Source: Microthrixaceae bacterium
GTDB taxonomy: Bacteria > Actinomycetota > Acidimicrobiia > Acidimicrobiales > Microtrichaceae
Length of the DNA stretch: 64,000 nt
Assembly: GCA_020027475.1 (NCBI GenBank)
Contig: JAHRAZ010000128.1
Coordinates: forward strand, 1-64,000
Reading direction: 5' to 3'
This document shows, piece after piece, positions 1 to 64,000 of the stretch. The notes under the pieces were generated by a model. That model saw only the letters and a list, made by a program, of their open reading frames with translations. It ran no database searches and was not told the origin of the DNA. Made by a program: the position numbers and the translations under genes. Each line of letters begins with the position of its first letter. Within the stretch, counting starts at the first letter, position 1.

Positions 1-1
1 C

Positions 2-103
2 GCACGCAACAGCGGCCTCGTATTTGCCGCGGTGATACTCGTCGGCGCAACCCTGGTGATCGTTGTGGCCCTCTGGTGGTGGCGCCGCCGGACCCGGACC
101 TGA
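2..103 (+). CDS. C-terminal end of a membrane-anchored protein (partial)
   Basis: The window opens inside a reading frame that ends at the TGA at 101-103. The visible 33 residues are one hydrophobic segment of about 20 residues (LVFAAVILVGATLVIVVALW) followed by WWRRRTRT and the stop. A single transmembrane helix with an Arg-rich tail is typical of the C-terminal anchor of a surface or secreted protein with a cytoplasmic positive end. The function cannot be told because the rest lies outside the window. It converges on the cyclase gene that ends at 148. Confidence 0.55.
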   Translation, partial: ARNSGLVFAAVILVGATLVIVVALWWWRRRTRT

Positions 104-147
104 CCGGTCCCGGGGTTCAAGCCGATCCTGCGGACCTCGGCGCCGCG

Positions 148-2850
148 TCATGGGGCGCCCGACCCAGATGCGTACTCCTCCACCACCTGCTCGATCTCCT
201 CGACAAGCATGTGCGCGAACTCGGCATCGGAGAGAGGTGAGATGAAGTTCGTCTCCTTTTCGAGCACCGCCACGACCTCGGGGAGCTCCGCACCGAGAGT
301 GCGGAGAAGGTCCCGTTCACCCGCTGTCAGGCGAGCCAGCGCCTCCCTCACGATGTCTTCGCGTCCTCTCTGGGCGAACCCACCCACCACCTGAAGGATC
401 GTCACACCGGCGAGGAAGGTCATCCCGCCTTCGCTGGACAGGAGCCTGATCGATTCGAGCGCACTTTCCCATCGGGCCTGCTGATCACCCAATCCATCGT
501 GCAGGGCAACCTGGAGTTGTCGGGCCACCCCACGGGCCACCTTGTTGGCGGTGGGACTCGACTTCGCTGAAGATTCCCGCGTGATTCGGAGTGCTCCCTG
601 CAGGTCCCCTTCATGCAGGAACACCTGGGCCTGATACCAGTAGACGAGCGCGATGGTCGACGGGCTGCGCGTACGGGCAGCCGCCAGCATCGCCTCCTCA
701 GCCAGCGGACGGGCTTGGGAAGGATCGTGGATCGATGTGGCCCACGCACCGTGGCCGAGCGCTCTGGCCAGTTCCCAGTCCGAACCGCTTCGACGGGCTT
801 CCACGATCATGGCGGCCGACCAATCGTGCGCTTCCAGGAGGCGACCGGACCACAACGCGATCTGTGTTCGTGCGTAATGCGGGAGGATGCTCAGGTCGAC
901 CTTCGGGCCTTCCGCGGCCATGATGCCCCGATTGGCAAGAGCAATTCCGCCCTCCCAATCACGGCTCTGCGCCCGACCCATGGCCGCGAGACCGGCCACC
1001 GCAGCCGCCTTCGGATGTTCCCACGCGCCTTTCATGTTGATTGTGCGCTCACAACGCGAAAATACCTCCAGCCGTTGGAGTTCGTAAGCAAGGTGGAACA
1101 TCGTGGCCACGATTCGCATGGCCGAATCCAGATCCTCGTGAAGGATGCTTCGGGCACTGGCCGTGGCCAGATTGTCGTACTCCGAAACCAGCCGCGCACT
1201 GGCTTCAATCTCGCGAGGACCCTGAACCCATTCCAACATCTGTTCTGAGAAGGACACGTAGTAGTCGGTGTGGTTCTGCGTGTACAGATCCTTCAGTCCG
1301 GCCCGGCGCAAACGGGCGGAGCCGTAGGCCCGCAAGATCTCCAACAGGTGGTACCTGGTCTTCTCTGATCCCGTGTCCACGACCACCAGAGAACGATCAA
1401 CCAGAGAGTTCACGAGGTCAAAGACCGACTCCCGCCCAACGCCATCCCCCGCGCAGACCTCTTCCACCGCCTCCAGGGTGAATCCGCCCGCAAAGACGGA
1501 AAGCCTGTCAAAGAGAACCTGCTCTTGCAGATCGCAAAGGTGATATGACCAGTCCACCGCCGACTCAAGCGTCCGCTGCCTCCCTGTGGCGCCGACTCGA
1601 CCTCCGGTCAGCAATCGAAACCGCTCGCCCAACCGATCATCGATCTCCGCAGGTGACATCGACCGGGTGCGGGCCGCGGCCAGTTCGATGGCGAGTGGCA
1701 AACCATCGAGGTGCGTACAGATCGACTCGATCGAATCCATCGATTCGGAGCCGAACTCTGCTCCGTTGCGGGCGGCGTGAGCTCGGTCCAGAAACAACTT
1801 CACGGCCGGCGAATTGTTCCCGCCGCTGGTCAAAGGCTCAACACGAACGGCTCGTTCCCCATGTACACCCAAGGGAGTTCGGCTCGTGGCGATGATGGAG
1901 GTCATCGGACAATTCCGACTAATCCGGTCGACCAGGGCGGAAACTGCTGACAGCAAGTGCTCACAATTGTCGAGAACGATCAAGCAGCGTTTGTGCAGCA
2001 GTCTCTCCAGAAGGAGGTCCTCGGGCGCATTCTCACCTTGCCCCAGTCCGAGGTCGGCCGCCAGCACTGCCGCAACTGAGCCTGGGTCGTTGGCCGGCGC
2101 CAGCTCACAGAACCAGACACCGTCCGGATACTTGTGGAGAAGCTGCGAACCGACAAAGAGCGCCAGTCGCGTCTTGCCGACACCTCCGGTTCCAATGAGG
2201 GTGACCAGCCGGTGTTCACGCAGCACAGTCGAGATCTGCTGGACGTCCCCGTCGCGGCCTACAAAGCTCGACGCGTTCGTGGGCAGGTTGGTCCGGAGAT
2301 AATCGAGCGCACGCAACGACCGTCGATCAGCGGGTAGATCGGGATGGCGGATCCGGAACACACGCATGCTCCCCCGAACATCCCTCAGATGCAGTCCACC
2401 CATGTCCTCGGCCTCGACATCATCCGGAAGTTCTGGAGGACAATCCTCGTCGGCGGACAGGAGAATCTGCCCGCCGACACATGCCGCCAACAGTCGGGCG
2501 GCGCGATTGTGGGACCCGCCGAAGTAGTCACCATCTCGGGATTCAACACGTCCCGTGTAGACCGCCACTCGAATCTTCAGGCCGTCAAAGGATTCCGACA
2601 CGATCCTCTGGGTGTTCACAGCAGCCTGCACTGCAACGGCAGGTTCATCGAAAACCGAGGCAAACCCATCCCCAGTGTGTTTGAACACACTGCCGCCGGC
2701 CTCAGAAATCGCCTCCTGCACGACCAAATCGTGGCGTTCCAGAAGGGCTGACATCGACTCGGCATCAGCTTCCCAAGCGCGCGTCGAACCCTCGATATCC
2801 GTAACCAGAAGAGTCGTCTCAACCCAATTTCGACCACTCACCGCGAGCAC
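148..2850 (-). CDS. Class III nucleotide cyclase / NB-ARC ATPase / TPR regulator
   Basis: A 900-residue multidomain protein. Residues about 10-180 form a class III adenylate/guanylate cyclase homology domain, with the metal-binding Asp motifs VTDIEGSTRAWE and FKHTGDGF and the later GGSHNRAARLL region. An NB-ARC/AAA-like ATPase follows, with Walker A GTGGVGKTRL near residue 218 and LIVLDNCEHLL as Walker B; the rest is helical, TPR-like. This architecture is common in Actinobacteria as a cytoplasmic signalling or regulatory protein. No DNA-binding domain is obvious at the C terminus, so the output is unknown. It stands alone; the next gene upstream (metY) ends about 200 bp away. The start is the first ATG; a later start is possible but would cut into the cyclase fold. 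Confidence 0.85.
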   Translation of the reverse strand: MLAVSGRNWVETTLLVTDIEGSTRAWEADAESMSALLERHDLVVQEAISEAGGSVFKHTGDGFASVFDEPAVAVQAAVNTQRIVSESFDGLKIRVAVYTGRVESRDGDYFGGSHNRAARLLAACVGGQILLSADEDCPPELPDDVEAEDMGGLHLRDVRGSMRVFRIRHPDLPADRRSLRALDYLRTNLPTNASSFVGRDGDVQQISTVLREHRLVTLIGTGGVGKTRLALFVGSQLLHKYPDGVWFCELAPANDPGSVAAVLAADLGLGQGENAPEDLLLERLLHKRCLIVLDNCEHLLSAVSALVDRISRNCPMTSIIATSRTPLGVHGERAVRVEPLTSGGNNSPAVKLFLDRAHAARNGAEFGSESMDSIESICTHLDGLPLAIELAAARTRSMSPAEIDDRLGERFRLLTGGRVGATGRQRTLESAVDWSYHLCDLQEQVLFDRLSVFAGGFTLEAVEEVCAGDGVGRESVFDLVNSLVDRSLVVVDTGSEKTRYHLLEILRAYGSARLRRAGLKDLYTQNHTDYYVSFSEQMLEWVQGPREIEASARLVSEYDNLATASARSILHEDLDSAMRIVATMFHLAYELQRLEVFSRCERTINMKGAWEHPKAAAVAGLAAMGRAQSRDWEGGIALANRGIMAAEGPKVDLSILPHYARTQIALWSGRLLEAHDWSAAMIVEARRSGSDWELARALGHGAWATSIHDPSQARPLAEEAMLAAARTRSPSTIALVYWYQAQVFLHEGDLQGALRITRESSAKSSPTANKVARGVARQLQVALHDGLGDQQARWESALESIRLLSSEGGMTFLAGVTILQVVGGFAQRGREDIVREALARLTAGERDLLRTLGAELPEVVAVLEKETNFISPLSDAEFAHMLVEEIEQVVEEYASGSGAP

Positions 2851-3048
2851 TCCGCTGAAATCATCGTGGATCTGCGGGAGCTGCGGCCCGATACCGGACT
2901 CGCTCCCCGGAAACCCTGTCTCAGGGCAAGGCTAAGAGCACCAACCCAAAAGCGGTCAGAATCACCGGCGGACGTCCACGCGCGCCGATGGACCGGATTG
3001 TCCCCGACCCATCACTGCAACTTCCGGGTCAGCCAGTCGGCCGCAGCG

Positions 3049-4359
3049 CTACTTCGCCGCAGCGAAGCCGAGTTCCAGGTCGGCGATGATGTCATCGATG
3101 GTCTCGAGACCAACGGACAAACGCACCATTCCAGGTTCGACTCCGGTGGAGGACTGCTCTTCCTCGGTCAATTGGCTGTGGGTGGTGGATGCCGGGTGGA
3201 TCACGAGGCTTCGGACATCTCCGATATTGGCGACGTGGCTGTGAAGGACCAAGGCCTCCACGAACTTCGTTCCCGCTTCCTTGCCACCCTTGATGTTGAA
3301 CGCCGGCACGGAACCGAAACCAACTCCGCCGGTCAGTTCCAGGGCCCGGGAGTTCCACTCGGAACTCGCCAGGGAGGAGTGCGCCACCGACTCGACCTGG
3401 TCATGACCTTCGAGATACTCGGCCACCACGTTTGCGTTGGCGTTGTGGCGTTCCATGCGCAGGCTCAGAGTCTCCAGGCCCTGCAGGAGCAGGAAGGAGT
3501 TGAACGGGCTTATCGCGGGTCCGAGATCGCGAAGCAGTTGCACTCGGGCCTTGATGATGTACGAACCAGCACCCAGTGCGGGCCAGTAGGACAGGCCGTG
3601 ATAACTCGGGTCGGGCTCGGTGAACATCGGGTGTTTGCCGGAAGCTCCGAAATCGAAGTTGCCGGAGTCGACGATCACTCCACCGATACTCGTGCCGTGA
3701 CCTCCGATGAACTTGGTGGCCGAGTGAACAATGATGTCTGCGCCGTGCTCAAAGGGACGCAGGACATATGGCGTAGCCACGGTGTTGTCCACGATCAACG
3801 GCACGCCCGCCTCATGTGCAACCCCGGCAACTCCTGCGATGTCCATCACGTCGTTCTTGGGATTGCCAATCGTCTCTCCGTAGAACGCCTTGGTGTTCTC
3901 ACGGACGGCACCGCGCCACTCCTCGAGGTTGTCCGGGTCCTGGATGAAAGTGGTCTCGATTCCCATCTTCGGCAGCGTGTGGTGCAGCAGGTTGTACGTG
4001 CCGCCATAAAGCGCGGCAGAGGAAACAATGTGGTCACCCGCCTCGGCAAGGTTCAGAATCGCGATGGTTTCTGCGGCCTGTCCGGAGGCCACTACCAGGG
4101 CTCCGGGGAGACCAACAGCAGTGGTGACGCCTCCCTCAAGGCTCGACATGCGAGCTTCCACGACTCCCTGAGTCGGATTCATGATGCGGGTGTAGATGTT
4201 CCCCATCTCGGACAACCCGAACAGGTTCGCTGCATGTTCGGTATCGCGGAAGCTGTACGAGGTTGTCTGATAGATCGGCACAGCGCGGGCGCTGGTTTCC
4301 TCATCCGGCTCATGACCCTCATGGATCTGGCGGGTCTCGAATCCCCAATCGGTACTCAT
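3049..4359 (-). CDS. metY: O-acetylhomoserine sulfhydrylase (aminocarboxypropyltransferase)
   Basis: 436 residues of the Cys/Met metabolism PLP-dependent family. It should make homocysteine from O-acetylhomoserine and sulfide in the cytoplasm. Visible marks are YTRIMNPT near the N terminus, the VASGQAAE phosphate-binding segment, the PLP Asp in [10 protein letters not shown], and the Schiff-base Lys in [11 protein letters not shown]. Length (about 430) and the insert after FIGGHGT match MetY rather than the shorter MetB/MetC. The start is well supported by GAGGAGAG 8 nt upstream of the ATG. I looked for a SAM riboswitch in the 250-bp upstream region and saw no convincing one. Confidence 0.93.
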
Positions 4360-4566
4360 CTGTGTCTCTCCTCATCGGCACGCGGAACACGCAGTCTGGC
4401 ACGCGACAATCGCGACGGTGACCACGAACGCGGGATTCAATAGGTTTCACGCGGCTGACATCTTGGACATCGGATCACCGCGCTCACCACCAGCGTGCAG
4501 GCGGCCACCAACAGCAACATCTCCACTCTGAGTCCGGGCACGAACGCTGGGCCGACTGCTTCGCGG

Positions 4567-4608
4567 GGCCGCTGCCTGTCAAGGCCGCTGCCTGTCAAGG
4601 CCGCTGCC
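4567..4608. repeat. 16-bp tandem repeat, 2.6 copies
   Basis: The unit ggccgctgcctgtcaa occurs at 4567-4582 and 4583-4598, with a partial third copy to 4608. It lies just after the stop codon (4611-4613) of the leftward SDR gene. No coding role is seen. Confidence 0.95.
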
Positions 4609-4610
4609 CA

Positions 4611-5369
4611 TCAGGTCAGGGAATATCCGCCGTCCACACAGAGGTTCTGGCCCGTGATGAACCGGGCACCCGGGCCGGCAAGGAACAAAACGGCACCACT
4701 GACGTCATCGGGTTGACCCCAACGAGCCATCGGGACCTTTGCCAGCTCCGGCCCCTCGATCTCTTCCATCCCCTTCATCGGAGCCGTGAGATTTGTTTCC
4801 ACCAGCCCCGGCGCCACGGAATTCACCCGAATCCCGTCACCTGCCCATGTGAGCGCGAGCTGTCTCGTGAGGTGCAACAGAGCTGCCTTGGCAGTCGCAT
4901 AACCCGGCACGATTTTCGCCGGACGAAAAGCCGACATGCTGATCACATTGATCACGTTGCCTCCGCCAAGCATCCCGCTGGACTTCAGCCGGGGAAACAG
5001 ACCACGAGTCAGTCGGTGTGCTCCCATGAGGTTCATCTCAAGCGATGCATCAAAACCCTCGGGCGTAGCCTCGTCGAGACCATCCGGGAAGTTTCCGCCG
5101 GCGTTGTTGATCAGCACATCAAGCGAATCCAGCGACTCCACAAGTGTTTCGATGCCGTCGGAATCCCTCATCTCCAGCGACTCATACCGGAATGCAGCCA
5201 GGCGATCCGCATCCTCATAGTCGGTTGAGGAAACACGACGTCCGGTGATCATGACCTCTGCCCCGGCCCCGCAAAACGCCTCTGCAATCCCCAACCCGAT
5301 CCCGCTGGTTCCTCCGGTCACCAATACCTTGGTGTCGCTGAAGTCGAACACTGGCTCGCTGGCACTCAT
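4611..5369 (-). CDS. Short-chain dehydrogenase/reductase (SDR)
   Basis: 252 residues of the classical SDR family, NAD(P)-dependent oxidation or reduction of an alcohol/ketone pair. The cofactor motif TGGTSGIG is at residues 19-26, NNAG near 91, the catalytic Ser in NVISMSAF, and YATAK carries the active-site Tyr and Lys. The C-terminal end has the usual FITGQNLCVDGGY. Its ATG overlaps the stop of the upstream sulfotransferase (ATGA, 5366-5369), so it is probably translated with it. The context suggests it acts on the alcohol or ketone that its neighbours sulfate or desulfate; the substrate is not shown by the sequence. Confidence 0.9.
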   Translation of the reverse strand: MSASEPVFDFSDTKVLVTGGTSGIGLGIAEAFCGAGAEVMITGRRVSSTDYEDADRLAAFRYESLEMRDSDGIETLVESLDSLDVLINNAGGNFPDGLDEATPEGFDASLEMNLMGAHRLTRGLFPRLKSSGMLGGGNVINVISMSAFRPAKIVPGYATAKAALLHLTRQLALTWAGDGIRVNSVAPGLVETNLTAPMKGMEEIEGPELAKVPMARWGQPDDVSGAVLFLAGPGARFITGQNLCVDGGYSLT

Positions 5370-6700
5370 TCGCCCATCCCTTCTGCCAACACATCGAAGC
5401 GCGACATGTAGTCGCCGTATCGCGACCGCAATTCGTCCCGGTCGATTCCGAAGTCCTCTTTCAAGTCCGTGACCACCCGACCATGTTTGCCCCGGCGGTT
5501 GGCGTTGAGATACGCCTCCAGTTGGCCCCTTGCGTCCGCAGTCATTTCGATGTCGGCCACCTCGTACAACCTCTCCACTGTTGCCAGATCGTCGGCCATG
5601 AATTCGTGGAACAGTACGTCCACTGATTGATCGGCCGGCACTGAATCTCGATCCCGGACGCAGGCGCGGAGGAGCACCTGCACGCGGTCAGCCCAGTATT
5701 GCGCCACAGCGGGTGGATTCGGCCGGGTTCGCCGCAATCGATCACCGTAGGTGCTCATCGTGGCTGACGAGGCGACCACCGAAGTTGGATCTCGGTGTGT
5801 CAGCGCCACCGTTGCATCAGGAAACGTGTTGATCAGCACGGGTAGCTGTTCGAGATGTTGAGGGCATTTGAGTACCCATCGACGAGGTTCTCCAAGGCTG
5901 GGCGCACGATGTGGATTCGGATTCACGCGGTCCTGCCACTGGAGGATCTTGAGGACGTCCCGCATGTACTCGTAGTGCGGTTTCTGATCGGTACAGAGGT
6001 AGTAATCGCGCCACAGGGGTGCATGGAACAGCCACTCGAACACATAACCGGCAATGTCGTTGGCCATGAGTTCGACCTCTTCGTGGATGTGCTCCGGAGT
6101 CATTGCGTGCATGGCTTTGAGCAGCGGCAACAACGAATCCGTCTTCTCCCAGTCCTTCCGAGCCCGGGTGAAGCGCGGATCTTCGGAATCAACCACCGAC
6201 TCTTCGCCTGAAAAAGGAACTGGCTCCCGACTCTCCCAATACGACAACGAGCGAAATCGCGAGTCGGCGGCCATGAGATTCAGCAGATGGGTCGTGCCCG
6301 AGCGCGGGAGACCCGCCACGATCAGAGGAGCCCTGATCACCTCGTCGGAAATCTCGGGATGACGTTGCAGCAGATCTTCGATGAGCGCCCGATTGGACAT
6401 GTACCGAACCAGATCGAGCCACACGGCAACACGACCTGCAGCGTGCATGCCAGTGTCGGCCTCCGCCGCGGAACAAACCACCGCCAGTCGCTCGATCGCA
6501 TCCTCATTTCCGAAGAGGCCCGACCGATTGACGTCAAAGGTGGGGTCGTGCCTGCCCATCCGCTCCTTGGCGGCCCGGGTTATGGCACCGGTTGTGAACT
6601 CAACCGGGAAACCGGTGGCAGCTTTGCGCAGCGAGATCAACTCGGGGCTGAGTTGAGGATCACCAAGGTCAGTGATCCGGATGATCTCGGGGTCAGGCAT
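5366..6700 (-). CDS. PAPS-dependent sulfotransferase family protein
   Basis: 444 residues. The 5'-phosphosulfate-binding loop is visible as VAGLPRSGTTHLLNLM, about residue 130, and the 3'-phosphate region as ALTHRDPTSVVASSATM, about residue 288. These fit the Sulfotransfer_3 group, which moves sulfate from PAPS to hydroxyl groups. The long N-terminal region and a YWESREP segment are typical of actinobacterial members. It overlaps by 8 nt with the preceding metallo-hydrolase gene (6693-6700) and by 4 nt with the following SDR, forming a three-gene operon. The acceptor is unknown; a hydroxylated lipid or sterol is possible but only inferred. Confidence 0.85.
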   Translation of the reverse strand: MPDPEIIRITDLGDPQLSPELISLRKAATGFPVEFTTGAITRAAKERMGRHDPTFDVNRSGLFGNEDAIERLAVVCSAAEADTGMHAAGRVAVWLDLVRYMSNRALIEDLLQRHPEISDEVIRAPLIVAGLPRSGTTHLLNLMAADSRFRSLSYWESREPVPFSGEESVVDSEDPRFTRARKDWEKTDSLLPLLKAMHAMTPEHIHEEVELMANDIAGYVFEWLFHAPLWRDYYLCTDQKPHYEYMRDVLKILQWQDRVNPNPHRAPSLGEPRRWVLKCPQHLEQLPVLINTFPDATVALTHRDPTSVVASSATMSTYGDRLRRTRPNPPAVAQYWADRVQVLLRACVRDRDSVPADQSVDVLFHEFMADDLATVERLYEVADIEMTADARGQLEAYLNANRRGKHGRVVTDLKEDFGIDRDELRSRYGDYMSRFDVLAEGMGE

Positions 6701-8132
6701 CGGAGGCCCCTGTATTCAGATCAGCGTCTGTGTCCGGACCAGCAGCCGTGTCCAGGCGAGCAGTGAGTTCCGTCACCTGGTTGTCCAGCCAGCTGGACAA
6801 CCAGAAATTCGCACTGTCTTCGGACAACCTCCGGTGTGCTTCGGAAGAAACGGCGACGGCCCCGCGATGTCCGGACTCACCCGACAGAATCACATCGCAG
6901 AGGTGTATCGCGGCAACCGGATCGCCCTGAGCCAACAACTCATCGGCTCGCGCTACCACCGGATCGGGTCCGCCCACCAGCGCAACGATCTCGGAATCGA
7001 CACTCTGGCGAGGGGACCCGTAAAGCTCGGTGGTGGACTCATGCTTGAACCAACCGGCATATGTTTCCCAGATCGCCCGGACGTCCCAGGAGACCTTGCC
7101 GTAACCTTCGCCCACCTTCAGCTCGGGAGGCAGCTCCAGCGAATTCATTGTTTCCCACAGGGTGCGGCCGCTGTTCATGGCTTCCACCGTCTGGTCATGC
7201 ACCCACAAAGTCGCGTCGCGCACACGCTGCAACTCGCCGGCGATGTAGTCCGCACCTTCAATGGGGCCATGGTGGCCCGGCAGGAGCACCGCTGGACGAA
7301 GTGCCTTGAGGCGATCAACGGAGTCGACGAACTTGAGGGCATCACGATGCCGGTCGCCGCGCAACGTGACCAGGTTCGGAATATGACCCGGAAGCGCCGA
7401 CAGAAGGTTACCCACCAGAGCGATACGTTCATCCGGAAGCCACACCACAAGCGAATCGGTTGTCTCGCCGCCAGGTGTGGAGATCAACTCGAGGCTCAGG
7501 TCGCCGATGGTGAGTTCAAGGCTGTCCTCAAAAGTGAGGGTCGGTTGCGCAATGGCCTGATCGGGCAGCGAACCGAACTCGTCCAGGATTCGAAGAGCCC
7601 CATCTCGAACCGTCCTCTGGAAGGCGAAGTTCGATCGATCTATTCGGTAGCTGTAGATGCGCTCGTCGTCTCGTTGGTGAGCAGCGTTACCCGCCTGGGC
7701 GATCACCATGGTGTCGGGATCCTTCAGATGATCCACTCCACCGACGTGATCGACGTGCCCTTGGGTGAAGATGACCGCCGCCACCGGTGAGTCGTCGACC
7801 GAGTCGAAGTTGCGCTTGTGAACCGGCGCCTCGAAGCCCATTCCAGTATTGATGATCACCCGCCCTTCAGACGTGGTGATCAGATACGAATGCGACAATC
7901 CTGTGGAAACCCAGATCCGATCGTGGACCTGATGTGCCTGTTCCATGTCTGCCGGCAGCATCTCGAAAGCACTCGGTCGCCATTGATGCAGTGGCGCATC
8001 CGTGCGCGGATCCCACCAGTTGTCATCATCCACGTCAGCCCCCAGTCGGAATTCGTTGCCGCGTTGTTCAACGAATCGAACCTTAGAGCCTTCCCGGTTC
8101 CTCCAGCGGAGACGGCTCGGGCGCGCCACCAT
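6693..8132 (-). CDS. Alkylsulfatase-like metallo-beta-lactamase-fold hydrolase
   Basis: About 479 residues. An MBL fold is followed by an alkylsulfatase dimerisation-type domain (about residues 330-460, with YAGWFKHESTTELYG and WLDNQVTELTARLD). HNLxTLRG, a mark of SdsA1-type alkylsulfatases, is matched by PNLVTLRGDRHRD. The metal motif is unusual: TQGHVDH where the family has THxHxDH, so the first His is Gln, and VGN stands where the SdsA1 type has AEN. The start is uncertain. The ATG at 8132 lies inside a 13-bp dyad shared with the divergent dehydrogenase. A GTG at 8033, preceded by GGGGG, would leave a 100-bp promoter region but drop the SKVRFVEQRG segment. First gene of the sulfatase-sulfotransferase-SDR operon. 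Confidence 0.8.
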   Translation of the reverse strand: MVARPSRLRWRNREGSKVRFVEQRGNEFRLGADVDDDNWWDPRTDAPLHQWRPSAFEMLPADMEQAHQVHDRIWVSTGLSHSYLITTSEGRVIINTGMGFEAPVHKRNFDSVDDSPVAAVIFTQGHVDHVGGVDHLKDPDTMVIAQAGNAAHQRDDERIYSYRIDRSNFAFQRTVRDGALRILDEFGSLPDQAIAQPTLTFEDSLELTIGDLSLELISTPGGETTDSLVVWLPDERIALVGNLLSALPGHIPNLVTLRGDRHRDALKFVDSVDRLKALRPAVLLPGHHGPIEGADYIAGELQRVRDATLWVHDQTVEAMNSGRTLWETMNSLELPPELKVGEGYGKVSWDVRAIWETYAGWFKHESTTELYGSPRQSVDSEIVALVGGPDPVVARADELLAQGDPVAAIHLCDVILSGESGHRGAVAVSSEAHRRLSEDSANFWLSSWLDNQVTELTARLDTAAGPDTDADLNTGASDA

Positions 8133-8139
8133 GGTGACC

Positions 8140-9144
8140 ATGAAGCAGGTTCGAATCCATGACTCCAACGACGTCCGCCTGGATGACATCGCTGAGCCGA
8201 AACCCGGAGACGACGACGTGGTCGTGCGGGTGTCATCGTGCGGGATCTGCGGAACCGACCTCAAGTACATAGCCGCGGGAGGACTCGTTGGCCCCACCGC
8301 AATTCCGATGCCGCTCGGCCATGAACTCTCGGGCGAGGTCGAATTCGTGGGTGACAACGTGGAGGACGTGAGTCTCGGCGATCGTATGATCGTGCATCCC
8401 GGCGATGACGAAGTTGGACGCATCGGCAATGGCGGACCAGAAGGTGCGCTCACCACTCACCTGCTCGTCAGGGATGCTGCTCGTGGTGGACGACTCATGG
8501 CGATCCCTGAGCAGATGCCGATGGAAGTGGCTGCTCTCGCGGAGCCGATGGCAGTCGGATTGAACGCCGCCAACCAAGCCGAGGTTCGTGAGGGTGGAAC
8601 GGTCGCGGTGTTCGGAGCCGGACCGATCGGCCTGTCGGCCATCGCCGCCTCCAGCGTGCGCGGGGCCCGAGACATCGTGGCAATCGACATGGCACCGGAA
8701 CGCCTCGAGGTCGCCAGCAAGATGGGCGCGCACGAGACGGTCCTGGCAGATGAAGATGTGTGGAATGTGCTGCGGGAACGCCACGGTTCGCAAGGCCACG
8801 TGATGGGTCCGACGGCGGAAACCAACTCATTCATCGAAGCCACAGGTTCGCCATCGGTCATCAGGTCGGTGATCGATCACTCGGCACCGGGTGGAATCCT
8901 CGCGGTGGTCGCCCTTCATTTCGAGGAAATCCCCACGTCGTTCCTTTCGATCATGATGAAGGAACTCACCATCCGCGGGGCCATGGAATACCCGAAACGA
9001 TTCGAGGATGCGATCGACCTGTTGTCGCAGGTGGATGTTTCGGCAATGATCACCCATCGATTCGATCTGCAGGATTGGCCGAAAGTGCTCGAAACGGTCC
9101 TGGGGCCACGCACCTATGCCAAGGTGATGGTCAACTGCCAGTAG
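8140..9144 (+). CDS. Zinc-dependent medium-chain alcohol dehydrogenase
   Basis: 334 residues of the MDR superfamily, NAD(P)-dependent alcohol or polyol oxidation. Catalytic zinc ligands are seen in SSCGICGTDLK and in PLGHELSGEVEF; the Rossmann motif is VFGAGPIGLSA. The usual structural-zinc loop with four cysteines is absent: the segment after VHPGDDEVGRIGNGG carries none. I chose the ATG at 8140 (MKQVRIHD), which fits the family N terminus; an ATG at 8131 is also in frame. It is divergent from the alkylsulfatase-like gene and could oxidise the alcohol released by it, which is inference from position only. Confidence 0.88.
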   Translation: MKQVRIHDSNDVRLDDIAEPKPGDDDVVVRVSSCGICGTDLKYIAAGGLVGPTAIPMPLGHELSGEVEFVGDNVEDVSLGDRMIVHPGDDEVGRIGNGGPEGALTTHLLVRDAARGGRLMAIPEQMPMEVAALAEPMAVGLNAANQAEVREGGTVAVFGAGPIGLSAIAASSVRGARDIVAIDMAPERLEVASKMGAHETVLADEDVWNVLRERHGSQGHVMGPTAETNSFIEATGSPSVIRSVIDHSAPGGILAVVALHFEEIPTSFLSIMMKELTIRGAMEYPKRFEDAIDLLSQVDVSAMITHRFDLQDWPKVLETVLGPRTYAKVMVNCQ

Positions 9145-10015
9145 GCGCCGGCTCGCGCTGAACCCCGAGTGCAGCGCCCGGCACAGGATCCGAGTACCAA
9201 CCCTCCAGTAGCTCCGTGTCGTCGATGTCCCATGGATGGAAACCTGGCCTCAGGTAGGCAATCAGCAACTTGATCTGACGTTTCATGATCTTGGCCTGCA
9301 CGGCCCTCGCCTCGTCACGATCGGCCTTTGTGATCGGCAGCGGATCTTCCTTCATCATGCGCCTGACGATCTTCACCATCGGGATCCCCAGAGTGGCAAC
9401 TGCTGTGGCCATGGCCACCATTCGTGTCACGTACCCACCGCCGACCCTGTGGAACAGATCAAAGGCCACGGACTTGTGCTCGAGTTCCTCCGCCGCGTGC
9501 CAGCGCCAGAACTCGAGCATCTGTGGATCCATCTCATGGATGGCCTCCGGATCATCGAGAAGCGTGTGCGCCCCCACCGCTGTGAGGTGCTCGGAGAACA
9601 CAGTGACACCCAGCTGGATCTTGCGGGGAAGCCGACGCTGCAACTTGGCGAACACCGAAGCTGCGTATGACTCCTCCCGGGCAACATCGATTCCGAAATT
9701 CGCAATCGTGGCGTTGTAGACGTGGTGGGCCCGGCCGTGCAAATCTTCCTGCTGGACGAACGCCTTGATCAGTCCCAGTACTTCGGGATCCGTGACGCGG
9801 TCCCGGTAGTACCGGACCGACTGAATGAAGAACTGTTCACCGGGCGGAATCAGAATCGAGAAGGCATTCTCGATATGGGTGAGGACGGGATTGGACAGGT
9901 TCCAGTACTGCGGAATGCTCTCCACATCGGTGAAGTCGAATTCCCGAGGTTGCATCGCAACCCCGTCTGGCATCTCCCTTGAACTCACCGGTTCGTGAAC
10001 TTCTCTGAAACTCAT
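9131..10015 (-). CDS. PF10118-family predicted metal-dependent hydrolase
   Basis: 294 residues. Repeated Glu/His motifs are seen: FVQQEDLHGRAHHVYN near residue 90 and HAAEELEHKSVAFDLFHR near 165. They resemble a diiron four-helix arrangement and define the PF10118 family, annotated as 'metal-dependent hydrolase' with no proven reaction that I know. The start is the ATG at 10015, with GGAGG about 12 nt upstream. Its 3' end overlaps the dehydrogenase end by 14 bp, tail to tail. A role in lipid or hydroxy-compound oxidation is plausible from the neighbours but not shown. Confidence 0.8.
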   Translation of the reverse strand: MSFREVHEPVSSREMPDGVAMQPREFDFTDVESIPQYWNLSNPVLTHIENAFSILIPPGEQFFIQSVRYYRDRVTDPEVLGLIKAFVQQEDLHGRAHHVYNATIANFGIDVAREESYAASVFAKLQRRLPRKIQLGVTVFSEHLTAVGAHTLLDDPEAIHEMDPQMLEFWRWHAAEELEHKSVAFDLFHRVGGGYVTRMVAMATAVATLGIPMVKIVRRMMKEDPLPITKADRDEARAVQAKIMKRQIKLLIAYLRPGFHPWDIDDTELLEGWYSDPVPGAALGVQREPAPTGS

Positions 10016-10048
10016 CTTCTGGTCTCCCTCCGGCACCACACCTATCTG

Positions 10049-10080
10049 CCTGAATCAGATCCGGCCTGAATCAAGTCTGG
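10049..10080. repeat. 16-bp imperfect tandem duplication
   Basis: cctgaatcagatccgg (10049-10064) is followed directly by cctgaatcaagtctgg, 13 of 16 bases the same. It lies upstream of the PF10118 gene. Confidence 0.85.
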
Positions 10081-10109
10081 ACGGAACCCGATCTCCGGAT
10101 CACCCCGAA

Positions 10110-10159
10110 CGCCACCCATCAAACTTCCGACAGCATACGTCGGCATCTGATGGGTGGCG
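10110..10159. promoter_or_regulatory. Nested inverted repeat between divergent genes
   Basis: cgccacccatca at 10110-10121 pairs perfectly with tgatgggtggcg at 10148-10159. Inside it, ccgac (10127-10131) pairs with gtcgg (10139-10143) around a 7-nt loop. The position between two divergent genes suggests an operator or a structured leader; which of them is not known. Confidence 0.6.
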
Positions 10160-10211
10160 GGAGCGCGTAGCCCTCCGGCTCCACCGGCGCGAAGGACCCG
10201 CCGATTCAGTG

Positions 10212-10253
10212 CGATCGGTCCGCCGTTGCAACACTGCACCGGCGGACCGATCG
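10212..10253. promoter_or_regulatory. 14-bp perfect inverted repeat over the amidohydrolase start
   Basis: cgatcggtccgccg (10212-10225) and cggcggaccgatcg (10240-10253) are perfect complements with a 14-nt spacer. The proposed TTG start (10226) begins the spacer, and the alternative ATG (10259) follows the right arm by 5 nt. As RNA it would hide the initiation region; as DNA it could be an operator. Part of the right arm also codes for the conserved GGPIVT residues. Confidence 0.65.
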
Positions 10254-11848
10254 TCACCATGGCTGCCGTGGCGGCGCCCACGGTGACAGAAGCCGTGGCC
10301 ATCCACAATGGGCGCATTGTTGCGGTCGGCGATGCCCGAGATGTTCTCGACAAGCGCAGAAGCGCCGATGAGGTGACCGACCTTGCGGGCAAGACCCTCA
10401 CCCCGGGTCTCATCGAACCGCACACACATCCCGACCTGTCTGCACAACTCTATTCATGGGTGGATATTTCGGGGTTCACGCATTCGTCGGTCAGTGGGGT
10501 CCAGGCAGCGCTGTCGGAAGCCGCCGCCGACCGAGCCCCGGGGGAATGGATCTTCGGATTCGGTCTGGATCCGATGCTCACACCGGATCTCGGGATCTGG
10601 GATCGCCACCGACTCGACGCCATCAGCACCGAACACCCGATCGTGGTGATGCTCCAGTCGATGCACACGATGTACGCAAACTCAGCCGCCCTCGCAGCGG
10701 CTGGCATCGACGAGAACACACCGGACCCTCCTGGTGGAGGTCGCTACGCAAGGGACGCCGCTGGATACCCAACCGGTCGGATCGCCGAGCAATCAGCAAT
10801 GCTGCCATTGGTCATCTTCGACATGCCCACGCGGGAGAAGATGCTGGAAAGACTCGCCAATCAGTCCAACCTTTATCGCGAGGTCGGCATCACAACAGTG
10901 GGCGTGGCCGGCTCAGTCTTCCCCACCGACGTGTTTCGTGAAACCTTCGAGCGGCCGGACTCGCCCCTGCGGTCGGTGCTGTATCTGCAGCACAGCTCCC
11001 CCGACTTGTCGGGGACCTCTCCTGGCGACCAGCGGGCAAACGGATCCGATCGATTTCGAGTTCACGGTGTGAAACTCTGGTACGACGGCTCCCCGTACAC
11101 CGGAACGATGCTCATGGAGGAGCCTTATCTGGCTTCTGATCTCTGCTGTTGCACTCTGGGAATCCCGGAGGGAACAGTTGGTCAGGCAAACTTCGAACCA
11201 GCAGAGATGACCGAGCTCTTGCGCTCGTTCGCTGAAGATGGCTGGCAGGTATTGACTCATTCCCAGGGAGACAGAAGCTCCCGGGAGATGCTCGACTTCT
11301 ACGAACAAGTACTCACCGATGTTTCGCCCACCGATCATCGTTGGAGGCTCGAGCACTGTGCCCTCACCACAACGGATGACCTGGCCAGAGCCAAGCGCCT
11401 TGGCGTCTCTCCAAGCTTTCACGTGGACCACATCCGTCACTATGGACCCGAGCTCGAAGCGGAGATCATCGGCAAACAGCGCTCCGACAAGCTCATGCCG
11501 ATCGGAACCGCTGTCGAACAGGGTCACCGGATCAGCCTGCACGCGGATTCACCGATGTATCCACCATCGCCACTCAAGCTGATGGAGACCGCCGTAACAC
11601 GCCGCACGAGGCTCGGAACCCGAATCGCACCCGAGCAGGCCATTTCGGCGGAACGGGCGTTGTCAGCGGTGACTTCCGAAGCCGCTTGGCAACTTCAGCT
11701 GGACGATGAGGTCGGATCGATCCAGGTTGGCAAACGGGCAGACTTCACGGTTCTGGAACGCAACCCGCTCGACGCACCCGGAGCCGAGCTGGGCAACATC
11801 GAAGTCATCGAGACCTGGCTCGACGGAGAACCGACCGCGCCGCTGTAG
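10226..11848 (+). CDS. YtcJ-like amidohydrolase (Amidohydro_3)
   Basis: About 540 residues of the amidohydrolase superfamily. The N-terminal small beta domain (CTGGPIVTM...EAVAIHNGRIVAVGDA) leads to the metal-site HxH in LIEPHTHPDL. Later come a HSQGD segment near residue 345, WRLEHCAL, and SLHADSPMYPP near 430. The C terminus returns to the beta domain (VGSIQVGKRADFTVLERNPL). It should hydrolyse an amide or a cyclic C-N bond; the substrate is unknown. I placed the start at the TTG 10226 because CTGGPIVTM is a conserved part of the family N terminus; ATG 10259 would lose it. A strong inverted repeat covers the start. Confidence 0.85.
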   Translation: MQHCTGGPIVTMAAVAAPTVTEAVAIHNGRIVAVGDARDVLDKRRSADEVTDLAGKTLTPGLIEPHTHPDLSAQLYSWVDISGFTHSSVSGVQAALSEAAADRAPGEWIFGFGLDPMLTPDLGIWDRHRLDAISTEHPIVVMLQSMHTMYANSAALAAAGIDENTPDPPGGGRYARDAAGYPTGRIAEQSAMLPLVIFDMPTREKMLERLANQSNLYREVGITTVGVAGSVFPTDVFRETFERPDSPLRSVLYLQHSSPDLSGTSPGDQRANGSDRFRVHGVKLWYDGSPYTGTMLMEEPYLASDLCCCTLGIPEGTVGQANFEPAEMTELLRSFAEDGWQVLTHSQGDRSSREMLDFYEQVLTDVSPTDHRWRLEHCALTTTDDLARAKRLGVSPSFHVDHIRHYGPELEAEIIGKQRSDKLMPIGTAVEQGHRISLHADSPMYPPSPLKLMETAVTRRTRLGTRIAPEQAISAERALSAVTSEAAWQLQLDDEVGSIQVGKRADFTVLERNPLDAPGAELGNIEVIETWLDGEPTAPL

Positions 11849-11871
11849 TACTGCCGATGTAGTACTGCCGG
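11844..11871. repeat. 14-bp tandem duplication over a stop codon
   Basis: tgtagtactgccg(a/g) occurs at 11844-11857 and 11858-11871. The amidohydrolase stop TAG (11846-11848) is inside the first copy. Confidence 0.93.
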
Positions 11872-11894
11872 CATTTCTTGGGGCACTGAACGCG

Positions 11895-12347
11895 TCAGGC
11901 GTCCAGCGTCGCTGCCGTCACCGCACCCAGTTCCCAACAGGCGCCCAGATCATCCTTGCCTGGATCACCAACTATCTGCAGGACTTCGGCCACCAACTTC
12001 CAGCGGAGTCCGGTCACGATCTTCTCGATCCCGAGTCGGGCACCATCGGTGTCGCTGTTGCCATGGATGTACACAGAGAGGGGTTTCCCGACCGTTGCAT
12101 CCAGACACGGATAGTAGATCGTGTCGAAGAAATGCTTCAACGCACCCGACATGTACCCGAGGTTCGCCGGCGTACCGAGTACATAGCCGTCGGAGTCGAG
12201 GACATCAGAAGCCGTCGCAGCGAGGGCCGGCCTCACCAGTACATCCAGATCTTCCACCCCGGACTCCCTCGCACCCGCGGTAGCCGAATCGAGCAGCGCG
12301 TGCATCGCTGGAGAGGGAGTGTGGTGCACGATCAGAATGCGCGGCAT
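11895..12347 (-). CDS. Flavodoxin-fold NAD(P)H-dependent oxidoreductase
   Basis: 150 residues. The first strand ILIVHHTPSPAM would bind FMN phosphate, and GTPANLGYMSGALKHFFD is the typical FMN-binding loop of flavodoxin/NADPH-dependent FMN reductase-like proteins. It is a small cytosolic redox protein with an unknown electron partner. It converges on the amidohydrolase and is divergent from the PEBP lipoprotein gene. The start at 12347 gives MPRILIVHHT, which fits the fold directly. Confidence 0.8.
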   Translation of the reverse strand: MPRILIVHHTPSPAMHALLDSATAGARESGVEDLDVLVRPALAATASDVLDSDGYVLGTPANLGYMSGALKHFFDTIYYPCLDATVGKPLSVYIHGNSDTDGARLGIEKIVTGLRWKLVAEVLQIVGDPGKDDLGACWELGAVTAATLDA

Positions 12348-12498
12348 CTGAACAGTCTGACGGCAAGCACCGAGTATTCACCTTCACATGCACCTGGTGG
12401 GTCATTACCAGTTGAGCCCGAGACCACGTTGACAGGGTCGAAAGAGGCCCCGATCCCATTAGGGTCAATGTGGGAAAGACCCGAACTGAGGACCAACC

Positions 12499-13113
12499 AT
12501 GACCCGCAAGACTCTCCTGCTGCTGATCGCCGCTGTGGCCCTGACGGCTGCATCCTGCAGTTCTGATGACTCGGAGACAACGACCAGCACGACCGCAAGC
12601 TCGGCCGAGAGTTCCCCATCGGACGAAGGAACCGATGGTTCCGAGATGGATGAATCGAACGAAATGGCCGAACTCGCCGTGAGCAGCACCGCATTCTCAG
12701 ATGGCGCTGCGATCCCACCCGAATTCACCTGCGACGGAGCCGGCACCCAGCCGGGCCTCACCTGGGATCACGTGCCGGAAGGAACCGAGGAAATCGTGGT
12801 GATCGTGGATGATCCCGATGCTCCCGGAGGCAGCTTTGTCCACTGGGTCCTGTGGGGCCTGGATCCCGACGAATCCATCGAAGAAGGTGTCGAGCCCACA
12901 AACGCGACCAACGGCGTCAACGGGATTGGTCAACCCGGTTGGTTCGGGCCCTGCCCACCACCCGGCGGACCCCACAACTATGAGTTCCAGGCGATCGCAG
13001 TTTCGGAATCGCCGGATGTCGCCGAGGGAGCCGGCGCCGACGAGGTAAGGGCTGCCATAGCGGACACGACCCTGGGGGAGTCGGCTCTTGTCGGAACATA
13101 CGAGCGCTTCTGA
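12499..13113 (+). CDS. YbhB/YbcL (PEBP)-family lipoprotein
   Basis: 204 residues. It has a lipoprotein signal: Lys/Arg n-region, LLLLIAAVALT, then the lipobox LTAASC with Cys 20. An acidic Ser/Thr linker follows to about residue 55, then a phosphatidylethanolamine-binding-protein domain. Its marks are AIPPEFTCDGAGTQPGLTW, IVDDPDAPGGSFVHWVLWGL and GPCPPPGGPHNYEF. Exported members have no settled function; a ligand-binding role at the membrane surface is likely. The start is supported by GAGGACC upstream of ATG 12499. It appears to be monocistronic. Confidence 0.9.
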   Translation: MTRKTLLLLIAAVALTAASCSSDDSETTTSTTASSAESSPSDEGTDGSEMDESNEMAELAVSSTAFSDGAAIPPEFTCDGAGTQPGLTWDHVPEGTEEIVVIVDDPDAPGGSFVHWVLWGLDPDESIEEGVEPTNATNGVNGIGQPGWFGPCPPPGGPHNYEFQAIAVSESPDVAEGAGADEVRAAIADTTLGESALVGTYERF

Positions 13114-13284
13114 CGACCGGCACTCAGGGCGACCTGACCTGCCCGAGATCGCTGCCTGCACGCGAGGCAGCATCTACCCCGGGCAACCGCAGCAGTGTCA
13201 GGATCCATCGCAGAGACGTTCAAGGATCATGTGGAGACTCGTGACTGGGTGACAATCCAGTACGAAACGCCGTAGGTTTCTCCC

Positions 13285-14466
13285 ATGGCCCGATTCGATT
13301 TCGACCAGCGGACCCGAACGCCTTCGCAGATACGCGAAACCACAATCGAGCAGTTCCATCTCGATGATGTGCCAACTCTGATCATCGATCGTGGGGATCT
13401 GGCAACCAGGGCGTTCGTGGCGTCCGGACTCGATCAGTTCGGAGTGAGCGTTGATGGCCGGGCTTTCACCTGGCAGCTGGACGACAACGGGGACCTCGAG
13501 GTTGTAGAGGGGGACACCGGTTCGGGGCCCCTGGTTTCGCTGAGCACCGTATGGTTCAGCGATCTGGTCAACGATGTCCGCAGTGCCGTCGCCCTCATGA
13601 TCAGCGAGGACTTCGAGATGTTGCGCGGAAACATCGTGCAGGTCATCAACTGGGAACCCGTGCTGCGGGCACTGGTTGACGGACGTGCGGCCAATGAACC
13701 CGGTTTGATCACATTCAAGGACCGCCAGGGCGCTGAGCTCGACTTGAATCAGGAGTTCGCGATTGATGATGATCCTGTCGACATCGTGAACTTCCTGGCG
13801 GAAACTGGATTCCTGCATTTCAAGGGTGTCTTCAGCCAAGACGAAATGGCCCATCTGAGTGAGCTGATGGACGTATGGCGCGCCCGCATGACGCCCGGGG
13901 ACCGCCGTGCCTGGTATGCCAAACGGGGCGAGGAGGAGATCTGCGTGCGGGTCACCGATCTGACCGGCGATGAGCTCGATTTCCCGTTTGAGGACCGTCT
14001 GAGTCCGATCGCTGCTGTGACGGGCAAGGATCACCAGTTCGTTGGAAGTGACCTTCTCGTGAAGCCGGTGGGTATCTCCGAGGGCATCTCCGATCTCCCA
14101 TGGCACAAGGACTGCGCCTTGGGTCTCCACAGCTATTCCTGCGCCAGCCTGACATTTGGTGTGTCCGTGACCGGATCGGACGAAACCAACGGACAGCTCG
14201 GGATTGTGGCCGGATCGCACCGCGTGAACACTCCACTGTTCGATGTTTCCGACGAACTGGATCTACCGCAGTTGTTCCTGAACACTGACGTTGGCGATGT
14301 AACCGTTCACCTGAGCTGTGCAATGCACTGCGCCACTCCACCTCAACACAGCGAACGCCGGGTGACCTACACATCATTCAAACTGCCGGGATCCATCGAC
14401 GAACTGGCGGACAAGATCCGCCACGTACGGGATCAGGCTGGTCGGGAAACTTACGCCCCGACCTGA
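13285..14466 (+). CDS. Phytanoyl-CoA dioxygenase-like protein with extra N-terminal domain
   Basis: 393 residues. The C-terminal two thirds resemble Fe(II)/2-oxoglutarate oxygenases of the PhyH group: ETGFLHFKGVFSQDEM begins the fold, LPWHKDCALG gives the HxD pair, and VTVHLSCAMHCATPP carries the distal His. The first 130 or so residues form a separate domain with VSVDGRAFTWQLDDNGDLEVV and a segment resembling SCP2-type sterol carriers (RGNIVQVINWEPVLRALVDGR); I am not sure of that match. The protein would hydroxylate an unknown, perhaps lipid-like, substrate. The start at 13285 has a weak ribosome binding site. No operon partner is evident. Confidence 0.75.
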   Translation: MARFDFDQRTRTPSQIRETTIEQFHLDDVPTLIIDRGDLATRAFVASGLDQFGVSVDGRAFTWQLDDNGDLEVVEGDTGSGPLVSLSTVWFSDLVNDVRSAVALMISEDFEMLRGNIVQVINWEPVLRALVDGRAANEPGLITFKDRQGAELDLNQEFAIDDDPVDIVNFLAETGFLHFKGVFSQDEMAHLSELMDVWRARMTPGDRRAWYAKRGEEEICVRVTDLTGDELDFPFEDRLSPIAAVTGKDHQFVGSDLLVKPVGISEGISDLPWHKDCALGLHSYSCASLTFGVSVTGSDETNGQLGIVAGSHRVNTPLFDVSDELDLPQLFLNTDVGDVTVHLSCAMHCATPPQHSERRVTYTSFKLPGSIDELADKIRHVRDQAGRETYAPT

Positions 14467-14826
14467 TCGGCATGCATCCGAAGACTCGACAAGTTCACGA
14501 TGGATCCGGCGAAGGTATCCACGAAGAAGTCGCATGTGGCCCACGAACGCAGGGCGGATCCCATCACCACTCAGGTTGGCGAAGGTGCCAGCCGTTTCCA
14601 ACCAACCATCCGTTCCGAAACGGTTCACTCCGCATCACAGCAGCGCGCTGGTTGCCCGCCGTCAACCGACACAGCCGTACCGGTGATGAACTTCGCCTGC
14701 TGGCTGCACAGGAAGGCCACGACCTCGGCCCGCGGAGGAAGCCGCGACCGCAGCCCGTTTGCCCCTGATACCCAGATCCATGGCCGCGCAACGTGCCAGA
14801 CCCCGCGCATGGGTAGCTTGTGATCC
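14467..14826. other. Gene-poor stretch with SDR remnant
   Basis: No intact gene is visible. The one recognisable piece is a leftward SDR C terminus at 14625-14733, given separately. The rest has frames that look random in both directions. Confidence 0.6.
14625..14733 (-). pseudogene. C-terminal remnant of an SDR dehydrogenase
   Basis: The leftward frame reads PRAEVVAFLCSQQAKFITGT then AVSVDGGQPARCC and a stop at 14625. This is the classic end of a short-chain dehydrogenase (E-x-AxxxxFLxSxxAxFITGxxxxVDGG). Upstream in this frame the sequence no longer resembles an SDR, and no TGxxxGIG or YxxxK motif is found nearby. I read it as what is left of a deleted gene. Confidence 0.65.
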
Positions 14827-15120
14827 ATGATCCGACACGTCGTGATGCTCCGGTGGTCCGAAGCCGTAACCGCAGAAGATGTAGAGGCGGTCAGCACCGC
14901 CCTCTCTGGGCTCCCCGCGCAGATCGGCACACTGAAGAACTACAGCTTCGGCTCAGACGCCGGCATCTCGACAGACAACTGGGACTTCGCAATAGTCGCC
15001 GACTTCGATGATGAGGCCGGTTACGCCCACTACCGGGATCACGAAGCACACCATCGCGCCATCGCGGACCACATCAAACCGATTCTGGCCGACCGCTCCG
15101 CGGTTCAATTCCGACTCTGA
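14827..15120 (+). CDS. Dabb (stress-responsive A/B barrel) domain protein
   Basis: 97 residues, a single Dabb domain. MIRHVVMLRW starts the first strand, NWDFAIVADFDDEAGYAHYRDHEAHH is the central signature, and AVQFRL the last strand. Such proteins are dimeric ferredoxin-like barrels; some act on polyketide or aromatic intermediates, but most have no proven role. ATG 14827 follows a short GGTAG. It stands alone between the SDR remnant and the convergent crotonase pair. Confidence 0.85.
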   Translation: MIRHVVMLRWSEAVTAEDVEAVSTALSGLPAQIGTLKNYSFGSDAGISTDNWDFAIVADFDDEAGYAHYRDHEAHHRAIADHIKPILADRSAVQFRL

Positions 15121-15134
15121 ATCCCGACTCTGAC
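15109..15134. repeat. 13-bp tandem duplication over a stop codon
   Basis: ttccgactctgaa (15109-15121) is followed by tcccgactctgac (15122-15134), 11 of 13 the same. The Dabb stop TGA (15118-15120) lies in the first copy. Confidence 0.85.
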
Positions 15135-15235
15135 CGCCGATCCAGTCTGAGCGGCCCCGCTGGATTCTGGTTCGACCGCGATGATGGGCCACTAGGGATT
15201 CGCCCGCTTCCAAGGTCGGGATTCGAGGGCCGGAA

Positions 15236-16105
15236 TCAAATCGGGTCGGTGTACTCGGGATCACGACCTTCCAGGCGGCTCATCACAGCTTCCATCTGAT
15301 TGGCGGTCCCGATCAGATCCACGGAAGCCTTCATCTCGAGCGCCAGTCCTTCGGCGACCGGCAACAACGCCGAGGAATTGATCACGCGTTTCGCCGCACG
15401 GATCGCATCTGGGCTCTTGGCCGCGAGAAGCTGCGCCGTCGCCATGGCTTCCGCGAACGGATCTTCCACGCATCGGGTTGCCAATCCAAGCTGCACTGCT
15501 TCCTCGCCGCGAACTCTCCGACTGGTCATCACCAGCTCCTTGATCACATCCAGAGAGGCGAGGCGCCGCAGGGACTGGATCGGCGACAAGTCCGGCAGCA
15601 GGCCAAACTCCGTTTCCACGAACGCCATCTTCACATCCGGGTGTACGTATCTGATGTCTGCGCCGAGCGCTATGTGCATTCCGGCTCCGAACATCGCACC
15701 GTGGGCCGCCACGATCACTGGTTGAGGCAGTTCATACCAACCCCAGCCGATCAGCTGCGGACGCGCTGCACCCGTAGGGCTCAAATCCGCGGCGGCCGCC
15801 TCGATCTCATCGGAGTCGCTGCTGAGGTCGCCTCCGGCCATGTCGGCAAACACCGACATGTCCAGACCCGAGCAGAAACCCCGACCCTCGGCTGACAACA
15901 CGACCGCCCGAACCGATCGGTCCGCCGCGATTCGCTGCTGGGTTTCTATGATCGCGTCGATCATCGCCCCATCGACAGCGTTGAGTTTGTCGGGTCGGGC
16001 AAGGCGGACATCCGCCACTCCCCCATTCACTTCGAGCGTGACCCTGATGTCGTCGGGGGCGGCCACCGTTGCACTTCTGCTGTCAGTTTTACCGCTGTCA
16101 GTCAT
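15236..16105 (-). CDS. Enoyl-CoA hydratase/isomerase (crotonase) family, catalytic Glu kept
   Basis: 289 residues. The first oxyanion-hole segment is RAVVLSAEGRGFCSGLDMSVF and the second VIVAAHGAMFGAGMHIALGADI. Glu residues stand at both crotonase catalytic positions (FVETEFGLLPD and IKELVMTS), so a hydratase or related activity on an acyl-CoA is likely. It is the last gene of a four-gene operon: its ATG overlaps the upstream crotonase stop by 4 nt (16102-16105). The N terminus contains a five-residue duplication (TDSGK/TDSRS) made by a 15-bp DNA repeat. Substrate unknown. Confidence 0.88.
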   Translation of the reverse strand: MTDSGKTDSRSATVAAPDDIRVTLEVNGGVADVRLARPDKLNAVDGAMIDAIIETQQRIAADRSVRAVVLSAEGRGFCSGLDMSVFADMAGGDLSSDSDEIEAAAADLSPTGAARPQLIGWGWYELPQPVIVAAHGAMFGAGMHIALGADIRYVHPDVKMAFVETEFGLLPDLSPIQSLRRLASLDVIKELVMTSRRVRGEEAVQLGLATRCVEDPFAEAMATAQLLAAKSPDAIRAAKRVINSSALLPVAEGLALEMKASVDLIGTANQMEAVMSRLEGRDPEYTDPI

Positions 16106-16108
16106 TTC
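16079..16108. repeat. 15-bp partial tandem duplication at a start codon
   Basis: gctgtcagt occurs at 16079-16087 and 16094-16102, period 15. It covers the first codons of the leftward crotonase gene starting at 16105. Confidence 0.75.
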
Positions 16109-16887
16109 GGTGATGCATCCTTGTCTGCTTGGGCGCGGCCCCGCGCCTTTATCGTCTCGAAGCGCCGGCCGATCCCGGCAGCGTCAAAGCCTTCACCGTG
16201 CCATTCGGTGGACCGTTCGATTTCCAGTGCTGCGGCCTCCGATACGGGCAATCCGGCACCGTCGCGATAGAGCCGCAACATCGCCCGGACCCCGGGCTGA
16301 TCATTGTTGGCAATATCAGCCGCCAACTGGCGCGCACGGTTGATCAGATCCTTGTCAGCGACGATCTCCGACACCAGTCCCCACTGCAGGGCGTCTCCAG
16401 CGGAGATGAAGTTCCCGGTGAGGCTCATCAGTGCCGCGTTGCGCGGGCCAACCGCTCTCGGAAGAAGCACACTCATGCCCCAGAACGGGAGGATCCCTAC
16501 CCGGGTATGGGTGTCGGCGAACTTGGCTTGCGGAGTGGCGATTGCCAGATCACAGTTCAGCACGAGCTCGAGACCGCCGGTGATTGCCGGGCCGTTGACG
16601 GCCGCAATCATGGGTTTGGTCCGATCCGTCCACGGATTTCCGCGAACGGTGTGCTCCAGAACGTCGATCTCGCCCGCGCTCAGCGACTTCAGATCAAGGC
16701 CGGCCGAAAAGACGGAGCCGGTGGCCGTCAGAATCGAGACGTCCACGGCCGCGTCCACGTCTGCCTTCCCGATTGCGGAAACAAGCGCCGTCAACGCTTC
16801 CAGATTCAACGAGTTGCGGGCCTCGGCACGGTCGATCGTGATGATTGCGATTCGATCTGCAACTTCATACTTGATCGATCCGGTCAC
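16102..16887 (-). CDS. Crotonase-family protein lacking both catalytic glutamates
   Basis: 261 residues. The crotonase fold is clear from VSILTATGSVFSAGLDLKSL and MIAAVNGPAITGGLELVLNCDLAIA. In the catalytic region it reads KFADTHTRVGILPFWGMS followed by GPRNAALMSLTGNF. The two Glu positions of classical enoyl-CoA hydratase are therefore not Glu, so hydration of enoyl-CoA is doubtful and another reaction of the family (isomerase, hydrolase or decarboxylase type) may apply. The FADTH...SLTGNF pattern is common in mycobacterial 'EchA' proteins. It overlaps the upstream lipoprotein gene and the downstream crotonase gene by 4 nt each. Confidence 0.88.
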   Translation of the reverse strand: MTGSIKYEVADRIAIITIDRAEARNSLNLEALTALVSAIGKADVDAAVDVSILTATGSVFSAGLDLKSLSAGEIDVLEHTVRGNPWTDRTKPMIAAVNGPAITGGLELVLNCDLAIATPQAKFADTHTRVGILPFWGMSVLLPRAVGPRNAALMSLTGNFISAGDALQWGLVSEIVADKDLINRARQLAADIANNDQPGVRAMLRLYRDGAGLPVSEAAALEIERSTEWHGEGFDAAGIGRRFETIKARGRAQADKDASPK

Positions 16888-18590
16888 TGGTTTCCTTCCG
16901 GTTCATACCTGAGCACTCCGAATGGTGTTGTGTGGATGACCCGACCGTCTTCATCAAGGTTCATTCCCGAGAAGAGTGTGTTGTAACGGTTCGACCCGGT
17001 GGTCCAGTGGAACGCCGATTCTCCCGTGGTCCAGTCCAAAGCCTCGAGACCCCACTCACCCTCTCGCGCACCCACCGTGTAGACGATGTCCGAACCGAGT
17101 GAGACCACCGGAACCGAGTTCGCCGAGGAAACCTCGGTGTTCACCCACTGCTCGGCGAACTCCCGGGAATCAGGATCCCAGGCGAACTTCTGGATTCCAT
17201 GGGGGGCGAACGCCGGATCGGCTCCGCCGTATCCCGACAGCAGACGATGACCGATCTCGGGATAACCCTCGGGTACCGAGGCCGGATCGTTGTTCACCAC
17301 CATTGCCCCCCACCCACCGACGACCACTGACTGTTCCGTCTGGATCGCCTCGATGTCGGGATCGCCGACGTTGGCCGGCTGTTGACCGGCTATGCGTTGA
17401 TCGGGCGCATCCTCGGGCGCTGTCCAGTCCTCGGGTATCTCGTCGCGCCACATCAAAACCACGTTCATCACTTCGTCACCGTCGGTCAACACCACGAATT
17501 TGTCATCATTTTCACCGAATCCCATGAGGGATGGTGTGGCCCCGGAACCCACGCCGGTGGAGTTGCTGTACTCCGCTGTCCAGGCGCCGTCCGCCGCTTC
17601 GATTGACAACTCCTCACCCGTCCAGATCACCTTGTGCACATGATCGAGGGAAACCGCATAGATTCCTCCCTCTTCATCAACCGCAAGGCTGTTGCGGACC
17701 CAGTCGGCACTTCCCTTGCGTTGTCCAGCCTCCGCCATCGCGGTGTTGTGAGCCGACGCAGCCTCGGCTCCGATCAACTGGATGGCATCGAACTCTGTGA
17801 AGTCCCGCGTCACCGCCACGATCCATCCTTCGTCGGTCACCAGGACCAGGCGCCCGTCCTGAGTGATGTTCGCTCCCGCGAACACTCCCCCGATCTCAGG
17901 CGGTTTGCTCCATTCCCGAACAACTTCAATGTCCGAGTCGGGGTCATCCGGATCAACGTCACCGTACGCAATCACCGACTCCGGTCCACCGACGAACAAC
18001 GTGTTGGTGTCGTCAAGCAGGTAATACACACCCGCCAGACCCCGTAGGTAGTTGGCAGCCAATTGGATGCTGATGTCGGCCAGCTCTTCGCCCGAGGCCG
18101 CATCAAGGTCAGAAATGTGTCCATCAGCCGTGGCCGCATCCACACTGCCCTTATCAGGCAGCGGGAGTTCCGCCAGAACTTCCAGGGTTTCGTAATCCAG
18201 TTTGGCGATGCGATCTCCCCCATTGCTCCAGATCACCCGCCGTCCATCGGAGTATTCGGGCGAAATGGCGATCCCGAAATGCGCCGGACCCAGATGCTGA
18301 TAGGTCAGATCGTCGTCGGTGAGCGCAAGCGTCGGACCATCGGGTCCGCTGACCGCAACACTGTCAGTCTGCGCAGCGTCGAAATGCGCAATCGGAACAA
18401 CAGAATCCGCCAGATTCGGATTCCTCGACGGAAGCGGTTGCTCCGGCACTTCACCACGGGGGGAATCCGCTGGGTCAATTCCCCCAGAGTCACTCCCCGA
18501 CTCATCGGAGTCACTGGTGCATGCACTGGAAAGAAGGGAGCCCACAACCAGCGCCATTGCGAATCGACTCGCTCGGGTTCTGGATTTCAT
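16884..18590 (-). CDS. Secreted beta-propeller-like lipoprotein
   Basis: 568 residues. The signal peptide ends in a lipobox (VGSLLSSAC, Cys 24), followed by a Ser/Asp-rich linker. The rest shows repeated strand-turn units (VIWSNGGDRIAKLDYETLEV, LVLVTDEGWIVAVTRDF, GIYAVSLDHVHKVIW, DIVYTVGAREGEWGLEALDW), which fits a PQQ- or arylsulfotransferase-like beta-propeller anchored outside the membrane. No catalytic motif is certain. It is cotranscribed with the MarR gene upstream and two crotonases downstream (4-nt overlaps at 18587-18590 and 16884-16887), so it may sense or bind the compound this operon degrades. Confidence 0.7.
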   Translation of the reverse strand: MKSRTRASRFAMALVVGSLLSSACTSDSDESGSDSGGIDPADSPRGEVPEQPLPSRNPNLADSVVPIAHFDAAQTDSVAVSGPDGPTLALTDDDLTYQHLGPAHFGIAISPEYSDGRRVIWSNGGDRIAKLDYETLEVLAELPLPDKGSVDAATADGHISDLDAASGEELADISIQLAANYLRGLAGVYYLLDDTNTLFVGGPESVIAYGDVDPDDPDSDIEVVREWSKPPEIGGVFAGANITQDGRLVLVTDEGWIVAVTRDFTEFDAIQLIGAEAASAHNTAMAEAGQRKGSADWVRNSLAVDEEGGIYAVSLDHVHKVIWTGEELSIEAADGAWTAEYSNSTGVGSGATPSLMGFGENDDKFVVLTDGDEVMNVVLMWRDEIPEDWTAPEDAPDQRIAGQQPANVGDPDIEAIQTEQSVVVGGWGAMVVNNDPASVPEGYPEIGHRLLSGYGGADPAFAPHGIQKFAWDPDSREFAEQWVNTEVSSANSVPVVSLGSDIVYTVGAREGEWGLEALDWTTGESAFHWTTGSNRYNTLFSGMNLDEDGRVIHTTPFGVLRYEPEGNQ

Positions 18591-19120
18591 CTCCGGGACT
18601 CCTGGATCTGCCTCGTTGGGTAGCTGGTCGGTTCGCGATCTCCACGCACTGGCACTTTCCAGCTGCCGCTGGCGGCCCTTGACATGGCCGTTTCAAACCC
18701 CTCGATGAGGGAGCGAACCACCGAGAGTGCGAGATCCGGGTCAACAGCACCGAGCACCGGTTCATAGTTCCCGAGTAGTTCGGCAAAGAGCTGATCGTGA
18801 AGCGTCCGACCGTCGGGAGTTATCTGTACGAGCAGAGATCGACCGTCAGCAGGATCCTCCAACCGGTCCACCAGCCCTCGCTCCTGAAGGCGCCCCAGAG
18901 TGGCACTCAGCCCACCCGAGGTCTGCACGATCCACTCCGAGATCGTCGTGGGGCTGATCGGCCCCTCAAGGTCTGTGTGGCAAAGCATCGACAGAACCCG
19001 GAACTCAGCGGCTGTGGTCCCGGTGGCAAAGCAGTGTTTGTGAAGAAACTCCTCGTTGAGGCGCGTCAGGCGCGTCAGCATCAGAGTCAGGGTTGGCAGA
19101 TTTTCCGCGGATTCGCTCAT
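18587..19120 (-). CDS. MarR-family transcriptional regulator
   Basis: 177 residues. The winged-helix region runs from ATGTTAAEFRVLSML through TTISEWIVQTSGGLSATLGRLQERGLVDRLEDPADGRSLLVQITPDG, the typical MarR recognition helix and wing. It leads the four-gene operon with the lipoprotein and two crotonases. A 12-bp perfect palindrome lies 33 bp upstream (19153-19164), probably its own operator. A MarR protein at the head of a catabolic operon usually represses it until a ligand, often an aromatic or acyl-CoA, binds. The start ATG 19120 has GAGGTGGGG just upstream. Confidence 0.92.
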   Translation of the reverse strand: MSESAENLPTLTLMLTRLTRLNEEFLHKHCFATGTTAAEFRVLSMLCHTDLEGPISPTTISEWIVQTSGGLSATLGRLQERGLVDRLEDPADGRSLLVQITPDGRTLHDQLFAELLGNYEPVLGAVDPDLALSVVRSLIEGFETAMSRAASGSWKVPVRGDREPTSYPTRQIQESRR

Positions 19121-19152
19121 GCCCCACCTCAGGGATCATCCAGGCAAACTAG

Positions 19153-19164
19153 CTTGCTAGCAAG
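19153..19164. promoter_or_regulatory. Probable MarR operator palindrome
   Basis: cttgctagcaag is a perfect 12-bp palindrome 33 bp before the marR ATG. On the minus strand ttgcta could serve as -35 and gatgat, 17 nt on, as -10, so a bound repressor would cover the promoter. Confidence 0.65.
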
Positions 19165-19237
19165 GTAACTCGGAGGTGACCGGAACACAAGGGGGCACCT
19201 GCACAAGAACACCCGGAGCCGCGGAGCTCAGCTCCGG

Positions 19238-19552
19238 TCAGAACTGGTCATCCGGGGAACTGTCGAAGGCATGGACCTCCGGGAGGCTCCCGCCGGCGAG
19301 CTGGGATCCGAATTCGGCCAGGCGGTGAATCGCCTCGCGAGACTCCTGATCAACCACGCCGTTCTGCAGGGAGCCAAGCAGCGCTTCGTAGGTGTCTGCC
19401 TCCAGTCCGCACTTGCGACACTCCTCCAGATGCCCTGAAACCAACAGGGCGGTTTCAGAGTCGAGTTCCCCATCGAGATAGGTCTGAAGAACCTTGCCGA
19501 GACGACGACAGGACATCTTGCGGTTGCGTCCGAAGACAGTTGTGGTCTTCAT
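19238..19552 (-). CDS. Zinc-binding anti-sigma factor (ZAS type)
   Basis: 104 residues. The ZAS pattern is seen as a Cys in MSCRRLGK, then HLEECRKC (H-x3-C-x2-C) after the spacing usual for RsrA/ChrR-type anti-sigma factors. No membrane segment is present, so it should act in the cytoplasm by binding its sigma factor, possibly with thiol-redox control as known for RsrA. Its ATG overlaps the stop of the sigma gene (19549-19552), as cognate pairs often do. Confidence 0.85.
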   Translation of the reverse strand: MKTTTVFGRNRKMSCRRLGKVLQTYLDGELDSETALLVSGHLEECRKCGLEADTYEALLGSLQNGVVDQESREAIHRLAEFGSQLAGGSLPEVHAFDSSPDDQF

Positions 19553-20178
19553 GGGGCATCACGTCCCGAAGTGGTTTTCAGGGTTTCGCGAATTCGTTTC
19601 CGACCTCGATGCAAACGGCTCATGACTGTGCCTTTGGGGACACCGATCATCTCGGCCGCCTCCACATAGGACAGTTGGCCCAGGTCGACAAGGTCGATCA
19701 CTTCCCGAAACTTCTCGGGGAGTTCCTGATAGGCCGCTTCCACATCCCAGTCGAATCCCCTTTCGATCACCTGATCCTCTGGACCCGGGGTGTTCCCGCT
19801 GAGGACCGGAGCGTGTTCGATCTCGGAGTCGGGATCCCGAAGGAGTCCCGGGCGGCGGCGCCTCACCCGGTTTATCTGGGCATTGCGCATGATGGTGAGC
19901 AGCCATGCCCTCGCATGTCCCCCATCGAAGCGGTCGATCCCCTTGTAGGCACGCAGCAGGGTGTCCTGCACAAGATCTTCGGCATCCGAATGATTGCGGG
20001 TGATCGACATCGCGACGCGGTACATGACCTCCATCTCGGGGATCACGTATTCGTTGAACGCCGCCTCGGTTCCGGCATCAGCCCGCGTTCTCGATTCGGT
20101 CATTTCCGGCACGGAATCGGGAACCCGACCTGACCCGGGATCATTCCCGTGGCTGGATGCTGACCCGTCAGGAGACAT
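19549..20178 (-). CDS. ECF sigma factor (SigH/SigR-like)
   Basis: 209 residues. Region 2 is YRVAMSITRNHSDAEDLVQDTLLRAYKGID...ARAWLLTIMRNAQIN, and region 4 is LPEKFREVIDLVDLGQLSYVEAAEMIGVPKGTVMSRLHRGRKRIR. Sequence type and the overlapping ZAS anti-sigma gene fit the oxidative/heat-stress SigH/SigR group. The N-terminal 25 residues are Ser/Gly-rich and the start could be later, for example at MTESRTRAD. It lies 6 bp after the end of the decayed amidohydrolase gene. Confidence 0.9.
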   Translation of the reverse strand: MSPDGSASSHGNDPGSGRVPDSVPEMTESRTRADAGTEAAFNEYVIPEMEVMYRVAMSITRNHSDAEDLVQDTLLRAYKGIDRFDGGHARAWLLTIMRNAQINRVRRRRPGLLRDPDSEIEHAPVLSGNTPGPEDQVIERGFDWDVEAAYQELPEKFREVIDLVDLGQLSYVEAAEMIGVPKGTVMSRLHRGRKRIRETLKTTSGRDAP

Positions 20179-20184
20179 GGGTTC

Positions 20185-21310
20185 TCAGCGCATCCCTCTG
20201 ATCAGTTCTCCCGGGAGATCCCCTGTGGTCTCGCCGTTCCGCAATATCTCGCGACCTGATTTGATCGTGGAGACGTAGCCGTCGCAACGCTGGATCAAAC
20301 GCGATGCACCACCCGGAAGGCCCGCCACCAACTCCGGACGGCGCAGATCGAGCGACTCAAAGTCGATCAGGTTCACGTCCGCGACCATACCCGGAGCCAA
20401 ACGGCCGCGATCACCAAGGCCATATAGTGCTGCCGTGACACCGGTCATCTTGTGAGCTGCCGTCTCCAGGCTCAGTCGGTCGCCATCACGGTCCCTCGCC
20501 CAGTGGGTGAGCGGGAACGTGGTGGTGGAAGCATCACAGGTTTGCCCGGCATGGGCACCTCCATCCCCGAGTCCAAAAGCGGTGTTCGGATCCACAAGCA
20601 TCTCGTGATCCGCATCCAGGTTGCCGTCGGAGAAGTTGAGTACGGGTGAGTTCAGGAGCTCGCGTCCATTGTCATCCAGCAATGCGTCGTAGAGCACTTC
20701 CCATTTGGACAGGCCCGCGCGCCGCGCTTGCGCTGCGAGAGAGGTACCGGGACCGGGTTCATACTGGGGCGGATCACCGAGCTGGAACGTAGAAGCCGGA
20801 TCCATGAATCCGGACACGATGGGATCATCGGCCAAGGCCTCCCGTTCGGAAACCAGCCTGGCTCGCAAACCCGGGTCCCGCATGTGCTCGGCCTGTTCCT
20901 GCCAAGTCAGCAATCCAAGCCCCTTGTCACCCCAGGTGATGCCCGCGGACAGGGCCGCCCCGGGAATGTCCTACACACCCTCCATCAATCCGATCAGCCA
21001 TTCGTGGCGGTTGGGATGAACAGGTGCAAAACCCACGCCGCAGTTCCCCATGACCACGGTGGTCACCCCATGCCAGCACGAACGAGACAGCATCGGATCC
21101 CAACTGGCCTGACCGTCGTAGTGGGTATGAATATCCACTACAGCCAGGCGTGACCAGCAGGCCATTGGCATCGATGGTGCGCTTGGCGCGATCGAGGCGG
21201 CGGCCCACTCCCATCACCCGGCCGGCCGTGATCCCGACATCGGCGACAACGGCCGGCGCGCCGGTGCCGTCCACCTCTCTCCCGCCCCTGATCAACAGAT
21301 GCGAACACCT
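20185..21310 (-). pseudogene. Decayed N-acyl-D-amino-acid deacylase-type amidohydrolase
   Basis: Three leftward pieces together resemble a D-aminoacylase-like amidohydrolase. Piece 1 (to about 21150) reads SHLLIRGGREVDGTGAPAVV...[11 protein letters not shown]. The frame then shifts to [17 protein letters not shown]...[10 protein letters not shown], which has the HxH metal site. A TAG at 20971-20973 stops that frame inside MEGV*DIPGAAL. The same frame reopens and runs to 20185 with FGLGDGGAHAGQTCDAS and LGDRGRLAPGMVADVNLIDF. About 200 residues expected between ITW and the C-terminal part are missing at roughly 20930. Frameshift, nonsense codon and deletion make a functional product very unlikely. 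Confidence 0.85.
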
Positions 21311-21422
21311 TGTACTTCCCCTGTACAGCACCTCGAGCAAGAACTCCGGATGGAGTCCCTGCATCGCGCATGATACGCGTGCAGGCGCCACGGATTGCTC
21401 GCGCGGTTCTCCTGCGGGCAGT

Positions 21423-22256
21423 TCAGCCCTGTCGAGGTTCCCGGTTGTCCCGCAGGACGATCTCCTGAGCGACCGTGGCGATGTGCTGGTCATCCACTGA
21501 GTGCACATGTCCCAACGCCAGTCCTCGGCCTCCAACGAAGGTGTGACAACTGAAATCGTGCATGTTCCACTCGTCGGCCCGACCGGGCCTGTGGAACCAG
21601 ATCGTGTGATCGAGACTGGAATTCACCATGACCTTTTCGATCACCCCGAATGATTCGGTTCCGATCGGATGGGCTCGAATCACCGAGTCAGTTGGCAGGT
21701 CATCCGATACGAAGGCGAGCGCTGCAGCGTGCACCAGTGGATCCTCGGGCAAACCACCCAGCGTGCGTATCCAAGCAGTGGCGCGGCCCTCACCCAACCG
21801 GTTGGACTCCGTGGGCGCTTCGGAAAATGCCCTTTCGAATTGAGGAGTCCAGGAATCGATCTTGAGAGATCCCGGATCGCTGAGTTGTGGATCCAACTGA
21901 ATCGTACCCAGATCCACCGACGATTCTTCAGCCTGAAACGATGCCTCCAGGTTGAGGATCACCGCACCGTTTTGGAGCGCGACCACTCGCCTTGTACTGA
22001 ACGACCGGCCATTGCGTAGTCTCTCCACCTCGTAGCGCACCGGCTCAGCCTGCTCACCACGACGGATGAAGTAGGCCCGCAGGCTGTGAGGAAGCTTCTC
22101 CGCCTCCACTGTTCTGCCCGCCGCCATGAGGGCCTGCGCAACTATCTGGCCGCCGTAGAGTGCTCCCCAGGGATACGTGGGACCGGATCCCACCATCACG
22201 TCCGCACCATGGCTTGAGAGATCAAGAATCTCCGCCAGGGTCATGTCATCCATCAA
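21423..22256 (-). CDS. Acyl-CoA thioesterase II (TesB family)
   Basis: 277 residues with two hotdog domains. The first has ALYGGQIVAQALMAAGRTVEAEKLPHSLRAYFIRRGE and RNGRSFSTRRVVALQNG; the second SSLDHTIWFHRP...FVGGRGLALGHVHSVDDQHIATVAQEIVLR. This is the TesB arrangement, hydrolysing medium- and long-chain acyl-CoA. Its ATG overlaps the stop of the upstream LLM oxidoreductase gene (22253-22256), so they are cotranscribed. The second half has the Asp-x-Ser/Thr-Gln-type active-site region seen in TesB proteins, but I cannot assign all residues by eye. Confidence 0.9.
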   Translation of the reverse strand: MMDDMTLAEILDLSSHGADVMVGSGPTYPWGALYGGQIVAQALMAAGRTVEAEKLPHSLRAYFIRRGEQAEPVRYEVERLRNGRSFSTRRVVALQNGAVILNLEASFQAEESSVDLGTIQLDPQLSDPGSLKIDSWTPQFERAFSEAPTESNRLGEGRATAWIRTLGGLPEDPLVHAAALAFVSDDLPTDSVIRAHPIGTESFGVIEKVMVNSSLDHTIWFHRPGRADEWNMHDFSCHTFVGGRGLALGHVHSVDDQHIATVAQEIVLRDNREPRQG

Positions 22257-23296
22257 TCCTTCGACCCGTCGGTCAGATTGGCGACCTGCGTGGCAACCTC
22301 ACCGAATCTCTCCATTGATTCCGAATCCGCCATCAGCGGATTCGCGAAGTAGAGGATCACGCGGTCTGCGAATGCCGCATACCGGGCCACCAGACTGGGG
22401 GCCAGGGAATCCCACTCGGCCTCCACCACGAAGTTCGACAGAATCTCGTCGGTTACGATCTCGGATTGTGCGGCCCGATCACCTTTCCGACCGGCCTCAT
22501 TGAGCCGCATCCCGACACCCTCGTGGCCGAGCTGGTCAAAGATGAACGAGTAGTTGGGAGTGGACCCGTAGAAGCCAACCTGCATTCTCGCGAGTTCGCG
22601 CCACTTCGCCTGCTCCTCATCGGTATCGCCGACCACCGTGAAGCAGGGAACCAGCAGATTGATCCCGTCCACATCGCGGTCTGCCTCGAGCGCGCCGGCA
22701 CCGACGTTCTCAAGAACCGTGCCCAGGTAGGGCAGCGTGTTGAGGGGATGTACGTGCACTCCATCGGCGCAACGACCCGCCATCCGGAGCATCCATGGGT
22801 TCACCGCAGCCACGTCTATCGGCGGTGGCTCCACTGACTCCCCACCCGGCGCCCAGGCCCGCGGCAAGAGATCAAAGTCCCAGAAGTCCCCGTGAAAATC
22901 AAGCTTCTCCTCCTGGGCAAACGCCGAAAAGATCGCTCGCAGTGCGCCAACATATTCCTCCAGACGCGGCCCTGGAGGATCGAAGGTCGCGCTGTAGCGT
23001 CTGACCACATGGGCCCGGACCTGAGCACCAAGACCCAGCCTGAATCGACCACCGGTGGCTTCGGCCAATTCCCACGCTGCTCCGGCGGTGACCATGGGGC
23101 TTCGCGGAAAGGCCACTGCCACACCGGTGCTGATGTGTAGATTTGGTTGCGCCAGAGCGATGGCCGCAGAGGCCAGGAAGGTGCTGCGCGAGGTCTCGGT
23201 GACCGTCACGCCACCGAAGCCGTTGCGAGCCACTCCATCGGCAATGGGTGCCATTGTCTGGAGCGGGCTTGGCATGATCATTGCATCGAGATCCAC
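22253..23296 (-). CDS. LLM-class F420-dependent oxidoreductase (TIGR03617-like)
   Basis: 347 residues of the luciferase-like monooxygenase superfamily, which in Actinobacteria commonly uses coenzyme F420. Features are MIMPSPLQTMAPIADGVARNGFGGVTVTE, VAVAFPRSPMVTAGAAWELAEATGGRFRLGLGAQVRAHVVRRY, and a substrate-end segment ADGVHVHPLNTLPYL. I chose the GTG at 23296 (VDLDAMIMPSP), which matches the usual family start; an ATG 36 nt earlier gives an unlikely N terminus. It is coupled to the TesB gene. Substrate unknown. Confidence 0.88.
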   Translation of the reverse strand: MDLDAMIMPSPLQTMAPIADGVARNGFGGVTVTETSRSTFLASAAIALAQPNLHISTGVAVAFPRSPMVTAGAAWELAEATGGRFRLGLGAQVRAHVVRRYSATFDPPGPRLEEYVGALRAIFSAFAQEEKLDFHGDFWDFDLLPRAWAPGGESVEPPPIDVAAVNPWMLRMAGRCADGVHVHPLNTLPYLGTVLENVGAGALEADRDVDGINLLVPCFTVVGDTDEEQAKWRELARMQVGFYGSTPNYSFIFDQLGHEGVGMRLNEAGRKGDRAAQSEIVTDEILSNFVVEAEWDSLAPSLVARYAAFADRVILYFANPLMADSESMERFGEVATQVANLTDGSKD

Positions 23297-23361
23297 GCCT
23301 GAGCTTCTACCAGCAATCGGCCACACCCGCATCCCAGAGGACCACAGAAATCATCACAACC

Positions 23362-24177
23362 ATGAAAAACATCGATCCAGACCTGGTTACAGCGGCCGTT
23401 CAATGGGCCAGGGAAGCGGGTGCCGTCACGCTGAAGTACTTCCGCTCCACCGAGCTGGCGGTGCAACACAAAGAGGACGGTTCGCCCGTGACCGAAGCCG
23501 ATCTGGCGGCAGAACTGCTGCTTCGGAATCGAGTGCAGGCGCACTGCCCTGATGACTCGATCGTGGGCGAGGAAGGCGAGAACGTCGTTGGATCCAGTGG
23601 TCGAACCTGGGTGATGGATCCCATCGACGGGACCTTGGCGTTCACCGCGGGGGTCAGCACCTATTCGAATCTGCTCTACCTGCAGGATGAGGACGGCCCG
23701 GCAATCGGTGTGATCAATCTTCCAGCACTCGGCGAGACCGTCTGGGCCGTACGAGGCGGAGGTTGCCTCGTCAACGGCGAGCCCTGCCGCGTTCGGTCCC
23801 CGAACATCGCGCCGCACGACGCCGCGAACGCTGCCGACCTGACTGGTTCGACACTTTGCATCTCCGGATTTCAAACATGGAATGCGGACCGATTCGGCCG
23901 GGTGAACGACTCCGGTGTATTGCTGCGAACATGGGGAGACGCCTACGGGTACGCACTGGTGGCCACCGGACGCGTTGATGCCATGTATGACCCCCTCCTT
24001 GAGTGGTGGGATCTGGCGGCGGTGAACCTGGTGGTGAAGGAAGCGGGCGGAACTGTCACCCGGGCGGATGGCAACCCGAACGTCGAGGAACCGACCCGCG
24101 AGGGTGCCTACCCCTACTCGGCCATCGCCACCGGAGACGGCCATCACCAGAGCTGGGTGAGTCTTCTGACGGACTGA
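23362..24177 (+). CDS. hisN: Inositol-monophosphatase-family phosphatase, probably histidinol-phosphatase
   Basis: 271 residues. Metal-site motifs are IVGEEGE, WVMDPIDGTLAF (DPxDGT) and EWWDLAAVNLVVKEAGG. The last fits the actinobacterial HisN branch, which removes phosphate from L-histidinol phosphate; inositol-1-phosphatase is the alternative. The enzyme is cytoplasmic and Mg-dependent. ATG 23362 gives MKNIDPDLVTAAVQWAREAG, a normal family start. The gene converges on the sigma factor gene with only 3 bp between stops. Confidence 0.82.
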   Translation: MKNIDPDLVTAAVQWAREAGAVTLKYFRSTELAVQHKEDGSPVTEADLAAELLLRNRVQAHCPDDSIVGEEGENVVGSSGRTWVMDPIDGTLAFTAGVSTYSNLLYLQDEDGPAIGVINLPALGETVWAVRGGGCLVNGEPCRVRSPNIAPHDAANAADLTGSTLCISGFQTWNADRFGRVNDSGVLLRTWGDAYGYALVATGRVDAMYDPLLEWWDLAAVNLVVKEAGGTVTRADGNPNVEEPTREGAYPYSAIATGDGHHQSWVSLLTD

Positions 24178-24180
24178 GCT

Positions 24181-25215
24181 CTACAGACCGTCCACCAGCC
24201 GGCCGACTTCGGCAAGAAAAGCGCCATCCGAATCCGGATCGGAGACTTCGCTGATTCGATGCGACCAAGTTTCAGACCTGCGAATCCGGGCGGCGTAGAC
24301 AGCGCGGCGGCGCTCGACCAAACCAGACGGATTCGAGGTCCCGGAACTCCGGTACTGAGTCTCAATCCCCCTGCGAAGGCTCTCAAGAGCTTCGGTTCGC
24401 ATCTGGGAAACCCTGGATTCGGTTACTCCGAGGAACCTGGCCAGGTCTTCGCTGGTTCGTCCCTCGATGAAGTATCCGAGGATGATCAGACGTTGACGCT
24501 CGGGGAGACACGCCACTGCCTCACGAAGGTAAGCCTTCAGTTCTCGGTCCTCGAGTTCAACAGCCGGTTCGGGGCCGGCATCTGCAAGCAGGTCAGCGAC
24601 TGTCATGTCATCGTCGGTGCCGTTGGAGATCGTGTGCTCGAACGCCAGCACCACCGACCGGAAGATCCGGTCACGCAAATTGTGCAACTCATGCGTATCC
24701 ATTCCCAGAACCTCAGCTGTCTCGTCCAGGCTGGGTATCCGCCCGAGCCTTCCCGTCAGTTGCTGCTCTGCAGAATCGAGGCGGCGCGCAAGGCTGCGCA
24801 CGGATCTGGGAGCCCAATCCGCGGCGCGCACTGCATCTATGATCGCTCCCCTGATGCGTTGTGCCGCAAAACGGTTGAACGGCACGCCCCGACTACCTTC
24901 GTAACGTTGCGCCGCCTCAACCAGACCCAGGGCGCCGGCATCGATCAGTTCGTCACGATCCACGTGACGAGGAAAGTGTCCGGCGACCTGAAAGACCACA
25001 TGGTTGACCAGCGGAAGGTGCGCTTCCACCAATCGCGAGATTGCTTCCGGTGACACGACCTCGGGCGACGCGGCCTCTGGCGATTGTGCTTGGCCGGGCT
25101 CGATCGACCAAGGGGGGTCAGACCGCGATGATAAGGATTTCCTGTCGGTCTTGTGCCTCACGGTCGTTCCGGGTCCCTGCTCGTGTGCCCCAGTACATCG
25201 ACGCGCGCGACCCAA
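24181..25215 (-). CDS. FliA/WhiG/SigF-type alternative sigma factor
   Basis: Up to 344 residues. Region 2 is LVNHVVFQVAGHFPRHVDRDELIDAGALGLVEAAQRYEGSRGVPFNRFAAQRIRGAIIDAVRAADWAPRSVR; region 3 includes ETAEVLGMDTHELHNLR; region 4 is ERQRLIILGYFIEGRTSEDLARFLGVTESRVSQMRTEALESLR. The RIRGAIIDxxRxxDWxPRSVR signature belongs to the FliA/WhiG group. No flagellar genes are near, so it may control stress or development. The N terminus holds a diverged five-residue repeat (SPEAA, SPEVV, SPEAI). The start is uncertain: GTG at 25161 is also possible. Confidence 0.88.
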   Translation of the reverse strand: MGRARRCTGAHEQGPGTTVRHKTDRKSLSSRSDPPWSIEPGQAQSPEAASPEVVSPEAISRLVEAHLPLVNHVVFQVAGHFPRHVDRDELIDAGALGLVEAAQRYEGSRGVPFNRFAAQRIRGAIIDAVRAADWAPRSVRSLARRLDSAEQQLTGRLGRIPSLDETAEVLGMDTHELHNLRDRIFRSVVLAFEHTISNGTDDDMTVADLLADAGPEPAVELEDRELKAYLREAVACLPERQRLIILGYFIEGRTSEDLARFLGVTESRVSQMRTEALESLRRGIETQYRSSGTSNPSGLVERRRAVYAARIRRSETWSHRISEVSDPDSDGAFLAEVGRLVDGL

Positions 25216-25321
25216 CTCCTTTAGGGAAATTTCGCAGACATCCCCGATTCCCCGTCAATCCGTATTGGGTAGCCCCGAAATGTGGCGAAACAACTGTTCA
25301 GGCGCGCGGTTCCAGCACGTT

Positions 25322-26335
25322 TCAGGCGGCTGATCCGAGAAATTCGGCCACGCGAATTCCCCTCTGACGTAGTCGGCTGAGAACTTCTTCCGGCGAATCC
25401 CAGGCTGCGAGACCATGCGCACCCAACGGTGCTTCACCGCGTTCGATTCCCACAACCACTTCGGCCAGAACAGCAGCCGCAACCTGCGCCGGCCGATCCA
25501 GAGCACCGAATACGCAAGTGGCGCTCACACCGCGTCGGAAGCCTCGGAGTTCGACGCGAGAGGCACCCACTCGGCCATCACCGGGTGCGACCACCAGATG
25601 TGGCAGAGGCAAGGTCAGTCGGTCCTTACGACTCATCGCCATCTTCACCGATACCCGATTCAAGGTAGGAAATTCCCGTACGATCAGTTGCGGTTCGGCT
25701 GAGGCAACCCGGTAACAATCCTTGGCTCCCATCGGGTCGGGAAACCAGCAGAGCTGGCGACCCGAGCCAGATGCCGCTGCGACCCAGCGGCCATCCCGCC
25801 ATTCTTCGGTGGTCAATCTGGTCGAGCGCGAACGTTGCCTCGCACATTGCGGCCCACCCGTACCGATCCGCGCCACATGAACTTCGTCCAACAAATCGAA
25901 CCTTTTGGATCCGAGTGAGATCAACAGGCAGGTGAGTCCTGGCGAAAATGCCGCCCCCACAACGAGGGACAGCCGACGGCCTTCGGCCAGCTCGTGAAGC
26001 TCCAGCAGGTCCCTTACCTCGTCAGGATCATCACTGGGTGAAACCACGTTCATTCCGCTCGACAGCGCTGCCCGAGCCAGATCCACTTGTCCGCCGGCTT
26101 CGCCGGCAAGCACAAGCGTGGCAATTGAGTCGTCCATCTCATTGATTGCGTGCATGAAGGTGTCACAGCCCATGCGGGACACGCCAGGCGCTGCGGACGA
26201 TCTCCCCAGACCTTCTCCGCGGCGGGAATACACCAAGACCTCGCGGTCATCCCCGATTGCGAGTTCGCGACCCAATCGACCTCCCACCGACCCCGCACCC
26301 AGGATCGCCGTGCGCGACTCGCCAACCTGACTCAT
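25322..26335 (-). CDS. Rossmann-fold oxidoreductase-like protein of unknown function
   Basis: 337 residues. The N terminus TAILGAGSVGGRLGRELAIGDDREVLVYSRRGEG is a NAD(P)-binding beta-alpha-beta unit. Two further blocks, ALSSGMNVVSPSDDPDEVRDLL and LVVGAAFSPGLTCLLISLGSKRFDLLDEVHVARIGTGGPQC, recall saccharopine-dehydrogenase-like or homoserine-dehydrogenase-like proteins that bind a metabolite next to the cofactor. I do not recognise the exact family. The start overlaps by 4 nt the stop of the small membrane protein gene upstream (26332-26335), so both are probably expressed together. Confidence 0.7.
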   Translation of the reverse strand: MSQVGESRTAILGAGSVGGRLGRELAIGDDREVLVYSRRGEGLGRSSAAPGVSRMGCDTFMHAINEMDDSIATLVLAGEAGGQVDLARAALSSGMNVVSPSDDPDEVRDLLELHELAEGRRLSLVVGAAFSPGLTCLLISLGSKRFDLLDEVHVARIGTGGPQCARQRSRSTRLTTEEWRDGRWVAAASGSGRQLCWFPDPMGAKDCYRVASAEPQLIVREFPTLNRVSVKMAMSRKDRLTLPLPHLVVAPGDGRVGASRVELRGFRRGVSATCVFGALDRPAQVAAAVLAEVVVGIERGEAPLGAHGLAAWDSPEEVLSRLRQRGIRVAEFLGSAA

Positions 26336-26517
26336 GAGGACCTCGTTTCATGGGCCAGACCAGTAGTTGAATCCCGGCTCCCGAACTGGGACAGCAGGGA
26401 ATCGTCCAATTCTTCCCAACCACCGGATTGTGGCGTGATGCTCCCGTGGCCTCGTACCCGCACCACTGCGGCGGCAACAGCCCCGATGCCGATCGCAATG
26501 GCGAGCCGCCTCAACAC
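26332..26517 (-). CDS. Small single-span membrane protein, DLW-39-like position
   Basis: 61 residues from a GTG at 26517, with GAGG about 10 nt upstream. Residues 1-20 are hydrophobic (LRRLAIAIGIGAVAAAVVRV), followed by a polar tail with GWEELDDSLLSQFG. Many actinobacteria carry a small one-span protein called DLW-39 near the gyrA/tRNA-Ile region; this resembles it in position and layout but not in an exact motif I can prove. The 4-nt overlap with the following Rossmann gene supports real translation. Confidence 0.5.
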   Translation of the reverse strand: MLRRLAIAIGIGAVAAAVVRVRGHGSITPQSGGWEELDDSLLSQFGSRDSTTGLAHETRSS

Positions 26518-26627
26518 GAGGGATACCTCAACGGGTCGGGATTATCCGGACAGGGACACTCTCGGAGCATCTTGGGGAGAATACTCGGCAACGGTCGCTG
26601 GAACGACCGGGAATGAACCGTGGGCAG

Positions 26628-26701
<74 letters not shown>

Positions 26702-26744
26702 GCGGCTGCTCCGAATCGCAGCGAGTCGACAGAATAGTTGAGGT

Positions 26745-27398
26745 TCACTCCCGGGGCGAAAGTGGCTCCAGGACCGGGCGCGCAGTCTCTTCCTCGATCA
26801 CGGAGATCCATACTCCACCGATGATGTCGCTGATCAGATTGAACACCAGGCAGAACACCACAGACATTGCCGCGAACCCCAATGAGCCGAGCAGCGAGAG
26901 CAACGCAAACTGTCGAAACAGAATCTCCCCATCAAGGGACCAGTCTTCGAGATCAAGCGTTTGATTGATGAAATCCTCGAGGCTGACGAGGGCTCCTGTG
27001 TTGTTGGCAACCGACCAGATGATCACCGAGGCCACGACCAGGATGATCCACAGGCACAGGCTCAGTAGAACCGCCAGCTTCAATACCGACCATGGGTCGA
27101 TGTGCCGTACGAGTCGGCGAACCTTGCGGGCCTCGAAGCGTTGCCGTCGATAGCCCAGCAACCGTCGGGACGACCGGTTCCTGCTCCCCGACCTACCGCT
27201 GCCCGACCTGGAGCTCTCCGACTCCCTGCTCGTTGACTCGCCGCTGGCCGATTTCGGGCTCGCCGGCTGGTCGCCGGCCGGACTGGCCGATGATTCCGAC
27301 AGCGTCGATTCGGCCGCGGTCGCAGACGAGTCGTCGGCCACGGTCGTCGACTCGTCATCGGATGCGGACTCGGGATCGTCTGTCACGGAGGAGGTCAT
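26745..27398 (-). CDS. DUF3566 transmembrane protein
   Basis: 217 residues. The first 80 are a disordered Ser/Asp/Glu-rich tract. RRLVRHIDPWSVLKLAVLLSLCLWIILVVASVIIW then starts the DUF3566 domain with the first helix. The second helix is ALLSLLGSLGFAAMSVVFCLVFNLISDIIGG, with an external NNTGALVSLEDFINQTL loop between them. The family is found next to gyrA across Actinobacteria; its function is not known. It would be an inner-membrane protein with both ends inside. Confidence 0.9.
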   Translation of the reverse strand: MTSSVTDDPESASDDESTTVADDSSATAAESTLSESSASPAGDQPASPKSASGESTSRESESSRSGSGRSGSRNRSSRRLLGYRRQRFEARKVRRLVRHIDPWSVLKLAVLLSLCLWIILVVASVIIWSVANNTGALVSLEDFINQTLDLEDWSLDGEILFRQFALLSLLGSLGFAAMSVVFCLVFNLISDIIGGVWISVIEEETARPVLEPLSPRE

Positions 27399-27519
27399 GG
27401 CACTGTCGGCTACACGGAGGATGAGCCTTCGCGGCTCTGACCGGAAAACCTACCACCGCGCCGGGTTCCATCCGGAAGTCTTGGAATGGTGACCGCTCGA
27501 TGGAAGGGCCGAAATTGTC

Positions 27520-27867
27520 TCACCCCGATTCGAGCCTCGCAGCAGCCCCCGCGATGATCCTGTCCTGAACGATGCTCACCAACCAGGCTCCTCCGACCTG
27601 CTCCACCACAATGAGATCCGCCCGGTTGGCCTCCGCAACAGTGTTCGCCGCGTCCGGACCACCGGTGGCGGCGGCCAGAGCAGTCACGTCGGCCACCGCC
27701 GAGGCGTGTCGGTGCGAGACAAGGGCCCCACCGATGCGCGTAGTGGCCACACAAGTCACAACAGCAAACGCAATCACCACCAGCGTGACCACGGTGACGG
27801 AACCACCCTGACCGTGGATTCTCTGATCGTGGATCGGAGCTTGGTTGTGGATCGGAATTCGAGTCAA
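27520..27867 (-). CDS. TadE-like secreted/pilin-related small protein coupled to gyrA
   Basis: 115 residues. After about 20 polar residues comes GSVTVVTLVVIAFAVVTCVATTRIGGALVSHRHASAVADVTALAAA. This looks like the TadE-like 'helicase/secretion neighbourhood' family: a pilin-like hydrophobic helix, then an H/R-x-x-A-x-x-A-A-D-x-x-A-L-A-A motif. These proteins usually lie in Tad pilus clusters, but no Tad gene is near. The ATG overlaps the gyrA stop (27864-27867), so expression should depend on gyrA translation. Family assignment is by motif only. Confidence 0.6.
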   Translation of the reverse strand: MTRIPIHNQAPIHDQRIHGQGGSVTVVTLVVIAFAVVTCVATTRIGGALVSHRHASAVADVTALAAATGGPDAANTVAEANRADLIVVEQVGGAWLVSIVQDRIIAGAAARLESG

Positions 27868-30446
27868 CTTGGCGATGCGGTCTCTGCCTCCGGCCCGCTG
27901 TTCTCGGCGGACTCCACTCGATCGGCCTGATCCACTTGCTCCGGATCCTCAGATTCCGGATCCTCAGATTCCGAGGTGAGAATCCGGGCGACCGCAGCCA
28001 CCTTCGTTCCTTCGTCAAGGTTCATCACCCGCACGCCGGAGGCGGCCCGACCCTGGGACGTGATCGTATTCACGTCGGTCCGTATGACCACTCCCGCATC
28101 ATTGATCAGCAGGACGTCGTCCGTGGAGTCCACAAGGAATCCACTCACGACACGCCCGCGGTCGTCTTTGATCGTGTGGGCCCGGACTCCCTGGCCACCG
28201 CGACGCTTCACCGTGAAGTGACGCATCGCCGTGCGTTTGCCGTAACCCTCATTGGTCACCGAAAGCAGTTCCGCGGAATCGCCGACCAAGGAACCTGCAC
28301 CAACCACCCGGTCGGTTCCCACCAATCGTATCCCTCGCACTCCACCGGCTACACGGCCTTGGGGCCGTACGTCGGATTCCGCGAATCGTATCGCTCGTCC
28401 GCCCTCGGTCAACACGAAGATGTCGTCCTCTCCCGATGTGACCATCACACGGACCAATTCATCACCATCGCGTAGGCGGATCGCAATCAGACCGTCCTGA
28501 CGAGGACTGTCATAGGCCTCGAACCGCGTCTTCTTGACCACTCCGTTGCGCGTTGCGAAGAACAGGAACTTGTGGGTCTCATAGTCACGCGTGTCGATGA
28601 TCGCCTCGACACGTTCCTCAGGATCCAGACGCAGGAGGTTCACCAACGCCATACCCTGAGCGGTGCGTTCCCTCATGGGGATCCGGTACACCTTCTGGCG
28701 GTACACCTTGCCCAGATTGGTGAAGAACAGCAGGTACGAATGAGTCGTGGTGTGAATCACGTCCACCACATGATCCTCATCGCGGAGTTTGGCTCCGGCA
28801 AGGCCACGGCCACCGCGCCCTTGGACCCTGAAGGCATCAGCGGCCACGGTCTTGATGTATCCCCGATGGGTCATCACCACCACAACGGGTTCGTCATCGA
28901 TCAGATCCTCGACGTCAAGATCACCCTCGTCCAGTTCGAGGGAAGAGCGGCGGTCCGTGGCGAATTCGTCGCGTACCTGTTGCATCTCGTCACGAATCAC
29001 TCCGCGGAGCACGGACTCGTCGCCAAGGATCTCCTCGAGTCCGGCGATTGTCTTTCGTAGCTCAGCAATTTCGGACTCGAGTCGCTCACGGCCCAGGCGA
29101 GTCAGGGCGGCGAGCCGCATGTCCACGATCTCGGTTGCCTGAATCTCAGAGAATTCAAAGGCCTCACCCTGCAACGCATCGATCGCCGCAGAGCGATCCG
29201 CCGAGGCCCGGATGGCTGCGATGATCTGATCAATCAGGTCCAGCGCCCTGAGGAACCCTTCCACGATGTGTTCTCGGCGTTGAGCCTTCCTGAGACGGAA
29301 TTCCGAACGGCGGGTGATCACGTCAACCTGATGGGCGATGTAGTGAACCAGCGCCTCTCGCAAATTCAGTGTCCGCGGCACCCCGTCGACCAGCGCGACC
29401 ATGTTCACCGCGAAGGTGGTCTGCAGGGGCGTGTGCTTGAACAGGTTGTTCAGAATCACACTTGACGGGGCATCCCGTTTCAGCTCGATCACAAAGCGGG
29501 TAGCACCCTTTGAGCGCTCATTTCGAATCTCGCGAATCCCTTCCAGCACCTTTGAGTTGACCAGCTCGGCGATCTTCTCCTCAATGGCCTCGACAGATGT
29601 CTGATAGGGAATCTCGGTCACAACGATTTGCTCGCCGCGGCCATTCTCCTCAATCTCGGCTCGAGCGCGGAGCTTTATGGAGCCCCGACCTGTTCGAAAC
29701 GCTGAGACCAATCCGGCCCGACCCATGATCTGGCCTCCGGTGGGGAAATCCGGGCCTTTGACGAACTCCATGAGATCGTCGGGAGTCGCTTCGGGATTCT
29801 GCAACAGGTGCTGTGTGGCATCGATCACTTCGCCGAGATTGTGCGGTGGAATGTTGGTGGCCATCCCCACCGCAATTCCCTGACTCCCATTGACGAGCAG
29901 ATTGGGGAAACGACCCGGGAGAACCTTCGGTTCCTCGTTCGAACCATCGAAGTTCGCCTGGAAATCGACAGTGTCCTCGTCGATCCCGGCCAGCATGTGC
30001 ATCGACAGATCGGTAAGGCGACACTCGGTGTAGCGATAGGCAGCCGGCGGATCCGAGGGTGACCCGAAGTTCCCGTGGGGATCGATCAGCGGATGGCGGA
30101 GGGAAAAGCTCTGTCCCATGCGCACAAGGGCGTCGTAGACCGACTGATCTCCGTGAGGATGGTATTTCCCGAGAACATCTCCGACCACAGTGGCGCACTT
30201 CCTGTGGTTGCGGTCCGGACGCAACCCGGCTTCATTCATCGCCCAGAGAATCCGGCGATGCACAGGCTTCAGGCCGTCACGCACCTCCGGCAGCGCGCGT
30301 GCGACGATCACGGACATGGCGTAGTCGAGGAAGGACTGCTCCATCTCCTGTTGGATCTCTATCGCCTCGATCGACCCGGTCTGCGGATCCGCGTCGGGGT
30401 CGATGGCGGGTCCGGTCGGCTCTTCGGGCGGGTTCTCGTCGGTCAT
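27864..30446 (-). CDS. gyrA: DNA gyrase subunit A
   Basis: 860 residues, the breakage-reunion subunit that forms the A2B2 enzyme with GyrB and introduces negative supercoils. The quinolone region reads KYHPHGDQSVYDALVRMGQSFSLR; the catalytic Tyr lies in AAYRYTECRL. The C-terminal beta-pinwheel carries the GyrA-box as QGRGGRGLAG. The far C terminus is acidic with a DNA-level 15-bp duplication (SEDPE repeated). It lies 25 bp after gyrB, in the same direction, leftward from oriC. Confidence 0.98.
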   Translation of the reverse strand: MTDENPPEEPTGPAIDPDADPQTGSIEAIEIQQEMEQSFLDYAMSVIVARALPEVRDGLKPVHRRILWAMNEAGLRPDRNHRKCATVVGDVLGKYHPHGDQSVYDALVRMGQSFSLRHPLIDPHGNFGSPSDPPAAYRYTECRLTDLSMHMLAGIDEDTVDFQANFDGSNEEPKVLPGRFPNLLVNGSQGIAVGMATNIPPHNLGEVIDATQHLLQNPEATPDDLMEFVKGPDFPTGGQIMGRAGLVSAFRTGRGSIKLRARAEIEENGRGEQIVVTEIPYQTSVEAIEEKIAELVNSKVLEGIREIRNERSKGATRFVIELKRDAPSSVILNNLFKHTPLQTTFAVNMVALVDGVPRTLNLREALVHYIAHQVDVITRRSEFRLRKAQRREHIVEGFLRALDLIDQIIAAIRASADRSAAIDALQGEAFEFSEIQATEIVDMRLAALTRLGRERLESEIAELRKTIAGLEEILGDESVLRGVIRDEMQQVRDEFATDRRSSLELDEGDLDVEDLIDDEPVVVVMTHRGYIKTVAADAFRVQGRGGRGLAGAKLRDEDHVVDVIHTTTHSYLLFFTNLGKVYRQKVYRIPMRERTAQGMALVNLLRLDPEERVEAIIDTRDYETHKFLFFATRNGVVKKTRFEAYDSPRQDGLIAIRLRDGDELVRVMVTSGEDDIFVLTEGGRAIRFAESDVRPQGRVAGGVRGIRLVGTDRVVGAGSLVGDSAELLSVTNEGYGKRTAMRHFTVKRRGGQGVRAHTIKDDRGRVVSGFLVDSTDDVLLINDAGVVIRTDVNTITSQGRAASGVRVMNLDEGTKVAAVARILTSESEDPESEDPEQVDQADRVESAENSGPEAETASPS
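27943..27972. repeat. 15-bp in-frame tandem duplication in gyrA 3' end
   Basis: ggatcctcagattcc occurs at 27943-27957 and 27958-27972 without a mismatch. It duplicates five residues in the acidic GyrA tail. Confidence 0.95.
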
Positions 30447-30471
30447 CTCGCGTTGGTCTCAGTCGCTGGGT

Positions 30472-32510
<2,039 letters not shown>

Positions 32511-32517
32511 AAAAGCC

Positions 32518-32537
32518 TGTGGATTTCCTGTGGATCA
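32518..32537. promoter_or_regulatory. Pair of DnaA-box-like sites upstream of gyrB
   Basis: tgtggattt (32518-32526) and tgtggatca (32529-32537) lie in the same orientation, one helical turn (11 bp) apart. Both differ from the reverse-complement box tgtggataa/tgtggacaa by one or two bases. Confidence 0.5.
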
Positions 32538-32616
32538 GGAGCGGAACAAACCCTTCGGGACCGCACCGAATCGTACCACCTCAGCCGCTTGGAAATGACT
32601 CACCACGGGGGCACCC

Positions 32617-32937
32617 TTACCCGTTGTCCACGCTGATCGACAGGGACTCGACGAGGTCCTCCCCGAGGACCTGATTGGTCGCCCTGATCAGATCATTTCG
32701 GGCCCAGTTGAACTGCTCGGCCAGCGCAGGTTCCCGAACCGAAATCCGAAGTACCCTCCTGCTGATCGCCAACGGTTCACTGTGTTCGGCCCAAGACGAA
32801 CCAACGATCACAGGCCACCGCGAAACCAGGGCCGAAAAGCGGTCGGAGTCGGCTGTGCCGAGCCGCCGCCGAATCACCGATAGAGCGTCCGCAACCGAAG
32901 CGGGCTCATCACCCGTTGATGATCGGCGGCGGCTCAT
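32617..32937 (-). CDS. DUF721/DciA-type helicase loader homologue
   Basis: 106 residues of the DUF721 (DciA) family, between recF and gyrB as in other Actinobacteria. The core reads LSVIRRRLGTADSDRFSALVSRWPVIVGSSWAEHSEPLAISRRVLRISVREPALAEQFNW. DciA is the helicase operator in bacteria without DnaC, and this window contains dnaB but no dnaC-like gene. It is shorter than the mycobacterial homologue, which has a longer N-terminal tail. It overlaps no neighbour; 85 bp of repetitive sequence separate it from recF. Confidence 0.85.
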   Translation of the reverse strand: MSRRRSSTGDEPASVADALSVIRRRLGTADSDRFSALVSRWPVIVGSSWAEHSEPLAISRRVLRISVREPALAEQFNWARNDLIRATNQVLGEDLVESLSISVDNG

Positions 32938-33006
32938 GTGTCAACGGTATCGGAACCCGGTGTCCCGGATTTCAGTGTCCCACAATTGGGTTCCCTCGAA
33001 CCCAAC

Positions 33007-33032
33007 GTCAGGGAACCGGGTGTCAGGGAACC
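33007..33032. repeat. 15-bp tandem duplication over the recF stop codon
   Basis: gtcagggaacc occurs at 33007-33017 and 33022-33032, period 15. The recF stop (33023-33025, read as TCA on the plus strand) is inside the second copy. Confidence 0.9.
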
Positions 33033-34126
33033 CATTCCCGCACCTGCGCGCCTCCGTTGGTGACGCGCAGGTCGAGATCCGGTTCACAGCCATCGGGGAG
33101 CATGGTTGCCGTACTCAGGAATGTCTGGCCCTGAGGGAGGGAGTCCAGAAGTGCCCGTGAGCGACGCGGATCCAGTTCACTGAACACATCATCAAGCAAC
33201 AGAACAGGAGGCGAACCGCGGCTCCCAGTCAACTCCCGATGAGCCGCCAACCTCAATGCCAGAGACAAACAGCGCTGTTCTCCCTGAGAGGCGTGGGTGC
33301 GCGCCGGCAGACCATTCAGGCGGATCTCCAGCTCATCTCGATGAGGACCTCTCAGGGTTACACCCCTTCTGATGTCGTCGCCCGTCCCCTCCGCAAGGGC
33401 GTCACCCAGCGGACCTTTCCACGACCTTTGATATCGGATTTCCACTAAATCACTGCCGCCGCCCAGATCGCGATAGGCCTCGGCCACCGCGGGTGTAATC
33501 CTGGCCACCAGGGATTCCCTCAGTGAGACCAGTATGTCGCCCGCTTCGGACAGTTTCTGATCCCAGACGGCGAGGGTTGTGGCCTCGGGCTCGGGCAGTG
33601 ACGCTCTGGCCGAGGACCGAAGCTGTTTGAGAAAGGCATTGCGTTGTCGGAGTGCCTTCTCCCAGTCGGCGCGGACCAGATCGTTGGCGGGCCTGATCGC
33701 CACCAGAACATCGTCGCAGTAGTCGCGCCTGAGTGACGGTCCTTGCTTCAACAACTTCAGGTCATCCGGCGAGAACACACTCACCACAAACGTCTCGAGC
33801 ACGTCTCGAGCACGTCTCGATCGCACACGGTTGACCTGAGTTCTGGCCCTCCCATTGCACGTGATTTCGGTTTCTATCAAGGCCGCCCGCCCATCCGCAT
33901 CAACAACATCGGCGCGCAACACCGCGCTGCTGGTGTCACGCGCCACCATCGCCTCACCCGGTACCCCGCGAAACGACTTGAGGGTGCTCAGATACCCGAT
34001 GGCTTCCAGCAGGTTTGACTTCCCAATGCCGTTGGGACCGCGCAGGGCGGTGAGGCCAGAAGGAAACTCCAGCTCAAGCTCGGCGTATGAACGAAAATTG
34101 TGAAGCGAGAGCCTGTTCAGCTCCAC
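33023..34126 (-). CDS. recF: DNA replication and repair protein RecF
   Basis: 367 residues, an SMC-like ATPase that helps load RecA at gaps. Walker A is GPNGIGKSNLLEAI near residue 30; the ABC signature region is THASQGEQRCLSLALRLA; Walker B is VLLLDDVFSELDPRRSRALLD. It starts 3 bp after the dnaN stop, so the two are translated in sequence. The gene contains an 11-bp tandem repeat (33790-33820) whose period is not a multiple of three, without breaking the frame here. Confidence 0.97.
   Translation of the reverse strand: MELNRLSLHNFRSYAELELEFPSGLTALRGPNGIGKSNLLEAIGYLSTLKSFRGVPGEAMVARDTSSAVLRADVVDADGRAALIETEITCNGRARTQVNRVRSRRARDVLETFVVSVFSPDDLKLLKQGPSLRRDYCDDVLVAIRPANDLVRADWEKALRQRNAFLKQLRSSARASLPEPEATTLAVWDQKLSEAGDILVSLRESLVARITPAVAEAYRDLGGGSDLVEIRYQRSWKGPLGDALAEGTGDDIRRGVTLRGPHRDELEIRLNGLPARTHASQGEQRCLSLALRLAAHRELTGSRGSPPVLLLDDVFSELDPRRSRALLDSLPQGQTFLSTATMLPDGCEPDLDLRVTNGGAQVREWVP
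33790..33820. repeat. 11-bp tandem repeat inside recF, 2.8 copies
   Basis: acgtctcgagc at 33790-33800 and 33801-33811 is followed by acgtctcga. The frame encodes RSRRARDVLETF. Gain or loss of a unit would shift the recF frame. Confidence 0.95.
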
Positions 34127-34129
34127 AGC

Positions 34130-35227
34130 TCACGAAACCTGGACGGGCATGAGTACGTAGAGGAACTCGCTGGAACTAGTGGAACGAAGCACCGCTGCAG
34201 TCTTCTCGTTGACGACGTCAAGTGTGATTTCATCGCCGGTTGTCGCGTCGAGACCATCCAGTAGGAAGTTGCCGTTGAAAGCAAGCGTGATCTCATCCGC
34301 CTCACCCTCAAATTTCGCGTCCACAACCTCGGCCGCCTCGCCGACGTCGCGGTTGATGGTATGAATCTTCAATCCATCGGCATCCATTGACAACCTCACC
34401 GGGCTGTTCTCACCAGCCATCAACTTCACCCTGTCAACCGCACGGGAAAGTGTCTCGCGGCCGGTAGTGAGTCGATTGGGGGTGTCCTTTGGAATCACGG
34501 ACTGATAGGGCGGATACGCCTCGACCATGAGTCCGGTGGTGAGGCTCACAACTCCAGTGTGGAACGTGACGTCACTGGCTCCGAGGATGAGAGTGGTTTC
34601 CTCATCGGAGTCGAGCATTCTCCCCAATTCATTCAGTGCCCTCGATGGGACCAGGACCTTCTGGCCTTCATCGAGAACAGTTGTTCCGGGCAGGTCCCGC
34701 ACGGCGAGCCGGTAGGAATCGGTGGAGACCAGCCTCAAGCCAGTCTCCTCAGCCGACATCAAAACGCCCGTCAGCGCACCCCGCGCGTCATCAGTGGATG
34801 CTGCGCGGACCACTTGTTTGAGAGCATCACTCAGTTGCTGAGTGGACACGACCACTGATTCACCTTCGGCAGTTGACGGGACTGCGTACTCGTGGCTCGG
34901 CATCGACCTCATCGAGAACTCCGAACGGCCACCAGAGATCTTCGGATCGCCATCAGAGGCGTCAACCTCAACCGCTCCGCTGGGAAGTTTGCGAACAATG
35001 TCCAGAGCCAGCTTCGCCGGCAAGATCACTACGCCATCTGATTCACCGGCAACCTGGATGTCACTCGAGATCGTGAGGTGTTCATCGCGACCCGTCACCT
35101 GCAATGAGTTGCCTGACAGCTCGAGGCGCAGCCCGGACATCATTGCGTTGCTGGCTCGACCTGTGGCCGCCCTGCCTGAATTGGCCAGCGCCTCGACAAG
35201 TACGTCCTTTTCACACCTGAATTTCAC
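34130..35227 (-). CDS. dnaN: DNA polymerase III beta subunit (sliding clamp)
   Basis: 365 residues forming half of the ring clamp, three similar domains. The start MKFRCEKDVLVEALANSGRA and the segments LPAKLALDIVRKLPSG, LTGVLMSAEETGLRLVSTDSYRLAV and the C-terminal FLYVLMPVQVS are typical. It is the first gene left of oriC. The 305-bp region before it holds the DnaA-box cluster. Usual length for the family. Confidence 0.98.
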   Translation of the reverse strand: MKFRCEKDVLVEALANSGRAATGRASNAMMSGLRLELSGNSLQVTGRDEHLTISSDIQVAGESDGVVILPAKLALDIVRKLPSGAVEVDASDGDPKISGGRSEFSMRSMPSHEYAVPSTAEGESVVVSTQQLSDALKQVVRAASTDDARGALTGVLMSAEETGLRLVSTDSYRLAVRDLPGTTVLDEGQKVLVPSRALNELGRMLDSDEETTLILGASDVTFHTGVVSLTTGLMVEAYPPYQSVIPKDTPNRLTTGRETLSRAVDRVKLMAGENSPVRLSMDADGLKIHTINRDVGEAAEVVDAKFEGEADEITLAFNGNFLLDGLDATTGDEITLDVVNEKTAAVLRSTSSSEFLYVLMPVQVS

Positions 35228-35532
35228 CGTGATTCACTTTCCCCTTCTACTGATACTCAACTGGGTACAAATCTTCAGTAGTAGTAGTTGGCCCTGTGGA
35301 TTGTGGAGAACTTAGCGCGCGCCAAGTGTCCGTAGGGCCGCGGTGTCCCCAAGTTGTCCACTGTTTCCCGTCTCATGTCTGTAATTACATGAATGTCTGT
35401 GCACAAGTGGCTGCTGCAATCCGGAGATCAACATCGCGACCTCGCTCCCCTCAACATCGCGATCCACCTCCCAGGGACGCTCTGGGCGTCTTTGTCCACA
35501 GCCGACGCGGATTGACCCATGGCGGCGGGTAA
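35228..35532. other. Chromosome origin of replication (oriC)
   Basis: The dnaA-dnaN intergenic region, the usual actinobacterial oriC place. DnaA-box-like nonamers: 35295-35303 (tgtggattg), 35302-35310 (tgtggagaa), 35354-35362 (ttgtccact), 35398-35406 (tgtgcacaa) and 35492-35500 (ttgtccaca, the actinobacterial consensus). It also has a 12-bp direct repeat tcaacatcgcga at 35428-35439 and 35451-35462. The palindrome tgtaattaca lies in the most AT-rich part, near 35380-35390. The dnaA and rpmH-side genes diverge from it as expected for bidirectional forks. Confidence 0.85.
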
Positions 35533-36966
35533 TCATTGGTTGGTGCGAATTCGTTGCATGAGCGAAGTTACGTCCTCATAGGTTTCGCGCCGATCCTTGA
35601 TCTGCTCGGTAATCTTGTCGTATGCGTGGATCACTGTGGTGTGGTCCCGACCACCGAACTCCCTGCCGATCTGGGGATAGGAAAGATCTGTGAGTTCGCG
35701 GCAGACGTACATACAAACCTGTCTGGCATGCACGAGATCACGTGTCCGGCTCTTGCTCTGGAGTCGATCGAGGGGAATTGCGAACATCTCCGATGTGGCC
35801 TCGAGGATTATTGCCGCAGTGATCGGACGGTCTTTGGTGGAGCTGAGCATGTCACCCAGGACCTTCTGGGCGAGATCCACGGTGAGTTCGGTGTCGTACA
35901 GGCCGGCGTATGCCTCCACGCGAATGAGTGCACCCTCGAGTTCGCGGATGTTGAAAGTGACGTTCGTTGCAATGAATTCGAGAACTTCAGGAGGCACTTT
36001 GGATCCGCTGCGTTCCATTTTCTTCTGAAGTATCGCCAGGCGCGTCTCGAAGTCGGGTGGCTGAATGTCGGTGATCAGGCCCATCTTGAATCTGCTCCGG
36101 AGACGATCCTCCAGTGTCGCAATCGCGTCCGGAGGACGGTCCGAGGACAACACGATCTGTCGTTGTGCATCGTGGAGGGTGTTGAAGGTGTGGAAGAATT
36201 CCTCCTGGAGCTGTTCCTTGCCCTCCATGAACTGAATGTCATCCACCAGAAGGACATCCGTGTCACGGTATCGCCGTTTGAATTCGGGCTGTGTGTTCTT
36301 GCGAATCGATTCCACGAATTCATTCATCATGGTTTCCGCAGAGATGTACCGAACCTGGTAGCTGGGATAGTTTTCCGCCACGTAGCTGGCGATGGACTGA
36401 AGGAGATGGGTCTTGCCAAGTCCCGCATCGCCGTAGACAAACAGCGGGTTGTAGCTGCGCGCCGGTGTTTCGGCAACCCGTAGTGCTGCCGCGTGCGCGA
36501 AGCGGTTGGAGGGGCCTATCACGAATGATTCGAATGTGTAGCGTCTCGTGCCCTGCAGCGTTGAGTCGCCTCTTGTCCGGTCCTGGTTGGATACTCGTCG
36601 CGATGCGTCGACCGGCGACGTTTGATCAGCTGACTGGTCTGGGTCTGTCTCGGTCTGAACCTCGCTATATGAAGTCGCGGCCGTCTGGGTCTGGGTTGGG
36701 GAAGATTCCCGGGGCGCAGGCGCCGATACCTCGAACAGCGCTGTTATCTCGGCGTGCCCTGCGTCTTCGAGTACCGCATCGAGCAGACCGAGGTAACGCT
36801 GTTCGATGCGCTGGCGAAGGAGTTGACTGGGTACGGCCAACACCAGCGAACCGTCGTCAACTCCGACTACCCGGACGTCCTGGAAGGTGGAATTCCAAAC
36901 GGCGTCGCTAACCTGTTCGCGCAGATTGTTGGAGACCATGCTCCAGATCGCTTCGCCGTCTTCCAC
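35533..36966 (-). CDS. dnaA: Chromosomal replication initiator DnaA
   Basis: 477 residues from the GTG at 36966, which has GGAGG 8 nt upstream; a longer reading from 37068 lacks such a site and runs through DnaA-box sequence. Domain I begins IWSMVSNNLREQVSDAVWNSTFQDVRV. A disordered Gln/Thr/Ser linker follows. The AAA+ part has VYGDAGLGKTHLLQSI and DVLLVDDIQFMEGKEQLQEEFFHTFN. Domain IV ends with the DNA-binding signature GREFGGRDHTTVIHAYDKI. It opens the strand at oriC and is read leftward, toward oriC. Confidence 0.97.
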   Translation of the reverse strand: MEDGEAIWSMVSNNLREQVSDAVWNSTFQDVRVVGVDDGSLVLAVPSQLLRQRIEQRYLGLLDAVLEDAGHAEITALFEVSAPAPRESSPTQTQTAATSYSEVQTETDPDQSADQTSPVDASRRVSNQDRTRGDSTLQGTRRYTFESFVIGPSNRFAHAAALRVAETPARSYNPLFVYGDAGLGKTHLLQSIASYVAENYPSYQVRYISAETMMNEFVESIRKNTQPEFKRRYRDTDVLLVDDIQFMEGKEQLQEEFFHTFNTLHDAQRQIVLSSDRPPDAIATLEDRLRSRFKMGLITDIQPPDFETRLAILQKKMERSGSKVPPEVLEFIATNVTFNIRELEGALIRVEAYAGLYDTELTVDLAQKVLGDMLSSTKDRPITAAIILEATSEMFAIPLDRLQSKSRTRDLVHARQVCMYVCRELTDLSYPQIGREFGGRDHTTVIHAYDKITEQIKDRRETYEDVTSLMQRIRTNQ

Positions 36967-37002
36967 TCGTTCATCCTCCGGATTTCCTCGGGTACCCGCC
37001 GG

Positions 37003-37033
37003 TAATCCACAGTTAGTCCACATCTGTGGAAAA
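37003..37033. promoter_or_regulatory. DnaA-box cluster upstream of dnaA
   Basis: taatccaca (37003-37011), tagtccaca (37014-37022) and, inverted, tgtggaaaa (37025-37033) lie 37-67 bp before the dnaA GTG, each one helical turn apart. Such boxes usually serve autorepression of dnaA. Confidence 0.6.
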
Positions 37034-37415
37034 CTCTGGAGTGAGCGGGGGCGTGCCATGTCTGGCATTCAGGCCTGTGTTGGCGCCTGTCGGAAACTAA
37101 TCACAGTTCGGCGCCGCTTCAACCAATAACACGCTTCAAGGCGTTCCACATGGTCGATCGTGGTGTTCGATCGTGGTGTTCAAGGAACACGGCGACACTT
37201 TCCGTGGCGAGCCAGGGCGAATGGGGTGCTCAGGGTGGTTGGCATGGATTCTGCGGGTGTTCTAGGTTTGTGGCATCGGTTCGGCCTTCCGGGGGGACCG
37301 GCCGCACAGGCATGAATTCCGACGCACCCCGATCTCGTGCGACTGTCTGTTCAGAAGAAGTGTTCCCCGCCCGTTCGGACCGGTTGGTCCCTAGTCAATT
37401 CGTGGAGTTCCAGAC
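37034..37415. other. dnaA-rpmH intergenic region
   Basis: It must hold the divergent promoters of dnaA and the rpmH operon. Besides a 13-bp tandem repeat at 37154-37179 I see no gene or RNA; I could not fix promoter elements with confidence. Confidence 0.5.
37154..37179. repeat. 13-bp perfect tandem duplication
   Basis: tcgatcgtggtgt occurs twice, 37154-37166 and 37167-37179, between dnaA and rpmH. Confidence 0.95.
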
Positions 37416-37550
37416 GTGAAGAGAACCTATCAACCCAACAAAAAGCGTCGAGCTCGCAAGCACGGCTTTCGCCACCGCATGTCTACCAGTGCCGGCCGCT
37501 CCATCGTGAACAGCCGCCGTCGCAAGGGCCGCCAGAAGCTGTCCGCCTGA
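37416..37550 (+). CDS. rpmH: Ribosomal protein bL34
   Basis: 44 residues from a GTG at 37416: [18 protein letters not shown] and [20 protein letters not shown], then RQKLSA and the stop. This is the full bL34 pattern, a very basic small large-subunit protein. It is the first gene right of oriC and is followed 15 nt later by rnpA, the usual arrangement. Confidence 0.98.
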
Positions 37551-37564
37551 TCGGCGGTTCGGTC

Positions 37565-37915
37565 GTGCTCCATCGAATAGAGCGCCGAGAAACCTTCAAA
37601 CGGCTGAATCAGGAAGCTGACTCAGCTCGGCACGGGCTCGTCAAGGTCTCCCGAGTGGCGTCAGCCTCAGGAGAGGCCCCGGTTGCTGCCGCTTTCGCAG
37701 TCCCAAAGCGGTACGGTAACGCCGTGGCAAGAAATCGCTCGCGCCGTCAACTGCGCCACATTCTGCGGTCATTTTCTGATCAGGGAGTGATTTCTGGTGG
37801 TCAATACCTCGTTTCCCTCCGCCCCGGCCGGGGACTGCCCCGATTCGCCACTCTTGAGCACTCCTTGAGGGCCGCACTCAGGGACCTTGACAGGTCGTCG
37901 GTGGGAGCATCCTGA
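37565..37915 (+). CDS. rnpA: Ribonuclease P protein component
   Basis: 116 residues from the GTG at 37565 (VLHRIERRETFKRL). RnpA helps the RnpB RNA to mature tRNA 5' ends. The RNR motif is KRYGNAVARNRSRRQLRHIL; the preceding strand VAAAFAVPKR and the later YLVSLRPG fit the fold. The frame is open upstream into rpmH, but that part is not family-like. The stop is one base before the yidD ATG. Confidence 0.95.
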   Translation: MLHRIERRETFKRLNQEADSARHGLVKVSRVASASGEAPVAAAFAVPKRYGNAVARNRSRRQLRHILRSFSDQGVISGGQYLVSLRPGRGLPRFATLEHSLRAALRDLDRSSVGAS

Positions 37916-37916
37916 T

Positions 37917-38216
37917 ATGGCTGAATCCGAACTTCATCAGCACCGGCTTCACCAGCACGGGGTGGAATGCGGGAACGAAGAACGTCCGGGTGTGGCGGTC
38001 CGGATGACGTCCGCTCCCATTCGGTGGTACCAGACGGCCCGACAGGACCGCTCATCGCCGTGCCGCCATGTGCCGAGTTGCTCCACCTACACCCTCGAAG
38101 CCGTTGAGTCCCATGGGGCCCTCAAGGGCTGTTGGCTCGGATTCAAGAGAGTTCTGCGGTGTAATCCCTGGGGAACCTCTGGATACGATCCCGTCCCCGA
38201 TCGAGAGGCGAACTGA
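37917..38216 (+). CDS. yidD: Membrane-protein insertion efficiency factor YidD
   Basis: 99 residues from ATG 37917 (GGGAG upstream). The core SSPCRHVPSCSTYTLEAVESHGALKGCWLGFKRVLRCNPWGTSGYDPVP is the YidD signature, with the conserved Cys residues. YidD helps YidC-mediated insertion. The N-terminal 35 residues are longer than usual and include LHQHRLHQH, made by a 15-bp duplication at 37932-37961; a start at MTSAPIRWYQ (38007) is possible. Its stop overlaps the yidC start (TGATG). Confidence 0.92.
   Translation: MAESELHQHRLHQHGVECGNEERPGVAVRMTSAPIRWYQTARQDRSSPCRHVPSCSTYTLEAVESHGALKGCWLGFKRVLRCNPWGTSGYDPVPDREAN
37932..37961. repeat. 15-bp imperfect tandem duplication in yidD 5' part
   Basis: cttcatcagcaccgg (37932-37946) is followed by cttcaccagcacggg, 13 of 15 the same, giving LHQHR/LHQHG. 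Confidence 0.85.
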
Positions 38217-39361
38217 TGTTCGAACCACTTTTCGATGCCCTGGCATCGGTCATGAACTTCTTCTACACGCTGGTGCCCAACTACGGCTTCGCCATCATGG
38301 GACTCACCGTGGCCGTGATGCTGCTAATCACTCCCCTCACGGTCAAGAGTACGCGCTCGATGATGCAGATGCAGCGACTTCAGCCTGAGATGAAGAAGAT
38401 TCAGGAAAAGTACAAGGATGATCGGGAGAAGCTCAACCAAGAGCTGATGGCGTTCTACAAAGAGCACAAGATCAATCCACTCGGCGGCTGTTTGCCGTTG
38501 GTGGCACAGATGCCCGTATTCATCATCATGTATCAGCTGATGAGGGGATTGACTGTTCGTGCGGGAGGCCTTGGCTCCGGAATCGGTCACATCGGTGGCC
38601 AGGTTGAAACGGGTCAGTCACTCACCGCCTGGCGGTTCACCGATCAGTTCTTCGAGCCCCAGCACCTCGACCCCAACACAGAAATGTACGAAGCGCTGAG
38701 CAACACCAATGAGATGAACTTCCTCGGTCTCGACCTTTCGTTGTCGGCATCTCAGGCGATCAAGTCGAGCCTGATCATAGCGGTGCCCTACTTGTTGCTC
38801 CTCGTGATCATGTTGCTCACCGGAATCATCCAGAACCGCCAACTCCAGAGCCGGAACAAGTCTGGCAACGTGAATCCTCAACAACAGTTGATCATGCGGT
38901 TCATGCCGTTCTTCTTGCCGATCTTCTCATTCGGGTTCCCGGCAGGCCTGTCGCTCTACTGGTGTACGCAGAACCTGTGCCGTATCGGCACCAACGCATA
39001 CATAACGAGAAGCATCTACGCCAAGGAACACTCCGACGATGTGATCGAGACCACCGGGACCGAGAAGAAGAACGGTGCAAAGGGTTCGCAGAAGGCTATC
39101 GGGAAGTCGTCGAAAGCCGAGAAGGATGACAAGTCTCAGAAGTCGAGTTCTCAGAAACCGAAGAATGCTCAGAAACCGAAAACGGGAAGTCTCAACGGCC
39201 ATTCGGCTGGTGCCAAGACTCCCGGCAAGAGCGTGAAGAGTCAGAAGGCTCACGACAAAGCCGGCGGTAAGAAGAGTTCTTCGGGAAGCTCTCAACAAAA
39301 ATCGGGTCGACGACGACGCTCAGGTGAGAGTCGCGGCGGTTCATCCAGAACAAAGGACTGA
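38216..39361 (+). CDS. yidC: Membrane protein insertase YidC
   Basis: 381 residues. The N-terminal helix MFEPLFDALASVMNFFYTLVPNYGFAIMGLTVAVMLLITPLT is followed by the cytoplasmic hairpin MQMQRLQPEMKKIQEKYKDDREKLNQELMAFYKEHKINPLGGCLPLVAQMP. The later helices end with FPAGLSLYWCTQNLCRI. The last 95 residues are a Lys/Ser/Gly-rich tail that should face the cytoplasm and could touch ribosomes. It inserts proteins into the inner membrane with or without Sec. It overlaps yidD by one base. Confidence 0.97.
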   Translation: MFEPLFDALASVMNFFYTLVPNYGFAIMGLTVAVMLLITPLTVKSTRSMMQMQRLQPEMKKIQEKYKDDREKLNQELMAFYKEHKINPLGGCLPLVAQMPVFIIMYQLMRGLTVRAGGLGSGIGHIGGQVETGQSLTAWRFTDQFFEPQHLDPNTEMYEALSNTNEMNFLGLDLSLSASQAIKSSLIIAVPYLLLLVIMLLTGIIQNRQLQSRNKSGNVNPQQQLIMRFMPFFLPIFSFGFPAGLSLYWCTQNLCRIGTNAYITRSIYAKEHSDDVIETTGTEKKNGAKGSQKAIGKSSKAEKDDKSQKSSSQKPKNAQKPKTGSLNGHSAGAKTPGKSVKSQKAHDKAGGKKSSSGSSQQKSGRRRRSGESRGGSSRTKD

Positions 39362-39367
39362 TCGAAC

Positions 39368-40270
39368 GTGGAATGGGTAGAAACAAGCGCCAAGACGGTG
39401 GAATCCGCCACCGAACTCGCACTCAATGAATTGGGTGTGGCGGAAGCCGACGCCGAAATTCAAGTTCTGGAGGAGCCGAAACCCGGGCTGTTCGGACGCG
39501 TTCGCGGGAACGCCCGGGTGAAGGCACGTGTGGCTCCGCTCACTCCGCGACCGAAGCAGGAAAAGCGTCGCCGCAAGGGGAAAGGGCAGGACTCGGGTGC
39601 GGAAGCCGACAAGTCTGATTCCAGCGACCAGTCCGAATCTGATGACCGCAAGTCCGATGGCAGGGCCAAGGGATCACCGAAGACCGCAACAAGAGATGAC
39701 GCCCCCAAGGCTGATCGAAAGAATGCTGCCAAGCCGTCGGCAAAAGGGGAAAACAATCGCGGTGCAAGGAATCACAAGACGAACGACGACGGCGAGCGCG
39801 AGATGATGCCCGGGGACGAACAAGTTCAGGTCGGATGTGCCTTCCTGCAGGGTCTTGTCGACGCCTTCGGTCTCGACGCCCAAGTCCATGGTGAACTGCG
39901 CGAAGACGGAATCCTTGCGTTCGAGGCCAGGGGTGAAGGACTGGGGCTACTCATCGGTCCCGGACTCGGAACCCTGGACTCCGTGCAGGAAATCTGCCGG
40001 AACGCCATTCAGCATGTGGCCGAAGGCCGTGAGTACGGCAAGGTTCGCCTGGATGTTGCCGGTGCTCGCTCGGATCGAACTGCAGCCCTGGAGGAGTTCA
40101 CGAAGGCTGAATCGGCTTCGGTGATGGACTCAGGCGACGACGTTATTCTCGAGCCGATGTCGCGCATGGATCGCAAGATCGTGCACGATCTGGTGGCTGG
40201 CCTGGACGACCTCGATACCGAATCCGTCGGCGAGGAACCACGACGCCGGATTGTGATTCGCCCGGCTTGA
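39368..40270 (+). CDS. jag: Jag/KhpB RNA-binding protein
   Basis: 300 residues from a GTG at 39368. The Jag-N domain is MEWVETSAKTVESATELALNELGVAEADAEIQVLEEPKPGLFG. A long charged linker (about residues 55-155, Lys/Asp/Ser-rich) follows. Then come a KH-like domain (VHGELREDGILAFEARGEGLGLLIGPG) and R3H, with RKIVHDLVAG and EEPRRRIVI. KhpB proteins bind RNA and are tied to cell division and elongation. Next to yidC as nearly everywhere; the stop lies in a 15-bp duplication. Confidence 0.93.
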   Translation: MEWVETSAKTVESATELALNELGVAEADAEIQVLEEPKPGLFGRVRGNARVKARVAPLTPRPKQEKRRRKGKGQDSGAEADKSDSSDQSESDDRKSDGRAKGSPKTATRDDAPKADRKNAAKPSAKGENNRGARNHKTNDDGEREMMPGDEQVQVGCAFLQGLVDAFGLDAQVHGELREDGILAFEARGEGLGLLIGPGLGTLDSVQEICRNAIQHVAEGREYGKVRLDVAGARSDRTAALEEFTKAESASVMDSGDDVILEPMSRMDRKIVHDLVAGLDDLDTESVGEEPRRRIVIRPA

Positions 40271-40295
40271 GGGGCCTCACCTTGAGAGACCTCAC
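40266..40295. repeat. 15-bp tandem duplication over the jag stop codon
   Basis: cttgaggggcctcac (40266-40280) is followed by cttgagagacctcac, 13 of 15 the same. The jag TGA is at 40268-40270. Confidence 0.88.
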
Positions 40296-40298
40296 GAA

Positions 40299-41093
40299 GT
40301 GACATCGGACTCCGATCTGGCCCTCCTCGGGGTCCTGTCAGAGTCACGTCGACGAGGACTCATAGGCCCTGCAGCACCGGTTGATCAACTGGAACACTCC
40401 CGGGGATTCTCGGACTTGCTCGCTGGGAACTCCCGATTGGGCCAATTTGTATTGGGGCCATCGGTTCCGCCGGTGACCGACGCGGGTGAGGGGATGACAG
40501 TTCTGGATCTGGGCTCAGGCGGAGGTGTGCCGGGGTTGGTGCTTGCCGTCGATCTGCCCCATGCCGGCTTGATTCTTCTGGAGTCCGCAGCGCGACGATG
40601 TCGCTTTCTGGAGTGGGCCGTCAAGCAGCTGGATATTGCTGATCGGGTCCGGGTGATACACAACGGCGCTGAGGACGCCGCCCGCAGTCCCCTGCTTCGG
40701 GAGTCGGCCTACGTGGTAACCGCTCGTTCATTTGGCCCTCCAGCGGTTACGGCGGAGTGTGCCAGAGGATTCCTCGTTGACGGCGGTCATCTCATAGTCA
40801 GCGAGCCACCTCTGGACAGCACGCCAGACGGTATGAGCATCCCGCTCCGGAGCAGTCCTGACGGGAACGGTGCTGGTCGCAAGAGTGCTGCCAGCACTGG
40901 GTCAACCCGGCGCAGTGTGGTCTCCGGCATGAGTGAACGCTGGCCCAGCGCTCCATTGGCCGCGCTGGGCTTTGGCGACCCGGACATTGTCCGGGTGCGC
41001 GGTGGCACCTACGCTGTGATGGAGGCGCTGGGCGATCCGCCGCCCGATGTGCCACGGAAACGTGGGGTGTCTCGCAAACGTCCTCTGTTCTAG
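40299..41093 (+). CDS. rsmG: 16S rRNA (guanine-527-N7) methyltransferase
   Basis: 264 residues from a GTG at 40299. The SAM motif is TVLDLGSGGGVPGLVLAVDLP, followed by ILLESAARRCRFLEWAVKQL, typical RsmG. It methylates G527 of 16S rRNA. The C-terminal part holds a Ser/Arg-rich insert (NGAGRKSAASTGSTRRSV) not typical for the family. It lies between jag and parA, in usual order; the parS sites follow it. Confidence 0.93.
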   Translation: MTSDSDLALLGVLSESRRRGLIGPAAPVDQLEHSRGFSDLLAGNSRLGQFVLGPSVPPVTDAGEGMTVLDLGSGGGVPGLVLAVDLPHAGLILLESAARRCRFLEWAVKQLDIADRVRVIHNGAEDAARSPLLRESAYVVTARSFGPPAVTAECARGFLVDGGHLIVSEPPLDSTPDGMSIPLRSSPDGNGAGRKSAASTGSTRRSVVSGMSERWPSAPLAALGFGDPDIVRVRGGTYAVMEALGDPPPDVPRKRGVSRKRPLF

Positions 41094-41184
41094 GGGAGGC
41101 GCCTGGGTTGCCTCTGGCTGTTCTCGTACGCGGGTTCCTCGGAGAAGTCTTCGGTTCTGAGGGTTCTTGGTTTCCAGAGTCTCG

Positions 41185-41204
41185 GGTGTTCCACGTGGAA
41201 CACC
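41185..41204. promoter_or_regulatory. parS centromere site 1
   Basis: ggtgttccacgtggaacacc is a perfect 20-bp palindrome containing tgttccacgtggaaca, a close variant of the bacterial parS consensus tgtttcacgtgaaaca. ParB loads here. Confidence 0.93.
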
Positions 41205-41243
41205 TTCACGGTTCAGGATGTAGCCGGGGATCGCCCCGAGATC

Positions 41244-41261
41244 GTGTTCCACGTGGAACAC
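41244..41261. promoter_or_regulatory. parS centromere site 2
   Basis: gtgttccacgtggaacac, perfect 18-bp palindrome with the same 16-bp core, 59 bp after site 1 and about 250 bp before parA. Confidence 0.93.
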
Positions 41262-41397
41262 TGGGATCGCAGATAGGGCCTGCCCAAGCCGAGGGATGGC
41301 ACCTGTTCACGGCAGGAATTCGTCAGAAAGAGGGAATGCTTGACCACGCCGGAAATACCGGCGAGGATGTCCCCCACCAGTGGTGCACCAGTCAGGC

Positions 41398-41419
41398 ATA
41401 TGCAAGGGATATGCAAGGG
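41398..41419. repeat. 11-bp perfect tandem duplication
   Basis: atatgcaaggg occurs at 41398-41408 and 41409-41419, upstream of parA. Confidence 0.93.
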
Positions 41420-41506
41420 CCTGAACCGTTACGAGCTTCGCTGCGACTTGTTCGGCAGTTGCTGGCGTTCCCGTTTCGGCTGGACTCAACCCATCCGGGA
41501 GATGAA

Positions 41507-42415
41507 ATGACTGAACCCAGCGGGGCATCGGACCCCACTGCATTCGAAGAGCCCGCAGTTAACGCCGCGGTGCTGGGGTCAACTGATGATTCCACCGGCG
41601 GATTTCTGTCTGGAGAGGGTGACCCATCTTCGGTTGAACAGATTTCACCGAAACCGCCACGGATCATCGCGCTGGCCAATCAGAAGGGTGGCGTGGGCAA
41701 GACCACCACTACCGTGAACTTGGGGGCATCACTGGCGGACCTGAACCACAGGGTGCTGGTTGTTGATCTTGATCCGCAGGGTAACGCCACCACAGGACTC
41801 GGAATCAACAAGCAGGTGCTTGATGAGACCATGTACGACGTTCTGTTGAACAAACTTCCGATCGACGACTGTATCGAACCGACGGAGGTGCGAGGCCTCT
41901 TTGTTGCTCCGGCAAGTCTGGACCTGGCCGGCTCGGAGATCGAATTGGTGTCCGCTTTCAGTCGCGAGGGAAAACTCAAGATAGCGCTGAAGGAAGTCGA
42001 GAATGAATACGACTTCATTCTGATTGATTGCCCGCCTTCGCTTGGATTGCTGACGGTGAACGCCCTGGTCGCGGCCACGGAGGTGATGGTTCCGATTCAG
42101 TGCGAGTACTACGCGCTGGAGGGTCTCGCACAACTCTCCCGCAACGTGGCGCTGGTCAGCGAAAACCTCAACCCCGGTCTGGAAATCGCCTCAATCGTGA
42201 TGGTCATGTACGACAGCCGGACAAAACTGGCGGCGCAAGTCGTCGGCGAGGTGCGATCACACTTCGGTGACCGCGTCTGCAAGAACATGATACCCCGGAA
42301 CATCAAACTTTCCGAAGCGCCGTCATATGGTCAGCCGGTCACCATCTACGACCCAAGTTCTCGGGGATCGGTTGCATATCGCGAGTTGGCGAGGGAGGTA
42401 AGCAATGGCGTCTAA
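41507..42415 (+). CDS. parA: Chromosome-partitioning ATPase ParA (Soj)
   Basis: 302 residues from ATG 41507 with GGGAG upstream. The first 50 residues are an acidic Ser/Pro-rich extension. IIALANQKGGVGKTTTTVNLGASLA is the deviant Walker A; VLVVDLDPQGNATTGLG and FILIDCPPSLGLLTVNALVA complete the site. ParA binds DNA nonspecifically and moves ParB-parS. The stop lies 11 bp inside parB. Longer readings from 41108 would translate the parS sites and are rejected. Confidence 0.96.
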   Translation: MTEPSGASDPTAFEEPAVNAAVLGSTDDSTGGFLSGEGDPSSVEQISPKPPRIIALANQKGGVGKTTTTVNLGASLADLNHRVLVVDLDPQGNATTGLGINKQVLDETMYDVLLNKLPIDDCIEPTEVRGLFVAPASLDLAGSEIELVSAFSREGKLKIALKEVENEYDFILIDCPPSLGLLTVNALVAATEVMVPIQCEYYALEGLAQLSRNVALVSENLNPGLEIASIVMVMYDSRTKLAAQVVGEVRSHFGDRVCKNMIPRNIKLSEAPSYGQPVTIYDPSSRGSVAYRELAREVSNGV

Positions 42416-43343
42416 AGGTGGCCTCGGCAGAGGACTCAACTCGCTGATCCCCTCATCTCCCGAAGAAATCCTGGTAACGAATGAATCTACTCTTCGTGAT
42501 GTACCCATCGATCAGATCTCAACCAATCCAAATCAACCGCGCCGCAGCTTCGACGAGGAATCTCTCGAAACCCTGGCGGCCAGCATCAGGGAAATGGGTA
42601 TTCTCCAGCCGCTTCTGGTTCGTGAGGTCGAGGGTGGATACGAGCTGATTGCGGGAGAACGTCGTCTGAGGGCAGCCAAGCGTACCGGGCTCAGAACGGC
42701 TCCGGTTGTAGTGCGTTCTGCCAGTGAAATCGCCTCTCTGGAGGAGGCCTTGGTGGAGAATCTCCACCGTCAGGACCTCAATCCACTGGAAGAGGCTGCC
42801 GCCTACCAGCTATTGATCGAGGAGTTCGGTCACACTCAGGATCAGGTTGCGCAACGAGTTGGGAAGAGCCGATCTGCTGTGGCAAACCTGCTTCGTTTGT
42901 TCCAACTGACTCCGGCTGTGCAGAAGCTGGTCGCCGACGGTCTATTGACGGCTGGCCATGCCAAGGCACTTCTGGCTCATCCTGATCGCTCCTATCAAGA
43001 GAGCCTGGCGATGAAGAGCGTGCGTGAGGCACTTTCGGTTCGCAGGGTCGAAGAGTTGGTCAAAGAACGCCTGATCCTCGAGGATCAGCTGGCTGACGGG
43101 GCGGACGGATCGACAGGGAACTCGGATGAAGAGGATGAGTCCCCAGAACGGGGCTCGGGCGACTTGCCGGATCCCAGCCTTCGCCCTCCCGGGCTGCTCG
43201 AACTCGAGGAATTGCTCGCCGAGTACCTGGAAACTCGCGTCTCGATTACGATGTCCGCGCGCCGCGGCAAGGTCACAGTCGAATTCGCGGATCTGGAAGA
43301 TCTCGAGCGGATCTATCGGCATATCATCGAGAAACGGGGCTGA
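42405..43343 (+). CDS. parB: Chromosome-partitioning CTPase ParB
   Basis: 312 residues. The N-terminal box QISTNPNQPRRSFDEESLETLAASI is followed by the CTP-binding GERRLRAAKRTGL and ENLHRQDLNPLEEAAAYQLL, then the HTH (HTQDQVAQRVGKSRSAVANLLRLFQL) that reads parS. A Glu/Asp-rich linker leads to the dimerisation end LLAEYLETRVSITMSARRGKVTVEFADLEDLERIYRHI. It overlaps parA by 11 bp. Cognate parS sites lie 1.1-1.2 kb upstream. Confidence 0.97.
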   Translation: MASKGGLGRGLNSLIPSSPEEILVTNESTLRDVPIDQISTNPNQPRRSFDEESLETLAASIREMGILQPLLVREVEGGYELIAGERRLRAAKRTGLRTAPVVVRSASEIASLEEALVENLHRQDLNPLEEAAAYQLLIEEFGHTQDQVAQRVGKSRSAVANLLRLFQLTPAVQKLVADGLLTAGHAKALLAHPDRSYQESLAMKSVREALSVRRVEELVKERLILEDQLADGADGSTGNSDEEDESPERGSGDLPDPSLRPPGLLELEELLAEYLETRVSITMSARRGKVTVEFADLEDLERIYRHIIEKRG

Positions 43344-43411
43344 GAGTTCAGCGGCGGGCGCCAGGAATGGTGTCCACCAAGCAGCACAATTGGGATGATG
43401 TCGAGCGGAGA

Positions 43412-43438
43412 GGGATTATCCACAGGCGTGGATAACCC
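43412..43438. promoter_or_regulatory. Inverted DnaA-box pair / hairpin between parB and the cwlM-like gene
   Basis: ttatccaca (43416-43424), the perfect DnaA box, faces cgtggataa (43427-43435). With flanks the arms are ggg(a)ttatccac and gtggataaccc. It could bind DnaA or act as a bidirectional terminator between convergent genes. Confidence 0.55.
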
Positions 43439-43480
43439 TGTGGGGAAGCCCAAGTTGTAGTGCAGGTCGAGGCTGGGGGA

Positions 43481-44485
43481 CTAAACGACGGGTTCGGAGG
43501 CCCAACGCTCCAGCGCCCGGTGCAATGAGTTGACCACAACGTCATCACTGCGTCCGGCCTCGTGGCCCTTGCCCAGTTTGAGCAGCACTGCTGGCGGCCG
43601 GGTTTCGCGCAGGATCGGCAACCTCATTCCCCGTGCCTTTCCCATTTTCAGGCCGGGAGTGGCTGGCATCTCCTTCAGGATGAGGTCGGCCAGAACATGC
43701 CCACCAACCGACTCGAAACCTGTTGTGGAGAAGTAGAACGATTCCATCAGATCATCGGACCCCCGAAGGATTCCGAGGTAGAGGGAGGCGTCGAAGTCGT
43801 TGGCCGCCTTGGCTTGATCCGACCAGTCGCCATCGGTCAACGTCAAAGCTGACACTTGGGGACTCAATCTAGCTGCCAACGAGACGATCAATGTTTCTGC
43901 TGGCGCCTCTGACCCCAAGGCTACTCTGAGCGATTTAAGGTCGGCTTGGACGCGTTCGAGTTCCACACGTTCGCGTACCGTGGTCACGGAAGCCGTTCCG
44001 GCTCTGCCCTGAAGACGAATCAGGGCTTCAAAGGTGTCAGGGCCACATACCTCGTCGAAGATGAGTCCCGCGTTGCGCTGAAAGCCACCGACCGCCTGAC
44101 GGGTCGTCGGTCCGAAGATTCCATCGACCCGGCCAGAGTCGAATCCAAGCGTGCCGAGGCGCAACTGCACTTCCGAAACGTCTTCTCCGCGCATCATGGG
44201 CGACCTCAGGCACAACAACCGGTCTCCGAGGTTGAATTCGGACTCCAGGAGCATCGTCCATGTGTGCATGTCACACGATCCCGTGGCTTCGAGGCCCCTG
44301 GAGCGCTGGAATTGTCTGAGTGCCCGGTCGGTGGCCGTACCGAAGCGACCTGGTCGGTCGGGTGCCGTGAGGCATCCGACCGCGTCCAGGCGGCGTTGCA
44401 GGTCGAGGACCTCGGTACCTACCGAACCTGTGGAGAGGGGAGTGGGTGCGGACGTGATGGCGACAATGATAAACCGTGCCGCCAT
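43481..44485 (-). CDS. CwlM-like peptidoglycan-binding pseudo-amidase
   Basis: 334 residues. Two peptidoglycan-binding domains are clear: VLDLQRRLDAVGCLTAPDRPGRFGTATDRALRQFQRSRGL and VSEVQLRLGTLGFDSGRVDGIFGPTTRQAVGGFQRNAGL. The rest resembles the second half of an Amidase_3 domain (DASLYLGILRG...ESFYFSTTGFESVGGHVLADLIL). None of the zinc ligands (GHGG, Glu, SxH, Glu) is present, and the first half is replaced by a helical segment. CwlM of mycobacteria lies at the same place, between parB and trxA, and acts as a regulator of MurA rather than an amidase. No signal peptide is seen. Confidence 0.8.
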   Translation of the reverse strand: MAARFIIVAITSAPTPLSTGSVGTEVLDLQRRLDAVGCLTAPDRPGRFGTATDRALRQFQRSRGLEATGSCDMHTWTMLLESEFNLGDRLLCLRSPMMRGEDVSEVQLRLGTLGFDSGRVDGIFGPTTRQAVGGFQRNAGLIFDEVCGPDTFEALIRLQGRAGTASVTTVRERVELERVQADLKSLRVALGSEAPAETLIVSLAARLSPQVSALTLTDGDWSDQAKAANDFDASLYLGILRGSDDLMESFYFSTTGFESVGGHVLADLILKEMPATPGLKMGKARGMRLPILRETRPPAVLLKLGKGHEAGRSDDVVVNSLHRALERWASEPVV

Positions 44486-44599
44486 CGGCGCTCGCCTCGC
44501 ACGGCGAACTGGCCGTATGCCGGGGTGTCTTCTTCGTGCACTTACTCAGCGCTGGCGCGCGGTCCCCAGAGAGGTTCTCTGTGTCAGCGCAGGGGCGTC

Positions 44600-44923
44600 T
44601 CAGAGTAGTGGCGCGAAGTCCTCGAGAAGCTGGGCCTTGCCTTTGGCGCCAACGATTCGCTTCACTTCGGTTCCGTCCTTGAACACGATCATCGTGGGAA
44701 TGCTCATGACGTTGAACTGCTGGGCGATGCCGGGATTCTCGTCGACGTTGAGCTTGCTCACTTTGAGCTTGCCACTCTGTTCTTCGGCGATTTCGTGCAG
44801 GATGGGTGCAACCATCTTGCAGGGACCACACCACTCGGCCCAGAAGTCGACGACGACTGGCTCGGATGAAGAGTTGATCTCTTCGGAGAATGTGGAATCG
44901 GTGAGTTCGGAGACTTCAGCCAT
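44600..44923 (-). CDS. trxA: Thioredoxin
   Basis: 107 residues from ATG 44923 with AGAAGGG upstream. The active site is WAEWCGPCKMVAPIL, and the cis-Pro loop SIPTMIVFKDG. It reduces protein disulfides with electrons from TrxB, encoded directly upstream. The longer open frame to 45076 has no family match. Followed leftward by the cwlM-like gene. Confidence 0.98.
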   Translation of the reverse strand: MAEVSELTDSTFSEEINSSSEPVVVDFWAEWCGPCKMVAPILHEIAEEQSGKLKVSKLNVDENPGIAQQFNVMSIPTMIVFKDGTEVKRIVGAKGKAQLLEDFAPLL

Positions 44924-45091
44924 TCGTTTCTTGCCCTTCTGATACGCGGCTCCCCCGCGATGGAGGAACCGTGATGTTTGCACTAACAACAACCACTTGG
45001 GCCGCAGACCAATTCCCGACAGGGGGATCTGCCCAGATGAGCGCCCTACCGGCGCGTTCCGCCGGCCAAGCCCCAATCTACCAGCCGAGTT

Positions 45092-46051
45092 CTAAAGGCC
45101 TCGCTCTTCAAGCCAGCGTTCGGCATCGATGGCAGCCATGCAGCCGCTGCCCGCAGCGGTAACCGCTTGGCGGTACCAGTCATCCTGGACATCTCCGCAC
45201 GCAAACACGCCTTCCACATTGGTGAGTGAGCGGGAATCGCGGGTCTGAAGGTATCCGTTGTCCTTCAGTTCCAGTTGCCCGACAAAAAGATCAGTGGACG
45301 GCCGGTGGCCGATTGCCACGAACAGTCCGGTTGCGTCCAACTTCGATTCCTCATCGGTCTTGACGTTTTTGATCTTGAGGCCTTCGAGCTTCTGATCGCC
45401 AATGATCTCGGTGACCACGGTGTCCCACTGGAACTTGAGCTTCGGGTTCTCCATTGCTCGATCAACCATGATCTTGGAGGCGCGCAGTTCGTCGCGCCGG
45501 TGGATCACTGTGACGGAAGAGGCGAATCGAGCGAGGAACATCGCTTCTTCCACAGCTGAATCGCCGCCACCGACCACCGCTATGTGCTGATCACGGAAGA
45601 AGAAGCCATCGCAGGTGGCGCAGGTGGAAACGCCGTGGCCCAACAGGGCATCTTCATTGGGCAGGCCGAGCATCAGTGCCTGAGCGCCCGTGGCCACGAT
45701 CACCGCGGCAGCGGTGTACGTGGGCTCTGCGTCGGTGTCTCCGACCCAGATCCGGAATGGTTGTTGGGCAAAATCCACCTGTGAGACCTTGGCGGTGATG
45801 ATCTCTGCGCCGAATCGTTCCGCTTGTGCCCGGAATCCACCCATCAACTCGGGACCCTGGATTCCGTCGGGAAATCCCGGGTAGTTCTCCACGTCGGTGG
45901 TCAGCATCAATTGGCCGCCGGGCTGATCACTGGTCGAGGAAGGCTCTCCTTCGATCAGAAGTGGTTCGAGGTTGGCACGGGCGGTGTAGATGGCGGCCGT
46001 CAGTCCGGCAGGGCCCGAGCCGATGATGATGATCTTGCGTTGTTCTGGCAT
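45092..46051 (-). CDS. trxB: Thioredoxin reductase
   Basis: 319 residues from ATG 46051, with CGGAG about 6 nt upstream. FAD motif IIIIGSGPAGLTAAIYTARA, redox pair in VSTCATCDGFFF, NADPH motif AVVGGGDSAVEEAMFLARFA and the final ACGDVQDDWYRQAVTAAGSGCMAA are all as expected for low-Mr TrxB. It reduces TrxA with NADPH. Located between the anti-sigma/small membrane genes and trxA, as in mycobacteria. Confidence 0.98.
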   Translation of the reverse strand: MPEQRKIIIIGSGPAGLTAAIYTARANLEPLLIEGEPSSTSDQPGGQLMLTTDVENYPGFPDGIQGPELMGGFRAQAERFGAEIITAKVSQVDFAQQPFRIWVGDTDAEPTYTAAAVIVATGAQALMLGLPNEDALLGHGVSTCATCDGFFFRDQHIAVVGGGDSAVEEAMFLARFASSVTVIHRRDELRASKIMVDRAMENPKLKFQWDTVVTEIIGDQKLEGLKIKNVKTDEESKLDATGLFVAIGHRPSTDLFVGQLELKDNGYLQTRDSRSLTNVEGVFACGDVQDDWYRQAVTAAGSGCMAAIDAERWLEERGL

Positions 46052-46183
46052 TCGTGTCTCCGATTCGTGAAATGGAGTGAGTCCGGGCAAACCCGCCGGG
46101 GGAGTGATCCATTCCCCACAGTTTGGGCTCGCAAGTGGATTCGGCTGAGTGGATTGGGGGAGTTGGGTCTTGTTTGGAGGTCG

Positions 46184-46531
46184 TCAGTCAGTAGGTTTGC
46201 GGCGGCTCCACACAAACCAGCCGATCAACCACATGCCGACGGCGATGGTCAGGTAGGCGATCCACACGTCGCCGGGGATTATGTAATTGAGAAACCGCAC
46301 CAGACCTGCGAAGAATGCGATCAGAATCGGGATCACGATGATCAAGGCGACGAGGCCGTACACCGACGCGGTGACGACGTTCTGAATCGGGCCGGTGGTT
46401 CGGCTCCGGATCTTGTCCACCGTTTCGACCACGAGATCCGCGACCTGATCGGTCCAATCGGGTTCGGTGGCGTCGTTCGCGGAACCACCTGGATCGGGAT
46501 TGGGTACTGCGGAGGACGGATCGGTACTCAT
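46184..46531 (-). CDS. Small two-helix membrane protein
   Basis: 115 residues from ATG 46531. The N-terminal half is acidic (STDPSSAVPNPDPGGSAND) and includes DLVVETVDKIRSRTTGPIQ. Two helices follow: VVTASVYGLVALIIVIPILIAFFAGLVRFL and VWIAYLTIAVGMWLIGWFVWS, ending in RRKPTD. A comparable small membrane protein is common in this actinobacterial cluster, but I know no function for it. It lies between the anti-sigma gene and trxB, in the same direction. Confidence 0.7.
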   Translation of the reverse strand: MSTDPSSAVPNPDPGGSANDATEPDWTDQVADLVVETVDKIRSRTTGPIQNVVTASVYGLVALIIVIPILIAFFAGLVRFLNYIIPGDVWIAYLTIAVGMWLIGWFVWSRRKPTD

Positions 46532-46587
46532 CGGCGTCAGCATATGCCTTGTGGGCCACACGCTTGTGAAAGTCAGGCAGAAATGGG

Positions 46588-47262
46588 TCAGGGTACGTGC
46601 AGGCCAAGGATCGACCGGAGTCGCTCTCCGAGTGACTGAATGGCTGTCCGGATTCGGTCGAACAGAATTGGAGTGTCCCCGATGTCTGGGGACTCCCCGA
46701 TTTCTGCCGGATTGCCGCCGGTTTGGCTGTCCTGTCCCAGCGCCGGGGCGCTGAGGTCCGGGTTGAGTCCCTCAGACGCCGCCCCACTCGATCCGGATTC
46801 TGGGGTCGCCTCATCCATGGCGGCCGAGTCAACGGGTTCATTCCGGGTGGAGTTGACGCCCAACCATCCGATACCCCCTCCGAGCAGGAGGGTCACGGCC
46901 GCTGCCGCCAACCACTTGTGGGCGTTTCTCTTCCGCTTGAGCGGGGTAACCGCAGCGGTTGCCACCCCCGTGGTTCCGCCGTTCTGGTCGGACGACTCCT
47001 TGTCGAAGGCCGCCATGGCTCTGAGGACCATGTCTTGCGAGCCAACGGTAGGTGGGAGATTGTCATGGCGAAGTTCCTCTCGCGCGCTGAGCATGAGCGT
47101 GGCCAAGTCGTTGGTTTCCGAGTCGGCATGGGTCCCCGCTCGACCCGTGTTGACAAAATCCGGGTCAGTAGCGGAAGAGTCGACAATCAGAGAGGCGCGC
47201 AGCTCGAGGTCGCTCGCCGCGGGCTCGGGATCATTGTTGTGGGAATCTGAGGGATCAGTCAT
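46588..47262 (-). CDS. Membrane anti-sigma factor-like partner of SigM
   Basis: 224 residues from ATG 47262. A cytoplasmic N-terminal half (LATLMLSAREELRHDNLPPTVGSQDMVLRAMAAFDKE) is followed by one helix (WLAAAAVTLLLGGGIGWLGV) and an acidic Ser/Gly-rich outer part ending in a short amphipathic helix (LFDRIRTAIQSLGERLRSILG). There is no ZAS zinc motif. The gene overlaps the end of the sigM-like gene by 8 nt and matches the position of the anti-SigM gene of mycobacteria, so it should hold the sigma factor at the membrane. Confidence 0.72.
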   Translation of the reverse strand: MTDPSDSHNNDPEPAASDLELRASLIVDSSATDPDFVNTGRAGTHADSETNDLATLMLSAREELRHDNLPPTVGSQDMVLRAMAAFDKESSDQNGGTTGVATAAVTPLKRKRNAHKWLAAAAVTLLLGGGIGWLGVNSTRNEPVDSAAMDEATPESGSSGAASEGLNPDLSAPALGQDSQTGGNPAEIGESPDIGDTPILFDRIRTAIQSLGERLRSILGLHVP

Positions 47263-47884
47263 GTTGCCTTTGGGATTCTGACGATTCGGCCGGCCGATTG
47301 GTTCCCGCGTGGGCGATGTCCGCACGATTGTCACCCAACTGTCGCGCCAATCGGGCTCGACCCCGGGCAATTCGCGATTTGACCGTGCCGAGGTTCAACT
47401 CCAGGACCGACGCGATGTCGCCGTACTCGAGATCAGCCAGATCCCGCAGGATCACCGCCACTCGATACTCCTCAGGAAGATCGGCAAGGGCCTGGCTCAG
47501 CTGATCCCGAAGCTCGTACTGCTCGACTCGTTGAGCCGGGTCTTCTTCACTTGGGGTAGCAACCTCGGCATGGGCGTCGCTCGGAACTGGTCGGCGCTTG
47601 TGGCGCCGGATTTCGTCCAGGCAAGCATTCGTGGTCACGCGATACACCCAAGTTGAGAATGAACTCCGGCCGTCAAATCGGCGTACTCCACGGGCGATGG
47701 CAATCATGGCCTCTTGGGTAGCGTCTTCGGCGTCGGAGGGACTTGTGCACATTCGACGACAGATTGCACTGATCTTGGGAAGATGATCCCGCAGGAGTTG
47801 TTCGGCCGCGGCGCTCTGCCCGGAGCGGGCCCGCTCGATCAGTCCGGCCTCTTCGGTTTCGGCCTCTTGGTCTGCGGTCCCCAT
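47255..47884 (-). CDS. sigM: ECF sigma factor, SigM-like
   Basis: 209 residues. Region 2: LIERARSGQSAAAEQLLRDHLPKISAICRRMCTSPSDAEDATQEAMIAIARGVRRFDGRSSFSTWVYRVTTNACLDEIRRH. Region 4: LPEEYRVAVILRDLADLEYGDIASVLELNLGTVKSRIARGRARLAR. Place and order (kinase, sigma, anti-sigma, trxB, trxA) match mycobacterial sigM. Its ATG overlaps the kinase stop by one base (TGATG). It should control envelope or redox genes. Confidence 0.88.
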   Translation of the reverse strand: MGTADQEAETEEAGLIERARSGQSAAAEQLLRDHLPKISAICRRMCTSPSDAEDATQEAMIAIARGVRRFDGRSSFSTWVYRVTTNACLDEIRRHKRRPVPSDAHAEVATPSEEDPAQRVEQYELRDQLSQALADLPEEYRVAVILRDLADLEYGDIASVLELNLGTVKSRIARGRARLARQLGDNRADIAHAGTNRPAESSESQRQHD

Positions 47885-49434
47885 CAGCCGCTGGCTGTGC
47901 CTGCAACCGTGACCTCGCCGATCTCGACACGGTGTCGGTGATCGGATTCACCGAGATCAGTGATCCAGATCAGGATCGATGAGGCGGCCCGGCCGCCGAG
48001 TTCCACCACTGCGGTTTCCTCGATGTCCACCAGTGTTGCCGCGGGCTCGAGATCAGGATCCGATTCCTGTCCCTCGGCCAGCAGATGGACCTCACCGGAC
48101 CATCCGTTGGTTGAGCCATCGATTGTCACCGTGTCGATCTCTGATGGAGAGGCCAGGTCAACGATCAGACCCACGCCGTCCTTGGAGCCAAAGAAATTCT
48201 GGGAGTCGTAGGATTCCGTTCGCCATACGGTTGCGGTGTCACCATCAATGGCCGCTCCGCTCAGACCGTCGTTCTCGCCGGGTTCACCCGACCCATCCGG
48301 ATCGTAGGTGCGCACCCCGGCGATCGTGGCCGCATCGGGTTCCGCGGCGGCGGGTACCGTGGATCGATCATCGGAGGAAGGATCCGTTGTTCGTTGGAGA
48401 AGCAAGTAAGCCACAACGACCGCTGTTCCGATGAGCAGGATGAACAGCGCCGGCACCAACCAGCTGCGTTCCGATCGGCCGAAACTCTCGGGCTCCAACT
48501 CTTCGCCGTAGTAATCCTCAACCTCTACCTCTGCAGGTTGTTGAACCTCGGTGATTCCATCCCAGCTGAGTGCCGCACGGAAGTCGGCCGCGTCGGAGAA
48601 CCGATCTGCCGGATATCGACTCAGAGATCGCAATACCGCTTCAGACAGCCAGGGAGGGATGTCCGAGCGGTACTGGCGGGGATCGGCCGGTCGTGTGTGC
48701 AACCTCGACAGCGCCTTGGCTGCATCGGTGTCGCCGGGGAACGGCAACTGGCCGGTCAGGCATTCGTAGAGGACCACTCCCAGCGAGAAGAGGTCGGATC
48801 GCCCGTCTATCTGTTCGTTGGTCAGTTGCTCAGGAGAAAGGTAGGAAGCCGTTCCGAGCAGAGATCCTTCGCGTGTCAGATCCGTGTTGTCTTCGGCTTT
48901 GGCGATCCCGAAATCCGCGATCTTGACTCGTCCATCAGAACACAGCAGCACGTTCGAAGGCTTCACATCCCGGTGCACGATCCCGGCTCGATGTGCCGCC
49001 TCGAGAGCGTCCAGCAATCTGATGCCGATGCGATCCACACTCGGCACATCCAGGCTTCCGCGCTCGTCGAGAACCTCTCGCAGCGTCTTTGCCTCGAGCA
49101 GTTCCATCACGATGGCTTCGTTGGATCCATCCGAGCAGGTGTCGTAGACACCCACGATGTTCGGGTGGCTCAAGCGGGCCGCGGCGATCGCTTCCTGGCG
49201 GAACCGCAACACGAATGTCTCGTCGCCGGCAAGGTGCGGGTGGAGGATCTTCACCGCCACGTTTCGCCCGAGCGTCTCATCGGTGGCCTCCCAGACCTGG
49301 GCCATTCCGCCGCTTCCGAGAAGATGATGAAGGACGTAGCGGTTCGCCACCACCGTGCCGGCGCCGAGCAGGCCCGGCGGTCCGTCGATCTGAGTTTGTT
49401 CGGTCGAAGGGTCGAACCCCTTTGAATCAGACAC
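47884..49434 (-). CDS. PknB-type Ser/Thr kinase with discoidin-like outer domain
   Basis: 516 residues. The kinase looks active: glycine loop LLGSGGMAQVWEATDE, VAVKIL, HRDVKPSNVLL, IADFGIAK, and SPEQL; about residues 30-285. One membrane helix follows (LVPALFILLIGTAVVVAYLLL, about 325-345). The outer C-terminal part (TYDPDGSGEPGENDGLSGAAIDGDTATVWRTESY...EIDTVTIDGS) looks like the discoidin/Ig-like end of mycobacterial MviN (Rv3910 type). In that protein it follows MurJ and a pseudokinase; here MurJ is absent and the kinase keeps its catalytic residues. Confidence 0.88.
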   Translation of the reverse strand: MSDSKGFDPSTEQTQIDGPPGLLGAGTVVANRYVLHHLLGSGGMAQVWEATDETLGRNVAVKILHPHLAGDETFVLRFRQEAIAAARLSHPNIVGVYDTCSDGSNEAIVMELLEAKTLREVLDERGSLDVPSVDRIGIRLLDALEAAHRAGIVHRDVKPSNVLLCSDGRVKIADFGIAKAEDNTDLTREGSLLGTASYLSPEQLTNEQIDGRSDLFSLGVVLYECLTGQLPFPGDTDAAKALSRLHTRPADPRQYRSDIPPWLSEAVLRSLSRYPADRFSDAADFRAALSWDGITEVQQPAEVEVEDYYGEELEPESFGRSERSWLVPALFILLIGTAVVVAYLLLQRTTDPSSDDRSTVPAAAEPDAATIAGVRTYDPDGSGEPGENDGLSGAAIDGDTATVWRTESYDSQNFFGSKDGVGLIVDLASPSEIDTVTIDGSTNGWSGEVHLLAEGQESDPDLEPAATLVDIEETAVVELGGRAASSILIWITDLGESDHRHRVEIGEVTVAGTASG

Positions 49435-49446
49435 CCGTCGCCAACG

Positions 49447-51489
49447 CTACTCGGCAGTCTTTGAACTCGGGTGCCCGGCAGCAGCCTGGGTCTTGGACCG
49501 ACGATGGGTCCGCCACCACCACAGGAGCAGAAACCCCAACGAGAGGATCGACAGAGCTGCGCCCACACCGGATATCGATGAGGATCGAACCGGAACGACT
49601 GCCTCCGGCAGTCGGATTGTTCCGTCAGGAGAAGAGAGTCGGATCCGAAGCAGGGAAGCTCCGGGAGCCCTCACCTCGATGGGGATGTCGATCAAGCTCT
49701 CGCCGGGCGGCAACACGATGTTCGACTTACTCCCCTGAGGGAACTCGAGGCGAGGGGAGCGTACCGACATCAGCAGCGTGACCGGGTGGTCGAGTCCGTT
49801 GTTGAGCCTGAGAGGGATGGTGCCCGAACTGGAGGTGAGAAGGATGGTGCGCTCCTCCGGTCCGGTAATCTGGGCGACCTTGGCATCGATCGACTCTGAT
49901 ACTCCCGACCACAGGGACTCTCGCTGGGACTCGTCCGCGGACAGCGCGGGTGCCTGGCTGTTGATTAGATCCCACTCCAGGGCGTCTTGATTCCGTTCGG
50001 TTGTCATTGAGCGGTATCCGTCGATTTGGTCACGAACTGCCTCGGTTCGGCCAACCACGCTGGTGAGGTCGCCCGTTTCGCGATCAACGAGCGAGGCCGT
50101 CATCGGAACTCCACGGTCGTTTGCTGCGGCCGTCGGGGTCGCCGCTCGTAATGGTCCCGACTCCCTCAGGGGCTCCATCAGGGCCCGAAGGGTCTCGGGT
50201 TCGGTGTTTGGTGGAAGAACGATCGTGGCGGTGGATCCCGGGAATGCGTCGTCGGGATCCGAAATCGCGTCGAACCACGATCCCATCATGGCGGTGGTGG
50301 TGCGGTGAGCCTTCAGGGCTGGGTCGGTTCCTGTTTCGCTGAGTTGCCGAATGAGCGCCGGATCATACGCCGTCACCGTCATGGTGGGTTCGGTGTCCAC
50401 TGCGAAGGCCCGGACAGATTCGAGTCCGGTCCCCCCGGTGGACAGCGGGATGAAAGCACTTGGGGACATCACCAGGTGCTTGATGCCCATCGTTGTCAGT
50501 GTGTGGGCTGCTTCGGTGTCCACAGTGTCATCCAGAAGCCAGAGTTCCGTATTCAGGTTTCCCGTCCGGGACAGGAAAGCATCCCCTTCGAGAATCTGAC
50601 GTGACAGCTCCGACCTGCCTGTGGCGGTAAGGCCGGCCGCATCCACGCGCACGTAACTTTGACGACCCAGAATCCACGCCGCATCAGAGAACTCTTCGAC
50701 GAATGCAGGATCCTCGGGGTCGGTTGATCTGCTCAGCCCGAGCAGTGTGTTGGGTCTTGCATTGAGGGTGATCGGGAGGTCGGTGCTCTCATTCAGAAGT
50801 GATTGAACCGACGCGATCGAGGCGCGTTCCTCGGCATCCAGTTCCAGGTCACCTTGGGCAGACAGTGTGGGGGTGGAGTCGATACCAGCGATCACTTGAA
50901 CTGCGGTGTAGGCGGGCAAACCGTCTCGTCCGACCGGCTCGGTATCGGGAAGACGGTTCAGGTAGACCGTTTCCGACCACAGGGTCTCGCCGTCAACCGT
51001 CTCGATCTTCAAGGAGACGGGATGAATCCCCTGAGTGGGGACGAGCAGTCGGTCGGCATCGCCCGACCTGCTTCGAATCGGGATTTCCAGCTCCAGACCA
51101 TCGGCCGGATTGCCGAGCAGCAAAGCCGGAAATGTCTCGGGACCATGGAGATTGCCATTGGGAGATTCACCACCTTCGAGGACTTCGAGTTGTTCACGCA
51201 GCCTGGACCCGTCGTCGGTTCGCAATCGCTGGTGGATCACGTAGGTGAATCGGGCGTCGAGTGGAATCTCGCTGCTGGGTTCCAGTCTCACCACGAACTC
51301 GCCGTCGGCCGCCACCCAGGGGCTGACCATCTCCACTGCGATGGCAGGGGCTGCTTCTTCGGCGTGGGCGGCCGGTCCGAGAATCGTGCTGCCGAGCAGG
51401 ATCACGAAAACCGCGGCAAGCCGCAGCGGCATCCGACGTCGCCGGCCCGGTTCACCACTCGGAAAGCGGTGTGAAGCTGGATCAGTCAC
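49447..51489 (-). CDS. DUF6049 secreted membrane-anchored protein
   Basis: About 680 residues. Signal sequence RRRRMPLRLAAVFVILLGSTILGPAAHA, a long extracellular part (for example VIAGIDSTPTLSAQGDLELDAEERASIASVQSLLNE and LWLLDDTVDTEAAHTLTTMGIKHLVMS), and a C-terminal helix ISGVGAALSILSLGFLLLWWWRTHRRSK. It matches the DUF6049 (Rv3909-type) protein found upstream of MurJ/kinase. Function unknown, probably in envelope biogenesis. GTG 51489 overlaps the GNAT stop by 8 nt; ATG 51432, right before the signal sequence, is the alternative start. Confidence 0.82.
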   Translation of the reverse strand: MTDPASHRFPSGEPGRRRRMPLRLAAVFVILLGSTILGPAAHAEEAAPAIAVEMVSPWVAADGEFVVRLEPSSEIPLDARFTYVIHQRLRTDDGSRLREQLEVLEGGESPNGNLHGPETFPALLLGNPADGLELEIPIRSRSGDADRLLVPTQGIHPVSLKIETVDGETLWSETVYLNRLPDTEPVGRDGLPAYTAVQVIAGIDSTPTLSAQGDLELDAEERASIASVQSLLNESTDLPITLNARPNTLLGLSRSTDPEDPAFVEEFSDAAWILGRQSYVRVDAAGLTATGRSELSRQILEGDAFLSRTGNLNTELWLLDDTVDTEAAHTLTTMGIKHLVMSPSAFIPLSTGGTGLESVRAFAVDTEPTMTVTAYDPALIRQLSETGTDPALKAHRTTTAMMGSWFDAISDPDDAFPGSTATIVLPPNTEPETLRALMEPLRESGPLRAATPTAAANDRGVPMTASLVDRETGDLTSVVGRTEAVRDQIDGYRSMTTERNQDALEWDLINSQAPALSADESQRESLWSGVSESIDAKVAQITGPEERTILLTSSSGTIPLRLNNGLDHPVTLLMSVRSPRLEFPQGSKSNIVLPPGESLIDIPIEVRAPGASLLRIRLSSPDGTIRLPEAVVPVRSSSISGVGAALSILSLGFLLLWWWRTHRRSKTQAAAGHPSSKTAE

Positions 51490-52213
51490 CGGACCAGAAC
51501 AACACGACCAGGTCATTTGGTGTCGTCACGAATCCGAGTTTTTCATAGAGTCTTGTGGCGGCCACATTCGACACCTGGGTATTCACGAACACTTCTCGGG
51601 TTTGTCGCCGCCCACACCAGCGGAGAGCGTCGACCACGAGCAGAGATGCGACGCCCTGACGCTGAACGTGGGGATCGGTGGCGAGCCTCTGAATGAAACC
51701 CTGTTGACCACCGCGCCCGGTAACGGCGTATCCGAGCACCCGATTGCGATCCTGGATCACCCGAAATCGTCGGGAAGGCGTGGCTGCTTCGGCATCCGCC
51801 AAGCCACCGGCATCCAGCCGCCAGAATGGCTCGAAGGCCCGCGAGTCGATGTCCAGGCATGCGAGCTTGTCGGATTTCCTCGCCCGCCTGCATGTGTAGC
51901 CACTGCTTCGGCCGCCGCCCTTCAGCTGATCCAGTTCCGTCAGATCGTGCCGCATCACCCGCAGACGATCGCGTTCGCTGAATCCGAGGGACCGGTAAGC
52001 GGTTCCCTCAGCAGTGTCAATCGCGGAGGTCAGTGCCGATTCGTATCCCAGATCCCGAATTCGACCCAAGCACTCGGCGATCTGAGCGATCTCTGGCAAC
52101 CCGCCGCCGGGAGCCATGGCCAGATGCGCGATGGAGGGGTCGGAATGCCATGGTCTGACCCGGAAGTGCAGTCTTCCGATACTGATCGTTTCGGTTGTCG
52201 TCATCACTGACAC
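51482..52213 (-). CDS. GNAT-family N-acetyltransferase
   Basis: 243 residues. The C-terminal half is a GNAT domain: RARKSDKLACLDIDSRAF, then GFIQRLATDPHVQRQGVASLLVVDAL (acetyl-CoA loop) and VNTQVSNVAATRLYEKLGFV. The N-terminal half could be a second, degenerate copy (YESALTSAIDTAEGTAYRSLGFSERDRLRV), as in mycothiol-synthase-like proteins. The substrate is unknown. It opens the leftward operon that runs through DUF6049, kinase and sigM. Divergent from the deacetylase-like gene at 52307. Confidence 0.85.
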   Translation of the reverse strand: MSVMTTTETISIGRLHFRVRPWHSDPSIAHLAMAPGGGLPEIAQIAECLGRIRDLGYESALTSAIDTAEGTAYRSLGFSERDRLRVMRHDLTELDQLKGGGRSSGYTCRRARKSDKLACLDIDSRAFEPFWRLDAGGLADAEAATPSRRFRVIQDRNRVLGYAVTGRGGQQGFIQRLATDPHVQRQGVASLLVVDALRWCGRRQTREVFVNTQVSNVAATRLYEKLGFVTTPNDLVVLFWSGD

Positions 52214-52306
52214 GGACTCCCGTTGTGCACCAGCGAACCCGGCGACTCGCGAACAACACTAATGACAGCGGAATCCCGGAGTAGGAACGGACATAAGCTT
52301 GTTCCG

Positions 52307-53317
52307 ATGACGGTCCTGTTCAACGCCGACTCCGTGTTCAAAGAACACCTGACCGGTGAAGGCCATCCTGAGAGGCCAAGTCGGATTGATGCCGTGCAGC
52401 AGGGGGTGCAACGGCATCACCTTCAGGAGATGTTGGCTCCTCTGGACGTTCGTTCGGCAACGGACTCCGAACTGTTGAGCGTGCATGCACCGGCGCATCT
52501 TGAACGTCTTGGGATGCTGGCCGCCGAAGGTGGAGGCCTGATCGACCTCGACACTTCCATGAGCGAACGTTCCGAGGAGCTGGCCCGCTTGGGATCCGGA
52601 ACGGTGCTGAACGCCGTGGAGCAACTTGGTTCCGGGAACTTCGGTGGGGCATTCGTGGCCGTCAGACCGCCAGGACATCATGCAAACTCAGCCACTGCCA
52701 TGGGATTCTGCCTTTACAACCACGTGGCCGTTGCTGCGGCCCATCTCAAGGCGATGGGCAACAAGGTGGCAATTGTGGACATTGACGCCCACCATGGCAA
52801 TGGGACCCAGGACATCTTCTTCGAGGATCCCGATGTCTTGTATGTGTCCTGGCACCAGAATCCCATGTATCCCTTCACGGGATTTGCCTCCGACGTCGGT
52901 AGCGGCGCCGGTTTGGGCACCACCATCAATCTCCCACTTCCGCCCGGAGCCACCGGCGAGCACTACCGAAGCAGCATCGAGTCCGTTGTCGCCCCCGCAA
53001 TCGAGCACCTTGGAGTGGACTGGCTGATCCTTTCGGCTGGTTTTGACGCGCACCAAGCGGATCCGCTCTGTGACCTCGAACTGACCTCGGGTGACATCGC
53101 TGACGTGGTGACCGACCTCATGCAACTGGTGCCGCGCGGCCATGTGGTGGCTGTTATGGAAGGTGGCTATGACCTGAACGCGATCAGGGACAGCTCGGCT
53201 GCCACGATTGCTGCACTCAGTGGTGAAAAGCTCCATCCGGAACCGCCGAGCGTGGGCGGCCCGGGAGCGAGGTCGCTCAAAGAGGCGCAAGAGACTCGCA
53301 AGCGCAGTCTGGGCTGA
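52307..53317 (+). CDS. Histone-deacetylase-family (class II) amidohydrolase
   Basis: 336 residues. Motifs: EGHPERPSRIDAVQQG, VRPPGHHANSATAMGFCLYNHVAVAA, VAIVDIDAHHGNGTQDIFF, SWHQNPMYPFTG and LSAGFDAHQADPL, all parts of the zinc site of HDAC/AcuC/acetylpolyamine amidohydrolases. It may remove acetyl groups from proteins or polyamines in the cytoplasm. Start ATG 52307; upstream frames are not family-like. Adjacent but divergent GNAT acetyltransferase makes an acetylation/deacetylation pair possible, only by position. Confidence 0.9.
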   Translation: MTVLFNADSVFKEHLTGEGHPERPSRIDAVQQGVQRHHLQEMLAPLDVRSATDSELLSVHAPAHLERLGMLAAEGGGLIDLDTSMSERSEELARLGSGTVLNAVEQLGSGNFGGAFVAVRPPGHHANSATAMGFCLYNHVAVAAAHLKAMGNKVAIVDIDAHHGNGTQDIFFEDPDVLYVSWHQNPMYPFTGFASDVGSGAGLGTTINLPLPPGATGEHYRSSIESVVAPAIEHLGVDWLILSAGFDAHQADPLCDLELTSGDIADVVTDLMQLVPRGHVVAVMEGGYDLNAIRDSSAATIAALSGEKLHPEPPSVGGPGARSLKEAQETRKRSLG

Positions 53318-53369
53318 GTGTGCGACCCGGACTCGCAGGCATCGCGGCACCCCCAAGTATCGTGACACG

Positions 53370-54839
53370 GTGATTCCCGACCGCGCCCGCCCGATGTTCG
53401 ATCTGCTCGCGCCCGTGGCGCAGGCCTTCGTCGATGATGGTCACCGGTTGTACATCGTCGGCGGAGTTGTACGCGATCTTCTGGTGCCGGGTGATTCTGT
53501 TCCAAACCGAACTGGGGGTGGGATCAAGGGACGTTCCGTGGACACCATTGACTCCGACATCGGGCACAATGATCTGGACCTCACCACCGATGCCTCCCCG
53601 GCAGAGACCAGGAAACTCCTGGAACCGTTTGCCAAGGCACTGTGGACCCAAGGCGAGCGATTCGGGACCATAGGCGCAAGTGTCGGCGGTCAGCCGGTGG
53701 AGATCACGACACACCGCACCGAGGTCTACGACCCTGAGAGCCGCAAACCCCGGGTGGACTTCAGCGGAACCGACCTGACCACGGATCTTTCCCGTCGTGA
53801 CTTCACGATCAACGCCATGGCGATCGAATTGGGCGGTGTGGAGCCCCGACTGATTGATCCCTTCGACGGTGTGGCCGACTTGTTGGAGCGCCGGCTCCGA
53901 ACACCACTGGATCCTGAGGTGTCATTCACCGACGATCCGTTGCGGATGATGCGCGCTGCCCGCTTCATCGCCCGTTTCAAACTGGCACCGGACCCCGAGC
54001 TGGTCGAGGCTGTGGCGGTGGGGCGTGAACGACTCGGGATCGTTTCCGCGGAACGGATTCGGGACGAACTCTGCAAGCTGGTCGTGGTTCAGGATCCAGG
54101 CGCCGGGCTCTGGTTCCTGTATGACACGGGTCTTGCTGACGTCTTCTTTCCGGAACTGTCGAAGATGAGGCTCGAGCAGGATCCGATTCACCGTCACAAG
54201 GATGTGCTGAGCCACACGATCGCGGTGGTTGCCCAAGCTCCCGCGGATCAATTGGTCCGCTTGTCGGCACTGTTCCACGACATCGGAAAGCCCGGCACCC
54301 GCGCAATCGGAAACAAGGGTGTGTCGTTTCACCATCATGAGGTTGTCGGGGCGCGCATGACCCGTAAACGGATGCGGGCACTCAAGTTCAGCAATGAGAT
54401 GGTCAACGACGTGAGCCAACTCGTTTTTCTGCATTTGCGAATGCACACGTATCAACTCGGTTGGACTGATTCGGCAGTTCGGCGATTCGTGCGCGACGCC
54501 GGCAACCTTCTGCCGGAGCTTCTTGCCCTTACACGGTCCGATTGCACTACCCGCAACAAGAAAAAGGCCTTGGCACTGGGGCGCCGCATTGATGAACTCG
54601 AAGATCGGATCGAGGTGCTCCGGACACAGGAGGAACTTGCCTTGATCCGGCCGGACCTCGACGGAAACCAGGTGATGGCCCACTTGGCAATACCAGGCGG
54701 ACGGGTGATCGGGGAGGCTCTGGATCACCTTCTGGAACTGCGCCTGGATCGGGGTCCACTTCCGGAAGAGACCGCATTCGCGGAGCTCGATGCGTGGTGG
54801 GCGCTTCGTCAGGGGCAGAGTGGCGACCCTGGCGAGTAA
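53370..54839 (+). CDS. pcnA: CCA tRNA nucleotidyltransferase / poly(A) polymerase family
   Basis: 489 residues from a GTG at 53370 (ATG 53394 is an alternative). Nucleotidyltransferase head: LYIVGGVVRDLLVPG, then HNDLDLTTDASP; RRDFTINAMAIE is the second signature; the RNA-binding neck has DPLRMMRAARFIARFKL. An HD domain follows (LSALFHDIGKPGTRAIGNKGVSFHHHEVVGA). HD-containing CCA enzymes of this type add or repair tRNA 3' CCA ends, needed here since the tRNA-Ile gene lacks CCA. Position matches Rv3907c. Confidence 0.93.
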   Translation: MIPDRARPMFDLLAPVAQAFVDDGHRLYIVGGVVRDLLVPGDSVPNRTGGGIKGRSVDTIDSDIGHNDLDLTTDASPAETRKLLEPFAKALWTQGERFGTIGASVGGQPVEITTHRTEVYDPESRKPRVDFSGTDLTTDLSRRDFTINAMAIELGGVEPRLIDPFDGVADLLERRLRTPLDPEVSFTDDPLRMMRAARFIARFKLAPDPELVEAVAVGRERLGIVSAERIRDELCKLVVVQDPGAGLWFLYDTGLADVFFPELSKMRLEQDPIHRHKDVLSHTIAVVAQAPADQLVRLSALFHDIGKPGTRAIGNKGVSFHHHEVVGARMTRKRMRALKFSNEMVNDVSQLVFLHLRMHTYQLGWTDSAVRRFVRDAGNLLPELLALTRSDCTTRNKKKALALGRRIDELEDRIEVLRTQEELALIRPDLDGNQVMAHLAIPGGRVIGEALDHLLELRLDRGPLPEETAFAELDAWWALRQGQSGDPGE

Positions 54840-54927
54840 ACTACGTCTGGCGCCCGTGCGCCGAATTGCAGGGCGGCTGCAGATGGCCCGTCCCGGCAAG
54901 CGTCGGTTGCCCCAAGCCGGCTTACAG

Positions 54928-54955
54928 CAAGCCCATTTCTACAAGCCCATTTCTA
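54928..54955. repeat. 14-bp tandem duplication before the USP gene
   Basis: caagcccatttcta occurs at 54928-54941 and 54942-54955, followed by another caag and the ribosome binding site of the next gene. Confidence 0.95.
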
Positions 54956-54973
54956 CAAGCAAGGAGAGAGCGG

Positions 54974-55438
54974 ATGAGAGGTATCGTTGTCGGAGTCGAC
55001 GGCTCGGAAAATTCGTTGGACGCCCTTCGGTGGGCAGCTGCCGAAGCGCGGATGCGCGATCAAGTCCTCCATGTGGTCGGCACATTCACCACTCCCATCA
55101 TGAGCACGGGCTATGAAGTTGCCGTGCCTGACTCGTCGGATCTCGAATCGGCTTCCGAGACGATGCTCCGGGCCGCGGTCGACACTGTGCGCATGGACGG
55201 CGATCTCGAGGGTGTGGAAGCCACCACGGAGGTGATCGAGGGCCACGCCGGCGAACGCCTGATCGCCCTTTCCAAAGAGGCCGAACTACTGGTGGTTGGC
55301 TCGCGAGGACACGGTGGGTTCATGGGCCTGCTGCTGGGTTCGGTCACCAGCTATGTGGTCAATCACTCTGTTTGCCCTGTGGTGGTGGTTCGTCCGAAAA
55401 CTGGGGAAGAGGCCGCGGACGACTCATCGCGCGCCTGA
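54974..55438 (+). CDS. Universal stress protein (UspA family)
   Basis: 154 residues from ATG 54974 with AAGGAG upstream. Single Usp domain: IVVGVDGSENSLDALRWAAAEA, the ATP-binding end VVGSRGHGGFMGLLLGSVTSYVVNHSVCPVVVV (G-2x-G-9x-G-S pattern), and a short acidic tail. Probably a dimeric ATP-binding stress protein. A 14-bp duplication lies just before its ribosome binding site. Convergent with the methyltransferase gene. Confidence 0.93.
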   Translation: MRGIVVGVDGSENSLDALRWAAAEARMRDQVLHVVGTFTTPIMSTGYEVAVPDSSDLESASETMLRAAVDTVRMDGDLEGVEATTEVIEGHAGERLIALSKEAELLVVGSRGHGGFMGLLLGSVTSYVVNHSVCPVVVVRPKTGEEAADDSSRA

Positions 55439-55452
55439 GCGGTCGGTTTGGT

Positions 55453-56265
55453 TCAAGTACCGAGCTTGCGCCCCCTGATGATCACCGATGGGGGCGACCA
55501 CTGGTGGAGTTTGTCGGCGTGAAGTGAGCCGCTGTCCGCCGATGGCAGCGGCTCCAGCAGAGTGTCCACCCGAAAGTTTGACCGCATCAAGGCTGTGAAC
55601 ACCTCTGCGATCTGATGAACGTGGGTGGTGCCCTCGTCCCCGGCAACCCGCCAGGCGATCGGTTGCTCGCTCCAGTACGGGCGCCACATCCAGGGACTGT
55701 TCTGCTCCTCTTCATCCCATTCCAACATGGTTGTGGTCGGATGGGGGAGGGAGATCACCAATGGTGCATCGGTGGACAGAACACGGTGAATCTGGCGGAA
55801 TACCCGGGGAAGGTCCTGTACCTGCGAGAGTGAGTAGATGGCGAGAGCCGAGTCGATCGAATCGGCCCGGACGTAGGCGAGATCGGCTACGTCGCTGTGA
55901 TGGAATTCCACATGAACATCGGCCAGTTCTGCGGTGGACCTCGCCCTGGCGAGCCGGGTGGTACTCGGTTCCACCGCGATGACCCGTGCTCCCGCGCGGG
56001 CCATGGCGACCGCCGCCGCACCCGATCCGCATCCGAGGTCGAGAATCCGCGATCCCTTCAGCGGGCCGATGAGTCTGCTGAGAGAATCGTTGTCCAGTCC
56101 GGGGCCGAACCGAATGGCAGGAGTTCCCCTTTCGTCACCGTGGGGGAAGCTGAGGGTGGGTAGCGGGTCTGGCAATTCGTCCGGATCAACCGCACGCGGT
56201 GCAGCGTCCAGATTTCCGGCGGAGGGATGGCGGCGAGGTGGGTTCGCGGCTTGAGGTTCAACCAT
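55453..56265 (-). CDS. Class I SAM-dependent methyltransferase
   Basis: 270 residues from ATG 56265; the frame is open much further upstream but only low-similarity sequence lies there. The SAM site is SRILDLGCGSGAAAVAMARAGARVIAVEPS, with DVADLAYVRADSIDSALAIYSLSQVQDLPRVFRQIHRVL downstream, a ubiquinone/menaquinone-methyltransferase-like fold. The substrate is unknown. Divergent from the DUF5318 gene. Confidence 0.85.
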   Translation of the reverse strand: MVEPQAANPPRRHPSAGNLDAAPRAVDPDELPDPLPTLSFPHGDERGTPAIRFGPGLDNDSLSRLIGPLKGSRILDLGCGSGAAAVAMARAGARVIAVEPSTTRLARARSTAELADVHVEFHHSDVADLAYVRADSIDSALAIYSLSQVQDLPRVFRQIHRVLSTDAPLVISLPHPTTTMLEWDEEEQNSPWMWRPYWSEQPIAWRVAGDEGTTHVHQIAEVFTALMRSNFRVDTLLEPLPSADSGSLHADKLHQWSPPSVIIRGRKLGT

Positions 56266-56337
56266 GTGCAGAGTTTGACCGAACTGGCCGACCCAACCGC
56301 GGACCCGTACGAAGCCGTCCACCGTTATCCTGTTTGG

Positions 56338-56748
56338 ATGCCGTTCCTGCAGCCGGAAGCCCCGGGCCGATCCGGGGATGCTCCGGGCAGCATCGACTAC
56401 CGGTTCGCGCGCCGGCAGCTGCTCCACCGATACCGCTCCGGGGAACTCACCAGAGGGGATGTGTGTGATGCACAGGCAGAACTGATTCGTATCGCCCTGA
56501 ATCATTCGCGCAAGGCCACCTCGCCCTGTCCGATCTGTGCACAGCGGGAGCTGCGGATCGTTCGGTTCGTATTCGGTTCGAAGCTTCCCGCCGGCGGCCG
56601 GGTGGTGGAGAACAACACCCATTTGCTGAGACTCAGCGAGAGGTACGGCGGCTCCAGCGGCGCGCGGACCTACTCGGTTGAGATCTGTCTGGCGTGCAGG
56701 TGGAATCACCTGCTCGACATAGTTCCGATGGGCGCAAAGTCGCGATAG
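56338..56748 (+). CDS. DUF5318 zinc-ribbon-like protein
   Basis: 136 residues from ATG 56338. Central part IDYRFARRQLLHRYRSGELTRGDVCDAQAELIRIA is followed by two Cys pairs, SPCPICAQRELRIVRFVFG and VEICLACRWNHLLD. DUF5318 proteins lie next to ponA-type PBPs in Actinobacteria (as Rv0049 with Rv0050). Function unknown; the Cys pairs suggest zinc binding. The start could be earlier, within 56227-56338. Confidence 0.85.
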   Translation: MPFLQPEAPGRSGDAPGSIDYRFARRQLLHRYRSGELTRGDVCDAQAELIRIALNHSRKATSPCPICAQRELRIVRFVFGSKLPAGGRVVENNTHLLRLSERYGGSSGARTYSVEICLACRWNHLLDIVPMGAKSR

Positions 56749-56944
56749 TGACCAGGTTCTGGAGAAGCCTTGAACTGGTGCGAAGCCCTCGCCAAGCGGT
56801 GAGGGCACCGGATTCGAAGAACCTGACCTGAGGATCCTGCCGGGTTTGGGTACTGATTCCCAGCTGCGTGGCTGGGATGGCGGTGCTTCACCGTGCAGAC
56901 TTGTTTGCACGGATGCGCCCAATGGTGTGCCCCCGTCGATCATC

Positions 56945-59113
56945 ATGGCGAACCCCTCTGGCTCCACAGCACCTAAGAAACGCACATCGATCCTCTGGAA
57001 ATCAAGGAGGGTCTTTTACGCGTTGGTCGTGGTGGCGTTTGTTGCCGTCGGCGGAATCTGGCTGGTCCTGAACACCATTGAATTGCCGGCCGCCGAGCGT
57101 CCGGTTGAGACCAGCTTCGTCTGCGACATCAATGTGGCCCCCGGCGAATGCGGATTCGACTCGAGCATGGCCATCTTGCGCACTGCGGAAGAACGCGTGT
57201 TGATCGACTACGACGACCTGCCGCCCATGGTCGTCGAGGCCGTCCTGGCAACCGAGGACCGTGGTTTCTTCAACCACAACGGCATCGATCCGTTGGGGAT
57301 CATGCGAGCTGTCTACCGGGATCTGGCGGGTGACTCCGAATCACGACAGGGTGGTTCGACCATTACCCAGCAGTACGTGAAGAACGAGTTCCTGACCTCT
57401 GAACGGACTGTGGAACGCAAGGTCAAAGAGGCCGTCTTGTCGGTCAAACTTGAACAGGAACTCGACAAGCGTGAGATCCTCACCCGGTACCTGAACGAGG
57501 TCTACTTCGGCCGTGGCGCATACGGGATCGAGGCCGCGTCCCGGGTGTATTTCGGGGTTGGTGTGGGAGATCTTCAGCTGTATCAGGCGGCCTATCTGGC
57601 CGGCCTCATCCGCTCTCCCGAAACAGCGGACGCCGCCAAGGATCCTGCCGAAGCCACCCGACGCCGCGATGTGACACTCGATGCAATGGTCTCCGAGGAG
57701 TACATCACCTCGGATGAGGCGGACGCGGCCAAGGTCATTCCGTGGATCACCGAACCCACCAGGGCCGACGGATCACCGAACATCGTCACAGTGTTTCCTC
57801 GCCCGAGTCGGGACAGTGACTTCGGCAACGTCCAGCATGAGGACATCGGATCGCAGTACTGGCTCGAACTGGTGCGCAAGCAGTTGAGGGAGCGGTTCGG
57901 CGAAGGAGCGGAGACCCACGGTCTGCGGGTGTACACGAGCTTCGACCCACACGTGCAACGAGCCGCAACCGAAGCTGTCAACAACGTACTGGATCAGCCG
58001 GACGCTCCCCTCGGGTCACTGGTATCGGTGGACCGCGACGGTCGCGTGCGGGCGATGGTCGCGGGCAAGGATTTTGATACCGATCAGGTCAACCTTGCGT
58101 TGGGGGCCGATGGGGGTGGCTCCGGTCGACCGGCAGGTTCAACCTTCAAACCCCTGGCTCTGGCCGCGTTCGTCGAACAGGATTACTCCACCGAGTCGCG
58201 TTTTCGCGCACCCGCCACAACATCCTTCCCGGGAATCTACTCCTCTCCGGGTGAGCTCTGGACCCCAGGCAACTACGACGGCCGCAGCCACGGAGTTCAG
58301 ACGATTGCAGAAGCCACCTGGAAGTCCACGAACACCGTTTTCGCCGGTTTGGTGGACGAAATCACTCCCGAGTCGTTGGTGGAGATGGCAGGCCGACTGG
58401 GTGTGAAAAGCGAACTCGCACCCAACTATTCACTGGTACTGGGTACGGGCGACGTTTCCGTGATGGACATGGCTTCGGCATATTCCACCTTCTCCCGTCA
58501 CGGTGTGCAGATCGATCCGTATGTGATCACCCGGGTCGAGGACAGCGAGGGGAACCTGTTGTTTGACGCTTCAACCGAGACGCGGCGCGAGCAGGCGATT
58601 TCACCCCAGGTTGCCGACACGGTCTCCTCAGTTCTCACCGGCGTGATCCAGAAGGGTTCCGGTACTGGCGCACGCCTGAACGTGCCGGCCGCAGGCAAGA
58701 CGGGAACCACCGACGACTCGACCGATGCCTGGTTCAGCGGGTACACCTGCGACTTCACCACGTCGGTGTGGATGGGCTACGAGAATCCGCAGAAAATGCG
58801 TTACCAGGGTCGGACCGTATACGGCGGAAACTTTCCCGCAACCATCTGGAGAACGTTCATGGACGTGCTCACCGAGGGGAATGAGCCTTGCGATTTCAGC
58901 GATGTGGACGCCGGCGGAAAGATCTTGAACAGCAACACGCGTCCGAGCAGTCAGACCACGACCACCCAGAGGGCTGCAAGCTCAGTCCCGTCGACCAGCG
59001 AACCAGCCCAGTCCAGCACCACATCGTCGATTCCGCAGACTTCGGCTCCTCCCTCCACCACTGTCCCTCCCGACGTAACAACTCCGGCCACTTCGGATAC
59101 CACCATCCCGTAG
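56945..59113 (+). CDS. Bifunctional penicillin-binding protein (PBP1/PonA type)
   Basis: 722 residues. N-terminal helix VFYALVVVAFVAVGGIWLVL, glycosyltransferase domain (AVLATEDRGFFNHNGIDPLGIMRAV with catalytic Glu, GGSTITQQYVKNEFLTSERT, YLNEVYFGRGAYGIEAAS) and transpeptidase domain with PAGSTFKPLAL (SxxK), STNTVF (SxN) and GKTGTTDDSTDAW (KTG). The end is a 65-residue Ser/Thr/Pro-rich tail with no PASTA. It polymerises and cross-links peptidoglycan outside the membrane. Start: ATG 56945; ribosome binding site weak. First of a rightward block to dnaB. Confidence 0.95.
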   Translation: MANPSGSTAPKKRTSILWKSRRVFYALVVVAFVAVGGIWLVLNTIELPAAERPVETSFVCDINVAPGECGFDSSMAILRTAEERVLIDYDDLPPMVVEAVLATEDRGFFNHNGIDPLGIMRAVYRDLAGDSESRQGGSTITQQYVKNEFLTSERTVERKVKEAVLSVKLEQELDKREILTRYLNEVYFGRGAYGIEAASRVYFGVGVGDLQLYQAAYLAGLIRSPETADAAKDPAEATRRRDVTLDAMVSEEYITSDEADAAKVIPWITEPTRADGSPNIVTVFPRPSRDSDFGNVQHEDIGSQYWLELVRKQLRERFGEGAETHGLRVYTSFDPHVQRAATEAVNNVLDQPDAPLGSLVSVDRDGRVRAMVAGKDFDTDQVNLALGADGGGSGRPAGSTFKPLALAAFVEQDYSTESRFRAPATTSFPGIYSSPGELWTPGNYDGRSHGVQTIAEATWKSTNTVFAGLVDEITPESLVEMAGRLGVKSELAPNYSLVLGTGDVSVMDMASAYSTFSRHGVQIDPYVITRVEDSEGNLLFDASTETRREQAISPQVADTVSSVLTGVIQKGSGTGARLNVPAAGKTGTTDDSTDAWFSGYTCDFTTSVWMGYENPQKMRYQGRTVYGGNFPATIWRTFMDVLTEGNEPCDFSDVDAGGKILNSNTRPSSQTTTTQRAASSVPSTSEPAQSSTTSSIPQTSAPPSTTVPPDVTTPATSDTTIP

Positions 59114-59135
59114 GTTGGCGAACCCCGGGAACGAA

Positions 59136-59360
59136 TCAGTCTGTTTCGTCGATGACTGAATGCGGAAAGGTTGCGCAACACGAAGCGCACCAGAATTCGA
59201 TGTCGGCAGCAGCGGGCACCATTTCGGGTTCAGCGCGTTGCGGATCGGTTCGGTCGGACGAAGTCACTGGAGTGTCCTCAGGTTCCAGAAGATAGATGCG
59301 CTGGACCTTCAGAAGGTTCGACTCGGCACGACCACAGCTCTCACATTGTTCCGGCTTCAT
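59136..59360 (-). CDS. Small double-CxxC zinc-ribbon-like protein
   Basis: 74 residues from ATG 59360. MKPEQCESCGRAESNLLKVQRIYLLEPED opens with one CxxC, and the end IEFWCASCCATFPHSVIDETD has the second. A short protein of this layout (KPExCESCG...VRRVY...WWC..C...FPH) is seen in Actinobacteria; its role is not known to me. It is read against its neighbours between the PBP and panB. Confidence 0.65.
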   Translation of the reverse strand: MKPEQCESCGRAESNLLKVQRIYLLEPEDTPVTSSDRTDPQRAEPEMVPAAADIEFWCASCCATFPHSVIDETD

Positions 59361-59516
59361 GAGGAGCAGTCTTGCCGCTGCGAGGCCACGCATGATCCCG
59401 AAGGTCGCAGGTGCCGCTTTTCGATCGGGATTTCTTGGTTTTGGCTCCGATGTGGTTTAGCGTTCTTGTTGTGGCCGGCAGCCGAGTGGCGCTGGACCCG
59501 ACAGGAGGTGGAGACG

Positions 59517-60374
59517 ATGGCTCCAGCTAGCGAGATGACCGTGCCCAAGGTGTCGGGCCGCAAGGTTCGCAACGGTGCAGAGCCGTTGGTGATGGTGACA
59601 GCCTATGACGCACCCGGAGCGCGGATCGCGTCGGAAGCAGGCGTTGACATGATCCTCGTTGGTGACTCCCTCGCCATGGTGGTTCTTGGCTACGAGGACA
59701 CTCTGTCGGTGACGATCGATGACATGGTCCATCACACGGCCGCCGTGGGCCGTGCCAATCCACATCCGCTGATCGTGGGTGACATGCCGTGGATGAGCTA
59801 CCACATCTCACAAACAGACACCGTCAACAACGCCGCCAGGCTGATCCGCGCCGGCGCCCAGTGCGTGAAGCTCGAGGGTGGTGCGAAGCGCGTGGCGATG
59901 ATCGAAGCGCTCGTTGATGCTGAGATTCCCGTGATGGGGCATCTGGGACTCACCCCACAGTCCATGCACGCAATGGGCGGATTCAAGGTGCAGGCCAAAC
60001 AATCCGAAACGGCACTCAACCTTCTTGCCGATGCCAAAGCGCTTCAGCATGCCGGTTGCTTCGCCCTTGTCCTCGAAGGTGTTCCGGGCACCGTCGCCCG
60101 TCTGGTCACAGAATCGCTGGAAATCCCCACCATCGGCATCGGTGCTGGTGCCGACACCGACGGCCAGGTTCTCGTCTGTCATGATCTGCTGGGTTTCGAA
60201 GACCGGGCGGCTCCCAAGTTCGTGCGACGTTATGCCGACCTGCGTACCAAAGCCGTGATGGCGATGGGCGCTTTTGTGCACGATGTCCGCGGCGGCTCGT
60301 TCCCATCGGATGCAGAGACGTATCATCTCGGCGAGGATGAGGCCGAGGCGCTTGCCCTCTACGGATCCAGCTGA
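59517..60374 (+). CDS. panB: 3-methyl-2-oxobutanoate hydroxymethyltransferase
   Basis: 285 residues from ATG 59517 with an ideal AGGAGGTG 6 nt upstream. KetoPantoate synthase for pantothenate/CoA. Typical segments are VMVTAYDAPGARIASEAGVDMILVGDSLAMVVLGYEDTLSVTIDDMVHHTAAV, AGAQCVKLEGG, VMGHLGLTPQSMHAMGGFKVQ and VLEGVPGTVARLVTESLEIPTIGIGAG. The C terminus KFVRRYADL fits. No other pan gene is near. Confidence 0.97.
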   Translation: MAPASEMTVPKVSGRKVRNGAEPLVMVTAYDAPGARIASEAGVDMILVGDSLAMVVLGYEDTLSVTIDDMVHHTAAVGRANPHPLIVGDMPWMSYHISQTDTVNNAARLIRAGAQCVKLEGGAKRVAMIEALVDAEIPVMGHLGLTPQSMHAMGGFKVQAKQSETALNLLADAKALQHAGCFALVLEGVPGTVARLVTESLEIPTIGIGAGADTDGQVLVCHDLLGFEDRAAPKFVRRYADLRTKAVMAMGAFVHDVRGGSFPSDAETYHLGEDEAEALALYGSS

Positions 60375-60458
60375 ACCGGCCTCCGTAGGCTGTGCCAACG
60401 CTGTCACACCCCTCTGATTGGCTCTAGCCCATGGAAGCGATTCAACCTCAAGCGATGA

Positions 60459-60552
60459 GGAGCCCTACAGTGGTGGGGCTCCCGATTGGGGGCAACCAGA
60501 ATTCAACCCTGTCCTGCATCGTGCAGGACCCTGGGACCCGCAAGGGTCCGGT
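60459..60552 (+). promoter_or_regulatory. Structured leader before rpsF
   Basis: Three hairpins: ggagccc (60459-60465) with gggctcc (60476-60482); gtcctgca (60511-60518) with tgcaggac (60522-60529), loop tcg; and ggaccc with gggtcc around gcaa near 60534-60550. A clear gggagg follows before the GTG. rpsF leaders are known to bind the S6:S18 complex in many bacteria; I cannot show that motif here. Confidence 0.5.
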
Positions 60553-60570
60553 CCATAGGGAGGCACTGAC

Positions 60571-60903
60571 GTGACAGAACGCGCGTACGAATTGATGGTC
60601 ATCGTTGACCAGGATTCCGATGACGCTGCCAATGAGGCAATGATCAATCGGGTCAAGGAGATGGTTGAGTCCGGAGGCGGGCTCGTTCCCACAGTTGACA
60701 AATGGGGGCGGCGTCGTTTCGCCTACGAGATCAACCACAAACACGAAGGTGTCTATACACTTTTCGAGATCTCCACGGAGGCACCCAACCTCGATGATGT
60801 GGATCGCTTCCTCCGTCTCGCGGACGATGTAGTCCGCCACAAGTTGATCCGGCTGCCCGAAACAGAAGCGGTGCGCCGCGCTCTGTTCACGGCCGCGAAC
60901 TGA
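60571..60903 (+). CDS. rpsF: Ribosomal protein bS6
   Basis: 110 residues from a GTG at 60571 with GGGAGG 8 nt upstream. VTERAYELMVIVDQDS opens the fold, with KWGRRRFAYEINHKHEGVYTLFEI and the C-terminal LRLADDVVRHKLIRLPE. Small-subunit protein that pairs with bS18, encoded two genes later. First gene of rpsF-ssb-rpsR-rplI; a structured leader precedes it. Confidence 0.98.
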   Translation: MTERAYELMVIVDQDSDDAANEAMINRVKEMVESGGGLVPTVDKWGRRRFAYEINHKHEGVYTLFEISTEAPNLDDVDRFLRLADDVVRHKLIRLPETEAVRRALFTAAN

Positions 60904-60916
60904 GCAGGAGTTAGCA

Positions 60917-61375
60917 ATGGCAGGAAACACAGTCGAACTGGTCGGGAACATCACCCGCGATCCAGAGCTGCGATTTACCCCCAGCGGTGCGGCAATCGCC
61001 ACTTTTGGTCTGGCGGTGAATCGACGTTGGCGCAATCAGCAGAGCAATGAGTGGGAGGAACAGACTTCATTCTTTGATGTTGTCTGCTGGCGCAACCTGG
61101 CCGAGAACGTCACCGAGTCGCTCTTCAAGGGCAGCCGGGTGATGGTTGTTGGCCGTCTTGAGCAGCGTTCCTGGGAGAACCAGGAAGGCGAGAAACGATC
61201 CAAGGTGGAGGTTGTTGCCGACGAGATCGGGCCGAGTCTTCGTTGGGCGACCGCCCAGGTGGAAAAGAACGAACGCCGCACCAGTGACACGAGTGACAAC
61301 AGTGGCGGCGGAGGCGGAGGTGCGCCGGCACGTACCGAAGCTCCCGCGTATAACAGCAGTGAGGAACCCTTCTGA
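60917..61375 (+). CDS. ssb: Single-stranded DNA-binding protein
   Basis: 152 residues. OB-fold: [34 protein letters not shown] and [37 protein letters not shown]. The C-terminal linker is Gly-rich, and the tip is SSEEPF, more negative but without the usual DDIPF hydrophobic pair intact. It covers ssDNA at forks and interacts through the tip. Its stop overlaps the rpsR start (TGATG). Confidence 0.97.
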
Positions 61376-61827
61376 TGGGAAAGAAATCGTCCAAACGGAA
61401 CATGAAGCAGGCCGAGAGCACTCGGCGCATCAAGAAGAAGACTTCCGTTCTGGATTCCGAGAAGATTGAGTACGTCGACTGGAAAGACGTGGACCTTCTT
61501 CGTCGGTTCATGTCCGATCGGGCCAAGATTCGTGCCCGCCGGGTCAATGGCAACAGTTCTCAACAGCAACGTGCAGTGGCGAATGCGATCAAGAACGCTC
61601 GTGAAATGGCACTGTTGCCGTACACCAGTCGCGTAACCACACAGCGTGGAGGCAAGGATCGCCGTGGTAGGGGAGATCGCCGGGATCGCCCACCCCGTGA
61701 TGATGACCGTGGTGACAGCCGCCGCGATGACAACCGCGACGAACGTCCGGCAGATGATGCTGCACCTGCAGCAGACAATGCCGGAACTCCGAAGGCCGTA
61801 GGGTCCGTCGAGGAGGCAACACAGTGA
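61375..61827 (+). CDS. rpsR: Ribosomal protein bS18 with long Arg/Asp-rich tail
   Basis: 150 residues; bS18 is normally about 80. Residues 1-85 are the standard protein ([31 protein letters not shown] and [18 protein letters not shown]). Then about 60 residues follow of low complexity, [17 protein letters not shown] and [20 protein letters not shown], ending in an acidic Ala-rich piece. The frame is open to the GTGA overlap with rplI, so the tail looks genuine. It may reach outside the ribosome platform. Confidence 0.93.
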
Positions 61828-62279
61828 GCCAGGTGAGAGTAATTCTTCGCGGCGACGTTGAAGGCGTGGGCCATCGCGGTGAGGTCGTCGAGGTTTCCAA
61901 GGGTTACGTCAGGAACTATCTTGAGCCTCTGGAGCTGGCGATTGCCGCAACCCCCGGTGCTCTCGCTCAGGCCGAAGCCATGCGCAAGTCGCGAGACGTA
62001 CGTGACGCCGCAGCGCGTGAGTCAGCCGAAGAGATTGCACGGGTGATGGTCTCCAAACAAATCGTTGTAACCGCTCAAGCGGGGGACTCCGGCAAGCTGT
62101 TCGGTTCCGTGACGGCCTCCGAGATCAGTGAGGCTGTGTCCGAGCAGGCTGGATTCGAAATTGATCGCAAGGCAATCCGCCTCGAAGATCCAATCAAGGC
62201 CGTCGGCGATTATCACGTGATGGCGCGACTGCACTCCAGTGTTGAGTTCCCACTCAACATCGAGGTTGTCGCTGGCTGA
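61824..62279 (+). CDS. rplI: Ribosomal protein bL9
   Basis: 151 residues from a GTG overlapping the rpsR stop by 4 nt (GTGA). N domain: [40 protein letters not shown]. Connecting helix [30 protein letters not shown] and the C domain [26 protein letters not shown]...[15 protein letters not shown] are all as expected. Binds 23S rRNA near the L1 stalk. Followed by a strong hairpin terminator. Confidence 0.98.
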
Positions 62280-62299
62280 CGTCAGAACTTGAGGGTTTG

Positions 62300-62334
62300 C
62301 ACAATGGGCATCACCTCAGGTGATGCCCATTGTG
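62300..62334 (+). terminator. Strong hairpin after rplI
   Basis: cacaatgggcatcacc (62300-62315) pairs with ggtgatgcccattgtg (62319-62334), a perfect 16-bp stem with a 3-nt loop, followed by gtttat. It probably ends the rpsF-rplI transcript; the U-tract is weak. Confidence 0.85.
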
Positions 62335-62348
62335 GTTTATGACAAGAG

Positions 62349-62378
62349 TTACCCACAGTTGTCCACCCTTGATCCACA
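62349..62378. promoter_or_regulatory. Three phased DnaA-box-like sites before dnaB
   Basis: ttacccaca (62349-62357), ttgtccacc (62359-62367) and tgatccaca (62370-62378), all same orientation, 10 and 11 bp apart. The spacing of one helical turn puts them on one DNA face, 60-90 bp before the dnaB ATG. Confidence 0.5.
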
Positions 62379-62438
62379 GGAGATTCACGGGCTTGTCCTC
62401 TGGATGCCCACAGGTGGTTACGTGCACAATTGACTCCA

Positions 62439-64000
62439 ATGTCGCAACCACAGGATCTGGGTACTGGAATCGGGCTCGGCGAGCAGCGGATACCACCACA
62501 CAACATTGGCGCCGAGGAGTCCCTGCTAGGGGCAATGCTTCTCTCTCCCCAGGCAATTTCAGCCGTGGCGGGGAAGGTCTCCCCCGACGATTTCTACAAA
62601 CCAGCGCATCGGCACGTCTTCGACGCGATCCAGGCCCTCTCCGCAGACGGTCGAGGAGTTGATCCCGTCACGGTGTCAGAGGAACTCCAGCGGCTTGAGT
62701 TGCTTGAATCCATCGGCGGTTCCGCCGAACTGCTGACACTTCAGGCGCGGACGCCAGCCATCACAAACGCTGAGTATTACGCCAACATCGTGGCCGAGAA
62801 GGCGTTGCTCCGACGGTTGATCTCGGCCGCCCGGGAAGTAGGGGAGCTCGGATACGCACCTCTGGATGATGTGGACAAGACGATTGATCAGGCTGAGAGT
62901 GCGATATTCGCCGTAGCCCAACGACGCGAGAGTGAAACCATCCGACCAATGAGCGAGTTGGTCAGCCCCGGAATCGACCGACTTGAGGAACTGCAGGAAC
63001 GAAAGCAGGCGGTCACCGGTACGCCCACCGGATTCACGCGGCTCGATCGCCTGCTGTCCGGCATGCAGCCGAACTCCCTTTCGATCGTCGGAGCCCGACC
63101 TGGTGTGGGAAAGACGGCCTTTGCCCTGTCCATGGCGGCGCATGTCTCGATCAGGGAGCAGCTGCCGGTGCTCTTCTTCTCGTTGGAGATGAGCCGCCTC
63201 GAACTCACCTACAGGCTCCTGTCGGCGGAGGCGAAGGTGCAATCCACCAAGTTCCGTCACGCCAACATGAACTCACGCGACTGGCAGAAGATCAATCAGG
63301 CCGGCGACGAGTTGTCCCGCGCCACCATGTGGATCGACGACAATCCGGCTGTCTCCTTGATGGAGATCCGCGGCAAGGCCCGGCGTTTGCAGGACCGATT
63401 GGGTCAGAAGCTGGGACTCATCGTGGTGGACTACCTGCAACTGATGCAGGGACGCGGTGGAGCCGAAAGTCGTCAGGTGGAAGTGTCAGAGATCAGCCGT
63501 GGCCTGAAGGTGCTGGCCAGGGAACTGCAAGCCCCGGTGATGGCACTGTCACAGCTGTCCCGTCAGCTGGAATCACGGACGTCCGACCGTCGTCCACAAC
63601 TCTCCGACCTGCGCGAGTCCGGCTGCCTCACTGCTGACACGCGCCTGCGGCGAGCAGACGACAATACGGAGATCACACTTCGCGATCTGGTGGAAAAGGA
63701 CCTGACAGGTATTCCCGTGTGGAGTCTGGATAAGGACTGGAGGATGGTGCCGGCCACGCTCACCAAGGCATTTCCCAGCGGCACCAAAGAGGTCTTCCTG
63801 CTTCGAATGGCCTCGGGTCGCGAGGTCAAGGCGAGCGCCAATCATCCGTTCCGGACGATTCTTGGATGGCGGCGACTCGACGAACTCAAGGTCGGATCCA
63901 GACTCGCCGTCCCGCGACTCATCCACCCTCCGGAAAACCTCGTGTCGGCCGATCGGGAAAGGCTCGATGACTGGGTCAACCACGTGTGTCAGGGATCACC
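62439..64000 (+). CDS. dnaB: Replicative DNA helicase DnaB with intein (cut by window end)
   Basis: From ATG 62439 the N-terminal domain (IPPHNIGAEESLLGAMLLS...DFYKPAHRHVFDAI) and RecA-like domain (SIVGARPGVGKTAFALSMA; FSLEMSRLELTYRLLS; LGLIVVDYLQLMQGRGG; MALSQLSRQLESR) are normal up to SDLRESG at residue 395. There a Cys starts an intein: CLTADTRLRRADDNTEITLRDL (block A) and REVKASANHPFRTILGW (block B), then KVGSRLAVPR. The window ends 125 residues into the intein. The 5'-3' helicase works at the fork, probably loaded by the DUF721/DciA protein. The intein must excise to restore the helicase. Confidence 0.95.
   Translation, partial: MSQPQDLGTGIGLGEQRIPPHNIGAEESLLGAMLLSPQAISAVAGKVSPDDFYKPAHRHVFDAIQALSADGRGVDPVTVSEELQRLELLESIGGSAELLTLQARTPAITNAEYYANIVAEKALLRRLISAAREVGELGYAPLDDVDKTIDQAESAIFAVAQRRESETIRPMSELVSPGIDRLEELQERKQAVTGTPTGFTRLDRLLSGMQPNSLSIVGARPGVGKTAFALSMAAHVSIREQLPVLFFSLEMSRLELTYRLLSAEAKVQSTKFRHANMNSRDWQKINQAGDELSRATMWIDDNPAVSLMEIRGKARRLQDRLGQKLGLIVVDYLQLMQGRGGAESRQVEVSEISRGLKVLARELQAPVMALSQLSRQLESRTSDRRPQLSDLRESGCLTADTRLRRADDNTEITLRDLVEKDLTGIPVWSLDKDWRMVPATLTKAFPSGTKEVFLLRMASGREVKASANHPFRTILGWRRLDELKVGSRLAVPRLIHPPENLVSADRERLDDWVNHVCQGS
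63624..64000 (+). mobile_element. DnaB intein, N-terminal part
   Basis: The nucleophile Cys codon is at 63624-63626, directly after the Gly of SDLRESG, a known DnaB intein insertion site. Block B is SANHPF with the catalytic His. The following VGSRLAVPRL segment is typical for inteins that carry a LAGLIDADG endonuclease; whether one is present lies outside the window. Confidence 0.93.

Follow-up and report, generated by a model that had tools for sequence, protein, structure and literature searches.

A sulfotransferase coupled to a remodelled alkylsulfatase-like protein in a recurrent bacterial gene cassette: a possible sulfo-activation pathway

Why would a single operon encode both an enzyme of a family that adds sulfate to hydroxyl groups and a protein related to enzymes that remove it? 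The question is raised by a locus in the DNA analyzed here, a stretch of 64,000 nucleotides from a Microthrixaceae bacterium (the window), which carries the following features.

4611-5369, minus strand: SDR gene; classical short-chain dehydrogenase/reductase, 252 aa (PF13561)
5366-6700, minus strand: sulfotransferase (STF) gene; PAPS-type, 444 aa (PF13469)
6693-~8033, minus strand: MBL/alkylsulfatase-like gene ("TQ-MBL"); ~446 aa from the likely GTG at 8033 (PF14863 and PF00753)
8034-8130: intergenic stretch between the MBL and ADH genes; 97 bp if GTG 8033 is the MBL start
8131-9144, plus strand: zinc-type medium-chain ADH gene, divergent from the operon (PF00107 and PF08240)

As read from the sequence, the MBL and STF genes overlap by 8 nt (6693-6700) and the STF and SDR genes by 4 nt (5366-5369). 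The longest open reading frame of the MBL gene extends to 8456; because the leader frame upstream is not kept in a sister genome (L032), GTG 8033 is probably the start. Pfam matches above cut-off were obtained for the SDR (adh_short_C2, PF13561, 163.6 bits), the STF (Sulfotransfer_3, PF13469, 115.9 bits, cut-off 27), the MBL protein (Alkyl_sulf_dimr, PF14863, 61.3 bits, cut-off 26; Lactamase_B, PF00753, 55.1 bits) and the ADH (ADH_zinc_N, PF00107, 67.4 bits; ADH_N, PF08240, 55.6 bits). These results bore out the coordinates, both overlaps and the Pfam families of the overlapping MBL-STF-SDR operon with a divergent zinc ADH that an earlier, sequence-only reading of the window had described. In NCBIfam, all matches listed for the four proteins of the cassette stayed below their cut-offs (for the SDR, best 25 of 231). 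Three flanking genes were considered as members and rejected: a PF10118 gene (9131-10012), an O-acetylhomoserine sulfhydrylase (OAHS) gene (3049-4359) and an amidohydrolase gene (10187-11848) each had matches above 60 bits only in the window genome and a same-genus sister among loci L001-L053. OAHS matches of 33-36% were seen near a few MBL genes in other genomes.

The sequence-only reading had proposed that the four families are linked, and the possibility that the neighborhood is kept in no relative was examined. It was kept in relatives of several groups: the cassette was found in Acidimicrobiia, Mycobacterium, Myxococcota/"Deltaproteobacteria", Binatia and sphingomonads, and is spread over at least four major bacterial groups with its genes usually side by side. 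All four genes were present at 50 loci, 44 of which had them on one strand. These neighborhood counts were drawn from loci retrieved by MBL searches (213 matches, reduced to 131 by merging duplicates of at least 99% identity), with a home-made gene caller that missed genes in some loci and with HMMs built from the same neighborhoods as were counted, their score lines being set by eye after the lists were viewed. An STF gene lay within 1.3 kb of 64 of the 87 TQ-clade MBL genes with enough flank, vs. none of 17 relatives whose metal motif is the ordinary one. STFs of only about 29-32% identity also pass the 140-bit STF line, and the STFs beside the MBL in four genomes (G211, G374, G192 and G526) were of this kind. 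The cassette occurs as an operon in Sphingobium sp. RAC03; in the M. colombiense family (201 genomes), all 12 genomes with a match had the TQ motif with an STF alongside at the fetched locus; and in one genome, represented by one assembly only, MBL and STF were fused in a single 844-aa open reading frame with both motifs intact.

The two genes also occurred in the same genomes, by statistics that ignore shared ancestry and with STF lines (534 and 577 bits) chosen after the score lists were viewed. In the class sample (395 genomes), TQ-MBL was found in 42 genomes, the TQ motif being read in each, an STF of at least 534 bits in 39, and both in 38; that is, 38/42 TQ-MBL genomes had a cassette-type STF and 38/39 STF genomes had a TQ-MBL. 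The Myxococcota sample (282 genomes of the phylum to which the genome of L033 belongs; G682, without a readable motif, left out) gave 45, 43 (at least 577 bits) and 41, respectively (41/45 and 41/43). A looser STF threshold in the class sample (E<=1e-110) yielded 39 genomes with both, 3 with MBL only, 24 with STF only and 329 with neither, which means that a second STF subgroup occurs without MBL. Taken together, recurrence, the adjacency of STF compared with ordinary-motif relatives and genome co-occurrence rule out chance neighbors, and MBL and STF are coupled.

The coupling has exceptions. STF was absent nearby in 12 of 54 TQ-MBL loci with at least 5 kb on both sides. Loci L100 and L167, with MBL, GFO (see below) and SDR, have no STF nearby, and in "quick" trees STF presence changed at least 7-8 times. 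Of the 28 TQ-MBL loci without an adjoining STF, 26 were in genomes with an STF match (E<=1e-90) elsewhere, and 4 of 8 such trans STF loci that were fetched adjoined an SDR or ADH gene. At E<=1e-90 no STF was found in two TQ-MBL genomes (G480, G531). Conversely, STF occurred without TQ-MBL in G257 (contig edge), G500 (ordinary-motif MBL) and G657.

The STF resembled the mycobacterial PF13469 enzymes STF1 (2zq5) and STF9 (2z6v) in fold (Z 39.5, rmsd 2.8, 358 aligned; Z 38.8, rmsd 2.6, 373 aligned) and in sequence (E 3e-51 and 2e-49), although it is only about 25% identical to them. PRSGTTH and R303...S311 were unchanged across 19 aligned STF relatives, and we take PRSGTT and R303...S311 to be the PAPS-binding loops. 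An APS kinase in the window genome (222 bits) is consistent with a supply of PAPS. Cassette STFs scored well apart from most other STF homologs of the same genomes.

The MBL protein has both the alkylsulfatase dimerization domain and the MBL fold, by Pfam and by fold comparison. Its closest PDB folds were alkylsulfatases (Pisa1, 2yhe: Z 29.5, rmsd 2.8, 394 aligned). The likeness to the type III alkylsulfatases SdsA1, SdsAP, Pisa1 and YjcS (Z 29.5-24.9, profile E down to 3e-36) extends to the NxxTxRG segment and to E203, H106, D108 and H109. The HxHxDH di-zinc motif, however, is absent, and the window protein reads TQxHxDH. Compared with ordinary MBL relatives, the clade bears the signature N75/Q104/N222 (D75N, H104Q, D/E222N), with Q104 and N222 in all 109 aligned clade proteins, N75 in 108 (one gap) and none of the three in 19 TH relatives; since the clade was picked by the TQ motif, the count for Gln shows only that the window protein is not a lone oddity. 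The alignment holds 109 of the 110 counted TQ loci, a short fragment (L210 at 2) being omitted, and the TQ counts leave out L143 and L210 at 462, which had no readable motif and an STF near both. In "quick" trees the TQ motif had one origin, also after removal of the signature columns. A Gln at the first His of HxHxDH is known from GOB-type metallo-beta-lactamases, where the Zn site is mononuclear; GOB-18 (5k0w) was among the fold and profile matches of TQ-MBL, but the similarity is distant and GOB hydrolyzes beta-lactams.

In SdsAP, the metal ligands (PMC5426288) include H192 and the bridging E322; TQ-MBL differs in having Gln and Asn at these positions, the Glu that bridges two zinc ions being replaced by Asn222 throughout. 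Because two di-zinc ligands are thus missing (Q104, N222), ordinary desulfation by TQ-MBL is doubtful. Unlike type III alkylsulfatases, the window protein also gave no Pfam match (E<=0.001) to an SCP2-type C-terminal domain, its dimerization domain reaching residue 425 of 459, and its gene is tightly linked to that of a sulfotransferase. With the two ligands and this domain missing, we rejected ordinary alkylsulfatase as the family assignment. In alkylsulfatases the SCP2-type domain is said to recruit hydrophobic substrates, and a short alkylsulfatase homolog lacking it had no SDS activity (PMC6107682). No evidence was found for the sterol or long-chain alcohol substrate of the sequence-only reading.

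Based on these data, we propose a dedicated pathway, to which we assign a probability of roughly 0.45, in which a hydroxyl is sulfated by STF and the sulfate ester is consumed by TQ-MBL through C-O cleavage. STF, judging from its family, would move sulfate from PAPS onto a hydroxyl of a small molecule. TQ-MBL, with its di-metal site neutralized, would use its retained sulfate pocket to bind the ester and release sulfate by breaking the C-O bond; what results would be an alkene or enol (elimination) or an inverted or ring-closed compound (substitution), not the starting alcohol. The SDR and the zinc ADH or a Gfo/Idh/MocA enzyme may oxidize or reduce hydroxyl or keto groups before or after. The order of steps, the consumption of the ester by TQ-MBL and the C-O cleavage are inferred, and losing the metal ligands could also mean that catalysis was lost or that the reaction does not involve sulfate. 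H230 is missing from two Sphingobium proteins and so cannot serve as a universal acid. The related Pisa1 cleaves the C-O bond with inversion (PMC3920027).

It is unlikely, though worth serious consideration, that MBL instead cleaves another bond (lactone, ester or ether), making or unmasking a hydroxyl, with the sulfate ester as the product and STF acting either at the end or in parallel. The changes in the metal site, the many hydrolases housed by the MBL fold and the loci L100 and L167 would suit such an enzyme. Against it, the nine best fold matches were without exception alkylsulfatases or YjcS, and STF was present in trans for 26/28 loci. Moreover, N233, T236 and R238, presumably sulfate-pocket positions, are invariant in 109/109 TQ-MBLs; T236 and R238 are kept in the 7 near TH relatives, 9 of the 12 far relatives carry other residues there, and N233 is kept by all. 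The literature searched gave no confirmation for a role of N307/R312 in SdsA1 or for the numbering of the acid His in Pisa1. Residues 232-240 of the AF2 model, which include the pocket positions, have pLDDT <50, and its geometry was given no weight.

The clade-wide substitutions at the metal site, H267R in 24/109 TQ-MBLs and the MBL-STF fusion might also suggest that MBL has little or no catalytic activity of its own and is a partner of STF, serving in a complex as a substrate or product carrier or as an allosteric subunit. We consider this improbable, since H106, D108, H109 and E203, like the three pocket positions, are invariant in 109/109, which seems beyond the needs of a scaffold.

Equally improbable, in our estimate, is the reversible sulfate mask of the sequence-only reading, in which STF sulfates and MBL hydrolyzes the same ester back. 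The family names and the retained pocket positions speak for it, as does a PF00884 sulfatase gene near 3/110 loci (L035, L045 and L046; two scanned, the third by homology). However, the genes overlap and are fused in one genome, two di-zinc ligands are lost, and in a hydropathy proxy applied to the N-terminal stretch of the matched region in 108 proteins none exceeded 1.8, so that no signal-peptide-like MBL start was seen by this crude test, which is not a signal-peptide predictor. Because of the overlap, the fusion and this MBL start, adding and then removing the same sulfate would presumably be a futile, PAPS-burning cycle. Very unlikely is the use of external sulfate esters, opened by MBL while STF works on some other intermediate of the pathway: the catabolic-looking surroundings in Sphingobium would fit it, as would a cytochrome P450 found close to the cassette in Mycobacterium, but the MBL start, by the crude test, argues against it, as does the lack of a transporter among the 18 neighbor clusters seen in at least 3 loci with a gene caller that missed some genes.

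The sulfo-activation that we favor has partial precedents. Curacin and olefin-synthase ST domains turn a hydroxyl into a leaving group by sulfation, the ST being a domain within a polyketide synthase and followed by a thioesterase. These domains (4gbm, 4gox) have the sulfotransferase fold and were in the fold-match list of the window STF. In contrast, the window STF stands alone, and no polyketide synthase or thioesterase was among the 18 neighbor clusters in at least 3 loci. To our knowledge, no sulfo-activation enzyme is paired with an alkylsulfatase-related MBL. With sorghum LGS1, too, the sulfate placed on a hydroxyl serves as leaving group (PMC8713700). Curacin/olefin-synthase ST and LGS1 act in polyketide or strigolactone synthesis, whereas here separate enzymes occur with two dehydrogenases.

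Both dehydrogenases retain their catalytic residues. S144, Y157 and K161 of the SDR, and C37, H64, E65 and E138 of the ADH, presumably its catalytic zinc ligands, were kept in at least 95% of 25 relatives each, several of them partial. Sphingomonad SDRs beside MBL scored only 146-173 bits, below the 240-bit line used elsewhere. The ADH slot is elsewhere held by an unrelated Gfo/Idh/MocA oxidoreductase (GFO): within 6 kb of TQ-MBL, ADH was found in 44/110 loci, GFO in 17/110 and both in none (0/61), and the two switched at least 5 times in "quick" trees.

Neighbor scans and HMM counts over the 110 loci point to no single substrate. A VOC protein was found in 23 loci, PhyH dioxygenases in 17 (12 of these with GFO) and luciferase-like monooxygenases in 3. 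Other clusters, in 3-4 loci each, were protein kinase, TPR, OAHS-like, amidohydrolase 2, P450, 3-hydroxyisobutyrate-dehydrogenase-like, second SDR and beta-galactosidase. The Sphingobium surroundings include a TonB receptor, AMP-binding and MaoC proteins and regulators, and a lone 4HBT thioesterase-like neighbor lies at L094:3996-4787.

The sequence-only reading knew of no described system of this form, and we likewise found no description of an STF plus alkylsulfatase cassette in open PMC text, the text searched, which does not include subscription papers. Tentatively, and with more doubt than for the pathway itself, TQ-MBL may represent a new enzyme class (sulfate-ester lyase or inverting transferase) that evolved when amides replaced metal-site residues of an alkylsulfatase-like ancestor with two zinc ions and that, with STF, removes, inverts or cyclizes at the hydroxyl-bearing carbon, a sulfation-driven deoxygenation or inversion across at least four phyla. 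Should the proposal hold, bacterial small-molecule metabolism would use sulfation as a working step and not as a decoration, and sulfate may serve as a throw-away handle. A set of genes now known only by the labels "alkyl sulfatase dimerization domain-containing protein" and "sulfotransferase" would then share one testable function, and the presence of the pair in the named isolate Sphingobium sp. RAC03 makes it directly testable.

Reading of the ORFs, the Pfam matches and the sequence showed that the four cassette genes, their families and their 8-nt and 4-nt overlaps were all as the sequence-only reading had described them. The window (G000:C33:1-64000; source draft genome of 2.84 Mb in 149 contigs) carries these features:

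148-2850, minus strand: protein of 900 aa whose start weakly resembles guanylate cyclase (19.3 bits against a cut-off of 21.9); it also has an ATPase region of AAA/NB-ARC-like type (AAA_22, 30.2 bits against 27)
2866-4443, plus strand: 525-aa open frame antisense to the gene for O-acetylhomoserine sulfhydrylase; probably a shadow ORF due to high GC content
4611-5369, minus strand: SDR
5366-6700, minus strand: PAPS-type sulfotransferase (STF, PF13469)
6693-8033, minus strand: alkylsulfatase-like MBL
8131-9144, plus strand: divergent zinc alcohol dehydrogenase (ADH)
9131-10012, minus strand: PF10118 'predicted metal-dependent hydrolase' gene, its 3' end within the ADH gene (14-nt convergent overlap)

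GTG 8033 is the most likely start of the MBL, since the upstream leader changes frame in sister genome L032 ('Actinomycetes bacterium CSMAG_2939'), the nearest named relative record (MBL identity 92%). Among loci L001-L053, a PF10118 match above 60 bits adjoined the cassette in the same genus only.

Close relatives of the MBL were found in 18 of the 33 genomes of the window's family, the window genome counted, at identities of 46-92%, set sharply apart from paralogues of about 30%. The STF lay within the fetched flanks at 17 of these 18 loci, the exception being L004 (genome G013), where it is about 39 kb off on the same contig. The 12 paralogue loci (L020-L031) yielded neither an STF nor an ADH above 60 bits; two of them had an SDR of 32-33%. 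A scan of a genome collection returned 22 named loci, whose record titles give Myxococcota, Deltaproteobacteria, Proteobacteria, Binatia, Acidimicrobiia, Actinomycetes, Mycobacterium colombiense and uncultured bacteria. Broader searches (E<=1e-80), in which a genome counted if it had the MBL or one of the nearest relatives with the ordinary motif, gave 45 of 395 genomes in the window's class (42 with the TQxHxDH motif of the cassette clade, hereafter TQ), 48 of 282 in a sample of Myxococcota, the phylum of L033's genome (45 TQ), 12 of 201 in the family to which the M. colombiense genome belongs (all with TQ) and 2 of 148 in the phylum to which the Binatia genome belongs (one with TQ). Three sphingomonad plasmids bear the MBL, all with the TQ motif and an adjoining STF; the annotation of Sphingobium sp. 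RAC03 lists, on one strand and in this order, an SDR, a zinc-binding dehydrogenase, an alkyl sulfatase dimerization protein and a sulfotransferase. Linkage of the four families is thus kept in relatives, from the window's family to Mycobacterium, Myxococcota, Binatia and sphingomonads, and the conserved four-gene unit is a real cassette. We did not find a description of such a conserved cassette in open PMC text.

The M. colombiense E1334 genome has four MBL matches at E<=1e-80. At its locus L051 (4969-15428), two TQ-MBL copies lie about 2 kb apart with a TrwC-relaxase/helicase-like gene near, suggesting that this cassette may be on a mobile element.

We compared neighbourhoods around 110 TQ-MBLs, duplicates merged. 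Within 6 kb, STF was present at 82, SDR at 72, ADH at 44 and a Gfo/Idh/MocA oxidoreductase (GFO) at 17; the corresponding numbers for the 54 loci with at least 5 kb on each side were 42, 43, 22 and 11. Relatives with the ordinary THxHxDH motif (TH; n=19) had an STF at none and an ADH at three loci, and an STF within 1.3 kb was seen at 64/87 TQ loci vs 0/17 TH loci. All four genes are together at 50 loci, and at 44 of these the whole set lies on the same strand. The order varies over 12 arrangements when forms with ADH or GFO, and those with additional SDRs, are counted separately. Because order varies and content is constant, these data argue for a functional linkage beyond shared inheritance. 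A divergent VOC (Glyoxalase_4) gene lies just upstream of many L033-type cassettes (L033, L035, L041, L142, L147, L148 and others), at some loci together with a TetR gene.

GFO takes the ADH slot in other lineages; the two never occurred together within 6 kb at the 110 TQ-MBL loci, and at least five switches were counted on the MBL tree. Since unrelated folds fill the same slot, it would most simply serve one alcohol/ketone interconversion. A sister MBL group (L085, L181, L183) has the ordinary motif THAHEDH and a related ADH adjoining, with no sulfotransferase found within 6 kb of the MBL; at L085, acyl-CoA dehydrogenase and periplasmic-binding-protein genes follow the MBL/ADH pair.

The partnership was also seen at the level of whole genomes. 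In the class sample (n=395), TQ-MBL occurred in 42, cassette-type STF (>=534 bits) in 39 and both in 38. Of the four TQ-MBL genomes below this line, G211, G374 and G192 have a ~29-30% identical STF adjoining the MBL and G400 has a contig-cut STF (391 bits); in G257, the sole STF genome without MBL, the STF is at a contig edge. In the Myxococcota sample (n=282; line >=577 bits) the numbers were 45, 43 and 41. Among the misses there, G526 has a 32% STF adjoining the MBL (L117), G662 has a partial STF (391 bits), and G480 and G531 gave no STF at E<=1e-90; the reverse misses are G500, with an ordinary-motif MBL, and G657. Where a TQ-MBL had no STF nearby (28 loci), the genome had one elsewhere at E<=1e-90 in 26 (19/19 in one set, best matches 391-698 bits, and 7/9 in the other). 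Eight such distant STF loci were fetched, and in four (L213, L217, L218, L219) the STF adjoins an SDR or ADH; these are split cassettes. In one assembly, G616, MBL (639 bits) and then STF (623 bits) form a single 844-aa ORF with TQAHVDH and PRSGTTHL both intact.

The MBL at the cassette core is an unusual remodelled enzyme. The top PDB fold matches of its model (pLDDT 79.7) are the alkylsulfatases Pisa1 (2yhe; Z 29.5, rmsd 2.8, 394 aligned), SdsAP, SdsA1 and YjcS. In SdsAP, the ligands are D196, H197, H367 and E322 for Zn1 and H192, H194, E303 and E322 for Zn2 (PMC5426288). When these positions are carried over by alignments through SdsA1 (offset 23), the window MBL keeps D108, H109 and H267 at the Zn1 positions and H106 and E203 at Zn2, but has Q104 in place of H192 and N222 in place of E322. 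Q104 and N222 are present in 109/109 aligned TQ proteins and N75 in 108 (one gap), whereas positions 75, 104 and 222 are D, H and D/E in the 19 TH relatives; the fetched mycobacterial and sphingomonad MBLs likewise have N, Q and N. H230 is invariant in the aligned TQ set, but two Sphingobium proteins have Ala there. Arg replaces H267 in 24/109 TQ proteins, a single change on the tree, and also in two mycobacterial MBLs; many H267R MBLs sit in complete cassettes. N233, T236 and R238 (109/109) correspond to SdsA1 N307, T310 and R312, of which N307 and R312 are, we assume, sulfate-pocket residues. The TQ change is a single event on the tree, also with the signature columns removed. The plain reading of these alignments is a di-zinc alkylsulfatase-like ancestor whose metal site would have been neutralised about when the STF partnership arose.

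The STF has the fold of its family (mycobacterial STF1, Z 39.5; STF9, Z 38.8), its PAPS-loop motifs are invariant among the relatives aligned, and an APS kinase in the window genome is a source of PAPS. Pisa1 uses an activated water to break the C-O bond, inverting the carbon, while a His protonates the departing sulfate (PMC3920027), and for LGS1 sulfate is proposed as a built-in leaving group (PMC8713700). Because of these STF features, the Pisa1 chemistry and the LGS1 proposal, we favour a sulfo-activation in which the STF would first put sulfate on the substrate and the remodelled MBL would then cleave the C-O bond. The same data allow the MBL to work on some other bond, or to be a non-catalytic partner. 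The reversible sulfate mask put forward in the sequence-only reading is unlikely, given that the STF and MBL genes overlap, co-occur and can be fused; what that reading observed is confirmed, and its interpretation is borne out in part only. The neighbours seen beside the cassette (PhyH, VOC, luciferase-like, P450, TetR/IclR and AMP-binding/MaoC) suggest that it may serve the catabolism of outside compounds.
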